Positions 1-64,000 of a stretch of 64,000 bases of DNA are shown in pieces. The notes under the pieces were generated by a model. That model saw nothing but the letters and a program-made list of their open reading frames with translations, searched no databases and was not told where the DNA came from. Every line of letters begins with the position of its first letter. The first letter of the stretch is position 1. Where the stretch lies: NCBI RefSeq assembly GCF_000002865.3, contig NW_001865040.1:1901428-1965427 (forward strand). The letters run 5' to 3'. A program made the translations under genes and the position numbers. The stretch is from Monosiga brevicollis MX1 (lineage: Eukaryota > Opisthokonta > Choanoflagellata > Craspedida > Salpingoecidae).

Positions 1-1486
1 GCGACTGGGCGACATCCAGTGACACCGTCATCCCTATTAGTTCAGCCTAAGGCGGCAGCCTTTGGCGACAACGATGCAGACTCAGAACTTCGGCGCCTCC
101 AAAGCATTTGGCAGTACGTTGCAGATGTGACGGCCCTCGGCCAGGAAGAGGCGGCTGAACGTTATGACCGGAAGGTCAACATGGTGGAGTTCAAGCCCGG
201 CGACTGGGTGGTGGTCTCCATCAAGGCGGTGCGGTCACCCACAGATCGTGCCACACACTCCTCGAAATTGGGCGCCCGTTGCATTGGGCCATTCAAGGTA
301 CTCGAGCGCGTGAGCGCGAATGCATATCGACTTGAGCTGCCGAACGACGTCCGCGCCCATCCAGTTATCAACATCGAGCATCTACGCCGTTACCACCTTC
401 CGGCAAATGCAGCAGAGGACTTCCGTCCTGCTCCAGTTTCTCGTGACTCATATGGCGAGTACTATCTAGTCGAGACTTTGCTCGACAAGCGCACTGTGCG
501 GCCCAAGGGCCGTGCGGGCCGTCCTCGTATCGAGTATCTCGTCAAGTGGATGGGTTACTCAAAGGAGGAGGCAACCTGGGAACCTAGGGCCAGCCTTCAC
601 GATTTTTACATCAAGGAGTTCGAAGCTGCCCGCCCTCGTACCTGAGTTTCACACGGTCAAGTGTACCCCATTTTGCGTGCTTGCATGAATCATGAAACTT
701 GCATTTTTTTTCTCTCATCCTTGTTTCCCTTTTTGTTCTCAGCGTGCCTTCGCCATTTCTTCCGTTTGTCTCTGAACCATCCTCGCCGGATCGGGGCTCC
801 GGCTGGCGAGGGGGGGTGTTAGCGTCAAATCCGTGCTTCCACGCATTTGAACACTCCCACTGCTTTCGCACACACTCAGCATCGGTCGCTATGGGTCTTC
901 CTATTGGTATTCCATAGCTACGACGACCTCACACATTGACACCTACTTTTGGACCCCCTGGGCTTGATCCTCCTCGTGGCAGTCACATGAGTAAACACCG
1001 CGTGTGACGCGGTCCCCACGATGCCTGGGCAGCTGCCCTGGGGCAATAAGCTTGTGGCTACTGTTGTTTCCCTTTGTTGTGACACCTGCGGTCGGGCACG
1101 AGTTGCACTTTCCCTATCCTCGGGATTGAGCGACTCTACAGCTATTCTAACGGTGCACCTGGTCTGGTCACTGTGAATGCTTGCCGACCGCAGGTACGTC
1201 AAGCCCTCTGCCATTCTGTCTTCCCCTTGCTCTCCTGTGTGCTCTGCTCTCTTGTGACTTTCCCTATCCTCGGGATTGAGCGACTCTACAGCTATTCTAA
1301 CGGTGCACCTGGTCTGGTCACTGTGAATGCTTGCCGACCGCAGCTGGTTCAATTGACCTCAAGACACCACCAAAGCTTTCGCTCCGCTCCGACGGACGTC
1401 TCTCAAACCTCTCTCAAAACGCTTCCTCAAACCTACGCGCTTCCTCGCAACCCAAAGACGGCCTCCAGACGTGCTGGAGCCTGACA
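1..1486 (+). mobile_element. 3' end of a Ty3/gypsy chromovirus with its 3' LTR
   Basis: The window opens inside the pol gene of an LTR retrotransposon. An open frame at 19-645 carries the integrase C-terminal region, with a GPF-type module (GPFKVLERVSANAYRLELP), followed by a chromodomain near its end (EYLVKWMGYSKEEATWEP). That pairing defines the chromovirus branch of Ty3/gypsy, in which the chromodomain guides integration to marked chromatin. After the stop comes about 170 bases of untranslated sequence, a purine-rich tract (about 804-816), then an LTR that begins TG and ends CA (817-1486, 670 bp). Only the 3' end is in the window, so LTR-LTR divergence and age cannot be estimated. The visible coding part looks open; the rest cannot be judged. 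Confidence 0.85.
817..1486 (+). repeat. 3' LTR of the chromovirus
   Basis: The LTR starts TGTTAG directly after a G-rich tract and ends CTGACA, so the ends form a short imperfect inverted repeat. It is about 670 bp. It contains an 87-bp direct repeat, copies at 1107-1193 and 1257-1343, separated by 63 bp, so a 150-bp unit is partly duplicated. The right edge is followed by a T-rich run. The 5' LTR is outside the window, so the borders rest on the TG/CA ends and the purine tract only. Confidence 0.65.
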
Positions 1487-2118
1487 ATTTTTTTTTTTTA
1501 TTGGATTCTTTTTTTGGTTCTTTCTTTTGATTTGTTTAACGCTGTCCATGCTCTGGAAGCCTTAAGCCCGTGGTCGAGCATTCGAGTATTCTAGATATTT
1601 TTCAAGAATTTGCCACAGCTTGGCATCAGGTGCCACGCAGCCGACTTGCATCTTGCGTTTTTCACGGCTTAGTTTAATTTTTTTTTTTCCCTGCAGGCAA
1701 GTAAGGTGATGATGAAGTTGTAGATGTTGCATGGAATTTGGTTGAGGTGATGAGAGCTGATTGACCGCTTCTCAAGCTTCTCAACAAGTGAAGGGATTAC
1801 AGCCGCGATGAATTTTTGCAGATTGGGTGTCATGGTCGTTTCTGCTTGATTGAGATTTACGCTCGAGACTCAAGACCCGACTCGACTTGAAGAAAAAATA
1901 GGAGAAGAGAAGCAGGAGATAAAAAAGGTGCAAAGACTCAACAAAATGCCATCCCTAACATTCAAACCACTCGACTACCAAACACGCGCGCATCAACGTC
2001 AATGGGGGAAGTGCACGCCTTGGACAAACAGATGGGTGTCTTGTGCGCCCATCAAAGCTGACCATCTAAAAACCGGGCAAGGGGCTGAAACACTTGGTCG
2101 GCCACGCCTGTTTGCAGC
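1487..2118. other. intergenic, no gene seen
   Basis: This stretch lies between the LTR and the 3' end of the ornithine-type carrier. It is relatively T- and A-rich with short poly(T) runs near 1490 and 1680. The open frame at 1850-2149 has no recognisable domain and runs into the last exon of the opposite-strand carrier. It probably holds the carrier's 3' untranslated region. Confidence 0.5.
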
Positions 2119-4084
2119 CTATCGCAGAACCTTGGCCACCAACTCATAGACAAAGAAGAGGACAGCGTTGGAAGGCATGGCGCGACCCACGGTGATGGCC
2201 CAGCCCTACGGGAAAATCAGGGGCAAGCATGAAGGAAGTGAAGCTACGACGCATGCGTGCTTATCAAGCAAAGAAAAGGAACGCAAGGCGGAGGCGTCAA
2301 GCGCACCTTGTAAAGGCCACGCGCTCCTTCTGTGCGGAGAATGTGCATAAAGACGGTTCCAAACCCTTGGCCACGGATGGCAGGGTTGGTCTGCTGCTGA
2401 GATTTGACCTGTCAACAAAATCAACCATGGCCGGGGGTCAGGCGAAACAAGATCAAGCAAACCACCAGATCAGATGCACACGCGAAACAACGAGAGCATT
2501 GCGCGGCGGAAGCTCTCGAAAGAGATGGCAGACCACGACGAACCGTATCAGCAGGATAAAACGCCGTCCAATAGGCCATGCCACTCATGCCACCAGCCAT
2601 CTATTGAGCAAAATCGGGTTCGAAGCGATGATTGGTTGGTACACAAAGAAGGGGTACGAGATTGGTGTGAGAGGCGGCGTCGATAGGTCGTTTGCAGCCG
2701 TCAGACAAAGAGCTTACCGCAACCTTCCAGCCTGGGATGTCATCGCGCGTTTTGCCTTCGGGCGTGAAATACTATGGTGAACAACGCAGCATTGCATTGC
2801 GGGTGTGAGAGCAGCAAGGGTAAGACGAGCAAAGGTAGGATGTGCCCGCCCGCGGGGAGCCAATGCAACATACACGGCACAGTGTCTCATAGACGGTGTA
2901 CCAGGCCATGTTGCCAGGAGCCTCACGCATGAGTGTGGCCAGATGACCTCGGTAGAGGCCGCCGATGACGCCTTCAGTGCGCACCGTCTACATCAAGTGT
3001 TTGAATTGGCGGGTGAGCACTGAAATGGGTGTGGGGAGAGTGCCTGATGAGGGCAACGTAGTGCACTTTCACCTGGGTGATACAATGCCAAGGGCCGCGG
3101 TAAATTTGCGGATTTCCAGGAACTGATTGAATCTGGAACCCGCACACATGCAGAATGGTGAGTCGACGCTGGTGTTCATCCCGACTTGTGGTATCCGGTT
3201 TGGTGCATGGTGTCGAAGTAAGGCATTAGTGGGCACTGCAACGCACCTGGAGCTTGCACTTGATGAGTTCCACTGGGGTGAGAACAAAAGAGACACCGAT
3301 ACCGGCTGCCAAGCCGCCGAGTGCCGAACGAAAGATGCCATCGGCCATGCCGTTGCGGTCCAGCTTGGCGACAGTGGTTTTGTAGCTCGAGAAGAGCACG
3401 GCATTTTCGGCCATGGAGCCCAGCAGGGGCGTGGTCAAGCCCTAGGAGCAGAGCCATTCATGGAGAGGTGCCCAGAGTACGCATGTGAAAAGTGAGGTCG
3501 TGCTCATGACAAGGGGGAGCGGGTTTAAGGCCCGCGGGATCACGGAGCAGAGAGAACGTACGCGATAGAGCGAAAAGACACCCTTGTGAGCGATGGTGGT
3601 CTTGATGCAGTCGATCGGCCCGCTGAAGCGTTTCTGCAAAACGAGAGCCATGCGGAGGAGTGAGTGTAGCACGAGGCTGAAGCGGATCATTGCGTTGGGG
3701 CTTTGGACACGGGACATACGCCTTGGGTTTGCAGCATGACTTTGACGGTATCAAAGGGAAACTCAACGAGTTTGCAGGCAAAACCGGCCACCTGAGAATT
3801 GTAGGCAAGCATTTGAGTTTGGTGTGCGTGGCTGGCAGACAAGCGATCTGCTCTGTCTGCTTGTCAACTGGACAAAAATCTGCTTCTTCGATCTTATTTT
3901 ATTCCGCCAATGTCTTTCTGGTCTTGCCTGGCTGGGACACTCTCTTTGGACGGGGTCGAGTGTGCAGGAGAAGGGAAGGGGCACTGACCGATCCGGCGGC
4001 AAAATTTTTGACAGCAATCAGGGTGTCACTGGGGGCCGCGGCCGCAGCCTCGGCGGCGGGCACGGGCGTATTCGCAACACTCAT
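2119..4084 (-). CDS. mitochondrial ornithine/basic amino acid carrier (SLC25, ORT1/SLC25A15-like)
   Basis: SLC25 carriers exchange metabolites across the mitochondrial inner membrane. Ten exons join in frame to 302 aa: 3989-4084, 3720-3791, 3562-3633, 3247-3441, 3073-3132, 2874-2987, 2718-2771, 2544-2600, 2307-2408 and 2119-2205. All three carrier repeats show the P-x-[DE]-x-x-K-x-x-x-Q signature: PFDTVKVMLQ, PVELIKCKLQ and PADTVKSQQQ. The segment around LTPVELIKCKLQ and the preceding GSMAENAVLFSSYK resemble fungal Ort1/Arg11 and animal ornithine carriers, which feed the urea and arginine cycles. The start at 4084 is the ATG nearest the first repeat; an in-frame ATG at 4210 would add 42 residues. 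Every intron is phase 0. The substrate is inferred from similarity; a carnitine-type carrier is the main alternative. Confidence 0.88.
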
Positions 4085-4846
4085 GGCGGACGGTTCGTTG
4101 ATGCTGTAGTTTGGGACAACAAAGCGTAAGGCGGGCGTCAGGTGGCAGCAAGGGGCGCTTCTAACCACAAACGGGCTGCCAAAAAACCCTGAGCAGACCT
4201 GCTCAAGCACGAATCAATCAAAGAGTCCGCAGAGACGCAGAAAAGGCGAGAGCAACCAAAAAAAAAAGCAAAAGCACGTGTAGCAGAAAAAAAGTGAGCG
4301 AACAAATGAGCAAGAAACTGCAGAGCCGACCTTTACATGTCCAACACAAAGGCAGCAGCATTTTGAGACCCATCACAGCGGGTTCATCCCGTAGGGGGCC
4401 CATTACAGACAGAGAGAGAGAGAGAGAGAGCGAGAGAGAGGAGAGAGAGAGCGAGAGCGAGAGAGACAGAGAGAGAGGTACCTGAAGGGGTTTAGCTTGT
4501 GGTTGGTTTCTGTCACTGGCACACGAAAAAGTTTTTGCAGTTGATGCTGAATCCTGATGACTGGTTTGCAGCAACACACAAAAGAGATGTGTGTGTGTGT
4601 GTGTGTGTATGTTTTCGTCCCTTTGCGCATGCATGTGAAAGACTCCTCCTCTTCGGCTTGAGATGTCAGACGGGTTTGTCGTAATGTCAGAATAAAATTG
4701 CAGCCGAAAAAACAACACGGCCCAGCACTACAGGTACAATGTCATGGCACAAAAAGGTTGCGTCCCCCTGCAAGAGTGCGTCTCAGACGCCAGGTCCTTG
4801 TCGAGGGGAAGGGCGGGGGCTTGTGCTTCTTCAGCTCGAGGCGCCC
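4085..4846. other. intergenic with microsatellites
   Basis: This lies upstream of the carrier and downstream of the M48-like gene, both on the minus strand. It holds a GA-rich stretch (about 4410-4477) and a (GT)n run (about 4589-4608). Open frames here are translations of these repeats (Ser/Leu or His/Thr strings). No gene is supported; it should contain the carrier promoter. Confidence 0.6.
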
Positions 4847-5740
4847 TCAGCCTCGGTCTAATGATGCCACAGTGCTCTCCATTTGGGCTCGAAGGGCCAA
4901 GAAGCGATGAAGAGGGATGGGGTGTGCTAGCATCGGCTCAAACGCTGCGTTTTGGGCCTGTACCGCTGGGTCGGCCAGCTGCTCGGCCCAAAACTGCAGC
5001 GCCCCATGGCCATAACCCGCTGCTGCCGCCATTTGATCGGCCTCGAGCTCCTGACGTCGAGCGTAGGCTTGCAGACTGAAAAAGGCACCTGGCAGGCCCA
5101 GGACGGGCGCCAAACCAGCCACGCCCACGCGCAAGCCGAGTCCAAAGCGCAAGAGGGGCGCCACTGCCACCAGCAAGCCACCTAAAAGTAACTGCAGGCC
5201 CTGCCGCTTAATATGGTGGTTGCAAGCCAGGTGGGCCATTTCGTGCGCCAGAACGTAACGATCAGGTGGTTGCAGCACCGTGTTGTAGTACGCATCCGGG
5301 TGAAAGGGGGCCAGGGCTGCGTCGGTCGACTCAAAGGGATCCTCGACACGCACTCGGCTCAGCGTGTAGTTGAGCACGAGTGACTCGGGAATAACCAGGT
5401 ACTGATGCTCGCCAAACCAAAACGAGCCCGCCGAAGCTGCGAAAAAGCCTGTGCGATGCGGAACCACAGCCACGTGCAATTGCTCCAAGCTATGCAAACC
5501 CAGTCGTTGTGCCATGGCACGCAGTTCGAGCACCAGTTCATCACGCAGTGGCTGTACCTTCATGCCGAGACGCCGCTCCCGCATCCATGTCCAGGCGTAA
5601 ATGTGCGCTCCCAGTTGACCGCGGATGCTCTGCTCATTGTACCAATTCAAGACGGGGCTCAAACCTCCCGTCACCAACGCTGCCGAGCCCAGCGCCGCCA
5701 CGCCGGCCAGTGCCCGACCCACCACACGCCCTGCTGTCAT
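4847..5740 (-). CDS. M48-type membrane metalloprotease-like protein, TMEM177-like
   Basis: A single exon of 297 aa, starting at the ATG at 5740. A hydrophobic N-terminus (residues about 5-30) could be a membrane anchor or import signal. Residues 166-170 are HEMAH, a zinc-protease HExxH helix, and 231-235 are ELEAD, which fits the ExxAD third-ligand motif of M48 peptidases. Two hydrophobic helices (about 182-222) lie between them. The order of blocks (VIPESL, the HEMAH helix, a hydrophobic pair, an Arg/Glu-rich helix, then HPIPLHRF) also parallels human TMEM177, a mitochondrial inner-membrane protein tied to COX2 maturation. As I recall, animal TMEM177 lacks the zinc motif; here it is intact. 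Function is inferred; a plain M48 peptidase is the alternative. A poly(A) run lies just upstream (5752-5773). Confidence 0.7.
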   Translation of the reverse strand: MTAGRVVGRALAGVAALGSAALVTGGLSPVLNWYNEQSIRGQLGAHIYAWTWMRERRLGMKVQPLRDELVLELRAMAQRLGLHSLEQLHVAVVPHRTGFFAASAGSFWFGEHQYLVIPESLVLNYTLSRVRVEDPFESTDAALAPFHPDAYYNTVLQPPDRYVLAHEMAHLACNHHIKRQGLQLLLGGLLVAVAPLLRFGLGLRVGVAGLAPVLGLPGAFFSLQAYARRQELEADQMAAAAGYGHGALQFWAEQLADPAVQAQNAAFEPMLAHPIPLHRFLALRAQMESTVASLDRG

Positions 5741-5983
5741 GACGAGAGATGGAAAAAAAAAAAAAAAAAAAAACAGGAACACTGCCTTGCCAAATCTGTC
5801 TGACAAATACACTTAAGTATTTTACATCTCGCAGCATCAGATTCTTTTGGGCTCAACGGTCACAAGAGCACACACACACACACACTCTCGCGGCGCGCGC
5901 TTCTCTGGGGATCGGCACCCGTGACCCCCCGACTTCCTGTCTGCTCAGTGTGGCTGTTTGTACTGGGTTGGGATTGGTGAGCC
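5741..5983. promoter_or_regulatory. short head-to-head spacer, likely shared promoter region
   Basis: The M48-like gene (-) and the coiled-coil gene (+) start 243 bp apart and diverge, so this spacer must hold both promoters. It contains a 22-base poly(A) run and a short (CA)n tract near 5871-5883. No clear TATA box or other motif stands out. Confidence 0.4.
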
Positions 5984-8900
5984 ATGGCTGATTCACCGCC
6001 GCTGGATTCGCCTGACCCCGTGTCACTTTCAGTGACTGGTCTCGCGGCCCCTTCGCAAAGATCAGCGGACAGTGGAGGCGCGAGCCGGGGCGTGTGGACG
6101 TCCTCGCCTCGCCGACCAGTCACCTCAACGACCGCTGATAGTGCCCATGCCATCGGGGGCGGTCAGCAAAAAATCTCCAACCTTGGTGATGGTGATGCTG
6201 TTCGGCGCACCTTTGAGGAGAGGCTGCGACGTCTCGCCCACATTTCTGTTCACCAGTCCACTACCGACCATCGTCCGGAAGCGGCTCCGTCCTCGGTTCG
6301 CGTCGCTCCCCTCCGGCGTCGCCCCCTGCTCGCCTCCCTCAAGACGATGCTCGATTCATTCAAGACTCTCTCATCGTTGTCCTCGCCCTTCCTTCTGCTG
6401 TTGACCGCTCTTTTGTGGCGATGATCTGCACAGGTCAACCTTGATGCTGATCGCTTTTCGACTCCCGCAGCTGGCATTGCTCCTGCCATGCCTGCCACGA
6501 CGGTCAACAACGTGCAGAACAGCACGCGGCACATCAACGCAACCACCCGCATACATGACACACACCACCACACCTGGCAGAATACCACTTCCGAGTCCTA
6601 CGATGAACTGAGCCGTATCCGCCTTCAGTTGCGTCAACTTCGGGCCGACAATGTACGTAGAGGCTCGATTGCATCGCTCAAGTGTCAATATCGATCAATC
6701 TGTTTTGCTTGCCTTCGTATGTTTGTCAGTGGGAAACTCAGCAACCATTTGTCTGTCTTGCCTCTGCCTTACCTCATGGCCAATGACCACCCGACGCCAC
6801 CTTCGCATTTGGCTTCACACTCTTTGACTACTAAAACAGTCCCATGCCGACGACATTGTACGCATTGCCCTCCATCTCGCCACCCCTTGCTCGTGCACAG
6901 GCCGGCGATGCTGATGCTTGCCAATCTGTTTGCGTATGTGCGTGTGGCTGTTGCCATGTCTAACCGAATCCCGCCTCCCTTAGACGCGCGAGGAACTCGA
7001 TCGCTCGTTTAAAGTATTTGAACACGAGCGCCAGCAGTGGCGTGTCAAAGAGACTGAACTCGTACGTCGATGCCTGTGCTGTCAAGGACTCAGTCGGCTG
7101 GCCTCAAGTTTCTGATGACTTGCCCTTCGTGCATCGAGCCTTGCCTTGCTTGCTCTGCTATTTGGGTGCCCTTGACTGCCGGTTTGTCTCAATTGCCCGA
7201 GCAGATACATCAGTTGCAGGCACTCCTCAACGAAAATGCCACGCTCAAGCACCAGGCCAACCTTCGATCAGAGTCCATCGTGCACTTTGAGGGTGAGCTT
7301 AGCGAAGCCGTCAGTGCCATGTCAACTGAGCGCCAACATTGGTTGCACGAGCGTGAGGCTCTCGAAGATCGAGTCAGTAGCTTGCAAGACGAGATTAAGA
7401 GCATGCGCCAGCAGGTGAGCCCTTTGCTACGGCCCCGCTCTCGACACCCCGTTCATTTCGCGTGGGACTGCATTGGCATTTTTTGCTCGGCCATTTCTCA
7501 TGACTGGGGTGGAACGGCGTGCGGGGATCAATATAGCTGTCGCGTGAGCAACAGCAGGGTGATGCGTTGCGTGCACGCTGCGAGCACTTGCAGAGTCGGA
7601 ATGATAATCTCTCTCAGGTAGAGCTTGAATTTGTCAAACAGCATTTTGGGAGGCAAGCCCTTTCAGCAGCTGCGGTCTATGTGCTATTACCTTGGCGTCA
7701 AAACACATTTGCTTTCGTGTGTCATTCCTTAGGAGGTAGATAGCTTTCAAATCACCTTGCGCAAGGAGCGTCTGCAGTGGGAGTCCACGACCAATCAGGT
7801 TGGCATGACTGTTTTGGGTGGTCCCTTCCTCACAATGGCTGTTGCCTACTCGGCTGGATGAGCCTCGGCCTTGAGGCTGCACACAACGAGCTCACTACCT
7901 CGTCTGCATGGCTGGACAGGTACAAGCCGAATTAGAGACCTTTCAAAACACAGCGCAGGGTGAACGGCAACAACTCAAGGCTGAGGTGGACCGTCTGAGG
8001 CGCGACATGGAAGATGCAGAGGTGCGGCTGGTGTAATCACGAGCTATTGAACAAGCCCCACAGCTTTTTGAGCCTAGATTTTCTGGAATGAAAGAAAAAG
8101 AAAAAAAAAAGGAAAAAAAGCTAAAAAACTGCCACGTTTCGTGCTGTTGCGGGGGGTTTTTTTTTGCTGAAATTGCCGGCCTTGTGCACTGCTCGGCCAC
8201 AGAACAAAGTTGTGCGCCTGGAAGGTGATCTTCAGCGGGCGACACAGGATGGCAATGCTGCGCGACGCGAAGCCGAGATGCTGCGGGACGATCTGGCGCA
8301 AGCCGAGGTTGGGAGACTTGATGTACATAAAGTCTTTGACTTTTCTTTTCGCTTTGTTGACTGTTGGTACTGTACCACTCACTCTTGATCAACTGATGGT
8401 GATGCAGGAGCGCCACGCCGCCGAATTTGAGGCCCAGGCAGCGACTCTGCGGGCTCAGCTCGAGGCCCAATTCCATACCCGTCTGGCAGAGCAACAGGAC
8501 AAGGCCGCGCAGGCGGAAATGCAGGCCTTGGAAACACATCAAGAGCAGCTCACCTCCATCACCAAACGCCATCAGCAAGAACTGGAAAAACAACAAGATG
8601 ATTTCTCCCGCGTAAGCTTGTGATCCTTAGCTCAGGCTCCCCCTAGACTCTTTGACGGGGCAGCCTCTGACAATCATCGGGCACTTAGGAGGAGGCGGCT
8701 TTGCGACGTGATTTTACGCAGACGATCCGCGAGCGCGATGAATTGGTAGCGCGCCTCGAGGCCAGGTAGGGCCATCGCCAAGCGAGGAACAACTGACCAT
8801 GGCCTGCCTTTCTCATGTACTTGATGGACGGACGACAATCACGATCATGCAGTTGCGCCAAGCTGCAGCTGGCTGCAGACACCCACAAAGCACACGCTCA

Positions 8901-9821
8901 AGAGGTGGTGACCAGTCATGCACACCTAGCACGTCAGCTGCAGCAACAGCTTGATGCACACCACCACGGCTACCGCACGATCTTGCAGCAGATTCAGACC
9001 TCTGGGTGAGTGCCAGACTGAGTCGAGTGCTCGCCCTGGGCTTTGCAATGGTGACGGTCTCATGCTGGTACGTGGCATGCGAGAAAGGACCGTGCACAGT
9101 TCAGAGCCAGTAAGTGAGCCATCTATGGCGACAGCTGCACCCTTATCGCTGGGCGATTTGACGCGAGAGACACGTTCGGGTGCTGCATTGGGGGCCGAGA
9201 CCGAGCACGCGTCTACCAGCGTCACGGAGCACCGTCTGGACTTTGACCAGCAACTGGGTTAGTCGGCGTATGGCTGAGTACCCCCCGCCTGAGCATGTCT
9301 GTGTCAGGGGCTCACGCTGGGCACTTGTGCAGCAAGCATCTTGCGTGGGTCGTTTGCCAAGTTACCAGCTCGTCCCATGATGTCATCGGCCGCATTCGCA
9401 GAGTAAGTATCTGCAATTGTCTCGATCCAGTGGGGCTCGTTAGCATACTTGTGCACACGCGGGTGCGAGATGCCCGGACACTGGTGTCGTTGTGAGAAGC
9501 TACTGGCGTAGGGAGCCTAACAATTGGATGCTGATGGCTACCTCCCCCCCATCCTTTAGCCACGAACAGGTCCATGGGATTCGGGCAGGCGCTGCTGCAT
9601 CTCCCGAGCAGCAGCGCCGCACTCGCATGCAAAATACGCCCTCCCAAGGCCAACAAGAGCACCGAAGCGCAGCTGGTGGGCATCCTCAAGCAAGTGGAAC
9701 AACCGGCAGCATTGCTAACCCCCGTCGCGACTACGACAAGCCTTGGCTATCCCACATGTCCAACTCACAGCCACGCACTGACGGATCCGCTCCAACGGCC
9801 ACATCGACCTCCCGAGCATAA
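5984..9821 (+). CDS. long coiled-coil protein, function unknown
   Basis: A chain of short exons carries heptad-rich, Glu/Gln/Arg-rich sequence. Approximate exons: 5984-about 6400, 6434-6652, 6983-7061, 7205-7414, 7555-7617, 7732-7797, 7920-8021, 8202-8307, 8407-8610, 8690-8766, about 8850-9005, about 9090-9260, about 9306-9400 and about 9570-9821. The N-terminal 130 residues are Ser/Pro-rich and probably disordered. The middle gives almost continuous coiled coil, with segments such as EVDSFQITLRKERLQWESTT and EAEMLRDDLAQAE. The C-terminus is again low-complexity. Such architecture is typical of centrosomal, ciliary or Golgi tethers, but no specific family is recognised. The start at 5984 is the first ATG of the first long frame. 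The end of exon 1 and the last two exons are uncertain; a slightly different frame would end near 9942. Confidence 0.6.
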
Positions 9822-10961
9822 CCCGTCGTCTTTGCACACCCATCCTTTTTTTTTTCCTGCCTCGACTCTAACGATGAGCCTGCCCGTTCCTCACTCTGTC
9901 GCACTCGCGTGCCGACAGTCTCTAGCTGCCAAAGCAAATTGAGTTGCGGTGCCCTATTCTTCAAGGGTGACGCATCTCCATAGCAGTAAAGCATAGAAAT
10001 AAACCTCTCACTCAACACTAAAACTTGATGTTCACAACTTTTTTTGAATTTTGAGATTGAAAATAAAATTTTGATGAAGACAGAGTTTCAAGCACGGCCA
10101 AGGTCGGACGAGGATGAGACACGGCGCAATGCCCAAGCGCTTGAATCCGGCGAGCTGGTGCGGCTGGGATGGTGCCAACGAGATCATGGCGGGTGGCGGG
10201 GTTTTCAGAAACCAAACTTTTGCCAGCTTCGTCCGAATTTGGTGCGGGATCACGGACAACCCGGACCAACAGCAGCACCACCTGGCTCAAATTCGCAACG
10301 ACTCAACCTAGAGTCATACCGCGACGAAGACCAACCGAATCTCCATCCTGACGTTGGGTGCAGCGCTGCTACTGCATGTGCGTGTGTGTATGAAAAAAAA
10401 AAAAAAAAAGGTGGAAAGCAACGGTGAAGATGCCCTTTTCTCTCTCACACTTTCTCCTCTGTATGGTCTCGGGCTTACGGTCGAGACCAGTCAAGATCGG
10501 TGCCCGAGTAGCTTTGTGCGCTGGGCGGCGACTTTGCGGACACCTCTGGCTCTTTTAGAGTAGCAAGGGCGAGTGTTCTCCTCGTTCATTGGTGGCGCAC
10601 AGTGCCTCCCTGTCACCTGGTTTTGCACGAGGCTGGGAACGAGGGTGCTGCCGGACGAACGTTGTGCGTTCCAGCTTTTCGCACACAAGCCAGCGCCAGC
10701 CAACTCCGTCTGCAGCTTGGAGGCTGGTCAAGACCCGGGGCATGTTAGCGGGTGTGGAGTGCGTGGCACATCCTTGAGCTGAGCACTGCTGCAGTCGTCT
10801 GGCGTCGAGCTCCGAAGGGGGTCATTTCGCTCTCACCCACGGCTGCTGACGCTGCTGGTAGCTCGCGATCATCGGCTTTTTTTGAGTCGATCAACTGAAG
10901 CGCAGCCGCACACACACATGCGTCTGCTGCCTTCAACTTGATTTTTCTAAAGCTTGGCAAC
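9822..10961. other. intergenic, no gene seen
   Basis: About 1.1 kb between the coiled-coil gene and the SH3 membrane protein. Open frames on both strands (for example 10044-10427 and 10018-10290) overlap each other and show no domain, no consistent splice pattern and several low-complexity tails such as the poly(A) at 10393-10409. It probably contains the upstream gene's 3' untranslated region and the next promoter. Confidence 0.5.
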
Positions 10962-12943
10962 ATGTCTTCCTTCTTTCAAACCTCACTGGCATCGAGTTTG
11001 TTGTTGCTGCTTCTTCTGGCGCTGCGCGTGCGAGAGGTGCGTGACGACGGTCCAGCTCCCAATTCATGTCTGCTCCAGCGTTGGGTTGACGCAACCCTGT
11101 GCCTGTCACCTTTACCATCTGTGCTGTGGGATTTTCATGGTCACTTTGCTGACCCTCATCCCATGTCCGGTTTACGCAGGTCCATACGACCGGGAGTTTG
11201 ATCGACGGTGCCCTTTATCCCACCCCGCTGCCCACTTTCCAGTCCTCGGGCTCGGGTGAAGCCGATTGGGACGACGATCGCCCTGACCTGGCTGATGATG
11301 ATACCTCGGACTCATCAGGGGCCGGATCGGGGTCGGGTTGGAGTGAAATGACTACCCACTCGACCAGCGGCTTCGCCTCCACTGGCAATGGTGGCAGAAC
11401 CACGACGTCTCCGTCTCCGTCAGCGTCGCGACCCACCTTGGTCCCGACACTGTCGCCAAGCACTCTCAGCCCGGTGCCCAGCACAATTGAAGCCACGACG
11501 CGCTCACCTCAACGGATCAGCTTCCGCTATATCCCTGATCAGGCTCAGCTTTGGCTGCAGATGAACCCGCCTGTCTTATGGTCGTCAATCAATGCAAGCC
11601 GTCTGGCGTTGTTTGATACGGTGTGTTGCATGCATTGGTTTTGGGGGCGCAGGCTCTTGCTGCAGATTCTTGAGCATGGTCCATTGCGGCTTTGTCCATC
11701 TCTCACGTGGATACCCACACGCCCGCTCTGTTTCGTCTGCTGGGCGGTTGCGGTCACGCCTTTTTTTTTTTTTTTTTCCTTTTCAACTTGTACATGTTAG
11801 AATCACCCGTCTTTGACGCTGTTCCACCTCACCGCTGCGCGGTTGGTGCGACCCCGCGACCAGCGACGGGCTGGTCAGTCTCTTTTCTCCTCATTCGAGT
11901 CTAGAATCATTGGCATCGTTACATCCACAGCTCACCACGGTCCAAATGCCTCTGAATGAACGACATCACAGCAGGCGTCACGTCGTGCGCAATCGTGTTG
12001 TCACCAGCCCACGCCCAGCGTGTGGCATCGTTTGGACAGCTAGGGTATGATTGCATCCTCTGATTCTGTGGCCCAAATGCTCCGTGCCCGGTTCTGTCTC
12101 GATGCGCTTTAGTCAGGCGGCTCACTTTCCTGGTGGCTACACTCGTTCACTCACAGGCTGGAGGCCCTGGCTGGCTTTGCGCAAACAACCTCTGGGCAGA
12201 TGTTTATAGTCGACGCCTCGGATGCTCGCAACGACCCCTCGTTGACACTGGAGCTGGCCTCGACAGCCACACCACCGGTTGCAGCAACGATTCCGACCGC
12301 ACCGGGCACAACATCAGGGGATAAATCCGGTGCATCCACCCTGGGCATTGGAATCGGAGTGGGCGTGGGTGGAGCCCTTCTCCTGGGACTATTGTGTAGT
12401 TTTCTGATGCTTCGGGCACGCCGCCGCCAGGGATACTCGCGCTCTGACTTCAATGCGGGCTACCAACGCTTTGAGAAGGAGTGGTTGACCGCCGTGCGCG
12501 GCGCTATGGGGGCGTCACCGAAAATGCCACCACGTGCGGCCTCCATCAAAACAACTTTCAATCCTCCCGCACTAGATTCAGTGTCACCGCAAATGAGCTC
12601 AACGCCCATCAAGCCCGGCCCATGGTTGGCCCCCCCACTCATCACCCCTGAGGCTGGGCCTACCCTCAAGGCCCCGGCGCTCGCGCTGGCGCAAGCCGAT
12701 GAGGGATATGTTTGGGACAACTTTGTGCAGCCGGATCTTGACGTGGTGGCCGTGCGCGATCACGTGACTCGCAACCCCAATCTTCTCTCCTTCCATGCCG
12801 GGGAGCAGTTGCGTGTCACACAGCGCTCGCGCTATGCTGGGTTTGTTTATGCAACCAATGCGGCCGGACACAGCGGGCTCGTGGCCCAACACTTTTTGGA
12901 CCGCGATATCGGCGATCTCCTCTCGTTTGACGTTCACGTTTAG
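10962..12943 (+). CDS. single-pass type I membrane protein with cytoplasmic SH3 domain
   Basis: Exon 1 (10962-11036) encodes a signal peptide with a Leu-rich core (SSLLLLLLLALRV). Exon 2 (11180-11620) encodes an acidic, Ser/Thr/Pro-rich extracellular part, probably O-glycosylated. A third exon begins near 11800; the exon structure from there to about 12150 is unresolved. The last exon (about 12157-12943) holds a transmembrane helix (LGIGIGVGVGGALLLGLLCS), a basic stop-transfer (RARRRQ), a Pro-rich linker, and a C-terminal SH3 domain: residues VVAVRDHV...NLLSFHAGEQLRV...SGLVAQHFL fit the ALYDY, ELSF-GD and G-LVP-Y positions. SH3 domains bind proline-rich ligands, so the protein could couple an outside signal or adhesion event to the cytoskeleton. 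The family of the outer domain is not recognised. The stop is at 12941-12943. Confidence 0.7.
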
Positions 12944-13434
12944 CCCCACCTGCTCTCCAGCTATCCGATGGCGGCGCGAGACACTTTGCGAGGTCCACCT
13001 CGTTGAACTGTGCCCAGCGCTCCCTCTCGACGGAGCTAATAATCGTCGACCATGGGTATCATTCATTCACGTTCCCACCCTTCTTGCCCTTTTCTTTTTT
13101 GACTTGTCTTGCACTTGGTGCATCCAGCCTTTAGGACAGCAGCTTGTCATCAGCGCTCCTATTAAACCGTCTGTTGTTGATCTTTGTTCGTTCGACTTCT
13201 GATTTCTGATTTCGTTTTCTTGAGTTTTTTTCGTGCCCACAACGTTCCGTGCACAAATCGATGCTGACATATAATTTTGTCTGACGTTTTGCTTCACCAG
13301 TTGATGGTTGAAAATTTGTATCAACTTATCCAGGTTTTTCCACTGAAAGTAATAGTGATGAGGCCACGCGGCTTGAACCACTTGTCGTTGCGGTCGTGAG
13401 CACTTTCTCGCGCCACCCACAGCGACCGAGCACG
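12944..13434. other. intergenic, no gene seen
   Basis: About 490 bp between two plus-strand genes. T-rich with no credible frame. It should hold the 3' untranslated region of the SH3 protein and the eIF3d promoter. Confidence 0.5.
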
Positions 13435-16378
13435 ATGGCGGCCTTCTCGCTCGGTGACCTCCACATCAACGAGGCTGGATGGGGCCCTGAGGGCGGTCCC
13501 AAGAAGTTTGAGGGCATCCCGTATCAGCCCTTCCGCAAGACGGATCGCATTGCCACCGCTGCTGACTTTGTCTCCAGCATGGGTCCCCGCGCTGGTGCGT
13601 CACTTGCTCGCCTTGCTCAGATGCGCGCCTCTTCGGACACCTCAACGGCGAGCGGCCTGGCCAGTGCGGTCGAGCCCCTCGGTCGTGTCAAGAGGGTGGA
13701 TGAGGCGCTGCTTGGGCAGATCATCTTGGTGCTCTTGCCCGTTTGTTGTCATGATCCGCTTCATGATCGCGCTCACTCAAGTGTCTTGCTGGCCCTTTCT
13801 TCTGATTCTTGACCTTTTATGTATAATAGCGCGCACGAACCGCATTTACGGCGATGGTGAAGCCTTTGCCTATTACCACGACGATGACAGTAGCTTCCGC
13901 CTCGTGGACACGGCCAAGGCCCGCCCCACCTTCCGCACCCAGAAGAAGTGGCAGGTAGGCATGCTCGCTCGTCACAGCACACACCTCGAGAAGCCTCCCA
14001 TCACTCGTCACACTACAAGTGGGAGATACCCCGCTTGTTTCCCGCTCGTCTCGCATTGCTTTTGTTTTCGAGCCCTGTAAAACGCATGGCTCATCCAGAG
14101 AGAATTACGCCGGGAGAGCCCCTGCAATTTGTTTTGCAGGGGGCTTTTTGTCCCTACTTTCCCGGCGTCCAGACACTCTGGTACACATGAGAGGGGGTTC
14201 GTCGGTTGACCTGTGGCGGGCTGGTGTTTTATCAGTCTGCTTAGGGCTGTGGTTCCGTCTCGGGACTGCAGTGTGGCAGCAGTGGAAGCAATTTCATCGT
14301 TGTCGCTCAGCCGAGCCGCGCCCCCTTACGCAGAAGTCCTTAAGACTGGAATGCATGTTCGCGCAACACAGATGCTTACTGCATTGGATTGCTTCCATTC
14401 GAGTCATGCTTTTGCAAAACCACCTTTTATCCTTGTTATGAAGCACATCTTTTGGCGTCACATGCCATGGCTCGGCGTTCACTCGTGCCTGTCTTGACGC
14501 TGTTTTCTCCTTTGTGTGTGTAGAACAAGAACCGCCGTCACGTCCGAACAGATCCCAACCGCGGCGTTCAGCAACTCGCATACAACAAGAACCGCGAGCG
14601 CGATCGTCGGGCACTCGAGCGCAAGCTGCAAAAGAAGTGGGGACAGACCGCCCAGCGCCGCTTCGACCGCAACATCAGCCGCAAGCTCGAGGCATCTCTC
14701 GATGTCCGACCCAGCTGGGAGCTTCTCGAGGACATTGAATTTGCCAAGTTTGCCAAGTTCAAAACCGCCATTCCCGAGGTGTCTGACTATAAGAAGGCGG
14801 GTGAACTGTACTTCTTGGACCAGGCCAAGGAGAAGACTGTGCCGAAGCGCCCTGTGTAAGTTTTGGCCGATCGTTGCCGCTCATGACCGATTTAATCGAC
14901 TGCTTGCCACTGATGGACGCCATGCCTGCTCACCTGGCATTGTGCTCACCTGGCATTATGACGTGTAGTGAGGTCCCCCCGGACTTTACTGGAGAGTACG
15001 ACCCCTTCAGTGTGCCCGCTTCAGAAGATCCCGTGCTCCAGAAGATTGATCGCATTGGCCGTGCCAACGTGTTTGCGACGGACGACGTCTTGGCTACGTT
15101 CATGGCCGCTACCCGCAGCCACTACTCGTGGGATATTGTTGCCACCAAAAAGGATGGCAAGATTTACTTTGACAAGCGCCCGGGTGCCGTCATTGACATG
15201 CTTTCTGTGGACGAGACTGCTTTCCAGCCGCCCAGCGATGAGGGTGACTCGCCCAACGCGCCCGGTAACCTCTCCGTGGAGGCTACCCATGTCAATCAGA
15301 TGTTCAAGGATTTTGCCGTCAACAAATCGGTAGGTCACTCAAGGATGGAGAGATTTTTGCCCGCCCTTGCTTTTATCGCAGCTTTGTGAATTGTGGCCAG
15401 GTTCTCAGGGCGGCTCAATCTTAATCACAAACCGTGCTGATCCCCACCATGTCCGATTGATATCTTATAGGGTCCCAAGAAGGAAATGAAGTCTGCTCAC
15501 GACTTCAAGGAGGAGGCTGACATGTCTGTGGCCTACCGGTACCGCGTCTGGGATCTGGGATCTGGCATTCAGCTGGCGGCACGCACGCAGCATGATGCCA
15601 TGGCCACCGGCAAGGATGGCAAGTCAGAGTACTGCTCAGTCAACACGCTGCTGGAGCGCGTGGGCAAGGGCACGACCCTCGACTGGCGCACTGTGTTGGC
15701 CTCGCAGAAAACCGCCGTTTTGGCCTCGCAGCTCAAGGACAACGCTTTCAAGCTTGCACGATGGACCATCTGCAGCCTTTTGGGTAACAACTCCACCATG
15801 CGCCTGGGCTACGTTTCGCGTGCCAATCCGGCCTCGCCTCGCAAGCACGTCTTGCTCAAGGTTGACTCCTTCCGCACGGAGAAGTTTGCGGAACAGATTG
15901 GCGTCAACATGGCCAACGGTTGGGGTAAGTCTGTGATCTTTGTTATCCAATGGCCATGGACAGATGTTCTGGATCTTCGTCCAATCCTCACGTGACCGCA
16001 TTTGCGCTTGTTCGCCTTTTTTTTCCCCCTTGAAGGCATCGTCAAGTCGATGATTGTGCGCCTGCAAAAGCACGGCGATGGTCAATACGTCCTCATGAAG
16101 GACCCCGGAGAGGTGTGTCGAGATTGCTTGCATGTCTTTGTCTGCGTCGTGTAGAACTCCCCCCGGCAAGCATAGATTTTCACGTGCGCTCGCCTCGGAC
16201 TCATTGGCATGCTTGTTTTTTTTCATTGCTGCTTTTGTCTTGTCTTTTTTAGCCCATGCTCAAGATGTACCGCCTTCCCGAGGAAGGCCTAGCAGAGGGC
16301 ATTGAGGATGATGGCACTGAGGATGGCCAGTCTTCGTCCATGGCTGCGGGCATTTTCGGCGGCTCAGCCAACATGTAG
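13435..16378 (+). CDS. EIF3D: eukaryotic translation initiation factor 3 subunit D (eIF3d)
   Basis: eIF3d is the mRNA cap-contacting subunit of the eIF3 complex, which loads the 40S ribosome in the cytosol. Seven exons give about 573 aa: 13435-13681 (donor possibly at 13684), 13830-13954, 14524-14855, 14969-15329, 15471-15924, 16036-16112 and 16253-16378. Family blocks in order: GWGP near the start, YQPFRKTDRI, DDDSSFRLVDTA, NVFATDDVLATFMAATRS with YSWDIV (the human RNA gate and cap region), FFDKR-like YFDKRPGA, NLSVEATHVNQ, SVAYRYRVWDLG, LDWRTVLASQ, FKLARWT, LGYVSR and MKDP followed by MYRLP. Human eIF3d is 548 aa. The usual acidic C-terminal tail is shortened to an EDDGTEDG patch. The start ATG lies in a GC-rich context directly upstream of the conserved N-terminus. 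Confidence 0.95.
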
Positions 16379-16644
16379 TAAACACATGTTTGATGCGCTC
16401 TGATTTCTCACCTCGTTCATGGAGGATGAGTAAAGCAAAGCTTTGTTTTTCTACCTTACCTTTCAAAACAGCCATGGAGAACTGTATAGCACTTCATGCC
16501 TTCTTTTCCTTCGGGGGTCTGTTTGGTACAGCCGACGCAGTGTTGTTCGTTTGTGTGGCCCGTCAGTTGTCAACCACTCCTTTGGTAATCATGGGGCAGC
16601 TGTCTGCTAGGATTCTCTAACAAAAAAAAATCAATATTGAAATT

Positions 16645-17824
16645 CTACTTGACAAGGTTTTGGCTGTTGTTGATGAGCCGGGTCGGTGAGGTGGCCAGTT
16701 GTAGCATGACACGATCGAAGACAGCTGGGTCTGTTTGCATCAAAATGCGGCGCATAGCGAGGTTGGCGTTGCGCATTTCCCTGATGGCAGTCGATGAGCA
16801 AAGGGAAAGATGATGAGTTCTATAGTGCCTCTCTAACACAGGGCCAAATCTGACGGAGTGGATCAACCATTTATTTGAATGCGCACCAACCTGGCTTCGT
16901 CGAGGGCGTCGAAAACTTGTTGTTGAAGTTGCTCAGCGCGTTGACTTGTGGCAGCGCGCTGAACCTCGCGCTCACGCTGCAAAGTGTTAACTTGTTCGTG
17001 AAGCAGGGTTATGGCTGTGGGCACGCCCAGAGTAGCTTTTGTTTCTTGTAGATGACAGCGGCAGCGGCTGGCTTGCTGCTGAAGGTCTGCATTGGCGCGA
17101 AGCAAGCTGTTGACGCGCTCCTCCAAGTGACCAATCTTAAGCTCGAGGTCTGCCACCAAGGCTCTATTTAGGGTGCCGCAGAGCGTGCGTTCCTCTAGCT
17201 TTGTTCAAGGGCAACGGGCATGCGGGACAACAATAATATGATAAGATTTTGATTTGAGGCGGCTCTCCGCTCAAGCTTGCAGCATGATGGCATTTTGACC
17301 GAAAGCAGCAAGGTCAAACCTGATCCCGCAGGCGCTGGGTGTGGGACAGACGAGCACGCTTGCTTGATCCCCTCGATCGACAACGGCTCCCGCTGTTCAT
17401 AACACGCTTTGGGGTGACAACGCCATCGGTTAGCTGTGTGGAGTAGGCACCAGCAACCAGACAAAACAGAATGCGTGAGAATTTGCGACGTCAATTCTGA
17501 CTCAACGCGACGATGTGTGACCTGGTGGATGCATGTATCGTCCGGGTCCTTTTGAGGTGTTTGCAAAGTCTTGACGTTTTCATCGCGCTCGGGCTGCTCT
17601 GTGGTGTTTAGGGGCAAAACAGATCGTGCACTTTGCCGAAAACCGCTCAAGCGGCTTGAGCGCCGTGGGCGAGCCGGCTGGGGCGAGCCTGCCAAGGATT
17701 GTTGGTGGGCCTGCTCTGTCGAGCTCGAGTCACCAACGAGGGCTAACGCCCGTCGTCGCGCCTGATCATCACCAGCGGATCGCCGAGCTCGATGCCAAAC
17801 TCGGCTCATCCTAGAGGTCTCCAC
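16645..17824 (-). CDS. coiled-coil protein, function unknown
   Basis: Minus-strand exons, from the 3' end: 16645-16780, 16891-17194, an exon ending at 17320, and a first long exon down from 17824. Exons 16891-17194 and 16645-16780 join in frame across an Ala-Arg codon (DEA|R|EMRNANLAMRR). The N-terminal part is Arg/Ser-rich and low-complexity. The middle is a clear coiled coil with segments such as LEERVNSLLRANADLQQQA and LLHEQVNTLQREREVQR. The C-terminus ends RLINNSQNLVK. The start at 17824 is the first ATG of the long frame, but further 5' exons (around 17890-17960) cannot be excluded. No family is recognised. Confidence 0.5.
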
Positions 17825-18078
17825 GTCTGCCGGTGCAAATCCACTTTCAACAATAGCGTCCTCTCAACCACCGTGTCTTGTGCATCAAGTCTCAAAATGC
17901 CATCGCTGGCATCAAGACGCTGCATGCAGTGGGAGAACCTGACAAACACACCAAGAGAGAGAGAGAGAGGTTTGAATTTCCGCGCCAACCCCGATAATAC
18001 ACACGTAAATGCGGGATTCTGGGATGACAGCAATCATGTGCGTGGGGCCGGTGCGTGGGAGGGGAGAGAGAGAGAGAG

Positions 18079-18112
<34 letters not shown>

Positions 18113-18389
18113 TGAATTGGCGAGAACGTTCTTCCTTTGTTTCTTTCAGCTCTCTCTCTCTCTCGCGCTTCTCTCTCCTTTTTCCTTGTTTGTGCAATTT
18201 ATTTGCTCCAGGTTCACTTCTTTGGGGCTCGGGGCGTTGGTCTCTGTCGCTGCGAAGAGGCGGAAGGAAGTAGGGGTCAAGCCTGTGGTTCGTGGCTTGT
18301 GCCGTTGGCCAGGATTGCTTGTAATCCTTTTGGTTTCGCACTGCCATCTGGCTCGTGCTGCTGGCTGGACGGGTCAGTCGCACCGCGTC
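17825..18389. other. intergenic, divergent spacer with (GA)n
   Basis: Lies between a minus-strand coiled-coil gene and a plus-strand orphan, so it should carry both promoters. It includes GA-rich tracts at about 17957-17970 and 18061-18110 and a CT-rich tract at about 18150-18180. Long frames here are translations of those repeats. Confidence 0.5.
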
Positions 18390-19260
18390 ATGGCCAATCC
18401 CGACCAGGTGCTGCAACTCTATCAAGAGGCCCTTGCTATCGGCCGTGCTTGGGCCGAGTCGGGTATCTCTGCGGATCTTGGTCTCTTGAGCCAGAACCTT
18501 CCAGATGTTATGCTTGAAGGTGAGGCCTCCATTGGACGGTTTCAGCCTGTGGCGAATGTGCTGGGCAAGGGATTGTCACTTCACGAACATGGTGCACCCT
18601 GGCGCCCTCGGGCGCAATAGATTTACACGCCGAGATCTTGGGCGTGGCGACAGCCATGGTCTTGAACGTGAGCGAAGGCCGCAAGCTGGCTCTCTTTCGC
18701 GAAGAGGTGGGTCACATCGCTCACACAGATCTCTACGCCTTGGCTAATGTTCGCCGCACCATGACAGATTGATCGATTCATGCGGGAAAACGATGCATAT
18801 GGTTTAATGGCCTCGCGCTCTGGCGAGCCTTGGTTTGCCAAGGTGAGTGAGCCTCGCCGCTGGTAATGGTGCCCATCATGCTGTAGTGCCACTTCTGCTG
18901 CTCTCTCCAGACCGGCTCCGTGACAGCCTTTTGCACGACGCTGCTCTCTAGGATATTGTGCAGCTTGTGTGCGAGCTGCTGCTCTTTGAGGACCCGAGTA
19001 GCATCCAGCGCGAGCTGGCTGCCGTGGTGATGGAGCTGGTAATCGTCTTTGGCTACGACGCCATGACCCTTTTGGGGTTTGTGCTGGTACTTCGATGCAA
19101 GTACATGCTGGGTCGGGGCAGCACGCGCCCTGATGAATCAGGTCATTTGCTGGACTTTGTCACCACCGCCATTCGGCAGGCCAATGCCTACCTCATCTCC
19201 GAGCACGCGGGCAGCGCTGATCTGTCCCAACTTGTGCAAAGCCTGTCGCTTCCTTATTAA
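18390..19260 (+). CDS. hypothetical helical protein
   Basis: Four exons join in frame to about 200 aa: 18390-18519, 18621-18706, 18768-18842 and 18952-19260, all with GT-AG borders. The splice of exon 1 to exon 2 reads MLE-D-LHAEILGVATAM. The protein is predicted to be all helical, with hydrophobic stretches (DIVQLVCELLLF; LVIVFGYDAMTLLGFVLVL) but no convincing signal peptide. An upstream in-frame stretch without an ATG could add sequence if a non-ATG start or another 5' exon were used. A 63-nt in-frame segment at about 19039-19101 begins GT and ends AG and could be a retained intron. I do not recognise the family and assign no function. Confidence 0.5.
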
Positions 19261-19507
19261 GATGCTGGGTCTTTGACTCAGCTGGCTTTTTGAATGTTTC
19301 CGTGTTGTCCGACCTGTGCTCGATAAGCTCCAATAGAAGTGTTGCGTGCGCGATGGCGTTCGTGGCGGTAATAATTTCAAAGGATAGGCTCCTGCTTTTC
19401 TATTTCAATTATGTTTTCCAGGTTGTCATGATGGTCAGGATTGGCTGCTAAAAGCTGCAATTGATTTGGCGTTCCCCACGGCGTGTTTGAAAGGACCCGA
19501 AGCCAGG
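19261..19507. other. tail-to-tail spacer
   Basis: A 247-bp convergent spacer between the helical orphan (+) and the EF-hand protein (-). It holds 3' untranslated sequence only; nothing else is seen. Confidence 0.5.
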
Positions 19508-21095
19508 CTACAGCTCGTCGTGAAAAGTGTTGCGCAGAAGGCGGCGGATGCGACGTTTCATTTTACCGTAGACGTCCTGCAAGTCTGTGTGGATTTCTTG
19601 CTCTAGCTTGAGTGAACTGCACAATTGTCCATGCAGTCATGTACCCCACCACGTCAGCCCAGGGCAGCAGAAACCAGACGATGTGCAGTGGCAGCGAATC
19701 ATACCGCACACGACTCAGGGCTTGGCAACACTCCATCGTCTCAGCTTGAGATAACTCGTGGTCTCCATTGGCATCGCATGCCCGAAACACAATGTAGGCC
19801 TATTGTTGATGGCTCGGGTGAAGGGAGGTGCTCGAGACTGCGGTGCTGCCAAAAACCATGGACGATGAGGCAACCACTGCAAACCTCATTGACGCAGTGG
19901 AGGAAATGGCGCAAGTCGGCAATGGCCATAATCTCGCTCGTGTCCAACACGCCGTCCTTGTTCTGCGCAAAGCTCACACGCAGTCGATACCTCACCAGGT
20001 GAGCACGGCCCGAGGCACGTTGAACTTTGTCAAAGAACACACGAAAACTGGGGAGAGGAAGTCGCAGAAAACGGCAAGCACAACGGCAATGGCAAACGCG
20101 GGGGACAGAGCTGACCACATCCAAATTGGCATTGAATTCGCGAATGCGCTCCTGTTCCTCCGAGCTACAGAGAGTCAAGGACGCGGTCAGTCCTTCCTGC
20201 TTTCGAGTTGAACGGAGTAAGGCGGGCGCGTGCAGACCGGTGATCAAAGGCTTGGGCCGAAAAGTGATTGCTGGCATCGTCTTCCACCATCATGGTGCCG
20301 TTGAGGAATTCAGCCTGGGAAAGGCGGCGATCGCCGTCGCGGTCCATTGTGTCGAGTAATTGACCGGCATGGCGAGCTAGCACAAGCATGTTGAACTCGG
20401 GGGCATAAAAGTGCATAAATTCCTCGCTGGACAGTGCGCCGTCCGCGTTGACATCGCTTTGCTCAAAAATGATGGTTTGTAGATTGTCGTCAAGGTTGGC
20501 GGGGTGCCGAAAGCCCTCCAAGTCCTCCAGGCGTAGCGACTCGCGACCAGCACGGCGGCAAAGCTTGTCAAATTGCCACCGGGCATTGTCCTCAATCTGA
20601 ACGGCCCCACGGCTGACGGCTGCAACAAAAAATTCGACCACTTCATCGAGAAAGAGCCGTTGATCACGGTTCCAATCCATGGCTTCAAAGAGAGGCTGCA
20701 AATCCTCAGTCGCCACGTCTGCGGCGGTGCAGCGGTCGGGTCCGAGCGTGGACCGAAACTTCTGCTGATTGAAGGTGGCATAGGCCTGGGCAGCCTGCTG
20801 TCCTTGAGACTCCTGTGAGCATCGCAGTGGACATGTAAACCGATGATCATGCCGGGCTGGGAAGCGTGCAACTATGAAAATAAAAAAAAGAGCCAACGGT
20901 GAACGGAGACAGTACCTCGGCTGCAGCCACGTCGACGTGGTCCAGCAGGCCGTGGAGAATCATCTGAATGTTGCGGTGAGCCATGATGCGAGGCAAGGGG
21001 GCAGCTGCTGTGGGGCCAGTCCATGGGCCCAGCAGCCCAAGGATCATCATCAAGGTCATTCCCATGTATCCCCACCTCTGCCTGCACAACTCCAT
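19508..21095 (-). CDS. ER-lumen EF-hand protein with C-terminal HDEL (CREC/reticulocalbin-like)
   Basis: Exon 1 (20916-21095) encodes a signal peptide core (MTLMMILGLLGPWTGPTAAA). Exon 2 (20238-20812) carries three EF-hand loops: DWNRDQRLFLDE, DVNADGALSSEE and DRDGDRRLSQAE. Further exons start near 20164 and about 20060; they contain an NKDGVLDTSE loop. An exon starting at 19799 carries DANGDHELSQAE. The last exon (19508-19602) reads EIHTDLQDVYGKMKRRIRRL and ends in HDEL followed by TAG, the ER-retrieval signal. Signal peptide, five or so EF hands and HDEL match the CREC family of low-affinity calcium-binding ER proteins (reticulocalbin, calumenin, Cab45). The splice borders between about 19990 and 20100 are not settled. 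It is probably a calcium buffer or chaperone helper in the secretory pathway. Confidence 0.8.
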
Positions 21096-21357
21096 GCCTG
21101 TCGGTCGCGAGGGAGCCCTCTGCCACTGCCGCCACCGCCACCGTATCTGATCAAATTTTTTTTATGTTTTCTTTCAAGAGCGGGTCTTGGGCATCGAGTC
21201 AAAACACACTCACTCGTTTCGCCTGCTGTTGCTACGATGAGGCAATCGCCAACTTCACTGCCTTCGCCCTTGTTGCTTTCTTGGTTGTTGCATGACTGTT
21301 GCAACCCGTTGGTTGGAGCTCTTACTCTGAGAGAGAGAGAGAGAGCGAGAGAGAGAG

Positions 21358-21409
<52 letters not shown>

Positions 21410-21829
21410 ACAATTCCATGCAGTGCACGTTGCACACATGGTTGAATATGTGAAAGTGATTACAGTGCCCTTACACCCTCACACACCCTCTCACATTTTT
21501 CTCTCTCGCTCGCTGGCAGCGCCGAGTCATTTTTCGCTGCTCGGCGCCGTTCAGCTTGATCTTACTCCATCAGGTGCCGCGTAATATCTCGCACGCGGCT
21601 TCAAGTTGGTTCTTAGCATCATCTCATCGCGACTATCACCGGGTGAGTCACTGGAGACTTTGTCCACCATGAAGCTAGACGGGAGGGGAACGGCTGGTGT
21701 GACCAAGCACCGAAAGCAGACGGCACTGAGGCTCTGAGTTGCGTGCGAGCTGGCTCACTGGTGTCTTGCCCCATTGTCTTTCAGTGACTGTGTGGCACCT
21801 CTGCTCAGAATATCTGCCACGACTGCAAC
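21096..21829. other. divergent intergenic with GA/GT microsatellite
   Basis: Head-to-head spacer between the EF-hand gene (-) and the orphan gene (+). It contains a (GA)n block (about 21331-21357) that abuts a (GT)n block (about 21358-21407). Frames with Cys/Val or His/Thr strings are translations of this repeat. A possible 5' untranslated exon of the downstream gene may lie around 21600-21700. Confidence 0.5.
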
Positions 21830-23643
21830 ATGGCTAGCGTTGCCAGTCGCCAACAGGACGTTGGCCTGACCAAGCCGGCAACTGCCAAGACCAGCACGAC
21901 CAACACCGGCAAAGCTGGTCCCAAGGCTCCTGTCCAGCCGCGCCAGGAAATGGCTGATCCACGCACATGCAATCCCCGGCTCTTCCCAGGCATGCTGGCA
22001 TTGGCCCTTTGCGCACGCAGCAATCAACACTCTGCTCAGGCCATTGCAGAAGGACGCGCCCGCGAAGCCAACTCACGCATCGTCAACTGGATGACGGCCG
22101 AATGGCTCCCCAGCACGAACAAAAACTTTGAGCTTTTGACTGGCCGCGTTGGTGACTGCACCTACTACTTTTTCTCTCGCACAGCGCGTGTTGTCTGTGA
22201 AGATCTTTACGGTGGCTTTGTGGCCATTTACGCCCCCAGTACCACTGCTGACAGCAACACCCAACCCTCATCTCGTGCCTCGAAAGACCTCCTGTGCATT
22301 GCCGCTCTTCACAAGGTCTGCAGGCCTCATTCTTTGCCCTGCCCCGCGCTCCGCCGCCGCTTCTCCCGTCCCCAGCTCGCAGCAGCGTCCTGGTTTGATT
22401 GTTTCACCCCATTTCTCCCTGTCCCTCACCGCGCTCTGCTCTGTCTGACCAGGATGAGGCCATTTATGCCTGGGATCTTGCAAGCTTGCTGACACAAGGT
22501 TTGAAACGACTGGCTGCTTAATGTAGAGCCTCAGTGCCTCAAAGACATGTCGCTGTCTCTTCTCTCCCCTTTGCTCTTTCATGCCTGACTCACCTTGCGT
22601 GTTGACTCGTTCCTATGGTCCAGGATCCTACTTTTTGACCTTTGGTTTGTCTATCGGCTTACCTGCCAGCGTTATCGTGCCCTACCGCCAGCGCCTCGAG
22701 CAGCTCTTGGCTTTTCCCGAGCTCTCGCAGGGGCAGCTGCCCAACATGGCCACCCTTTCAGAGCACCTTTCGCAAATCACCTTTGAGGCCGGGTGCAAGC
22801 TTCACGATATCCTAAAGCATATGGTCGCGGCCTGGTCTGGTCCTGGGCCCTTGGCTGCTGATCCTTTGCTCAGTGCTGCTGGTCAGGAAACCCTCTTTGC
22901 ACGGGGCGATGCCTTTGAGCGCCAGTCAAATCAGCCCGTGGCTCCATTGGAAGTGGACCGGGCAGATCTTTCGCCTGACCTCGTGCGTGCCGTTGACACG
23001 TACAACCTTTGCGTTGCCGTGTCTAATAAAATTGACAACGGCCAAGGTATGCTTCTGCCTGCCTTTCCCCCCTCCTCTCCTCCTCCATCCGAAAGCCTCG
23101 TTTTTTTTTTCTTCTCTCTCTCTCTCTCTCTTTCTCTCTCCCTCCAAATCTCCAAATCTCCAAAGCTCGCCCGCTTTAGTGCCTTGTGTCACCACTCACC
23201 ACTTTGTTTTGGCCATCTGCACAGAAGCACCATCGCGCGAAGTCAAGTGGGCTGACTTGGACGATGCCCTGAAGGAGCTGGTTGAGCACGTCATTTTGTG
23301 TGGCCTGAGCTATGTCTCTCATCTAAAGATGCCACACTCCCTCGATACCCAACAGAACAGCTCCATTTTTACTCGCAACTGCATTGCTCAGACCATTGTA
23401 CGCACCTCGGGTGTAATGCAGCCACCTGCCCGCAGTCCCGGTTTGGATAGCGTGCTGGCTGATAAGCGTCCTTTTGAGGATCTGGTTCTGCACGCTGATC
23501 TTGACAATGAACACACCATCATGCCCGACGCCCTGCGCGAGTACATGCAAAGCGCCACGATTGATAACATGATGACACAGATTCAAAACGCCATTGATAC
23601 TTTCACCGAGCGCAAGTCAGCCAAACTTCTGGCTGATGCGTAG
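21830..23643 (+). CDS. hypothetical protein, four exons
   Basis: Four exons close in frame to about 457 aa: 21830-22314, 22453-22498, 22624-23046 and 23225-23643. All introns have GT-AG borders, and the phases match (ACA-CAA-G|GA-TCC-TAC reads TQGSYFL; GGC-CAA-G|AA-GCA reads GQEAP). The N-terminal 40 residues are Ala/Thr/Lys-rich; the rest is a mixed helical protein with segments such as NSRIVNWMTAEWLP, YFLTFGLSIGLPASVIVPY and SREVKWADLDDALKELVEHV. There is no signal peptide or obvious catalytic motif. I do not recognise the family. The consistent exon structure and codon use make it a real gene despite that. Confidence 0.6.
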
Positions 23644-24157
23644 TCCTTTCTTTCGTCTGGTCTCATTCAAGCACGAAATAATTAGAAATGGCTTGGCCTG
23701 GGCGTTGCTTGTTGGCATGCCTTTGAGGTGTACGCCGGATCCCCTTCATGCTCACGCTGATGCCAGCCATGCCTGCCCCGACGTGTGATCGCCTTCCAAC
23801 TGGCTTATCAGCTTTCAGCGCATTTATTTTCTTGGGTCGTGTCAAATTGGCATCTCTTCTCCATTGCTGAGCAGGGTTAATTGAAAGATGCAATTGTGTG
23901 CCCCATTGACACGCTTTGGCGCATGGTTCGTTGATGACCCAAGCCTTTCAGCACCTTGAAGCTCCCCGAAAGCATCACCAACTTGGGATTGAGGGCAGGG
24001 CAGCTCGAGGTGGGTGGCACAACCACAATTTTGCACACAAAGGGTGCAACGGCTCACATAACGTAAGAAGCTTTCCTCATCTTGACAACACAGCCCAAGA
24101 AGCGCTGTTCCGTGGCTTTTGTTGCAAACTGTCAACCATGATTTTGACGCAGACACT
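23644..24157. other. tail-to-tail spacer, no gene seen
   Basis: About 510 bp between the convergent ends of the orphan gene (+) and STI1 (-). Frames here are short and overlap on both strands. It probably holds two 3' untranslated regions. Confidence 0.5.
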
Positions 24158-26272
24158 TTAGTTTGTGCCAATGATGCCTGCCTCGGCCAGCTTGGCAATC
24201 TTGTTGGCAATTTCCGGGTTCTTCAAGTGCCTATCGACATGCAAGATAACAAACACACACACACACACACACACATGAGGCCGGTTGACAGACGGACACA
24301 CCCTGGGCTCTTCGATGGCGATGCTTCAGCGGCTTGGCAGGCACGTACTCGCGCAGCGCATTGGGATCCTGGCTCATCTGTTGCAGGATCTGCTGCATGA
24401 CTGGATCTGCCATGATTTGCTGGATCTCGGGGTCCTGCATGGCTTGCTGTGCACGCTCCTCGCGGCTCAGACCAACACCCCGCTTGCCCATGGCCACCTG
24501 CAAGATAAAAGGAGATCCCCACCAACGGGCAATGCAGTGAGCTAGGCCGAGAAACCAAGGTTGCAGTTGCTACCACCGCCTGCACACGCACGTTTCGGAG
24601 TCCTTCGTGGGCCTCAGACACATTGGGGTCCAGCTCGAGCGCCTGTGAACAATGCAGGTGGTCGCCGTGCGTTAGAAGAGAGCTCAAAGGGCTGCACGCT
24701 CGCGGTCAGTGCCTTTTCGCTCTGCGTGACGTACGCGGTTGTACGCCTTCTCAGCGTCGGAGAACTGTTTCAGCACAAGATGAATGTTGCCCTTGCGCAA
24801 ATGTCCTACAACACCAAACACATCTTTAGTCCTGATGCACAACAACACGTATTCACGCCATAGTTCATGACACACCCTTAACAAACTCCGGGTCCAGCGT
24901 AATGCAGGTGTTGCAGTCATCCAGCGCCAGGTTGAACTCGGCAAGCTTGGAGTAGGCAGCTGCACGGTTGCTGTACAACTTAGCATCAGATGGGTCGCGC
25001 TTGATGGCATCCGAGTAAAACTTCAGGGCACCCGGGAAATCTCCAGCCTTGAACAACTCGTTGCCTTGAGCCTTGGCCTCTTGAGCCTTGGCAGGGTCCA
25101 AATAAGCTTTGCGCTCCTCCTCCTTCAAAGCCTTTTCGGCCTTCTTGCGCTGGGTCAGGTAGTCTGAGGCACGGTCGTTGGCGATGGCCTTGTCATACCA
25201 CCGCACGGCGTCTTTCCACTTGGACTGAACCGAATAAGCCTTGCCAACTCGGGCATAAGCCTTGGCAATCAGCTTGTAGTCGGCACGGTTATCCTGGCCC
25301 ACCTTTAAAAAAAAAAAAAAAAAATAAAAAATAAAATGAAACAGAAAAGAAAAAGCAAAAAACGACAACACACATGTGGATATCAATGCGCTTGACAATG
25401 CTCAAAATGGGGCATCTCGTCCAGGCCTGGGTGTGCTCCAGATCGTTTCCTTTGCCATGGACGTACCTCTGCTGCCTTCGTGCAGATTTCGATGCAGTTT
25501 TCAAAATCCTTCTGCTCCAGGTACACAGCTCCAAGATTGAGAAGGAAAACCATGTTCGTTGGCACAAGCTCCGAGGCAGCCTTGTAGTGCTAAACCACGG
25601 TAGGCAACAACGAGGCCCCACACAGCCAATTATAGGCATGAGGCATGCTGGTGTATGGGTCACAAAGAGTCAATCAAGGGGGGATCGGGGTTGGAACCAG
25701 ACACGCTGCATTCAGCACCAACCTTGATGGCAGTCTCAAAGTCCTTCTTCTTGTATGCCTGAGTACCCTTTTCTTTCTCGGCCGCAGCTTGCTTCTGCTT
25801 TGCCGCAACCTCGGGATCGACGTCTTCAGCGGGCTCCTCCTCAGCCTTGGGCTCGGGCTCAGCAGCCTTGGGTTCAGGTGCCTTGGGTTCAGGTGCCGCG
25901 GGCTCATCGCTGGCTGTATCCATTCCCTCGGATATATCAATGTTGTTACCCATCAGCACACCCATGCACATGAGCAGGCGCTGATCAAAGTTGTTGGCAA
26001 TGGCAGCCGGATTGGCCCGAATGGCCTCGAGTGTGGCACGGAAGGAGGGGTCCGCCAAAAAGGCGGCCGTCTTGGGGTCCGCTGCCAACTTCTCAATGGC
26101 GCCGGGGGCCGAGAACATCTGAGCAATCTGCATCATGCCATTGTCTGGCGACTTCATGGATTGTGCCAGGGCGCGTTCAGAGTCAGTCTTGCCATTTTGC
26201 AGCATGGCATTGTTAGCATCGTATTTCAGGCCCTATGTAGTCGTCAGTCATTGATGTGAGTGTAAGAACAAT

Positions 26273-26340
<68 letters not shown>

Positions 26341-26863
26341 CAAGCACACCTCTTCATAGGCTTCGAGGGCAGCCGCAAAATCCTTCTGGCCGAAAAGAGC
26401 CGCGCCCTTGCGACCGTAGCCCTGCCACGCGCATATGTTATGTGCCAAGACGCATTGGTGTAAGAGCACAGTCCAGGGGCGACAGGCTTCCATCGCACGC
26501 TGGTGCCATTGGTCCGTGCGTAAGGCAGTGGTGCCCGGCGTACCTTGCCCCAATCCTTCTTGAGGGCAATCGTCTTCTCAGCATCGGCCAAGGCCTGGTC
26601 GAATTGGTTCAGAGAGGCGTAGGAGGCACTGCGGTTGGAGTAGAGCACATGGTTGCTTCCGTCAACCTCAATGGCCTTGGTGAAAAACTCGATGGCCTTT
26701 TTGAAATCCTTCGCGGCAAAGGCGGCATTGCCTTGAGCCTTGAGTTCGTCAGCCTGGAATAGTATGGAGAGCTCGACAGGGTTAGAAGGGGTACACAGGA
26801 GGCGGGCAACAGCGTTGAGCGGCAGGTCGCGCAAGAGGGACGTGGGAAGGGCCTTCGTACCAT
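24158..26863 (-). CDS. STIP1: Hsp70-Hsp90 organizing co-chaperone STI1/HOP
   Basis: STI1/HOP bridges Hsp70 and Hsp90 in the cytosol to pass client proteins. Ten coding exons join in frame: 26861-26863, 26544-26753, 26350-26421, 25723-26232, 25467-25589, 24876-25302, 24735-24805, 24577-24642, 24349-24497 and 24158-24230, about 567 aa (human 543). Order of parts: TPR1 (ELKAQGNAAFAAKDFKKAIE), DP1 (PSFRATLEAIRANP), a Pro/Glu-rich linker, TPR2A (KEKGTQAYKKKDFETAIKHY), TPR2B (AQEAKAQGNELFKAGDFPGA) and DP2, ending NPEIANKIAKLAEAGIIGTN. The first coding exon is only the ATG: donor GTACGA follows it at once, and exon 2 opens with ADELKAQGN. The third intron (26233-26349) contains a 64-base poly(T) on the coding strand. 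A poly(A)-like run also lies in the intron near 25305-25325. Confidence 0.95.
26274..26337. repeat. 64-base poly(A)/poly(T) run inside an STI1 intron
   Basis: An unbroken run of 64 A on the plus strand makes up over half of a 117-bp intron of STI1, where it reads as poly(T) on the coding strand, close to the 5' splice site. The length may be affected by sequencing slippage. Confidence 0.9.
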
Positions 26864-27503
26864 GATTTTAGTCACACAAATTTTTTTCTAGCCTGCAACG
26901 TGTGTACACTGCACATGGGTCGAGCAGCGCAAGAGCAATAATCAGGTCTTGAGTAGGCGAAACGAGCAGGGCTTCAGGCGAAGCCGCAGCGGATCAGGAA
27001 CATCAATCTTGACTGGCTGCTTTTCAACGTGGCCAGGCGTAGCCGTTCTCCCTGGTCTCATCTCTCGTACGAAGCCAGCCAAAGCAAACAGAAGAGCGGG
27101 TATCCCTTGCGCAGAGCCCTTTTCCCCCCACGCACACCACTCACCCTGATCGTCGTCCGTCCGTCCGTCCGTCAATCGGTCAATTCCGAGAGAGAGAGAG
27201 AGAGAGAGAGAAAACTGCGCCAACTCAACACCTCACTGAACAAAACACGTCAGCGTCATCTCAATCACATGCACACACTCACACTCACACACACACATGT
27301 GTGTCTTGTCTTTGCTTTTCGTTTGATCTGACATTCGTGTGTGTGGGATCAACTTGTTTCCAGAAGGAGAGCGAAGGAAACGACAAGCAACCCTCTAGCT
27401 CATGCTTCTACTAGGAGTGAGGGTGCTCGGAACAAGCTCGAATAAAAAGAATTGGATCATGCTTTCTAAGCCTGCTGGCATTCGGACAATGGGGGACCAC
27501 GGG
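26864..27503. other. intergenic with short repeats
   Basis: About 640 bp upstream of STI1 and downstream of the actin-fusion gene. It holds a (CCGT)n-like block near 27155-27172, a (GA)n run near 27190-27210, and a (CA)n-like tract near 27270-27300. No gene is seen; the STI1 promoter and 5' untranslated region should lie here. Confidence 0.5.
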
Positions 27504-30500
27504 TTAAATGAGCTCCTCCGCCTCGTCCGCGGGTATGGTGGAAGGCTCATCCTCATCACTGTCATCGTCATCCTCTTCCTGGTGAACGGCGGTCGGCTTG
27601 GTGGCGCTGGTGGCAGGAGCTTCGTCCTCAGAATCGGCCTCAGAGTCCGATGAGCCTTCTTCAACGACGACCCGTCGTGCACCGGCGACGCCGGCTGGCA
27701 TCGGCCGACCGTCACCCATGTCTGAATCATCGTCCGAGTCCATGTCCGTAGCCAATGTCTCTTCATGCCACTTGCGTAGAACGTCAGGACCCGCTTCCAT
27801 CCAGTCCTCATGCCACACGCACAGGTCACCGAAATTGGGCAGGGATGCCAGAATTGAGGCACCTTGCAGCGCTGCATGCTGCCGGTGCGGATGTGCATGC
27901 ACGGTCACCTGGACCGAAGAGGGCAGCAAATGCTTGAGCTCATTGGTCAGCCGCTCAGGTAAGCCGGGTAGCAGACTGCCACCACCGGCCAGGTAAATGT
28001 TGCGAGACAATGCCTTGCGCATGTCGATAGGAGACGACATGATGGCGTTGTATACCAAGTCATGTAGGCCAGGTACATCCTGTCGAGCCAAAAAAAGACA
28101 GAACAAAAACCAATGAACGGAAAGACAGGGCGGGGGCGGGAGCAAAGACCACAGATTGGGGAGCAGGAGATGGATAGATTGACTGCGGTCAATGGGGTGA
28201 TGCAAACTTAGAAAAGCACGGATTTAAAGACGAGTTCGCAAAAGGAAGAGGTGTGTGTGTGAGTGTGTGTGTGTGTGTGTGTGTGGCCTAATGCCATGAC
28301 CTAAAGTTTTGTCGACGCACCTTGCCCCACAAAACAGGCTGAAATAGGCCTTCGGCGCAGCGGAATCGCTGACCCGCAAGACTAAATGTTTTGGTGCCAT
28401 CAGGCAGCGCAAACCGCCGAACATCCACATGACCCGCATCTATCAAGCCCTTGTCATCATCCTGAGCCGACTGGTAATAGTCGCGCGCCACATAGGCCAG
28501 CCGTTCCTTAACGTAGCGGCCTACGTAATGCTCGACTGGCGAAAAGAAGCGATGTCCTGCCTCAGACATCATTCGAGTCAGTGATTCCGAGATGAAGCCG
28601 CCACCCAGCCGCATCTTCGTCACGCCCTTTTCAATGACGTAGCCCGAATCAAGGGGAATAATGTCCAGGCGATCACCAATGTCCACAATCACGCCCGTCG
28701 TGGCGTTGTATGAGTACATGGACAAGAGGGCTTGATGCTTCATGTACAGGGCTGGTACATTGTACGTCTCAAAGAGAACCTCAGCAATCTTTGCCCGCTC
28801 TCGGTCGGAGGTAAACTGTGGCTCTGTCACAATCAAGGGCCGTTCCGTCGACTCGACCTCGAGGCGCTGGAAAAGATCACCATACAACACCTCGAGTGCA
28901 TCTGCATCCATCGAGTCGGAAAAGTTGGTGGCGCTGCGCAGCGGAAACTGAATGGACGACTTGGTGCGCACCGCGGGCATCAGGGCGTCCATGCCGCAAC
29001 GCATCTTCCCCGTCCCCTCGCGCGGCTTAGCCACGCACGCAGGCATGTAGATTGACGGCCAGGCCGTGCCTCGAGGATCTGCAAAGCCAGCCCGAGCCGA
29101 GCAGCTACCAATGTCGAAAATGAGCGCCAGGTGGCCGTCGGTGCCCTGGCCCGCACCGTCGGTGGTTGCAGCACTGCTACCACCAGCTCCCGCGCCCATA
29201 CCAGCGGGACCGGCTGCGTGACGACGGAAGGTGTTGGCTTCGTCGTCCAAGGCAGCCTTCCAGTCCTCCAGCTCCTGTGTGCTGCTGGCTCGTAAGGTCA
29301 TGGTCGTCTTCTTGCGCGGGTCGAAAATTTCAAGCAAATTGCCGCCCTTGTAGCTAATGTCCGAGCCACGCAGTCGGATAAAGCCCGAAGCTCGATCTGA
29401 CTTGTCATCATCATAGTAAAACAATTCACCCTCGCGCACTTTGAAGTAGCGGCGATGCCAGCGCCGAATCATCGTGGATTTTTGTCGGCCCTTGGGCAAC
29501 TTTTCCAAGTAACCCTCAATGCGCACGTTGCCCTTGCTAAAGACGTTAAGGAGGGCGTCGCTGTCACCCGACTTGTCCAGCTTCTCGGGGCGACGCGTGT
29601 CATAGAGGGCCTTGAGCACGGCCGTGGGGTCCCAATCTTGCACTTGTGCAAAGCGATCCAGGTCCACATCTTCATCACCTGCCTTGAAGTCGATGTTGCC
29701 ATACTGGTCCACCAGGTAATCGCCTTCGACATGCAGCTGCTTTTCATCGTCGTCGAGCGGAACTGTTTTGCTGCCGCGACGGGCTCCGCGCATGGTTGTA
29801 ATGGTTTCCACCTTTTTGCGGTGAGCCTTCTCCCCCTGACCCACCACCTCATACGTCGTCGTTGTTTCGACTTCCACAAGCCCGTCCTCGTCTGCCCGGT
29901 GCAAAGCCCGGGTCCAGCGGTCCAGCAGCTCAGCTTCCTGTGCCTTGAGCTGCCACTCCATACCGGACCGAAGAAGAATATCCACGTGCTGAGCGGCAAT
30001 GCCCAGGCCCTCCAGATCAGCGGCTTTCAGGCCCGTGACCACGCGCAAATCGTCATAACCCGAACCGACAAAGGTCTCCACGTACTCGGCCAAATCGTTG
30101 CTGCGGAGCCAGCCAGATACCGTCACAGGCAGGGTGCTGATGACAGTTTCTTCTGTCTGAGCCACGCCGTCCTCGGAGACAGACTCACGAACTGACTTGC
30201 GTTGTTTGGGCACGGTAACGCGCACGGGTCGGCCGTGCTTTACACGGTCGGTGGCGAGTGAGTCAAAAAGGTCCTCATCGATAGGCTCTTCGTCCAGGGT
30301 GGCAGGGACGGCCTCCTCCTCATCCAGACCGGCAGCCTTGGCTTTGAGGCGGTCGGCCAGCTCAAAATGAGTGGTGCAGCCGCGAAAGCTGGTGCTCGTG
30401 ACTTCGCCCAACATATCAAGGTAGCTGCGCGGAAGTGCAGCGAGTTCACCACGGTCGTAGTCAGCTAGATTGCAAGTAAACCTTTCAAGGCGGCCCAGCT

Positions 30501-30984
30501 CAAGGAGCTCCTCATCAGCCTGTAAAAAGCGGTGGAGCTCTGGCTCATCATGCAACAGTGGGTCACGTGCAAGTAGGGTAAAAAATTGACTTAGCTCTTC
30601 CAGGGCCACGTCGTCCTCGGATATTTCCGGCAGCTTTTCAGCCACGGGCTGCTTGGTGGTGGCCTGCAGCTCATGTGCAATCCATTCAATCTCTTCCTGA
30701 GTACGACGCACAGTGCTCTCCGAGGCTTTGAACCGCGTCTCGTCTGTGACAAAGTGTACTTCATAGTCCATGAAGGAGTCTTCTTCCCACGTCCAAGTCA
30801 TCGGGTTGCTGATGCTCACGCGCGTGGGCACGTGCTCAGCCTCAATATCATGCAAGAGGGCGGTAAGAGCTGCAATCGCATCGTGGTGCTGACCATGGCC
30901 AGACGGGCTACTATGTTTGGGGCTCGCGTTGCGGCTGAAGCCGGAGGCCTGTGAGGCTAGAGACCGTTTGGAGAACAGGCCCAT
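27504..30984 (-). CDS. PX-SAM-PH-actin fusion protein
   Basis: Two coding exons (28321-30984 and 27504-28079) join in frame to 1079 aa. Residues about 52-154 look like a PX domain, the phosphoinositide-binding fold of sorting nexins (TRVSISNP..., then LEELSQFFTLLARDPLLHDE and HRFLQ). Residues about 284-342 are a SAM domain (VSGWLRSNDLAEYVETFVGS...DLEGLGI). Residues about 487-590 are a PH domain (IEGYLEKLPKG...RRWHRRYFKV...ELEDWKAAL). From about 618 to 1000 runs an actin-family domain: FDIGSCSARAGFADP (phosphate 1), VIVDIGDRLDIIPLDSGY (phosphate 2), NIYLAGGGSLLPGLPERL (adenosine) and GASILASLPNF near the end. A Ser/Asp/Glu-rich tail follows. It is probably a membrane-linked cytoskeletal scaffold; whether the actin part binds ATP or copolymerises is unknown. 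The start at 30984 begins MGLFSKRS, just inside the upstream hexamer repeat. Confidence 0.88.
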
Positions 30985-31665
30985 GCTCGCCAATACTGCA
31001 AAGTTGTCATCATCTATCGCGCACCACAGGTCGAGCCGCACGAGGCAGAAGACATATGAGCGGTCGACGCGCTGACAGACACAGACACAGACACAGACAC
31101 AGACACAGACACAGACACAGACACAGACACAAACACAGACACAGACACAGACACAGACACAGACACAGACACAGACACAGACACAGACACAGACACAGAC
31201 ACAGGCACAGACAAAGAGACAGAGACAGAGACAGAGACAGAGACAGAGACAGAGACAGAGACAGACACAGAGACAGAGACAGAGACAGACACAGGCACAG
31301 GCACAGACACAGACACAGACACAGACACAGGCACAGACACAGGCACAGAGACACAGAGGCGGGCAACCAGGCAGACAGCCAGCCAGGCAGACGTCAAGAT
31401 CCTGCATTTACATAGGCACAAGTGCACATAAAACAAACGAATAAAACAACAACCCTCCCACCACACAATTATCAAGCACGAATAATGGTAAACCTTGGCC
31501 ATCAAGCTTGATGAATTCGGCGGCCGTCGTTTCCTTGTCCTTGTCCCCATGGTCTATGTTTTCTGTGAGCACGTTTGGTGAACAGGAAATGTCAAAGTGA
31601 GGTGGCGACGCGCGGCATGCTAAAATCGAGCAAGGTTGATACAACATCGGGGAAGAACAGGCTGG
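30985..31665. other. spacer with long hexanucleotide repeat
   Basis: This lies between the end of the NPF-motif protein and the start of the actin fusion, both on the minus strand, so it holds the promoter of the actin-fusion gene. A long run built of ACAGAC and close variants (AGACAC, CAGAGA, CAGGCA) fills about 31076-31345. Frames through it, such as Cys/Val or His/Arg strings, are repeat translations. Confidence 0.7.
31076..31345. repeat. (ACAGAC)n hexanucleotide tandem repeat
   Basis: About 270 bp of ACAGAC-type hexamers with interspersed GAGACA and GGCACA variants. It lies just upstream of the actin-fusion coding start. A shorter array of the same unit lies 3 kb away inside the next gene (34128-34252). 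Confidence 0.9.
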
Positions 31666-34435
31666 TCAAACTTGGGGCTTGGGGCGTAGCATACCAAGGT
31701 CGAGGTCGCTGAGGTCATGGAGCGGCAGGCCCTTGGCTTGCAAAAGGGTGTTGCAATCGAGAAGCTTCTGACGATAGGCCTGGCGAATGCGAGCCACACG
31801 CGCATAGACTTGTCGCGTGAGCCGGGCGTCACCGTCAGCCTCGGCGACGGCCTTGCGTTGAAGATCCGGAAGCAACCGCAGCTGTTGTTCCAGTTTTTGC
31901 ATACCCGCCTCCATGGCACGAGTTTCTTCATCTCCAGCAGTCGGAGCATCTACGGCTGAGCTGGCTTGGAAAGCCGCAAAGAGGTCTTCCTCTTCCTCCT
32001 CATCAGGGCGGTGTTGGCGGAGAAGGCGAGCATAGCGTTCCACCACGCCGTTCTCATCGTAACGCTCGAGTGGCGCAGGCAACAGGGAATGGAAAACAGA
32101 GCGCAACACCTTGGCGGCCTCAGCCAGGAGGCCATTGACGGCCAGCACGTCAGGATCATCATCATACTCGGCCAGCTCTTCTTCGCGCATCGGAAGTGGA
32201 AAGGGCAGGGCCCCAAGGCCTGATTCAGAGCTGAGTCCGACCGTGGGGTCAGCTGTATCGTCGGTTGAGGCGTTTTCGGCGTCCGCAGCAAAAGGGTTGA
32301 CGTCGCCACGCAGCGAACCGCGACGAAGAAAGTCGGGGGCAAAAGGGTCAGCCGACTGCCCTTGCTGTAGACGGCGTTCGCGGGCTTCGGCGCGCTTACG
32401 AAAAGCTTCCTCACGGCGCTCCACCTCTTCGCGTTCCGCAGCCTCAAGAGCGGCCTGAGCTTCTGCTGCACGGCGCTGCTCGGCGTCTCGCTCGGCTTGC
32501 ACCTCTTGCTGGGCCAACTCGAGGGCCATGCTTGCCTGCAAAGCTTCGTGCCGGGCTTTCTCGACGCGCTCTTGCTCTTCGGGGGTCAGCTCAGGCGCGG
32601 GTTGGACCTTGACTTTGATCGGAGCTGAGGGGCCCTTTTCAGCCTTGGGCGCTGGGGCTTGACCGCCAAAGGGGTTCCAAGCGGAGAGGCCATCGGTGGC
32701 AGTGGTCGGCACAGCAGAGGAAGGGGTGTCGCTCGGGCTGGAGGCGTCTTGCGAGGGTTCAGCGGCGTCATTTTTGGGCAAAGCGGACGCCGCCATAGCA
32801 TCGTCTGACGCGTCCTCGATCACGGGGCCTGATACAGCCGACTCTGCTTGATGCGTTTCTTGATGATGGTCAGAATGTGTCAGAGGTGATGGGCTGCGGG
32901 TGGATTTGGTGCTTGAACTTGCACTGCTCTTTTTGGAGGGGTTGGCCTTGCCCTGGCGAGCACTCTGAGCCTTGGTGGTTGACTTGGTCTCGGATGCCAC
33001 GGTCTTGCCTTTAACGCTGGGTTTGCGGGTCGAGGCGCTTCCGGCTGCCGTGACTTTTGCCGAATTTTGGGTCGAAGCCTTCCTGGCCACTGATGTTTTG
33101 GTGGTGGCAGAGGTCGGGCGACCTGCCGCACCCTTGGTCGACTTTGAGCCCGTCGACGTTGTGTTGTTGGCGGCGGACTTGGTGGCTTTGCTGGCAGTTT
33201 TACCGGTGCCGGCACTGGTGGCAGCAGTCTTGGCGGTCTTAGCAGTCTTGGCGGCGGCACTGGCCTTGGTTGGCTTGGGTGCTGCGACTGTTTTTGGGGT
33301 CTTTGAGGTAGAAGCCGGTGCTTTGGTAGCAGTGGACTTGGCCGAGTTGGAAGTGGATGTTCGTTGAACTGGGCCAGCAGGTTTGGGGGACGAACGATTG
33401 GGTGTGGGCCGTGGTGATGATCGACCCCTGGATGCGGTTCGGGTGAGGGAAGACGCTCCTGTCGTCGTGCCTTTGGCAATCTTACCAGTCCCAGCTTTCT
33501 TCTTGGAGGTGGCCTTGACGCTGGATGATTTTTTTGGGGTCGGGGTCGTTGCTGGTGTAGACGTTTCGCTGCTGGTAGTGTCCTCTGCGTCACTGCCCGC
33601 ACCCGTAACTGGGTCTTCAGCAAGGTCCTCAGGCTCGTTCGCGGATGCGTCTTGGCCATGATCGCGGTCAGCAGACGCGACGGTGTCATCGGCCGCAATC
33701 GACGCTGGATCCTCAGAGGCATCACCCTGATTCTCTGCCTCAAGCTCATCGGTTTCATCATTGTCCTCATCCATGCCAAACAAAAGTCCGGTGGGAAGGC
33801 CTCGAGCCTGGTGTGCCGCCGCCGGTTGTGAGCTGAGATTCGCAACTAACAGATAGCGTTTGACGTGCACCACGACCATGCGCGAGGGCTCACCTGACCA
33901 GCACGGCGTTGTTCGCGCTCTCGAAGACGTCGTGCATTGTAGGCCTCTTCATCTTCCTCCTCGTGCTCAGGCGCGTCAATCTAAGGCAATGGAGGCGGAA
34001 CGGGTGGGCATGGATCGGCTTGATTTGAGCGGATGGTCAAATTTCAGTGCCCAAGCGTGTTGCCGAGTGAGAATTTACGAGGCCAGTACCTGTGCAGTTG
34101 CAGCTGGTGTCGCACCTCCCTACCAAGTCACATACACAGACACAGACACAGACACGGACACAGACACAGACACACACACAGACACAGACACAGACACGGA
34201 CACAGACACAGACACACACACAGACACAGACACAGACACAGACACAGACACAGAGGCGGTGAGCTGCTGCAAGAGACGCAGTGGCATCGAGCCGTAGACC
34301 ACGGGGATACAAAGTGCATGCGCGAACCATGGTTGATTTCATGTCGGCTAGGTTATCATCAAACATCTTCATCATATCAGCAGCCTCTTGCCGCGCACGA
34401 GCAACGCGCGCAGCCTCATCCTCACTCTCCGCCAT
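31666..34435 (-). CDS. large disordered protein with NPF motifs, function unknown
   Basis: A minus-strand gene with exon 1 at 34435 down to about 34333 (MAESEDEAARVARARQEAAD), a small exon near 33893-33980 (acidic, AYNARRLREREQRR), and a long last exon from about 33832 to 31666. The long exon has four parts. First is an acidic N-terminus. Second is about 250 residues rich in Lys, Ser, Thr and Ala. Third is a Glu/Arg coiled coil with two NPF tripeptides (SAWNPFGG and DVNPFAAD). Fourth is a folded-looking helical C-terminus ending HDLSDLDLGMLRPKP. NPF motifs bind EH domains of endocytic adaptors, and the basic Ser/Thr region may bind microtubules or nucleic acid; both are inference. The intron between exons 1 and 2 contains an ACAGAC repeat. 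No family is recognised. Confidence 0.6.
34128..34252. repeat. (ACAGAC)n hexanucleotide tandem repeat inside an intron
   Basis: About 125 bp of ACAGAC units with some ACACAC and ACGGAC variants, within the first intron of the NPF-motif gene. The same unit makes the longer array at 31076-31345. Confidence 0.9.
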
Positions 34436-35109
34436 GACTTGAGGTGTTGCTTGAGCCCAACAGCGCCTCCCCGACCTGAGTCGAGCGCGATCAGCGGGCG
34501 CACAGTCCTTGCTCGTTCACTGTGCGTCTGCGCGAAAGAAGCCAAAGACCATCATCAACAACAACAACAACAAAAAGCAAAAAATGATCTTGATCAGAAC
34601 AGGTGTTGTTGCCGACGTCCCGTCCATCCTTTCCAAAAGTTGTCGGACTACCGAGTAACACTTGGTACCATTAAGATCGGCTGACATTCTTGGTCACAAC
34701 AACTTTTCAACGGCTTCAAGCCGTCGCTGGCCTGTTGGGGGCTGGAATGCAGCACAAGCTCAAAGTGTGACATTGTCAGACTTAACAGCAGTGAACCAAA
34801 GGACGCGCTTGCATTTGTTGTAACGGCGGCGATTCGCTTGACCTCAGCCGCCCGACGTTCGCTGTTTTTTTTTTTTCTTCTTCTTCGCAGCGGCAACGGC
34901 AGCTCCATTCGACCGGCTTTTGGCTGGAGCTGCATTTGATTGCCCCCCTCTCTGCCAAGGGAAAGGCAAGGAAGCAAGTTGCATTTCCTTTTTGGGGAGA
35001 CTAGGACGTGTGGTGGTGCAACTTCCCCACCGCCTTTGTCTCTCCACTCGAGCCCTCTGCTCTGGACTCTGCTCGATTCTTTGACTCGTGACCTGATTGA
35101 CCCGACACC
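34436..35109. other. head-to-head spacer, no gene seen
   Basis: About 670 bp between the divergent starts of the NPF-motif gene (-) and RAD21 (+). It includes an (AAC)n-like block near 34555-34572 and a T/C-rich run near 34865-34885. Short frames here have no domain. Both promoters should lie here. Confidence 0.5.
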
Positions 35110-37468
35110 ATGTTCTACTCCGATGTGATCTTGGCCAAGCGGTGAGTTACAAACGTTTGCGAAAGATGGAGGCCGTCCGATTGTAACCTTCTGTGGGCAT
35201 GCATCTGTCTCTGGCGCCCCCCTGCTTTTTTTTTTTTCGCCTCGTCAAAGGTCGCGACGTACCCGGCTGCCCCTCATCTCCATGTTCGTCCTCGAATGCT
35301 TGTGCTATCAGCGGTGCGCTGAGCAAAGTATGGGTGGCAGCTCATTGGACCAAGCGGCTGACCCGTAAGCAGATCAGTGATGCCAATGTTGTTGAGGCTT
35401 GCAATACCATCATCAAGCCGCCAGTCGAGCTAGCCCTGCGCACTTCAGGGCACTTGCTGCTCGGCGTGGTGAAGATCCACGACGAGAAGCAATCGACCCT
35501 CGTCTCCGACTGCAACTTGGCCTTTCATCGCATTCAGGTCCGGCCGAGATCTTCCCGTTGACTGGTCTGGGACTTTGCCGCCTCGTTCTTTCGCTGTTGG
35601 TGTCGGCAATGAGGAGGATTGGCGATTCTGTCGACAAATCGTTCCCGCCAAAATCCCTCTGTGAATTCTGACACCCCAGGACGTCTCTCTAGCGTGTGCC
35701 CCACTCACAACTGCTCGTGTGCATTCCTCTGATGATTGGGTGGTGGCGTCTATGGCGTTACATAAAGGTGGTCTTTCGCCCAGATGCCGTAGACGCTCCC
35801 AACACCACGGCTGCGTATGCCACCATCACCATGCAGGACGAGCTCGTGGACTTTGACGACAACATGTTTGACGAAGTGTGCGTCCTGGTTGTCTCATTTC
35901 TCATGCTTGCCACTTGGTGCAATTGTGATTTGGTTCTCTTGGCCATCGTGTTTCGATTTTCACGCCCCGTGGGCGCACAAAACTCATGGTCTCATGCTGA
36001 CTTGTCAAACCCCTATCATCTGATAGAGAGTTGCCACCCCACGACGAGTTTATCGCCCCTCGCGACGACCTCATGATGGAGGAAGACTTTGTCACTTCAT
36101 CTCAATTCCACGCGCGGGGGGCCGCGGACGAGCTTGATGATGCTTTCCCACCATTCATGGAGCCGGAAGTGGGTCGTCACGACACCACCGTCGAGCAGGG
36201 CCGCGATCGCGATGACACGACCATGTTTGAGGATACAATGGACAAACCCATGGAAACCTCCATGGCCCGGCTCAGCCCTGATCCCTTCCCACCCATGTTG
36301 GAAGACATGCCCGAGCCAGATTTGGCTGAGCCAGATGCGGCCCAACTTCAGGGCGGGGATGCCGCAGCTGACACCACCATGCCTGAATTGCCGGCAGCAC
36401 CACACACGGCCACAGTGTGGAACGTGGTGGAGGATGCAGATGAAATTGAACTGCCGGCACGCGCCGCAGCCGCGCCTGCGCCAACTCGGCAGGGCAATCG
36501 ACTATCCAAGCGCCGTTCGCGCAAGCTCGTCATTGACGCCGTCACCACCATCACCAATGCTGAGATGAAGGCCAATCTGGCACCTGGGGGCAACAATGAC
36601 CTTTCTCTGCAACCCTGGAGTGCCGAATTTTGGTTGGCCGAGTGGCCGCAAACGGGCCAAAAGCGGCGCTTTGAGGAGCATTTTGACCTGACTGAGGCTT
36701 TGCAGCCCTCTCTGGTGGCGATTGCCGCCAACCCCACGGTCGCCGGCGTGCTGCGTAAACGATTCCGGCCCGTGCAGCGGGCTGATTACGTGCCCGAGCG
36801 CATTGTTGAGACAGAGCTTCCCTTTGTAAAGGAGGATCTGCCCGAGCCTGATGCGCCAGACTTCAACATGACCGAGGATATGCAGCCTGGAGCGGCTATC
36901 GACTTTGATTTGGAGCCACCCGAGTTTAACGACCCGCTTGTACCAGAGGCTGACACGGAGGAGGCCACAACCTCACTTGCGCAGTCAGCACGCAAGGCGG
37001 CGCCCGTGCGTGGCCTCGATGACGAGGAAGACGAGGAGGAGGATGAGATGCTAGTCACGTCGGCGCAGTTTGAGGCCGCGGGCTGGTCCAAGCGGACCAA
37101 GAAAATGTTGAGCAACTTTCAAACATACTTTCAAGAAACTGATGAGCTCAGCTATGAGACGCTCACGACAAATCACACTCGGTATGATATGCGTGCGACG
37201 CAACAGGGTCAAGGGACGGCGGGAAAGCCTCGAACTGTTGGCTGGGGGTGTGCTATATTTCCATGTCCTGTCTTGTACACACGCTCACGTCATTGGGTGG
37301 TGCTACTCCTGACCATGGCTGCGCTTGGTGTTGCGTTTTAGGCGGGCTGCGGCGCAGACGCTATTGGAGGTTCTCGTTCTCAAGTCCAAGGGCTTTATTG
37401 ACGTTGAACAGGCTGAGCCGTTTGGCGACATTTCCCTGACAGCGCGCCCGCTGATGATGCAGTCGTGA
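35110..37468 (+). CDS. RAD21: cohesin subunit RAD21/SCC1 (alpha-kleisin)
   Basis: RAD21 closes the SMC1-SMC3 ring that holds sister chromatids together. Five exons join to 547 aa: 35110-35141, 35312-35537, 35768-35875, 36031-37181 and 37342-37468. The N-terminus MFYSDVILAKR-GALSKVWVAAHW, then KLTRK-like RLTRKQI and ALRTSGHLLLGVVKIHD, is the SMC3-binding kleisin domain. The middle is acidic and mostly disordered. The C-terminus (AQTLLEVLVLKSKGFIDVEQ) is the winged helix that binds SMC1. The start ATG is fixed by the invariant MFY opening, which sits in an 11-codon first exon. Central PWSAEFW and RRFEEHF blocks may contact SA/STAG. REC8, the meiotic paralogue, is less likely because the N- and C-termini both resemble RAD21. 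Confidence 0.93.
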
Positions 37469-38079
37469 TTGCACAACGTGGGACGCCAGGCCGTTACGAA
37501 TGAGGGCTGGCTTATTCGAATCGGACGTGTCCGGCTCTTACCTTTGTTCTTACCCCAGAGGGTTTTTGCTTTTGTTGGTGAATCTCGGCTCGTCGCTCTG
37601 TGGCTGCCTGCTCATGGCGTCCTGCCCTGCCTAGCTATGCCCAGTATCTTGCCGCTGTACAAATGTGTACTGGCCTCTCTCTTGCGTGTTTGTTTGCTGG
37701 CTTTTTCGTGTCGTCTGCGTGTCGGCTGCGTACACGTGCATGGCGGGCCATGTCCATTCTATCGAGAGGTTGCGAGGCACCAAAGCCGCTGCTCTTGTTG
37801 GTGTCAGCCCAATATTGTCTTTGTATGCTCTGCTACTTTTTCTTCTCAGTTTTTGGCTTGTTTTGCTGTCAACTTTCCATGGTGTCTGGGGCTTCTTCTA
37901 TCCGCCACCGTGTGTGCTGCCGATTTTCCTTGGTTAATTGATGATTATGCACGACACAATGATCATGAAATCCTTTTTCGTGAAAAAAAAAAAAAAAAAA
38001 ATCTTGGAAAAACAACTGCTCTTGTTCACATGTATGTCAATCAATTTTTGCACAACGAAAATCAAAGTCACTGAGCATC
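37469..38079. other. intergenic, no gene seen
   Basis: About 610 bp between two plus-strand genes. T- and Cys/Leu-rich frames overlap without a domain, and a poly(A) run lies at 37983-38000. It should hold RAD21 3' untranslated sequence and the next promoter. Confidence 0.5.
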
Positions 38080-39729
38080 ATGGTAGCCAACGCAGAGGCA
38101 GCCTTCTGGGCACACCATGCCAGCGCCCTCGGCGAGGCCAAGGAGGCCCTGCTCTCCGGCAAGGCCTTCTTTGAGTCAGTAATGTTGCGTCCTGTTTTTT
38201 TTGTGCAAAAATACGGTTCGGTTGGTTTGCTTGACCATGGCTCGCTGCCGCTCTCATTCATGCCTCGCCATGCGAAGGCCCGTGGCCTGGTATCAAGATG
38301 AGAGCACGGATCCCATGGCATCCGCCTTGATCATTGGCTTTTACTTCTCTGTGTTCTGCTGGCTGGCGGCTCCCGCTTTGGGAGACTATTCCATCGTCGA
38401 CCGTCTCTGGTCGATCCTTCCGGCCATGTACACGGTCTGTGCGCCTCCCGCGTCGACCCTCCCCTCTGCATCGTCACATCGTCCCGTTGTCTCGACGCGA
38501 TCTCACCGGTCTGGGCCACCACGGCCTCAAATTGGGTGTTTGATAGTGGCATTTTGCTTCCAAAGGAGGTTATGACCAACGCCTCACCATCATGGCTCTT
38601 TGGACAACCATCTGGGGTGCCCGCCTCACCTACAACTTTTTTCGTAAAGGTAGGCGTGCTGTTGCCTTCTCCCCTCCCGGTCCGCAATGTGCTTCGATCC
38701 CTAGCACCGAGCTCGTGTACGGCTGAAAGCCTCATGTGTGGCTATTGTTCGTAGGCGGCTACAAGCTGGGGCATGAGGACTACCGTTGGCCTTATGTTCG
38801 GGCTCAGATCCCGGCCTGGTTGTTCCAGGTTCTCAACCTGGTCTTTATCGCCTTCTTTCAGAACTGGCTCCTCATGATGCTCACTGCCCCTGCCTACGTG
38901 GCCGTCTTGGTGGATGACAAGACGCTGCAAACAGCTGACCTTATTGCAGCCGGCCTCTTCATGGTCTTTTTGGCCATTGAGGTCGTGGCTGACGAGCAGC
39001 AGTGGGATTTTCAGACCCTGAAGCACGCTCAACTGGCGGGCGGCATGCCTCTTCGCGGCGACTTTCGCCGCGGCTTTCTGAGCAAAGGGCTATTTGCACT
39101 CAGCCGGTACGAAGGCGTCGCTGCTATAACTGTTTCAAGATGGCCTGCTTCTCTCTTCTGTTGAGCTCTTCCTTCTCTTTCTTCTTTTGCAGCGCCTGCG
39201 CTCATCCAGTGGTGCCCTTTTGTTTGGCTGGATTTCTTTGTTTTTCTCCCTTTTGCGTGATCGCCAGCCACCCCAACTTTTTTGCCGAGCAGGTATGATG
39301 GTGCACGCACTTCATGTCTGTGGGCAAGGATCGTGCTCTCGCTGTTCTCAACACCTCATGACGACGGTGGTCCATATAGATGATTTGGTGGTCGTTCTAC
39401 CTCTTTTCTGTAACCTGCACGGGTCAACTGATCAACTGGACCATTCTGGGCCCCCTGATTCTCTCACTCCTTTTCCAGACCTCCACGCCCCTGACCGAAT
39501 CGCTCTCTTTGCAAAAGGTGAGCCACTGGATCTGTCGTTGGCCTTTCCTTGTACAGCCGCCGGGCATACCTTGCATTGGGCAATCGATGCTCCGTGCATT
39601 TTTCTCCAACTCATGATCGTCATGGCCTGCGCGTCCCAGTACCCTGCCTACCGTGTTTACATGCAGACGACCTCGCGCCTGATGCCCTGGTGCCCGGGCC
39701 CCAGCCTCGATGAGCTTAAACTGGAGTGA
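38080..39729 (+). CDS. multi-pass membrane protein of the DUF1295 (steroid oxidoreductase-like) family
   Basis: Seven exons join in frame to 319 aa: 38080-38174, 38278-38434, 38547-38649, 38755-39106, 39268-39292, 39380-39517 and 39640-39729. DUF1295 proteins belong to the 5-alpha-reductase/ICMT-like membrane fold; their substrates are mostly unknown. Visible family blocks: YSIVDRLWSILP, MALWTTIWGARLTYNFFRKGGY, HEDYRWPYVR, WDFQTLKHA, RGFLSKGLFALSRHPNFFAEQ and WWSFYLFSV, ending YRVYMQTTSRLMPWCPGP. The SRHPNFFAEQ block near the cofactor site is the strongest match, and a 25-nt exon encodes its core. At least five hydrophobic helices are seen. It is probably in the ER membrane. Confidence 0.88.
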
Positions 39730-39739
39730 ACTGCCTGAC

Positions 39740-39814
<75 letters not shown>

Positions 39815-40091
39815 TTGTGCTGTGTGCCTTCAGCTGCTGTGCGCTGCACATGCCCGGTCTCGCTTGTCTTCCACGTCAGATGCTCAAGGTTGTCGAGATG
39901 GCACGTGGTCAACTCAATTGGACGCAAGTCAATAGTAACATGATGGGAGGATAAACAAATCAAAACACACCAAAGCCGCAATCGGAGCATCTAAAGTGAA
40001 GAACAGGGGTAGGCCAGGCTGTGATCAAGTCCTTGCCACGATGGGTGGTTGGCGCATAAAACAAAACAAAAACCTCTCGGGAAGGAGGAAA
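39730..40091. repeat. tail-to-tail spacer with (TG)n microsatellite
   Basis: A (TG)n run of about 68 bp (39743-39810) follows the DUF1295 stop within 15 bases. The rest is 3' untranslated sequence of the two convergent genes. Frames of Cys/Val or His/Thr are repeat translations. Confidence 0.85.
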
Positions 40092-41937
40092 TCAGTCCCA
40101 AGCAAAGGTCATGTACTTGGCAGTCTCAGCTGCTCGCGCCTGGGCCGCCTCGACATCAGCATCCGTAATGGCTTCGGCCTTTTCGCGCTCCTGTTCCTTG
40201 GCTCGGATAGCTTCAAGCTCTATTTCGCGTTGTGCTTGCTCCTGAAGACGCTTTCGTTCATGTTCCTCTTTCATGCGGCGACGACGTTGTTGTTCCTTTT
40301 CCGCTCGACGGCGGCGCAACTCATCCAGCTCGCTCTGCAGCTCGCCAAAATCAGGTGCATTGTCCGTATCATAACCAGTCTCATCCTCATCCTCGTCCTC
40401 GCTCTCTGCCTCCTGGCCGTCGTCCTCTTGGTCAGACTGGATGGGGCGAGCATAGCTGATATCCTCCTCGTCAAGTGCACCCAAACCAGTGCCCCGCACG
40501 TGCACGCGATGTGCACCGTCCTCTTCATCTTCCAGCTCCTCCTTTTCACGGCGGGATTGGTACCAGAGCGGCTGCGGATTCAAGGCCTGGAAGATGCGGC
40601 TTCGCTCCGGCTCGTCGGCGTTCTCCCGCTTGAACATTTGCGTGGCTTGCCGGCGGCGCTCCTCTTGCTCTTCAATCTTGGAGGGAGCGTCGATGAAGGA
40701 GGTATCAATGCCAGCACCAAGTCGAGACTTGGTCGACTTTTTGTTGGTCTCGGGTGCCCCGGACGAGGCTGCACGCGTTGCGATGGGTGCGGCGAGGGAG
40801 AGGGCGTGTGTTGTCGATTCGGAATTGGCCTCCTCGCTACTGATTGGAGTGTTACGATTCGTGGCAACAGCCAGCCTTTCCGTTGTAAACTCCCGGACCG
40901 CTGCCCCTACTTCCGGACCTTCATCGCGAGGGTCGTCGATGCTGGCTTTCTCTACCAGGGCCTCCTGCGCCTTGGCCTGGCCAGAGGTCTGAGTGGCAGT
41001 CCCAGGAGCATCGTGGTCCTCCACAATGGGCAGTTGATCGCCTCGCTCGATGGCATGGTCCAACGTGAGTACCTCATCGGAACCAGCGTCTTCAAACTTG
41101 CTGGACACATGAGATGCGGCCTGTGACGGGTTTGGATCCTGAGCGTCTTGTGAGGCGTCCAAGGCTTGCCCGGATCGACGTCGCTCAGCTCGGACGTCTT
41201 TGCCTTGCTGCTCAGCGGCTTCGGCCAGGACAGCACGCGAGTCGGTAATGTCTGGAGTACTGCGGCGGGGCCTTCGATCTTTGCGCCGGATAGAGCCCTT
41301 AATTTCTTCTTTGATAAGGTCACCAGTAGCTCGGGCCACACTGGGCGCACCTTCGACAGCCCCGTAATTATTGGACACGACGAGGCGAAACACATACCAA
41401 CGGTTCTCCTCCAAGCCGGATATGACTGCGCTGGAGATGCGATCACAGCCCGAAACGAGAACGGTCCGACAACCGCCAACTTTGCCTCCGAGCTCAAACT
41501 TCTTAAAGTTGGCTTTGGCCCCCGCCTTTTTAACGGGCATGGCTTGCAGGACGATGCGCCCCACGCCTTGACGCAGTGGCTTCCAGCAGAGCAATGCGGC
41601 GTTGGCCGTGACCTGGGTGGGAGGAGACCAACCGGTGGTGTGGGGTGGGGAGCGCGGTGAGTGGGCCTGTCACCCGACGAAACGAAGAAGGTGGCCCTAG
41701 GTAGAAGAGGCCGAGAGAGGCGACCAGCAAGCACGTTCCGACCTGGACAATGGGTGCCGGCGGTGGGTCTGGGGGGGCCGTAGCTTCCGAGGCCAACTTG
41801 AGCTGGATCTGGCTCGGGGTCAGCAGTTCGGAGAAGACCTTGCCACTGCTGGTTCGGCGATTAACCGGCGGTGCAGGTTGCGGACCGGGCATGCCGCCAG
41901 CGGCAGCTGGAGCTTGCATTCGAATCTTAAAGGGCAT
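40092..41937 (-). CDS. fibronectin type III protein with long disordered, coiled-coil tail
   Basis: Two exons (41743-41937 and 40092-41612) join in phase 0 to 571 aa. The first 65 residues are Ala/Pro-rich, with no signal peptide. Residues about 60-150 look like one FN3 domain: ANAALLCWKPL for the B strand and EENRWYVFRLVVSNNYGAVE for the F-G strands. The rest is disordered and acidic: a segment with DEDEDETGYDTDNAP, then a strong Glu/Arg/Lys coiled coil (RRRRMKEEHERKRLQEQAQR), ending AAETAKYMTFAWD. An FN3 fold inside an intracellular protein usually serves protein binding. I do not recognise an orthologue. Confidence 0.6.
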
Positions 41938-43404
41938 GATGACGCTGGAGAGCGCTCGGCAGCGGCTCAGATTGGGTGCAACAGGTCACGGCAGTGTCCG
42001 GTTTTGCCGCCGATGTTTCGCCAAAACGAGGCCGAAATATCTTTGTTGTTTTGAAGGTCTGGCTCTTGACGGGCCAGCCAAGCGAGGGCGTATGGGTGAG
42101 CGAGGTGGGATGTACGGGGCCCGCGACAGGCCCAGGGAAGTGCTAGATGGTCGGTGCGCAATGAAATACCATTGGCTCAACAAGGCAGCGGCTGTTTTTT
42201 TTTTTTTGTGCCCCTTTGCTTGGATTGTCCTTGCTTGGATTGTTAAGAACAATCGCGTTGTCCGCCCGCAAAGATCTCCTTGTTTGTTGGCGAAGAAACC
42301 TGGTCTGGCCGCTGGCGTTGATGGCATGCCAGGTTACATCGGGCGGACACCAAAACAACCCGCCACAAAGTGCATGCATGCAAAGCCCACCACATCGTCA
42401 GACACAATGTCAGACAAGGTAATGTCAGATAATGTTTATGCAAATTTATGTATGGATGAAGCCCGGTTTATGTGCGTTGACAGATTGGTACGGGACAGCA
42501 GGGTGAGATGCTGAGCGTGCAGGTCCGCAGCTGCGAGCGAGGGGGGCCCAACAAAACGTGTCCCAACTTGCTTGATGTCACGAAACTTCATGGCACGAAT
42601 CTCCGGGAAGAGCTGGCAGGGATATGGGTGGAGCGCTTGACGTGTTCAACATGGGGTGAGCGGTTCAGATAGATGAGAATGGCAGCGGCGAAACGGAAAA
42701 TGGGGACGGGGCTCGAGGCGTGGTACTGGGGGCTTTGGCCACTAGGTCCCCAAATCCATAGGTTCACCGGCCAGTGCCGTTTGCGAGCGGGTATCAAATG
42801 GAACTTTGTCATCATGTATCGTTGCAATGAGCACGCATGGGCCTGTGCTGCTGCCATTGCTGGTTTAGGGTTGGAAGACCCGTGCCATCCCATGCCAACC
42901 TGTGGTCAACCTAGTGCACCTGCCCACAATTCCCGTCAACCACCCACCCCTCTTGCGCTGCGCTCGACGAGTGGGCGAGTGTGACACCGGCCCGACCACC
43001 TCCCTGAAGACCCGAGGTGGGTTGTTAGGAAGAAAGAGAACAGCAAGCGGAGCAAGCAGAAACAACATGAAAGGAGTGGTAACCACCCACACCACACACA
43101 CACACACACCACACACTTGAGTGTAGAGTCAAAGGGGTAAGACACGTATAAATCCCACACCCACACGCCAACGCCTCACATGTGCTTTGATGCACATGTG
43201 ACTGCAGTACATCTCTGCGGGCTGGTGGCCCGATGGTCATTTTCTTCCTGCTCCTCCCCAAGATCATCACTCTTGACTCGCCCACACCGTCGTCCACACC
43301 GTCGTCCACACCGTCGTCCACCCCTGCCTTGGACGTTGTCCACGGCATTGTTGGAGCCAAAGAGTGTGAGCTCGGCTCAATTGGATCATCAGCACCTTTC
43401 GATC
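41938..43404. other. 1.5-kb intergenic region, no gene seen
   Basis: Head-to-head spacer between the FN3 gene (-) and the ABCG transporter (+), the longest gene-free stretch in the window. Frames overlap on both strands and show no domains. It contains a poly(T) run (42195-42207), a short (CA)n block (about 43092-43117), and a 12-bp tandem repeat (CCACACCGTCGT, about 4 copies, 43282-43322) just upstream of the transporter start. Confidence 0.5.
43282..43322. repeat. 12-bp tandem repeat upstream of ABCG gene
   Basis: About three to four copies of a CCACACCGTCGT-type unit lie about 85-125 bp upstream of the transporter ATG, in the likely 5' untranslated region or promoter. Confidence 0.8.
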
Positions 43405-45754
43405 ATGTCGCAATCCCCGGCCCCCACCACGGTCATGGACGTGGACGCGGTCATCAACCAGGCCGAATCTCAGCACAAGAGCCACTACTACCACTCCTCC
43501 TCCAATACCGATGGTGTCTTTGAGGATCCGGAGCTGGAGTTTGATCCCCTCACCCTCTCTGCCGGACCTGAAGCCAAGCATCAGCTGGATACCTTTGCCG
43601 CCACCGGAAGCGCAGTCAGCCCTGTGACGCTGGAGTTCAAGGACGTCCGCTATGAGGTGGATGTGGGCCCCAAGCGCCTTGGTGCGGTCAAGCACATTCT
43701 CAAGGGCATCTCCGGCCATGTCACTGCGGGCGAAATGTTGTCTGTCATGGGCGCCAGTGGTGCCGGCAAGACCACACTGCTCAACATGCTGGCTGGGCGC
43801 CTGTCGGATGCCGGTCACGGCCGCTCCTCCGGCTCCATCACCATCAACGGCTACAAGCGCGATTTTGATACCTTTCGCCACATCTCCGCCTACGTCCTTC
43901 AGTCTGACTCGTAAGTACGGACCATCCAGCCGACTACCGGCTCACTATGATGGTCCTTGATCCCATCTCGCTTCGACCCAGTCGCAAGGCAACCTTTTGG
44001 TTTATATAGCGGTTCTCACCTCATTTCCCGTGTGGATAGGTTTTTCCCCGAGCTGACCGTGCGTGAGACGATCATGCTCTCTGCCAAACTGCGCCTGCCC
44101 CACGACATGCCCATGTCTGAGAAGAAGGCCCGCGTTGATGCCATCATTGCCGAGCTGGGCCTACGCAAGGTCGAAAACTCTTACGTCGGCAACGAGCTCA
44201 TCCGCGGTGTGTCTGGTGGCGAGCGCAAGCGCGTCAATGTCGGCACAGAGCTCGTCACCAACCCCAGCCTCATCTTCTTGGACGAGCCCACCTCGGGTCT
44301 GGATTCATTCAACGCGCAAAACGTCATGCAGACGCTGATGCAGCTCGCCGGCAATGGCCGCACCGTCGTTGCCACGATTCACCAGCCCCGTTCGACCATC
44401 ACCAACATGTTCGACAAGCTGCTTTTGCTTTCCGAGGGCCAGACCATTTACTTTGGCGAGGCTCACACGGCGGTCGACTACTTTGCCCAGGTCGGCTACC
44501 CTTGCCCCAGCTCCTTCAACCCAGCCGACTTCTACCTTGATCTGATCTCTCTGGACCAGCGTAGCGCCGAGTCCCAGCGCATCACCACCAAACGCATCGA
44601 GTACCTGGTTGGTCGCTACGTCGATCACGCTGCCAAACACGACACCTTGGCTCTCCCTGCGCCAGCGGAAAAGAACAATGCCCCCCCGACCTCGACCGTT
44701 GCCAAGCACGGCAAGTATGCCAATTCCTGGTTTACTCAGTTCAAGCTCCTCAGTCAACGTTCCATTCGGCTCATGATGCGCGAGAAGGAGAATAACATTG
44801 CCATGATTGCGCAAACGCTTCTTTTCGCCGTTCTCCTCGGCCTTATTTGGCTGCGCGAGGGTGATAACCTCAACGAGGAGGGCGGTGTTACGGCCATTGC
44901 TGGCGCCCTCTTCTTCATCCTCGTCAACCAGAGCTTTGGCGGTATTTTTGGCATCATTTTCCTCTTCCCTTCCGAGCGCATCATTGTTCTTAAGGAGCGA
45001 GCCTCGCGCAGTTATCACGTTGGCGCCTACTTTTGGAGTAAAACTCTGGCTGAATTACCTCGCACCTTTGTCACCTCGCTCGTCTTTTCCGTCATTGGCT
45101 ATTTCATGGTTGGCCTCCGCGACGATGGTGACAACTTTTTCCGCTTTGTGCTCATCCTGTTCATGGTCACCTTGGCCTCGGAGGGTCTGGCCTACATTGT
45201 CAGCGCCATTGCCAAGGATCCTCAGCAAGCTGGTGCCATTGTACGTTTGTCTTGTCCACCCGTCAGACACCGCTGCCCAACGCCCTGCTTGCCCATGCCT
45301 TGCCTTGACTTTTGATACACACCCATCCATCCACAAACACACACGACTGTTCGGTGATAACCTTGCTGGCTTGCGCTCACTCACTGTCTGAATCCTCATC
45401 AATCCATAGGCTCCTGCTTTTGTAGTGACAAGCATGTTGTTTGGCGGCTTCTTCATCGGCTCCGACGCCATCCCCGTCTTCCTGTTTTGGCTCAAATACC
45501 TCAGCTTCCTCAACTACGGCTTTGCTGCGGCTATGCAAAACGAGTTTTCGGACCGCGTGCTGGCCAACTGCACTGGTGCGCCCGAGGATGACGTTTGCTT
45601 TACGCAGGGCAGTGAGGTGCTGGACTTTTACAAGGTCGATGAGCTCAGCTTTGCTGCCAATCTCTGGATCCTTTTGGCCCTGATTGTGGGCTTCCGTTTG
45701 ATCGCATACTTGATCCTGCTGCGCAACGGTCCCGTTTACGATCTGGCCCTCTAA
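43405..45754 (+). CDS. ABCG-family (White-type) half-transporter
   Basis: ABCG half-transporters dimerise to move lipids, sterols or drugs across membranes. Three exons join in frame to 683 aa: 43405-43910, 44040-45240 and 45410-45754. The ATP-binding domain comes first: Walker A GASGAGKTTLLN, Q-loop region AYVLQSDS, ABC signature VSGGERKR, Walker B LIFLDEPTSGLD and the switch His in ATIHQPRS. The C-terminal membrane domain has about six helices (for example TLLFAVLLGLIWL, AIAGALFFILVNQS and IIAYLILL-like LIAYLILL). A short extracellular loop carries Cys pairs (NCTGAPEDDVCF), as in ABCG proteins. The N-terminal 70 residues are variable. The start ATG at 43405 sits in the first frame before the ABC domain. 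The substrate cannot be told. Confidence 0.93.
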
Positions 45755-46149
45755 AATGCCCGAGTCAATCCTGCCGTGGGTTTACAGCGCCGGCACACGC
45801 ATATTTTTGCTTGCCTGCGGGCGCCTTTGCGTGAGCCCTCCATATGTCCACTCTCGAGGATATACGTGTCCTGCTCTCCAAACCCTCGAGCGGTCTGTGT
45901 TTGGCTGACGGATGCCGAGTGTCATCATCCGAGTCTTGCGCCAAAGTATCCATTGATCCTGCTTTGGGCCATAGAATTCAATAATCGGGCGCGTGTGCCT
46001 AGAGTGTGAGTCTTTGTGTTCTTCTCCCAGCCTTTGTCCTGAGTTATTGGAATATCACCGAATACCTAGTGTACGATAAAAAAAAAATCAAATTTATGAT
46101 TAGCTGATAATGTCAACCCCAGCGGGTGCTGCCTGCGGTTCGAACAAGA

Positions 46150-46194
<45 letters not shown>

Positions 46195-46214
46195 ACAGAC
46201 AGAAGCTTGAAGAG

Positions 46215-46251
<37 letters not shown>

Positions 46252-46693
46252 ACACCATCGTGAAGAAAGCAAGAAATTGTTCGTGTGATCCAAGAGAAGG
46301 AAAGGAAGTTTGTCAACCAAGTGTCATTCGTATTGTTCTTGATGAGTCAGTCGGCTTGCTGACAGCAAAAGGTGCACGACGGCACCCACGGTCGGAAGGT
46401 GTCAGGCTGCCTTTCGACAGGGAAAAGACTCGGCTGGTGGTTGTGGAAAAGTAGCTGTAGGACACGACGGGGCGCAGGAATGCTGGCCAGTATTAGCGCC
46501 ACGCATATTGATCTAATCCTGACCACACATCCGTGCTTGCTCGGCATAGAGGGCGAGCCGCTTCTTGTTCCAACCGGCCTTGAGCAGCTAGAGCTCGGAC
46601 AGCTGTAGTAGTCAATTGTCGTGCTTGTCTTTTTGCTCGAGCATCAACAGGGAACTGAGAGCAAGTCATCCGCCATCTACAAAAACCAGCATC
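45755..46693. other. intergenic with (AC)n microsatellites
   Basis: About 940 bp between the ABCG gene and UBC13. Two (AC)n blocks lie at about 46151-46191 and 46219-46253. Open frames are repeat translations or short. It holds ABCG 3' and UBC13 5' regulatory sequence. Confidence 0.6.
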
Positions 46694-47972
46694 ATGCCGC
46701 TGCCCAAACGCATTCTGAAGGTATGTGCGTTTGGGGACTGCACTACCACTCCTGCCTTGCCCTCCACCTTTCTGTCCTTCTTGTGTTCTCAGTACTCGAG
46801 GACACGTTCACGACGGGTTGCCCCTTTCTCACTTTCCCATTGCCCAACAGGAAACGGAAAATCTTCGCCGGGAGAGCGACGAGAATGGCATCACAGCTGC
46901 ACCACACCCAAACAACCCGCGTCACTTTTTGATCACCCTTCGCGGCCCCAGTGATGTAGGCTGTCAGCGCTTGAAATCTCTGCATACTGCAAAATTCGAC
47001 TCAAGCTTGAACTGACTTGTTGCTGGCTGCCCTTCCTCGACCAGTCTCCCTACGAAGGTGGTGTCTTCAACCTTGAGCTCTTCCTGCCCGCAGATTACCC
47101 GATGGCCCGTACGTCTCCATGCGCGGTGGACTCAATCTGCTGCTGCCACTACTGGCCGTGCCACGTGCCTCTTGTCAAACTGAGCACCAGCTTACAAAGC
47201 CCATGATATCTCACGGTTGCTCTGCGACTCATCTTGCAGCGCCCAAAGTCCGCTTTTTGACCCGCATTTACCATCCCAACATTGATAAAGTAAGATGGCC
47301 CATCTCAACAGTTTCCTGCTTGAGCACAACATGAACGAACCGGTGAGGCGTGCGCAAAAAGGGCCCGAGCCTCACATCTTGTGCCCACATCTTGTGCACG
47401 TGCTGTCTGCCACAGATTGGCCGCATTTGCCTCGACGTTATCAAGGGTGCGTTGGGGCTTGTCGTTTGGAAACAGTCTTTCATCTACCATGTCGTGAAGA
47501 TGTTTGCCCCAAAGCTGATACCAATGTTCAAAGGCTGGGCTCACCGATACATCACTCATCCATTTGTGTGCCGGCACGAGCAGACAAATGGTCTCCTGCG
47601 CTGCAGATTCGTACAGTCTTGCTCTCCATTCAGGTATGAGATCCTGCACAACGGTTGAATGGACCTGCTGTCACAGGGACGGAGATCCCATGCACACGCC
47701 AACGCCTCCCTGTTGTAATCATGTTATTTGTACTTTTAGGCATTGCTTTCGGCGCCCGAGCCTGATGACCCCCTGGACACCACCATCGCCGAGCTGTGGC
47801 AAACCAATAACGCCCAAGCCCTGGCCAATGGTTCGTTTGCGCCGCCCCCCGCCGGTCCAGAATGGAGCTTGCTCAATTTGCATTGTCATTCCCAATCTCA
47901 ACTTACCAGCCTGCCATCGACACTGCCCTTTTGACAGCGCGAGAGTGGACTCGTCGTTATGCTCAAGCGTAG
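46694..47972 (+). CDS. UBE2N: ubiquitin-conjugating enzyme E2 UBC13
   Basis: UBC13 with an inactive E2 partner (UEV1/MMS2) builds Lys63-linked ubiquitin chains in DNA damage tolerance and signalling. Eight short exons join in frame to 150 aa: 46694-46720, 46851-46955, 47045-47108, 47240-47289, 47416-47446, 47584-47633, 47740-47830 and 47938-47972. Blocks: SPYEGGVFNLELFLPADYPM, PPKVRFLTRIYHPNIDK, GRICLDVIK with the catalytic Cys, [20 protein letters not shown] and SAPEPDDPL, ending AREWTRRYAQA. HPN, the catalytic Cys and the WSPAL block match UBC13 better than UBCH5-type E2s. The length matches the family (152 aa). Confidence 0.95.
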
Positions 47973-48567
47973 TCAAGTGTTTCTATTGCCCGCATTTTTC
48001 ATTCCTTTGCCCTCTTGTCATTCTTGTGCAAAACCCTTCGCGCTTTCAGCCCATGCTTACACCTCCTCTCCTTCCTCCTTGTCTCCTTAAACCAATTGAG
48101 CGCAGAACAGTCTTTGCATCTTCCCCACTCTTCTCCTGTCCGAGTTGACATTGCCCTCCCTGCCTATTCGCAGGCCACAAACGAGCGGCGCACGCACCCA
48201 GGGGCAAGAGAGCGCATTCAGGCGGGCTCAATCTTCATGAGTTTGATCAGGCTTTGCTGACGTTACATTTGTACAAACGATGCAAAAATGGACCAACACA
48301 CACACAAGCATTCACACAAACACACACAACACAAATGTCATTTGCTTAACAGCAGCAGCAGTGTTTATGATTTTGCTGATGATTTGACACACTGCCTGTT
48401 TGGAGCTTTTTGTTCGTTGAGCAGCGAGTTAGCTCACACGGGCAGTGATACCAGTTGTCCGTGAAGCATCGGCATCTGCATGAGACGTGGCGATACAGAG
48501 GCAGAGCGGCGACGCAGGTGGAGTGGGGCGACCGTAGGAGAGGTCTTGGATGCGAGACAAAGACAGC
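47973..48567. other. intergenic, no gene seen
   Basis: About 595 bp between UBC13 and the ATG13-like gene, T/C-rich in the first half and with short CA runs near 48297-48330. No domain is seen. Confidence 0.5.
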
Positions 48568-51500
48568 ATGGCTGAGCGACAGAGTGACAAACGCGCCATC
48601 CTCTTCGAGGCGGTGAGTGCGGACTGCTTGCTGTCTGAAGTCATGGGTGATCAGAGGATGGCCATCGGCCACCTCTGCTTGCCGAGTCTTTGGTTGGTTG
48701 GCATTGCCATCATTGTCTAGCCGGACACAGCAATCTGCCCATGGCTCGTAAAGAGGCTGTGTCGGCCCTGGACTGCCGTGGCTGCAAGCTTTCTGCGGTG
48801 TCAATAGATGCCGAGCAGACCGGCGCGGCGCTGGGTTCGCACAAGCTCGGGCTCACTCTCCTCCTGCTTTGGCTCGCATTAGATGGCCCAAATTATCGTT
48901 CAGGGTCGAGTTCATAATGCCGATGAACCCTCGCAGGAAAAGGTCGGTTTCGACGCTGTTAACTCGCGCCACGAAGCTTATTGCGTATCCACCTAACCGA
49001 GCATCTCCGTTTGCTAGTCCTTCGGCTCGACCTACTATCGGCACCGGAAGAGCATTGAGGTTGCCCTCGTCTTCAGATCAACCTTAATCTTGTCTGTCCC
49101 ACCTACTTTATTGCCACCTGACACTGATTGATGTCTTGCGTAGAGCCGATACTTTGAGGCCAGCCAACCTCTTGAGCGCACCAAGAAGGAGGCCATGGTG
49201 CTACAAATACTTTTCCAACACGCCAACAAGGTCTCTAGACTAGACCGGATGCCGTCCAGCTCCCATGTCACACCCCACATTCACGAGCTCATATCAAACT
49301 TCTTGCCCCACTCATGCGATATTAGGCGTCCAGTCGGGTGGAAATTTGGCGCTTTTACATGTCTGGCAACGTCAAGAAGGAAAGCATGTTTGTACAAACT
49401 TTGATGCGCACCTTGCTTCTTCATCTCCGGCTTTTGCCTGCCTACAGGTTTGTGTCTCTGGGCGGCCCCCCCATTGTCGTTTGTCTTGAGCTAATTGGGT
49501 GCAGCGCGCCTCACACAAGGTCGTCTCTTTGCGGGCACGGGGTTCATGACTCACTCATCCTGCTTCACTCTTTCCCCTCACATATATGCAGCTACAAAAC
49601 TCGACTCTCGTCCGGCATGCAGTACGTGTCCCTGTCGTGTGTTTCTTCTCATTTGCTCATCAAATCACTCACCGATGTTCGTAAACCCCTCAGAGCTGTT
49701 CAAGCCGGCGGCCACACGGGTTTTAAATATGAGATGCACTTTGAGGACTTGCACTCACCCCCACTTACAGGTGTGGCCCCGAGCTTTTCACGCGCCTCTG
49801 GGCTTTAAGACCGTGCGCCAGCGCCTGTGCACTCACCCACCACACTATTGGTGCCGCACCTTTGCTTATGGCACGTATAGAGGGCTGGCGGCGCTTGCGC
49901 TTGCTCGATGAACAAACAGTCAGTCCTCTCAACTTGCTTGCTGACTCAACCGATGACAGCTTTCGCGCGGGCATTCATTCGCTGCTTGGTCTCCTCGCTG
50001 ACAGCCCACCTCACACATTGTTTTTGAGTGTGACTACGTGGTCAACCTGGAAGAGGCCCTTGCGACGCCACAACCCGATATAGGTGCGCGCTGCTCCCAT
50101 GTGCTTCTGTTTTTTTTTTTCTTTTTTCTTTCCATTTCAAACTCCACAAACAGGCGCAAGACATTAACCTTCTGCCCTCTGGGCGACGGTGCACAATGCA
50201 GACGTCCGCTATCGAAGCCGTAGCTATGCTGGAAGTGCCGGTGGGGTGTCTGACTTGGCAACAGACCCCCCAGCTGGATCGCCTGGATCGAGCCGTGCAG
50301 CCTCTTTTGCTGGCGGCGCGTCGAGATCTGGTAGCATGGATATTTTGGCAGCGCGGGAGCGCGCCCGGAGCCGCACGCAGTCCCTACGTCGTTCGGGTCT
50401 GGCCAATAGTGGCTCTCCCAGCGCTTCTTCGCCAGCTCATTCTGGCCTCGTGGCGGCCCCATCCACCTCTCTTCCCTATGATCGCCATCATCTTGCCGCA
50501 CATCCCGGTCCGTGTTTAAAGAGTTGGATCATGACTGAGATGGCCCAGTCATGCTTTCAAATTCGGCCAAATGCTATGCGGTGACACTGCTCAATTCTCA
50601 CACATTTTTGAATCGTGCCCGATGGTGCTTTTAAAAATTTCTGTATTCCTCCCTTCCATGGCCATTCGGGGTTTATAGTCGACATCATGGGCCAATCATG
50701 GACGGGACCTCAGGTGTGTACCGTTTTATCACCAGTGCTTTCTTTTCTTTTGTGATGGCGTCCGTGATCTGGCCATCTCGCCACTACTATTGCACATCCG
50801 TCATTGCGCTATGCTCACCTCTCAATCAAATCTGGCGCTGCTTTGCTGCCAATCTGGCAGGCTATACCTCGAGTGCCTTCTGTGACAGACTTTAGCCCAA
50901 TCAGCGGAACTCAAGGCATTCCCATCAGCGCCTCCAATCGCCGCACGTCTCAGCCACTGCGTGCTGCCGATGCTTATGGTTTGTTCTCTGCTTTCCCCCA
51001 CGCCCGCTGTCATCAAATATCCAACAGACTGAGAAACTCCGTTGCCCCGTTGCTTTTATTTTTCGTCCCCCAACTTTCTTGTATCTCACGTCCGCCAGCT
51101 CTCATTCGTGCGCGGGGTGCAATGGTTCGCAGAATCCCGGGCCATGTCTCTTCCCACACACCTAGCAACACAGAAACCGCCCAATGGTGGTTACCCAGGC
51201 CACGTGGCTATGGCAGACCGTGAACTAAGCGCATCCACAAGGACTGATGTCGATCCCCTCTTTGAGTTTTTCAAGCAATCCACAGAAGATGTGCGTCGCG
51301 CCTTGTTGCTCTAATTTGCCCGCGTGCTGCACCAGAATATTGCGGGTACAAAACACACTCGCCTGATATCAAAACTGTCTGAAATGTTGCAGATTCCGCA
51401 CAGCCTACGAATGGGCGGCGTCACGCCAGAGGTGCCCGAGGTATCGCGAGTTGAAGGTCCCGCAGAAGAAGAGGAGCTGCCTGAGCCACCACTCTCGCCG

Positions 51501-51947
51501 CCGCGGATGCTTCGCCCGAACAATTTCGACCTTGATGAGAAACAGCCGGACACCGTCAGCGTGATGGAGCAACAGGCCATGGTTGGCTTTGACGTATGTG
51601 GTGATTTCCGCTCGTACGCCGTGGCCGTCTCCAGTACTTGCAAGCTTTATGGCGTTGAAATGAGTACTATTTGGTGAAACTTACTGAATCTCTGTATCTC
51701 CCTACGCTTCGTTGCTTGTGATCATCTGACACTTGTGCAGAATCTTCCCTTTGCCAGTCAGCGCGTGGCACCTGTGGAGAATGTTGAGGACCCCGAGCTG
51801 TTTTTCCAACAGCCTGCTACCTTGAGCATGTTTCAGTCCACCCGGCTGGAAGAGAGCGTAGCTGACATTGACCGTGACTTGCGCAACACCCGGAATGAGT
51901 TTGCCATGTTCAAACAGGTGTGTCTGCTGTCGGCTTTGCTGCTTTAA
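48568..51947 (+). CDS. ATG13: ATG13-like autophagy initiation protein
   Basis: ATG13 links the ULK1/ATG1 kinase to FIP200 and starts autophagosome formation. The gene is rebuilt from many short exons. Exon 1 (48568-48612) gives MAERQSDKRAILFEA and splices in phase 0 to 48883-48942 (MAQIIVQGRVHNADEPSQEK), which resembles the N-terminal helix and strand of the HORMA domain (FF-K-VQVIVQAR). Later exons give SRYFEASQPLERTKKEAM (about 49144), VEIWRFYMSGN...LLLHLRLLPAYR (about 49335-49450) and GGHTGFKYEMHFEDL (about 49709). A Ser-rich disordered middle follows (around 50200-50500). The C-terminus joins DVDPLFEFFKQ, exon 51393-51593, and exon 51741-51947 (DPELFFQQPATLSMF, then RNTRNEFAMFKQ), which parallels the human C-terminal ULK-binding end. 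Several middle exons are unresolved. Sequence similarity is low and the call rests on collinear blocks. Confidence 0.62.
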
Positions 51948-52171
51948 GAAGATGGTATTGGATTTCGACCGAGCACACAGCAATAGAAGCACAACCATGA
52001 GGACGGGGGGGGGGGGGGGGGGGGGGANNNNNNNNNNNNNNNNNNNNNNNNNNNNNNNNNNNNNNNNNNNNNNNNNNGACGGGGGGGGGGGGGGGGGGGG
52101 CACCTGACATGGCGCAGGACTCTAACTATAGCTCTCGCGTGTGCTGGCAGACGGTGGGCAAGCATTTGCAA
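51948..52171. other. tail-to-tail spacer with 50-base assembly gap
   Basis: The convergent ends of ATG13-like (+) and C53 (-) are 224 bp apart. The spacer contains 50 N (52028-52077), with a G run on each side (52005-52026 and 52081-52100), each preceded by GAC. It looks like an unresolved homopolymer rather than a gap of known size. Confidence 0.9.
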
Positions 52172-55099
52172 TCATGATGAAGCAGCAGCTACGCTGCGCA
52201 GCTTATTGATTTCGCCAATAATGTTGACCTCGCGTCCTTTGTACAAGGCCGCAATGTCTTCCTCCAACTAAAAGCACAGTTTGAAGTGATGAATGAAACA
52301 GTGAAGATGCGATTTGAAGACAATGTGCGGCAAGTTCACCGCGTGTGTCTAGCTGGTTCTCGTATCAGAGATAGGAGAGAGCAGGGGAAACAGAGGCAGA
52401 GACAGAGACAAGGGCAGGGCAGAGAACACACTGAGGGCTCATGAGCAAATTGAATTGACAAACCTTGGCCTTGAGCCACAAGACGTCGCGTGCCAACGCC
52501 TGAAGCTTGGGGCGTGTTTCTTCAATACTACGCACAGCCTCAAATCGCTGCGTTTCCAGCTCTCGCAGTTTGTTATCGTTCTTGGCCACAACGGCGAGTC
52601 GTTGCTGCAAACTCTCTGCAAGACGTGCCGCATAACTGACAGCAGAAATAAATGGTGAGCGCCTCACACGCCAAGCTCAATGGTTGCTTCCAACCCAAAA
52701 AAAAGTCAACACCGCCAGCAGTGGCACTGACCGCGGTGATGAAGCAATCATGATCAGACGTTGGCTCCGCTCCGACTGCATGAGCGCCATAATGTCACCG
52801 AGGGCATGTTCGCAACGCTCAAGCAGGGCCACGTCCTGTGCACAATCATCAAGGGATAAAAAAAAATGAGCGACACGTCAGGCCAGCGGGCAGGGCGAGT
52901 CGCAAACTCGAGCTGACAGCGTAAACTCGAGCTGACGGCGTCAACTCGAGCTGACGGCGTCATACCTGGTCACGGATGATGGTGGGGGCGTTGCCAAGCG
53001 TAGCCAAGAAGGCAGACACGGTCTGGTCTAAATGGCAGCAACATGTCAATGAACACAACCGATGATGGGTTGTCATAAAGACGTACCCGGTCCAACTTAC
53101 TTTCACTCTCGTGGCGCCGGGTGCGAAAAAAGGTCGACAGCTAAACGGTAAGCATGATTATGAGACCGAGTCCCCACCCCCCCCACATTGGAACCCCATG
53201 CCAGTGAATGGTCGTCATACCTCTTCCACCTCATCCAGGAAAGAGGCGCGATGCGCAGGATCATCTAGAAGTGGAGTACGAATAACTTCTGGCAACGCGG
53301 GATCAACGACCAGTGAATGTGAGCGGGGAGACCGTGGCTGACAAAGCGGTGGGGGCAACCCACCTGGGGCTGCCAAGTCATTGCCGGTGGCAGGGGCTTC
53401 ATCGACAAAGTCGATGGTGGGAGCGTCACCAAAGTCGATGGTGGGAGCGTCACCAAAGTCGATGGTGGGCGCGTCGCCAAAGTCGATGGTGGGAGCGTCA
53501 CCAAAGTCGATGGTGGGAGCGTCGCCAAAGTCGATGGTGGGCGCGTCGCCAAAGTCGATGGCGGGGCCCTTGTCAGTTGCACTGTTCGTGCCTGCTTCTG
53601 GTGGCGGCGCCTCACCCTATCATATAGCAGTCATGCAATAGCAAATGTGATGTGCAGCGCACTGCCGGCCAATCAAATTCACGATGCAGTTGAGAAGGGT
53701 GATTTCCAACCGTTTGGTATTCGTAAACGGAGGTATTGCCTTTCGTTCGCAAATGCTCGAGGATGGGCATGCATGAACCCTCTGGTGTCTTTTGACTACC
53801 AAACTCCTGTTGCAAAAAGCCGGTCCATGCCTTGTAGAAGTTCAAGGCATCTTGAATGCCCTTGCTCTCTCGCAACTGCGTGACTACACTCTGCAAGGGG
53901 GCAACATATCGCAACGATGAAGCGGGCGCGAAACACGGCCATCAATCACCTGGCAACGAGAAGATGATGGGCACCTACTGTCCACAGCTGAGGCAAATGC
54001 TGACGCAGTGCATCAATTTCAGCTGATACATCGCGGCCCTGGAAAACGAAAGAATCACCATTGCCATGGTCATGAATTGAGGGACGGGGTGAGGCACTTC
54101 TTTGAGGTGGTGAATGAATGACGATAGGCAGACCTCAATTTCGAGCTGCGCACAGTGGTCCCGGTATTTTTGTTGCGCGGCCTTGCTGGCCGACTGCAGT
54201 TCTCCCGAGCGACGGTCGCAATCCTGCAAACAAGCATGCCCCAGGACAGCATGCGCAGTCTTTGAGGCACGGCCCAACCGCGGCCTGTTGCAGCAGGCAT
54301 AAGATATCGCCAAGCACATACCGAGATGCGATGGGTCGCTCGGTCCATGGTTTTTTGCAACGCTGTGACTTCGTATTGCACACTGCAGGGCAGTGCATTA
54401 TCTGTGAGCAAGAATCGATCGCATGTGCGGGGCGCAGGGTTCGTCTTTGTTGCCTACTTATGCTCTAGCGCCGTTGCGCAGTCGGCCAGGTGCAATCTTT
54501 GCTTATCAAGCTGAGAAAGGATGGCCGTCAAAGCCTAGGAGAACAAGGGCAACATGTCCAGGTGAGCGAGGTCTAATGCGAAGGAGAGACGGCCCATTAC
54601 TCCGAGCAGCACACCTTGACTCTGGGGGAAGTCGAGAAGCCCAGGACGTTGGTTTGGCCCGCATCTACTTGCTGAGTTGGGGTGCAAGTTTGGGATGAGC
54701 AAGAGCGCAAACCTGGAAGGAAAGCACGTGCGCAGGTAACCATGGGATGAAGTCCATACCGATACAATGTCCAGCAGTTGCTTGAGATGGTAGTAGGAGA
54801 GCATTGGCAGAGCCAAGATACGCTGTACTTCTTCATGATCGGCGGGCAGGTCGGGGCGAAGAGCTTGGACCTGCTTGCGGACAGCGCGCAACTTGGCATG
54901 ATAATCGGCCTCGATCCAGCGACGGCTCTTGAGCCAATCTAACAACAGTAAAGAAGTGCTCAGTAAGTAGTGAACCCCCCGGGCTGCCAAGAGGCCAGAG
55001 TGCCGGCCGACTGCAAGATCGATGGTGCACAGCTCGAGCGAAGATCGAACCGACGAGCTTGCTGAACTGAATATCAATGGCCAAAACTTCATCGGCCAT
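52172..55099 (-). CDS. CDK5RAP3: CDK5RAP3/C53, UFM1-ligase adaptor and ER-phagy receptor
   Basis: C53 acts with UFL1 and DDRGK1 in UFMylation at the ER and binds ATG8 and UFM1 through shuffled AIM motifs. Fourteen exons join in frame to 540 aa (human 506): 55051-55099, 54760-54938, 54615-54671, 54458-54534, 54322-54382, 54134-54223, 53979-54038, 53711-53890, 53221-53616, 53101-53140, 52966-53027, 52732-52835, 52464-52635 and 52172-52267. Family blocks: MADEVLAIDIQFSKLVDWLK with SRRW, LSYYHLKQLLDIV, NVQYEVTALQKTM, NTSVYEYQT, then a linker, RASFLDEVEE, LIMIASSPRYAARLAESLQQ and ALYKGREVNIIG near the end. The linker (residues about 271-325) has seven IDF cores in an 8-residue repeat, six as IDFGDAPT, replacing the few IDWG motifs of animals and plants. 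The stop is at 52172-52174. Confidence 0.93.
53407..53574 (-). repeat. 24-bp coding tandem repeat in C53 linker
   Basis: Seven units of 24 bp (plus-strand starts at 53407, 53431, 53455, 53479, 53503, 53527 and 53551) encode IDFGDAPT on the minus strand; the unit translated last, next to the folded C-terminal part, reads IDFVDEAP. Units differ at a few sites (gagcgtcacc versus gcgcgtcgcc), so the array is not a perfect recent slip. Confidence 0.95.
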
Positions 55100-55504
<405 letters not shown>

Positions 55505-56915
55505 ATGCGAGAGATGCGCTCGCAACGTCAGGGCGTGAGCAATCGCCAAACCACGACGATCATGGTTGTGGTGGCCGTGCCACTTCTCTTCTGGTTCGTG
55601 TGGGGCGCTCGTGAGCGGGATAGACAACGTGTGCAAGCTCGCATTAAGGCCCCGGGGGTCTCAGGTGCTCACCGTGGTTGATGTCATTAGGTTGCTTTTT
55701 GCGTCACAAGGGAGCCCGCCCGGCCCCGTGAATCTCCGTGAGATTGAGGTCAGTTCGTGCGGTCTCTCCTTTTGTGGACGAAGCTTGCGTGCAAGCCGAC
55801 GCCTCCACACGCCATTTTGTGGACTTGTATTCGCCACCAGGCCAGGTCACGCCTCATCATCTTGACCTCACCTGTTGACCTTTTGTATCAGGTTGATATG
55901 CATTGTCATACGACAGAGTCTGATGGCGACCGCACAGCCGAGGAGCAGCTTGTCATTGCCGCGAGGGAAGGCCTCAAGGCCCTATGGATTACAGACCACG
56001 ACATGATTCGTGATATCCCCCGGACTCGTGAAATTCAGGTGCGCCGGACGTCTTACTGACCCACCACAGAGATTTGCCAGGCACTGCTTGACCCTGGCTA
56101 TCTTGACGCCCAATGCTCATATCGGCATCGCTGTCGTCACCTCCACAACTGTGCACCATGACTTGGTTGCGTGCGTGCAATTCTGGCTGAGGGAGGTTAG
56201 GCCAAGGCCCAGTCTCTAGGAGTGGCTGTGTCCTTCGGAGTTGAAATTACCGTTGAATGGATGAAGAAGGAGCATCATCTCTTGGGCTACTTTCCAGACT
56301 CGGCTTGGGATGGCCCTGCTCTGAGTCCGGCAATGACCTCGCTTCAGCAGGAGGTGGCCAAGGTTTGTCCATCCCGAGGAATGGCGTCACGCCTCATGCC
56401 GCCATGGCTGTTTGCGCGACCTTTGACATTGCTTTTCGGCTGGGCCCTTGTGTTTCCTTCCACCTGTAGGTCAAGGATTCTCGTGAAAATCGAAACCAAG
56501 AGATGGTGCGTTTCCTCAACGAAATGCTTGTCTCGGAGATTGGCCGGTGCGTATAAGAAATGCTGCCACCCCCTTCTTGGCCTTGAGGCCCCTGGTCCAG
56601 TGCTGAGCGTCTTTTGCTCTTGGATCTTTAATGGCGTGATATTGGGGGCCAGCCCATTTCTCTTCTGCTTGCTCGACTCCTCTCGTCTACCCACCTCTCT
56701 TATTGGCTTCGTTTCGCTTTGTTTTGCGATGCCTCCGTTCGAGAAGATTTTACTATCAAGATGCAGGGCGACAGGCCGCCTTTAGGCCAATCAAGGTGGA
56801 CGTTGTTGCCGAATGGTCCAAGACTCATGCCAATTTGATGGAACCCACCTCGCTGGGCCGGCCTCACTTCCGGTCTGTACGAAATGGACCCAACTCAGGA
56901 GCTCGTTTTATCGAT

Positions 56916-56951
<36 letters not shown>

Positions 56952-57933
56952 CATCGTGCGTCTTGTGATACTGTTGCGTCGTTCGGGTAACCCGCTTCTG
57001 CTGGCCGCCAATATTCATAGGGCCTATCTCATTGAGGTGGTTGGCATCCGGGACGATCTCATTTTTGGCCCGCGCAGTGGCGACGGGTTTGCTGTGGTAA
57101 GCACTCATAACCAGGGTCATACATGGATGCGTGTGCAGCAACCCCTCTTTCCATGACACAGTCATCTTTCCTCATTGCTTCTGGTTTCGCGTGTCTGTGC
57201 CATGTTTCTGTGCCATGTGTCTTGTCTGTGTCTGTCTATGCTTTTTTTTTCTCGAACCAGCTTGAGACGAGTACAAACAGCATTTTTTATGACGACGAAG
57301 CAGTGGGTAAGGCGGGAGAGCGCCTCGAGGCCCTCATGCACTCAGCCACCTTGGCTCGCCGCAACATTGCCTTCCGTCCCATGGACATTTTCAGTGCTAT
57401 TCAAGCAATTTCCAGCGCTGGGGGCCGCTCCGTCCTGGCTCACCCCCCGACGCTGGGCAGTTCGTGGCCCGATAAGTTTGCGCCTCGGTACGTGGCGCCA
57501 ACTTGTGTCTCGGGTCTCTTACTCGAGCTGCCATGCTATTTGCTGACGTGTGCCCGTGTCTTTGATAGCGTTGAAGATTTGGCCGCCGCTGGCTTGTGGG
57601 GCATTGAAGCCTTTAGCTCTGAGATTGACGCTGACAACCATGCGCTCATTGCTGAACTGGCCAAGCGCCATCATCTGGTCATGACAGGCGGCTCAGATAA
57701 TCATGGCTCGCTCAAGGTGCGTAGACTTACAATGAGCTGCATCTCCACCACGGTCCAGCTGTTTTGCCCTGCATAGACAAAGTGTCCTCAGGCATGATAT
57801 TTTCCTCTTCGTTTAGATTTATGCCCGCCTGGGTGACGTTCATCGCGCCGATAGCGAGGCGTACAAGCAACTCGAGTACTGGTTTCGCACTGGCTTGAAA
57901 GCAAGCACCAAAGTGCGCACGACTGACCTGTAG
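55505..57933 (+). CDS. membrane-anchored PHP-domain metal phosphoesterase
   Basis: PHP proteins are metal-dependent phosphoesterases, best known as TrpH-like nucleases or phosphatases in bacteria. The N-terminus (from the ATG at 55505) has a hydrophobic anchor (TIMVVVAVPLLFWFVWGAR). Exons then give DMHCHTTESDGDR (first HxH metal pair), LKALWITDHDM (TDHD), VSFGVEITVEW (E ligand), GRPHF, GGRSVLAHPP (HP) and TGGSDNHGSLK (DxH). Better-defined exons: 55892-56039, 56201-56362, 56470-56546, about 57262-57488, about 57571-57717 and about 57818-57933. Others around 55690-55750, 56790-56880 and 57020-57100 are approximate. Metal-site residues look complete, so it is probably active. A membrane-anchored form in a eukaryote is uncommon in my experience; the substrate is unknown. 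The last codons read STKVRTTDL. Confidence 0.82.
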
Positions 57934-58477
57934 AGCATTGTCCACACGATTCGACATTGGGAGATGACAGACCCGATCTTTTTGGTTCGGGCATGAATAC
58001 AAGAAAAGAAAAGAAAAAGCGAAACCAATTCGACCGGGAAAGAAAACAGACAAACAAGACATTCAGGCAGCCATTTGGACAGTGTTGACATGTGCCATTC
58101 CAGGTCTGAGTGGGAGGCTTGGCCGCCGGTATTGCCAGAGATGTGCAAAAGACCGGGCACGTGAAGAAAAACACAAGGCAAAACGTTCACCCTCGACAGG
58201 TGCCGAGGATAACTCGATGGAAAAGTGAAAGAGTAAACAAGATTTTGAACGGGCCTCGGCATGGGGCGATGCCACCAAACGACACAGGATGCTAGAAGCC
58301 GTGCACAAATGCCGTTGCAGACTATGTGACAGACGCGATCAGAGATTTATTGGAGGGGGGGGGGGGGGCGGGCTGATTATTGAAACAGCTCACGCAAAGG
58401 GTAGTTGGCCACGGCTTTTGCTGCCTTGCAAGGAAGCTACTCCGCGCGCAAAGATGAAACAAAGAGTGGCAGACCCG
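57934..58477. other. tail-to-tail spacer, no gene seen
   Basis: About 545 bp between the convergent PHP gene and the PPP1R14-like gene. Frames are short and have no domain; a G-run lies near 58356-58367. It should hold two 3' untranslated regions. Confidence 0.5.
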
Positions 58478-59271
58478 TTAGACTAAGCCCAATTCGACGC
58501 CTTGCACGTCGGTCAAAGTCCTCTTTGACGTACGATATTCAGTCAGAAATGCCTCGATGCGTGACTTGAGATCACCAGCAAAAGCAGGAACCTGCGCGAT
58601 GGAAGGGGTAGGTTGCACAAGCGTTGTATGTACCAACAAATGAGACGGGACGAGCGGGACAATGCAAGTCGAAGTTCTGTGAGCTCGCTATCAAGCGTCA
58701 CCTTGTCAGGGTTGGGAGCATCGCTGAGAATGTTCTCAATTAGCACAGCGCGTGCATCCTCATCTTCCTCCATAACCTTGAATGAATGACAATGCCCACG
58801 ACGAGAGATGTTTGGTGAGAAATCACAAGCAAGGTTGAGGCAGCTGCTTGCTGGGACACGCCCAAAGACGAAAGGCGGGCTGGGCAATGGTCAGGCAAAC
58901 TCAAGGACAAATGTGCGGACGGGGCGGGCCAAACCTCGTCGAGGTCAATTTCGACGTCATAATCGTCACCGAAAAGTTCACTCAGCTGCTCATCCATCCA
59001 ACTCTCGAGCTCGATGCGCGCACGAATGGCTTTACGATCATATTTGCCTGTTGCGATCATCTTCTCGACCCGTGCGTCACGGTCCGGGTCTGCACCAGGA
59101 TGCGTGAATTGGTGTATGTGGCGGTAGATTCGCGTCAAACCATTCAGAATGAGAACCACAAGCACCAGTCAAGTTCTCGCCTTGCCAAAGACGTGCGCAG
59201 CCGGAAGAAAGAGGGGAGGCGAACGTACGAGACGACTCCGAGAACGAGACCCCGCGCTCTGGCTGAGCCAT
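58478..59271 (-). CDS. PPP1R14/CPI-17-like protein phosphatase 1 inhibitor
   Basis: CPI-17 and relatives block myosin phosphatase (PP1) once a threonine is phosphorylated by PKC or ROCK. Four exons join in frame to 128 aa (human CPI-17 147): 59229-59271, 58935-59089, 58702-58776 and 58478-58591. The start gives MAQPERGVSFSESS; then TGKYDRKAIRARIELESWMD aligns with the human TVKYDRREL...VEKWID region, keeping the inhibitory Thr three residues before the Tyr. DVEIDLDEVMEEDEDAR and the final SRIEAFLTEYRTSKR match the remaining helices. The Thr is followed by GK rather than VK, so the kinase site context differs slightly. The membrane-like frame upstream of the acceptor at 59089 is excluded by splicing. 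Confidence 0.8.
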
Positions 59272-60255
59272 GGCTGATGTGTTGTACGAAGCGTGAAGGC
59301 AAGCCTGAAGCTTTGTGATAGGAAGATTTCTGGTATCATAGAGCGAAAGTAGTATACGACGGTGAGATAAGACCGCGGGTGTGTGCGGCGCACGCCTGGC
59401 ACACTGCCGACAGAGCACCACACGGCTGAGAAACACGAGACCCCCAACGCTGGACTGAGGAGGAGGGGAGCCGCCTCTACTCCTTTCATGGTCAGGCAAG
59501 ACAGCAACACCATTGGCACTGCACCCAGTCGATCAACGGAACCCAAATGAGTACGCACAGTCCTGTTATCCTCCGTCGTCGCGTCGCGCTGTGGACCAAC
59601 ACCGAGAGCCAAGACGCCTGAGTCGACAAGAAGAAACAGCACCAAAGGCACAAAAAGCAGAAGCAGAAGCAGAAGCAGAAAAGTCTTCAACGTGGTCACA
59701 ACGAAGCGGTTAGAGGCACACAGTGTCAGCGCATCAAGAGGCAGAGATGGAGAATCTCGTCAGAGACACTGGGTGTCGAAAGATGTGGAAGCAGAGAGAA
59801 TAAGCGACAAGACAGTGGGCAACAGAGAAAAGATATGCTTTCAGAGAGACATTGGAAGAGCCAAGACAAAGTCAGAGAGCGTTACAAAGCGAAGAAACAA
59901 AAGAAATGGTGTGTGTACGCTGTGGCTTTTGTTCTGACATTTGGATCGATGCTGCCATTTTCCCGTTCTGCACCTCCACCGGATCATCGTCAGCATCATC
60001 AGCAGCAGCAGCAGCAGCATCAGCATCAGCATCAGTCCGGTCCGTCCGTGGCAGTGGGACCAGAACCAACAGGCGATACGGCCACTGGAAAAAAATATGA
60101 ATCGCGGATAGGGTTGGAGATTTCACTTTTTGTCCCGGTGTGGCAAGGCCTCGGCTGCTTCAGCACCGACTGTGACGCTCCAAGTTACAGGTCATCTTGA
60201 TCCTAAAGAATCTGATATAGCCTTCCATCGCTGTCGAGGGGGTGACCAGTCGAGA
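59272..60255. other. head-to-head spacer, possible small ORF
   Basis: About 980 bp between the divergent starts of the PPP1R14-like gene and GCN2; both promoters should lie here. It has a (GAAGCA)n block (59654-59681) and a CAG/CAT-rich run (about 59992-60035). A 121-codon frame (59835-60200) with a Gln/His-rich stretch and one hydrophobic segment opens on this repeat; I do not count it as a gene. It may be part of the GCN2 5' untranslated region. Confidence 0.45.

Positions 60256-64000
<3,745 letters not shown>

What the first reader, a model, noticed from the sequence alone, without database searches (positions are those of the whole stretch)
27504..30984. A PX-SAM-PH-actin fusion protein
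One long exon plus a short one give 1079 aa that join a phosphoinositide-binding PX domain, a SAM oligomerisation domain, a PH domain and a full-length actin-family fold with an acidic tail. I know of no described protein with this architecture. It would place an actin-related module on a membrane-binding, self-assembling scaffold and could nucleate, cap or anchor actin at endosomes or the plasma membrane. The four domains lie inside one uninterrupted 888-codon exon, and the single intron falls within the actin part, so the fusion is not an artefact of joining two gene models.
Basis: partly seen in the sequence, partly recalled or inferred. Interest (0 to 1): 0.85.

Follow-up and report, generated by a model that had tools for sequence, protein, structure and literature searches.

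The report
A membrane-binding actin relative, long overlooked
The gene really does fuse lipid-binding and self-assembly domains to an actin-like domain, and it appears to belong to an undescribed family of membrane-linked actin relatives found from single-celled relatives of animals to sponges, corals, molluscs, barnacles and sea urchins, whose actin part has lost features that actin uses to polymerise and to split ATP.

Summary
The PX-SAM-PH-actin fusion is real. Pfam finds Actin, PH and SAM above cut-off. PX falls just under, but a PX profile of the gene and six relatives matches sorting nexin-3 at 1.2e-17. A relative's transcript-derived protein has the same fusion.

Two corrections. (1) The model is truncated. 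Longer relatives and GT-AG introns give six exons (34435-27504), 1868 aa; the proposed ATG is internal. The extra half has NPF (EH-domain ligand) motifs. (2) It is not a one-off. A PH-actin core was found in 46 named animal species of eight phyla, annotated "uncharacterized", "actin", "POTE-like" or "SETMAR" (PH called in 31 of 46, weak in 7 more rescanned). No vertebrate was among the listed hits.

The core is monophyletic against the genome's own actin and Arp1-3. Actin His161 is missing in 117 of 117 non-redundant members; the D-loop stretch is shortened in 110. Nucleotide-pocket residues are kept better than average, filament-contact faces are not, so nucleation is unsupported. Most likely it is a non-polymerising, nucleotide-holding actin fold used as a membrane-anchored docking module. 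SAM is seen only in the window type and one unplaced transcript. Ten literature searches listed no description. Function is inferred, not shown.

The parts
34328..34435 (-). exon 1 (residues 1-36), proposed start codon at 34435
   Evidence: lies in the stretch (residues 6-93) that matches the N-terminus of transcript-derived P0004 at 1.5e-8
34090..34119 (-). exon 2 (residues 37-46)
   Evidence: frame and GT-AG sites; weakest of the six exons
33894..33980 (-). exon 3 (residues 47-75)
   Evidence: frame, GT-AG sites, alignment with P0004
31695..33807 (-). exon 4 (residues 76-779): low-complexity part with NPF motifs, then a helical block
   Evidence: matches P0004 (1.1e-24), P0006 (1.2e-15), P0007 (5e-4)
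32668..32676 (-). NPF motif 1 (residue 453)
32290..32298 (-). NPF motif 2 (residue 579)
   Evidence: 2 seen in the N-part, shuffle mean 0.018, 0 of 2000 shuffles reach it
31695..32184 (-). block with helical look, kept in relatives (residues 617-779)
   Evidence: best 59.7 bits against relatives, best of 60 shuffles 26.2; helical by eye only
31014..31694 (-). intron 4, 681 bases, holding CTGTGT-type simple repeats
   Evidence: NFxVLxxMGL motif runs across the join in P0004, P0006, P0007
28321..31013 (-). exon 5 (residues 780-1677): PX, SAM, WDP motif, PH and most of actin
30505..30825 (-). PX domain, SNX3-like
29953..30132 (-). SAM domain
29602..29634 (-). family motif WDPTAVLKALY just before PH
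   Evidence: a degenerate form found in 190 of 193 sequences, (no chance control); place checked
29242..29523 (-). PH domain with basic beta1-beta2 stretch (EKLPKGRQKSTMIRRWHRRYF)
28321..29130 (-). actin fold, first part
   Evidence: fold of relative P0001
28993..29028 (-). shortened D-loop stretch (lacks actin residues 47-53)
28654..28683 (-). phosphate-2 loop DIGDRLDIIP, one residue short: actin His161 missing
   Evidence: 117 of 117 family members; place checked
28080..28320 (-). intron 5 inside the actin part, 241 bases
27504..28079 (-). exon 6: end of actin fold (to 27771), acidic tail and stop

Best explanation
The gene is the window lineage's member of an apparently undescribed actin-related protein family with a conserved core: WDP motif, PH domain, modified actin fold. 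Window-type members add PX and SAM in front of the core, and at least four of them a long N-terminal part with EH-binding NPF motifs. Proposed mechanism: PH (PX at best weakly) brings the protein to phosphoinositide membranes, NPF motifs tie it to EH-domain endocytic proteins, SAM and helical parts cluster it, and the actin fold holds a nucleotide without turning it over or polymerising, serving as a rigid docking surface that links membrane to cytoskeleton or trafficking machinery, as non-filament Arps do (recalled). Shown: domains, gene model by homology, family, missing His161 and shortened D-loop, NPF motifs. Inferred: lipid and nucleotide binding, clustering, docking. Identity as a PH-actin family member about 0.97; the mechanism as stated about 0.4.
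For: Domains and confident model of relative P0001. Same fusion in transcript-named relatives. Family in animals. PH-actins separate from own-genome actin and Arp1-3 with support 100/100. Nucleotide pocket 13 of 26 residues identical to actin in the window gene against 114 of 369 overall; barbed cleft 8/24, barbed SD3 5/13, pointed non-D-loop 7/22, D-loop 1/15. His161 missing in 117 of 117; Asp11 kept in 115, Gln137 in 116, Gly156 in 117, Glu214 in 114; Lys18 is Arg in 108; D-loop stretch 8-12 residues in 110 instead of 17. Actin, Arp1, Arp2 and Arp3 of the same genome keep His161. NPF enrichment and EH domains elsewhere in the genome. PH beta1-beta2 stretch rich in Lys/Arg, median 7 in the 158 of 193 sequences caught by the pattern. 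The only full match in the own genome; the next best is actin itself.
Against: No biochemistry or localisation exists. In the PX, SNX3 has VRRRY (alignment); the family keeps the arginine before the tyrosine place in 1 of 7 (P0150) and the tyrosine in 3 of 7 (P0004, P0006, P0007), and the window gene (VRRTQ) keeps neither, so its PX may not bind PI3P. The pocket is partly changed (Lys18 to Arg, Lys336 to Tyr, Gln or His in 105, Asp154 to Asn or Ser in 29 of 117), so nucleotide binding is not certain. 46 of 117 have a His three places before 161 (at 158), which might stand in. The contact lists are recalled and its Arp pieces are incomplete (Arp3 7/24 on the barbed cleft with 5 gaps), so templating is not excluded. 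Outside the window type, NPF before the WDP motif occurs in 1 of 185 sequences, so the endocytic link would be lineage-specific.
Confidence: 0.5

Rival explanations
1. Filament seed or pointed-end anchor: with the D-loop shortened but the barbed face able to accept actin, the membrane-held actin fold templates or holds filaments growing away from the membrane.
Against: Barbed-cleft residues are at background identity in the family (31% against 28-29% overall), while Arp2 pieces of the same genome keep 14 of 24. The test is weak: contact lists recalled, Arp pieces incomplete, Arp3 only 7 of 24.
Confidence: 0.15
2. Pseudo-actin decoy: the actin fold at the membrane recruits G-actin-binding proteins (WH2, profilin, cofilin, gelsolin types) without actin itself.
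For: Tyr143 (60 of 71), Leu346 (59), Leu349 (62) and Phe352 (61) of the SD1/SD3 cleft are mostly kept.
Against: Cleft as a whole at background; Tyr166, His173 and the actin C-terminus changed. No direct evidence.
Confidence: 0.2
3. Rho effector: the N-terminal helical hairpin of animal members is an HR1-like Rho-binding finger, and the PH-actin core is the output.
For: Pfam HR1 1.8e-5 for the hairpin of P0150 (25.1 bits, cut-off 33.1); HR1 0.2 at the same place in P0008; hairpin profile in 43 proteins at domain E under 1e-3, 8 of them seeds; two long helices predicted in sponge-like P0065.
Against: Only 2 of 8 hairpins match HR1 and none reaches the cut-off; the PDB profile search ranks unrelated coiled coils first (best 0.0084) and PKN1 only at 0.37; not found in the window type (hhalign probability 0.8%).
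Confidence: 0.2
4. Artefact: two neighbouring genes wrongly joined, or a chance one-off fusion with no function.
For: Only that no cDNA of the gene itself was seen.
Against: PX, SAM, PH and most of actin in one open exon; same fusion in transcript-named relatives; PH-actin core kept across animals.
Confidence: 0.01

Closest known systems
Conventional actin
   Same: Whole actin fold, about 30% identity; the 60 best PDB sequence matches shown are actins, as are the structure matches listed for relative P0001; key pocket residues largely kept
   Different: Fused behind PH; His161 missing in 117 of 117; D-loop stretch shortened in 110 of 117; filament faces at background
Actin-related proteins Arp1, Arp2, Arp3
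   Same: Divergent actin folds beside actin in the same genome
   Different: They keep His161, bear no PH, PX or SAM in the known proteins (recalled), and fall outside the PH-actin clade. Arp4-Arp10 were not tested
Sorting nexin-3 (PX domain)
   Same: PX profile match 1.2e-17
   Different: SNX3 is essentially a lone PX domain (recalled); its VRRRY reads VRRTQ in the window gene
Yeast Boi1/Boi2 (SAM and PH scaffold proteins, recalled)
   Same: SAM and PH in a membrane scaffold that interacts with actin nucleators (start of abstract PMC9713459 seen in the listing)
   Different: No actin fold (recalled); relationship not tested

Membership tests
Actin superfamily (Pfam Actin) | Actin profile above cut-off over the whole fold | tested here: met
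Polymerising actin | D-loop present | tested here: not met
   stretch aligned to actin 39-55 is 8-12 residues in 110 of 117, against 17 in actin; 10 in the window gene by the seven gaps
Polymerising actin | His161 of the ATP hydrolysis site (role recalled) | tested here: not met
   missing in 117 of 117; a His at 158 in 46
Polymerising actin | forms filaments | not testable with these tools
   needs protein
Arp1, Arp2 or Arp3 class | groups with that class in a tree | tested here: not met
   PH-actins apart from actin and Arp1-3 pieces of the same genome, 100/100
Arp4 to Arp10 classes | groups with that class in a tree | not tested
   no reference sequences were brought in
PX domain | PX profile match | tested here: met
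   window protein alone 21.1 bits against 21.6; P0150 22.7, above cut-off; profile of 7 against SNX3 1.2e-17
PI3P-binding PX | arginine followed by an aromatic, RRRY in SNX3 (role recalled) | tested here: not met
   window gene VRRTQ; arginine at that place in 1 of 7, tyrosine in 3 of 7
PH domain | PH profile above cut-off | tested here: met
   44.5 bits, cut-off 25.1
SAM domain | SAM profile above cut-off | tested here: met
   32.5 bits, cut-off 23
PH-actin family named here | WDP motif, PH, actin fold lacking His161, in this order | tested here: met
   window gene from 29634 through 29523 and 29130 down to 27771
HR1 Rho-binding domain (animal members and P0150) | HR1 profile above cut-off | tested here: inconclusive
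   1.8e-5, 25.1 bits against 33.1, best of 8

The most novel reading that the evidence does not exclude
The common ancestor of choanoflagellates and animals already had a multidomain actin-related protein (helical hairpin, PX, SAM, PH, actin) that works as a non-polymerising, nucleotide-locked actin mimic at phosphoinositide membranes under Rho and endocytic control: an actin-family class outside the recognised Arps, kept in many animal phyla and lost in vertebrates and the standard invertebrate models.
Probability: 0.25. Interest if true: 0.88.

Novelty: new variant of a known kind. Interest (0 to 1): 0.72.

Why it matters
Actin-family proteins are among the most studied in biology, and their classes are usually treated as complete for animals (recalled view). 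A PH-fused class present in sponges, cnidarians, molluscs, arthropods and echinoderms but hidden under names such as "uncharacterized", "POTE-like" or "SETMAR" would be a missing piece of animal cytoskeleton evolution. It would couple phosphoinositide signalling directly to an actin fold that probably cannot behave like actin. It can be tested in accessible organisms such as choanoflagellates, sea urchin or Hydra.

Tried and rejected
Gene-fusion artefact: rejected. Single-intron model starting at 30984: replaced by the longer model. Actin-face test for nucleator or cap: no face above background, but contact lists are recalled, the Arp controls are incomplete exon pieces and Arp3 did not stand out, so the test is weak. 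Hairpin as HR1: left tentative. Window-type helical block as the same hairpin: not supported. PX in sponge-like P0065: Pfam 7.7e-4 under cut-off, family profile 2.9e-4, single-sequence PDB search only 1.4 to a sorting nexin, model region of low confidence; left as probable. Weaker PX hits in P0096 (0.2) and P0094 (0.25) are not counted. P0150 joining the window type: not rejected (AU p 0.228). A second actin-like locus (L002) suspected by eye of a SAM in a neighbouring frame: no Pfam match. The VIA look at the whole model only tested the actin part.

Full report
What is in the sequence. On the minus strand, 30984-28321 and 28079-27504 join across a 241-base GT-AG intron into 1079 codons plus a stop. 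Pfam gives Actin (9.7e-72, residues 619-991), PH (2.4e-11, 488-581), SAM_1 (1.1e-7, 288-333) and PX (4.5e-4, 84-156; 21.1 bits, cut-off 21.6). PX needed support. It recurs at the matching place in P0001 (0.0013) and P0004 (3.5e-4), weakly in P0006 (0.18), and not in P0007; in P0150 it is above cut-off. A profile of seven family PX regions finds sorting nexin-3 at 1.2e-17.

The upstream half matches P0004 at 1.1e-24 and 1.5e-8, P0006 at 1.2e-15 and P0007 at 5e-4. Two segments tested score 45.8 and 59.7 bits against maxima of 22.3 and 26.2 in 60 shuffles each. The motif NFxVLxxMGL (NFNIL in P0004) runs across the exon 4/5 join in the model and the three relatives. A shorter alternative start is not excluded, since P0001 begins near there. 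The new half carries NPF motifs: 2 in the window gene (shuffle mean 0.018, 0 of 2000 reach it), 6 in P0006 (0 of 2000), 2 in P0004 (3 of 2000), 1 in P0007 (46 of 2000). Only 1 of 185 sequences outside the window type has one before the WDP motif. The genome has EH domains, which bind NPF (recalled).

It is a family. A full-length search gave 10 relatives. A search with the PH-actin part of P0009 gave 123 (120 listed). One with the crinoid P0109 gave 93. Together these are 192 distinct protein ids; each search scored only about 8000 candidates. Names shown by the sources cover 46 species that I assign to eight phyla from recalled taxonomy: nine echinoderms, two hemichordates, seven cnidarians, one brachiopod, two nemerteans, 18 molluscs and six arthropods, and the sponge Amphimedon. 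In 45 of the 46 the match covers 97-100% of the PH-actin query; Tigriopus californicus has 73% and only part of actin. The precomputed Pfam column calls PH in 31 of the 46. Of the 15 without it (14 molluscs and Tigriopus), I rescanned 7, and all gave PH weakly (2.6e-5 to 0.0086, one just at cut-off); 8 were not rescanned. A Priapulus protein covers 31% of the query with no actin called, and a chytrid protein (25% identity over 44%) was dropped as an ordinary actin match. Names given include "uncharacterized", "actin", "POTE ankyrin domain family member J-like" and "SETMAR". No vertebrate name appears among the listed rows; that is not proof of absence. The window gene and P0001-P0007 are taken as choanoflagellate by inference; no call names the organism. 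A genome of 39.5 Mb in 57 contigs fits Monosiga brevicollis as I recall it.

Architecture. A degenerate WDP motif was found in 190 of 193 sequences (192 hits plus the window gene, no chance control). The PX profile hits 9 of 193 at domain E under 1e-3: seven are its seeds, the others P0005 (6.8e-9) and sponge-like P0065 (2.9e-4). The SAM profile hits only its eight seeds: the window gene, P0001, P0002, P0004-P0007 and P0150. P0150, an unplaced EukProt transcript product, has hairpin, PX, SAM, PH and actin. A helical hairpin near the N-terminus is found in 43 proteins. It looks like HR1, but no member reaches the cut-off. In a careful tree of 34 rows the window type is one clade (100/100), and all PH-actins used are separated from actin, Arp1, Arp2 and Arp3 of the same genome (100/100). 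Echinoderms, protostomes and the sponge-like group are each well supported; cnidarians weakly (83/83). Against a simple species-tree reading, the hemichordate falls with protostomes, not echinoderms (96/94). P0150's place and the order of the animal groups are not settled (larger quick tree, where the octocoral Paramuricea stands apart). Vertical descent from a common ancestor of the window type and animals is still the simplest reading. PX and perhaps SAM may be ancestral and later lost.

Mechanism. I commit to a membrane-held, non-polymerising actin fold used as a docking module, tied to endocytosis by NPF motifs in the window's lineage, with PH the conserved membrane element: its beta1-beta2 stretch has a median of 7 Lys/Arg in the 158 of 193 sequences that the pattern caught. 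PX is a doubtful lipid binder in the window gene: where SNX3 has VRRRY it has VRRTQ; across the seven regions the arginine is kept in 1 and the tyrosine in 3. Apart from itself, the gene's best match in the genome is actin.

Literature. Ten searches that ran over the held PubMed Central library showed no paper on a PH-actin or PX-SAM-PH-actin protein in their listings; subscription papers and preprints are largely outside it. Passages read: PMC12050087 (actin network evolution; 0 occurrences of PH domain or pleckstrin), PMC4169000 (Clytia; a hydrozoan-restricted PH gene WegD1, no actin link in the four passages), PMC2837644 (FYVE/PX survey that includes Monosiga; lists SAM_1 in a table of associated domains, 0 occurrences of actin in the main text). 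Other papers were seen only as listings.

Noticed in passing
window 24684-26834, minus strand: Downstream neighbour encodes TPR repeats (Pfam TPR_1 3.1e-18 in the frame 24865-25398), looking like an STI1/Hop-type co-chaperone (name recalled).
   Followed up: partly
window 36001-37341, plus strand: Upstream open frame of 446 aa that resembles a cohesin Rad21-type subunit by eye; Pfam gave only a weak Pinin match (0.16).
   Followed up: partly
window 31100-31340, 34130-34260 and 28260-28286: Long CTGTGT-type and CA simple repeats sit inside introns of this gene; one makes a spurious 1039-aa open frame by reading on upstream of exon 5.
   Followed up: partly
L002 (own genome, contig C47, near 815824-816801): A divergent actin-like domain inside a 722-aa open frame with long extra flanks (Pfam Actin 9e-45); class not assigned.
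   Followed up: partly
L004 (own genome, contig C52, near 271930-272976): A very divergent actin-like protein of 359 aa in one open frame (Actin 7.3e-40) lacking most of the D-loop region.
   Followed up: partly
P0159 (Plakobranchus), P0096 (Amphimedon), P0188 (Hydra): Public names of PH-actin proteins are misleading: SETMAR and POTE ankyrin family names.
   Followed up: partly
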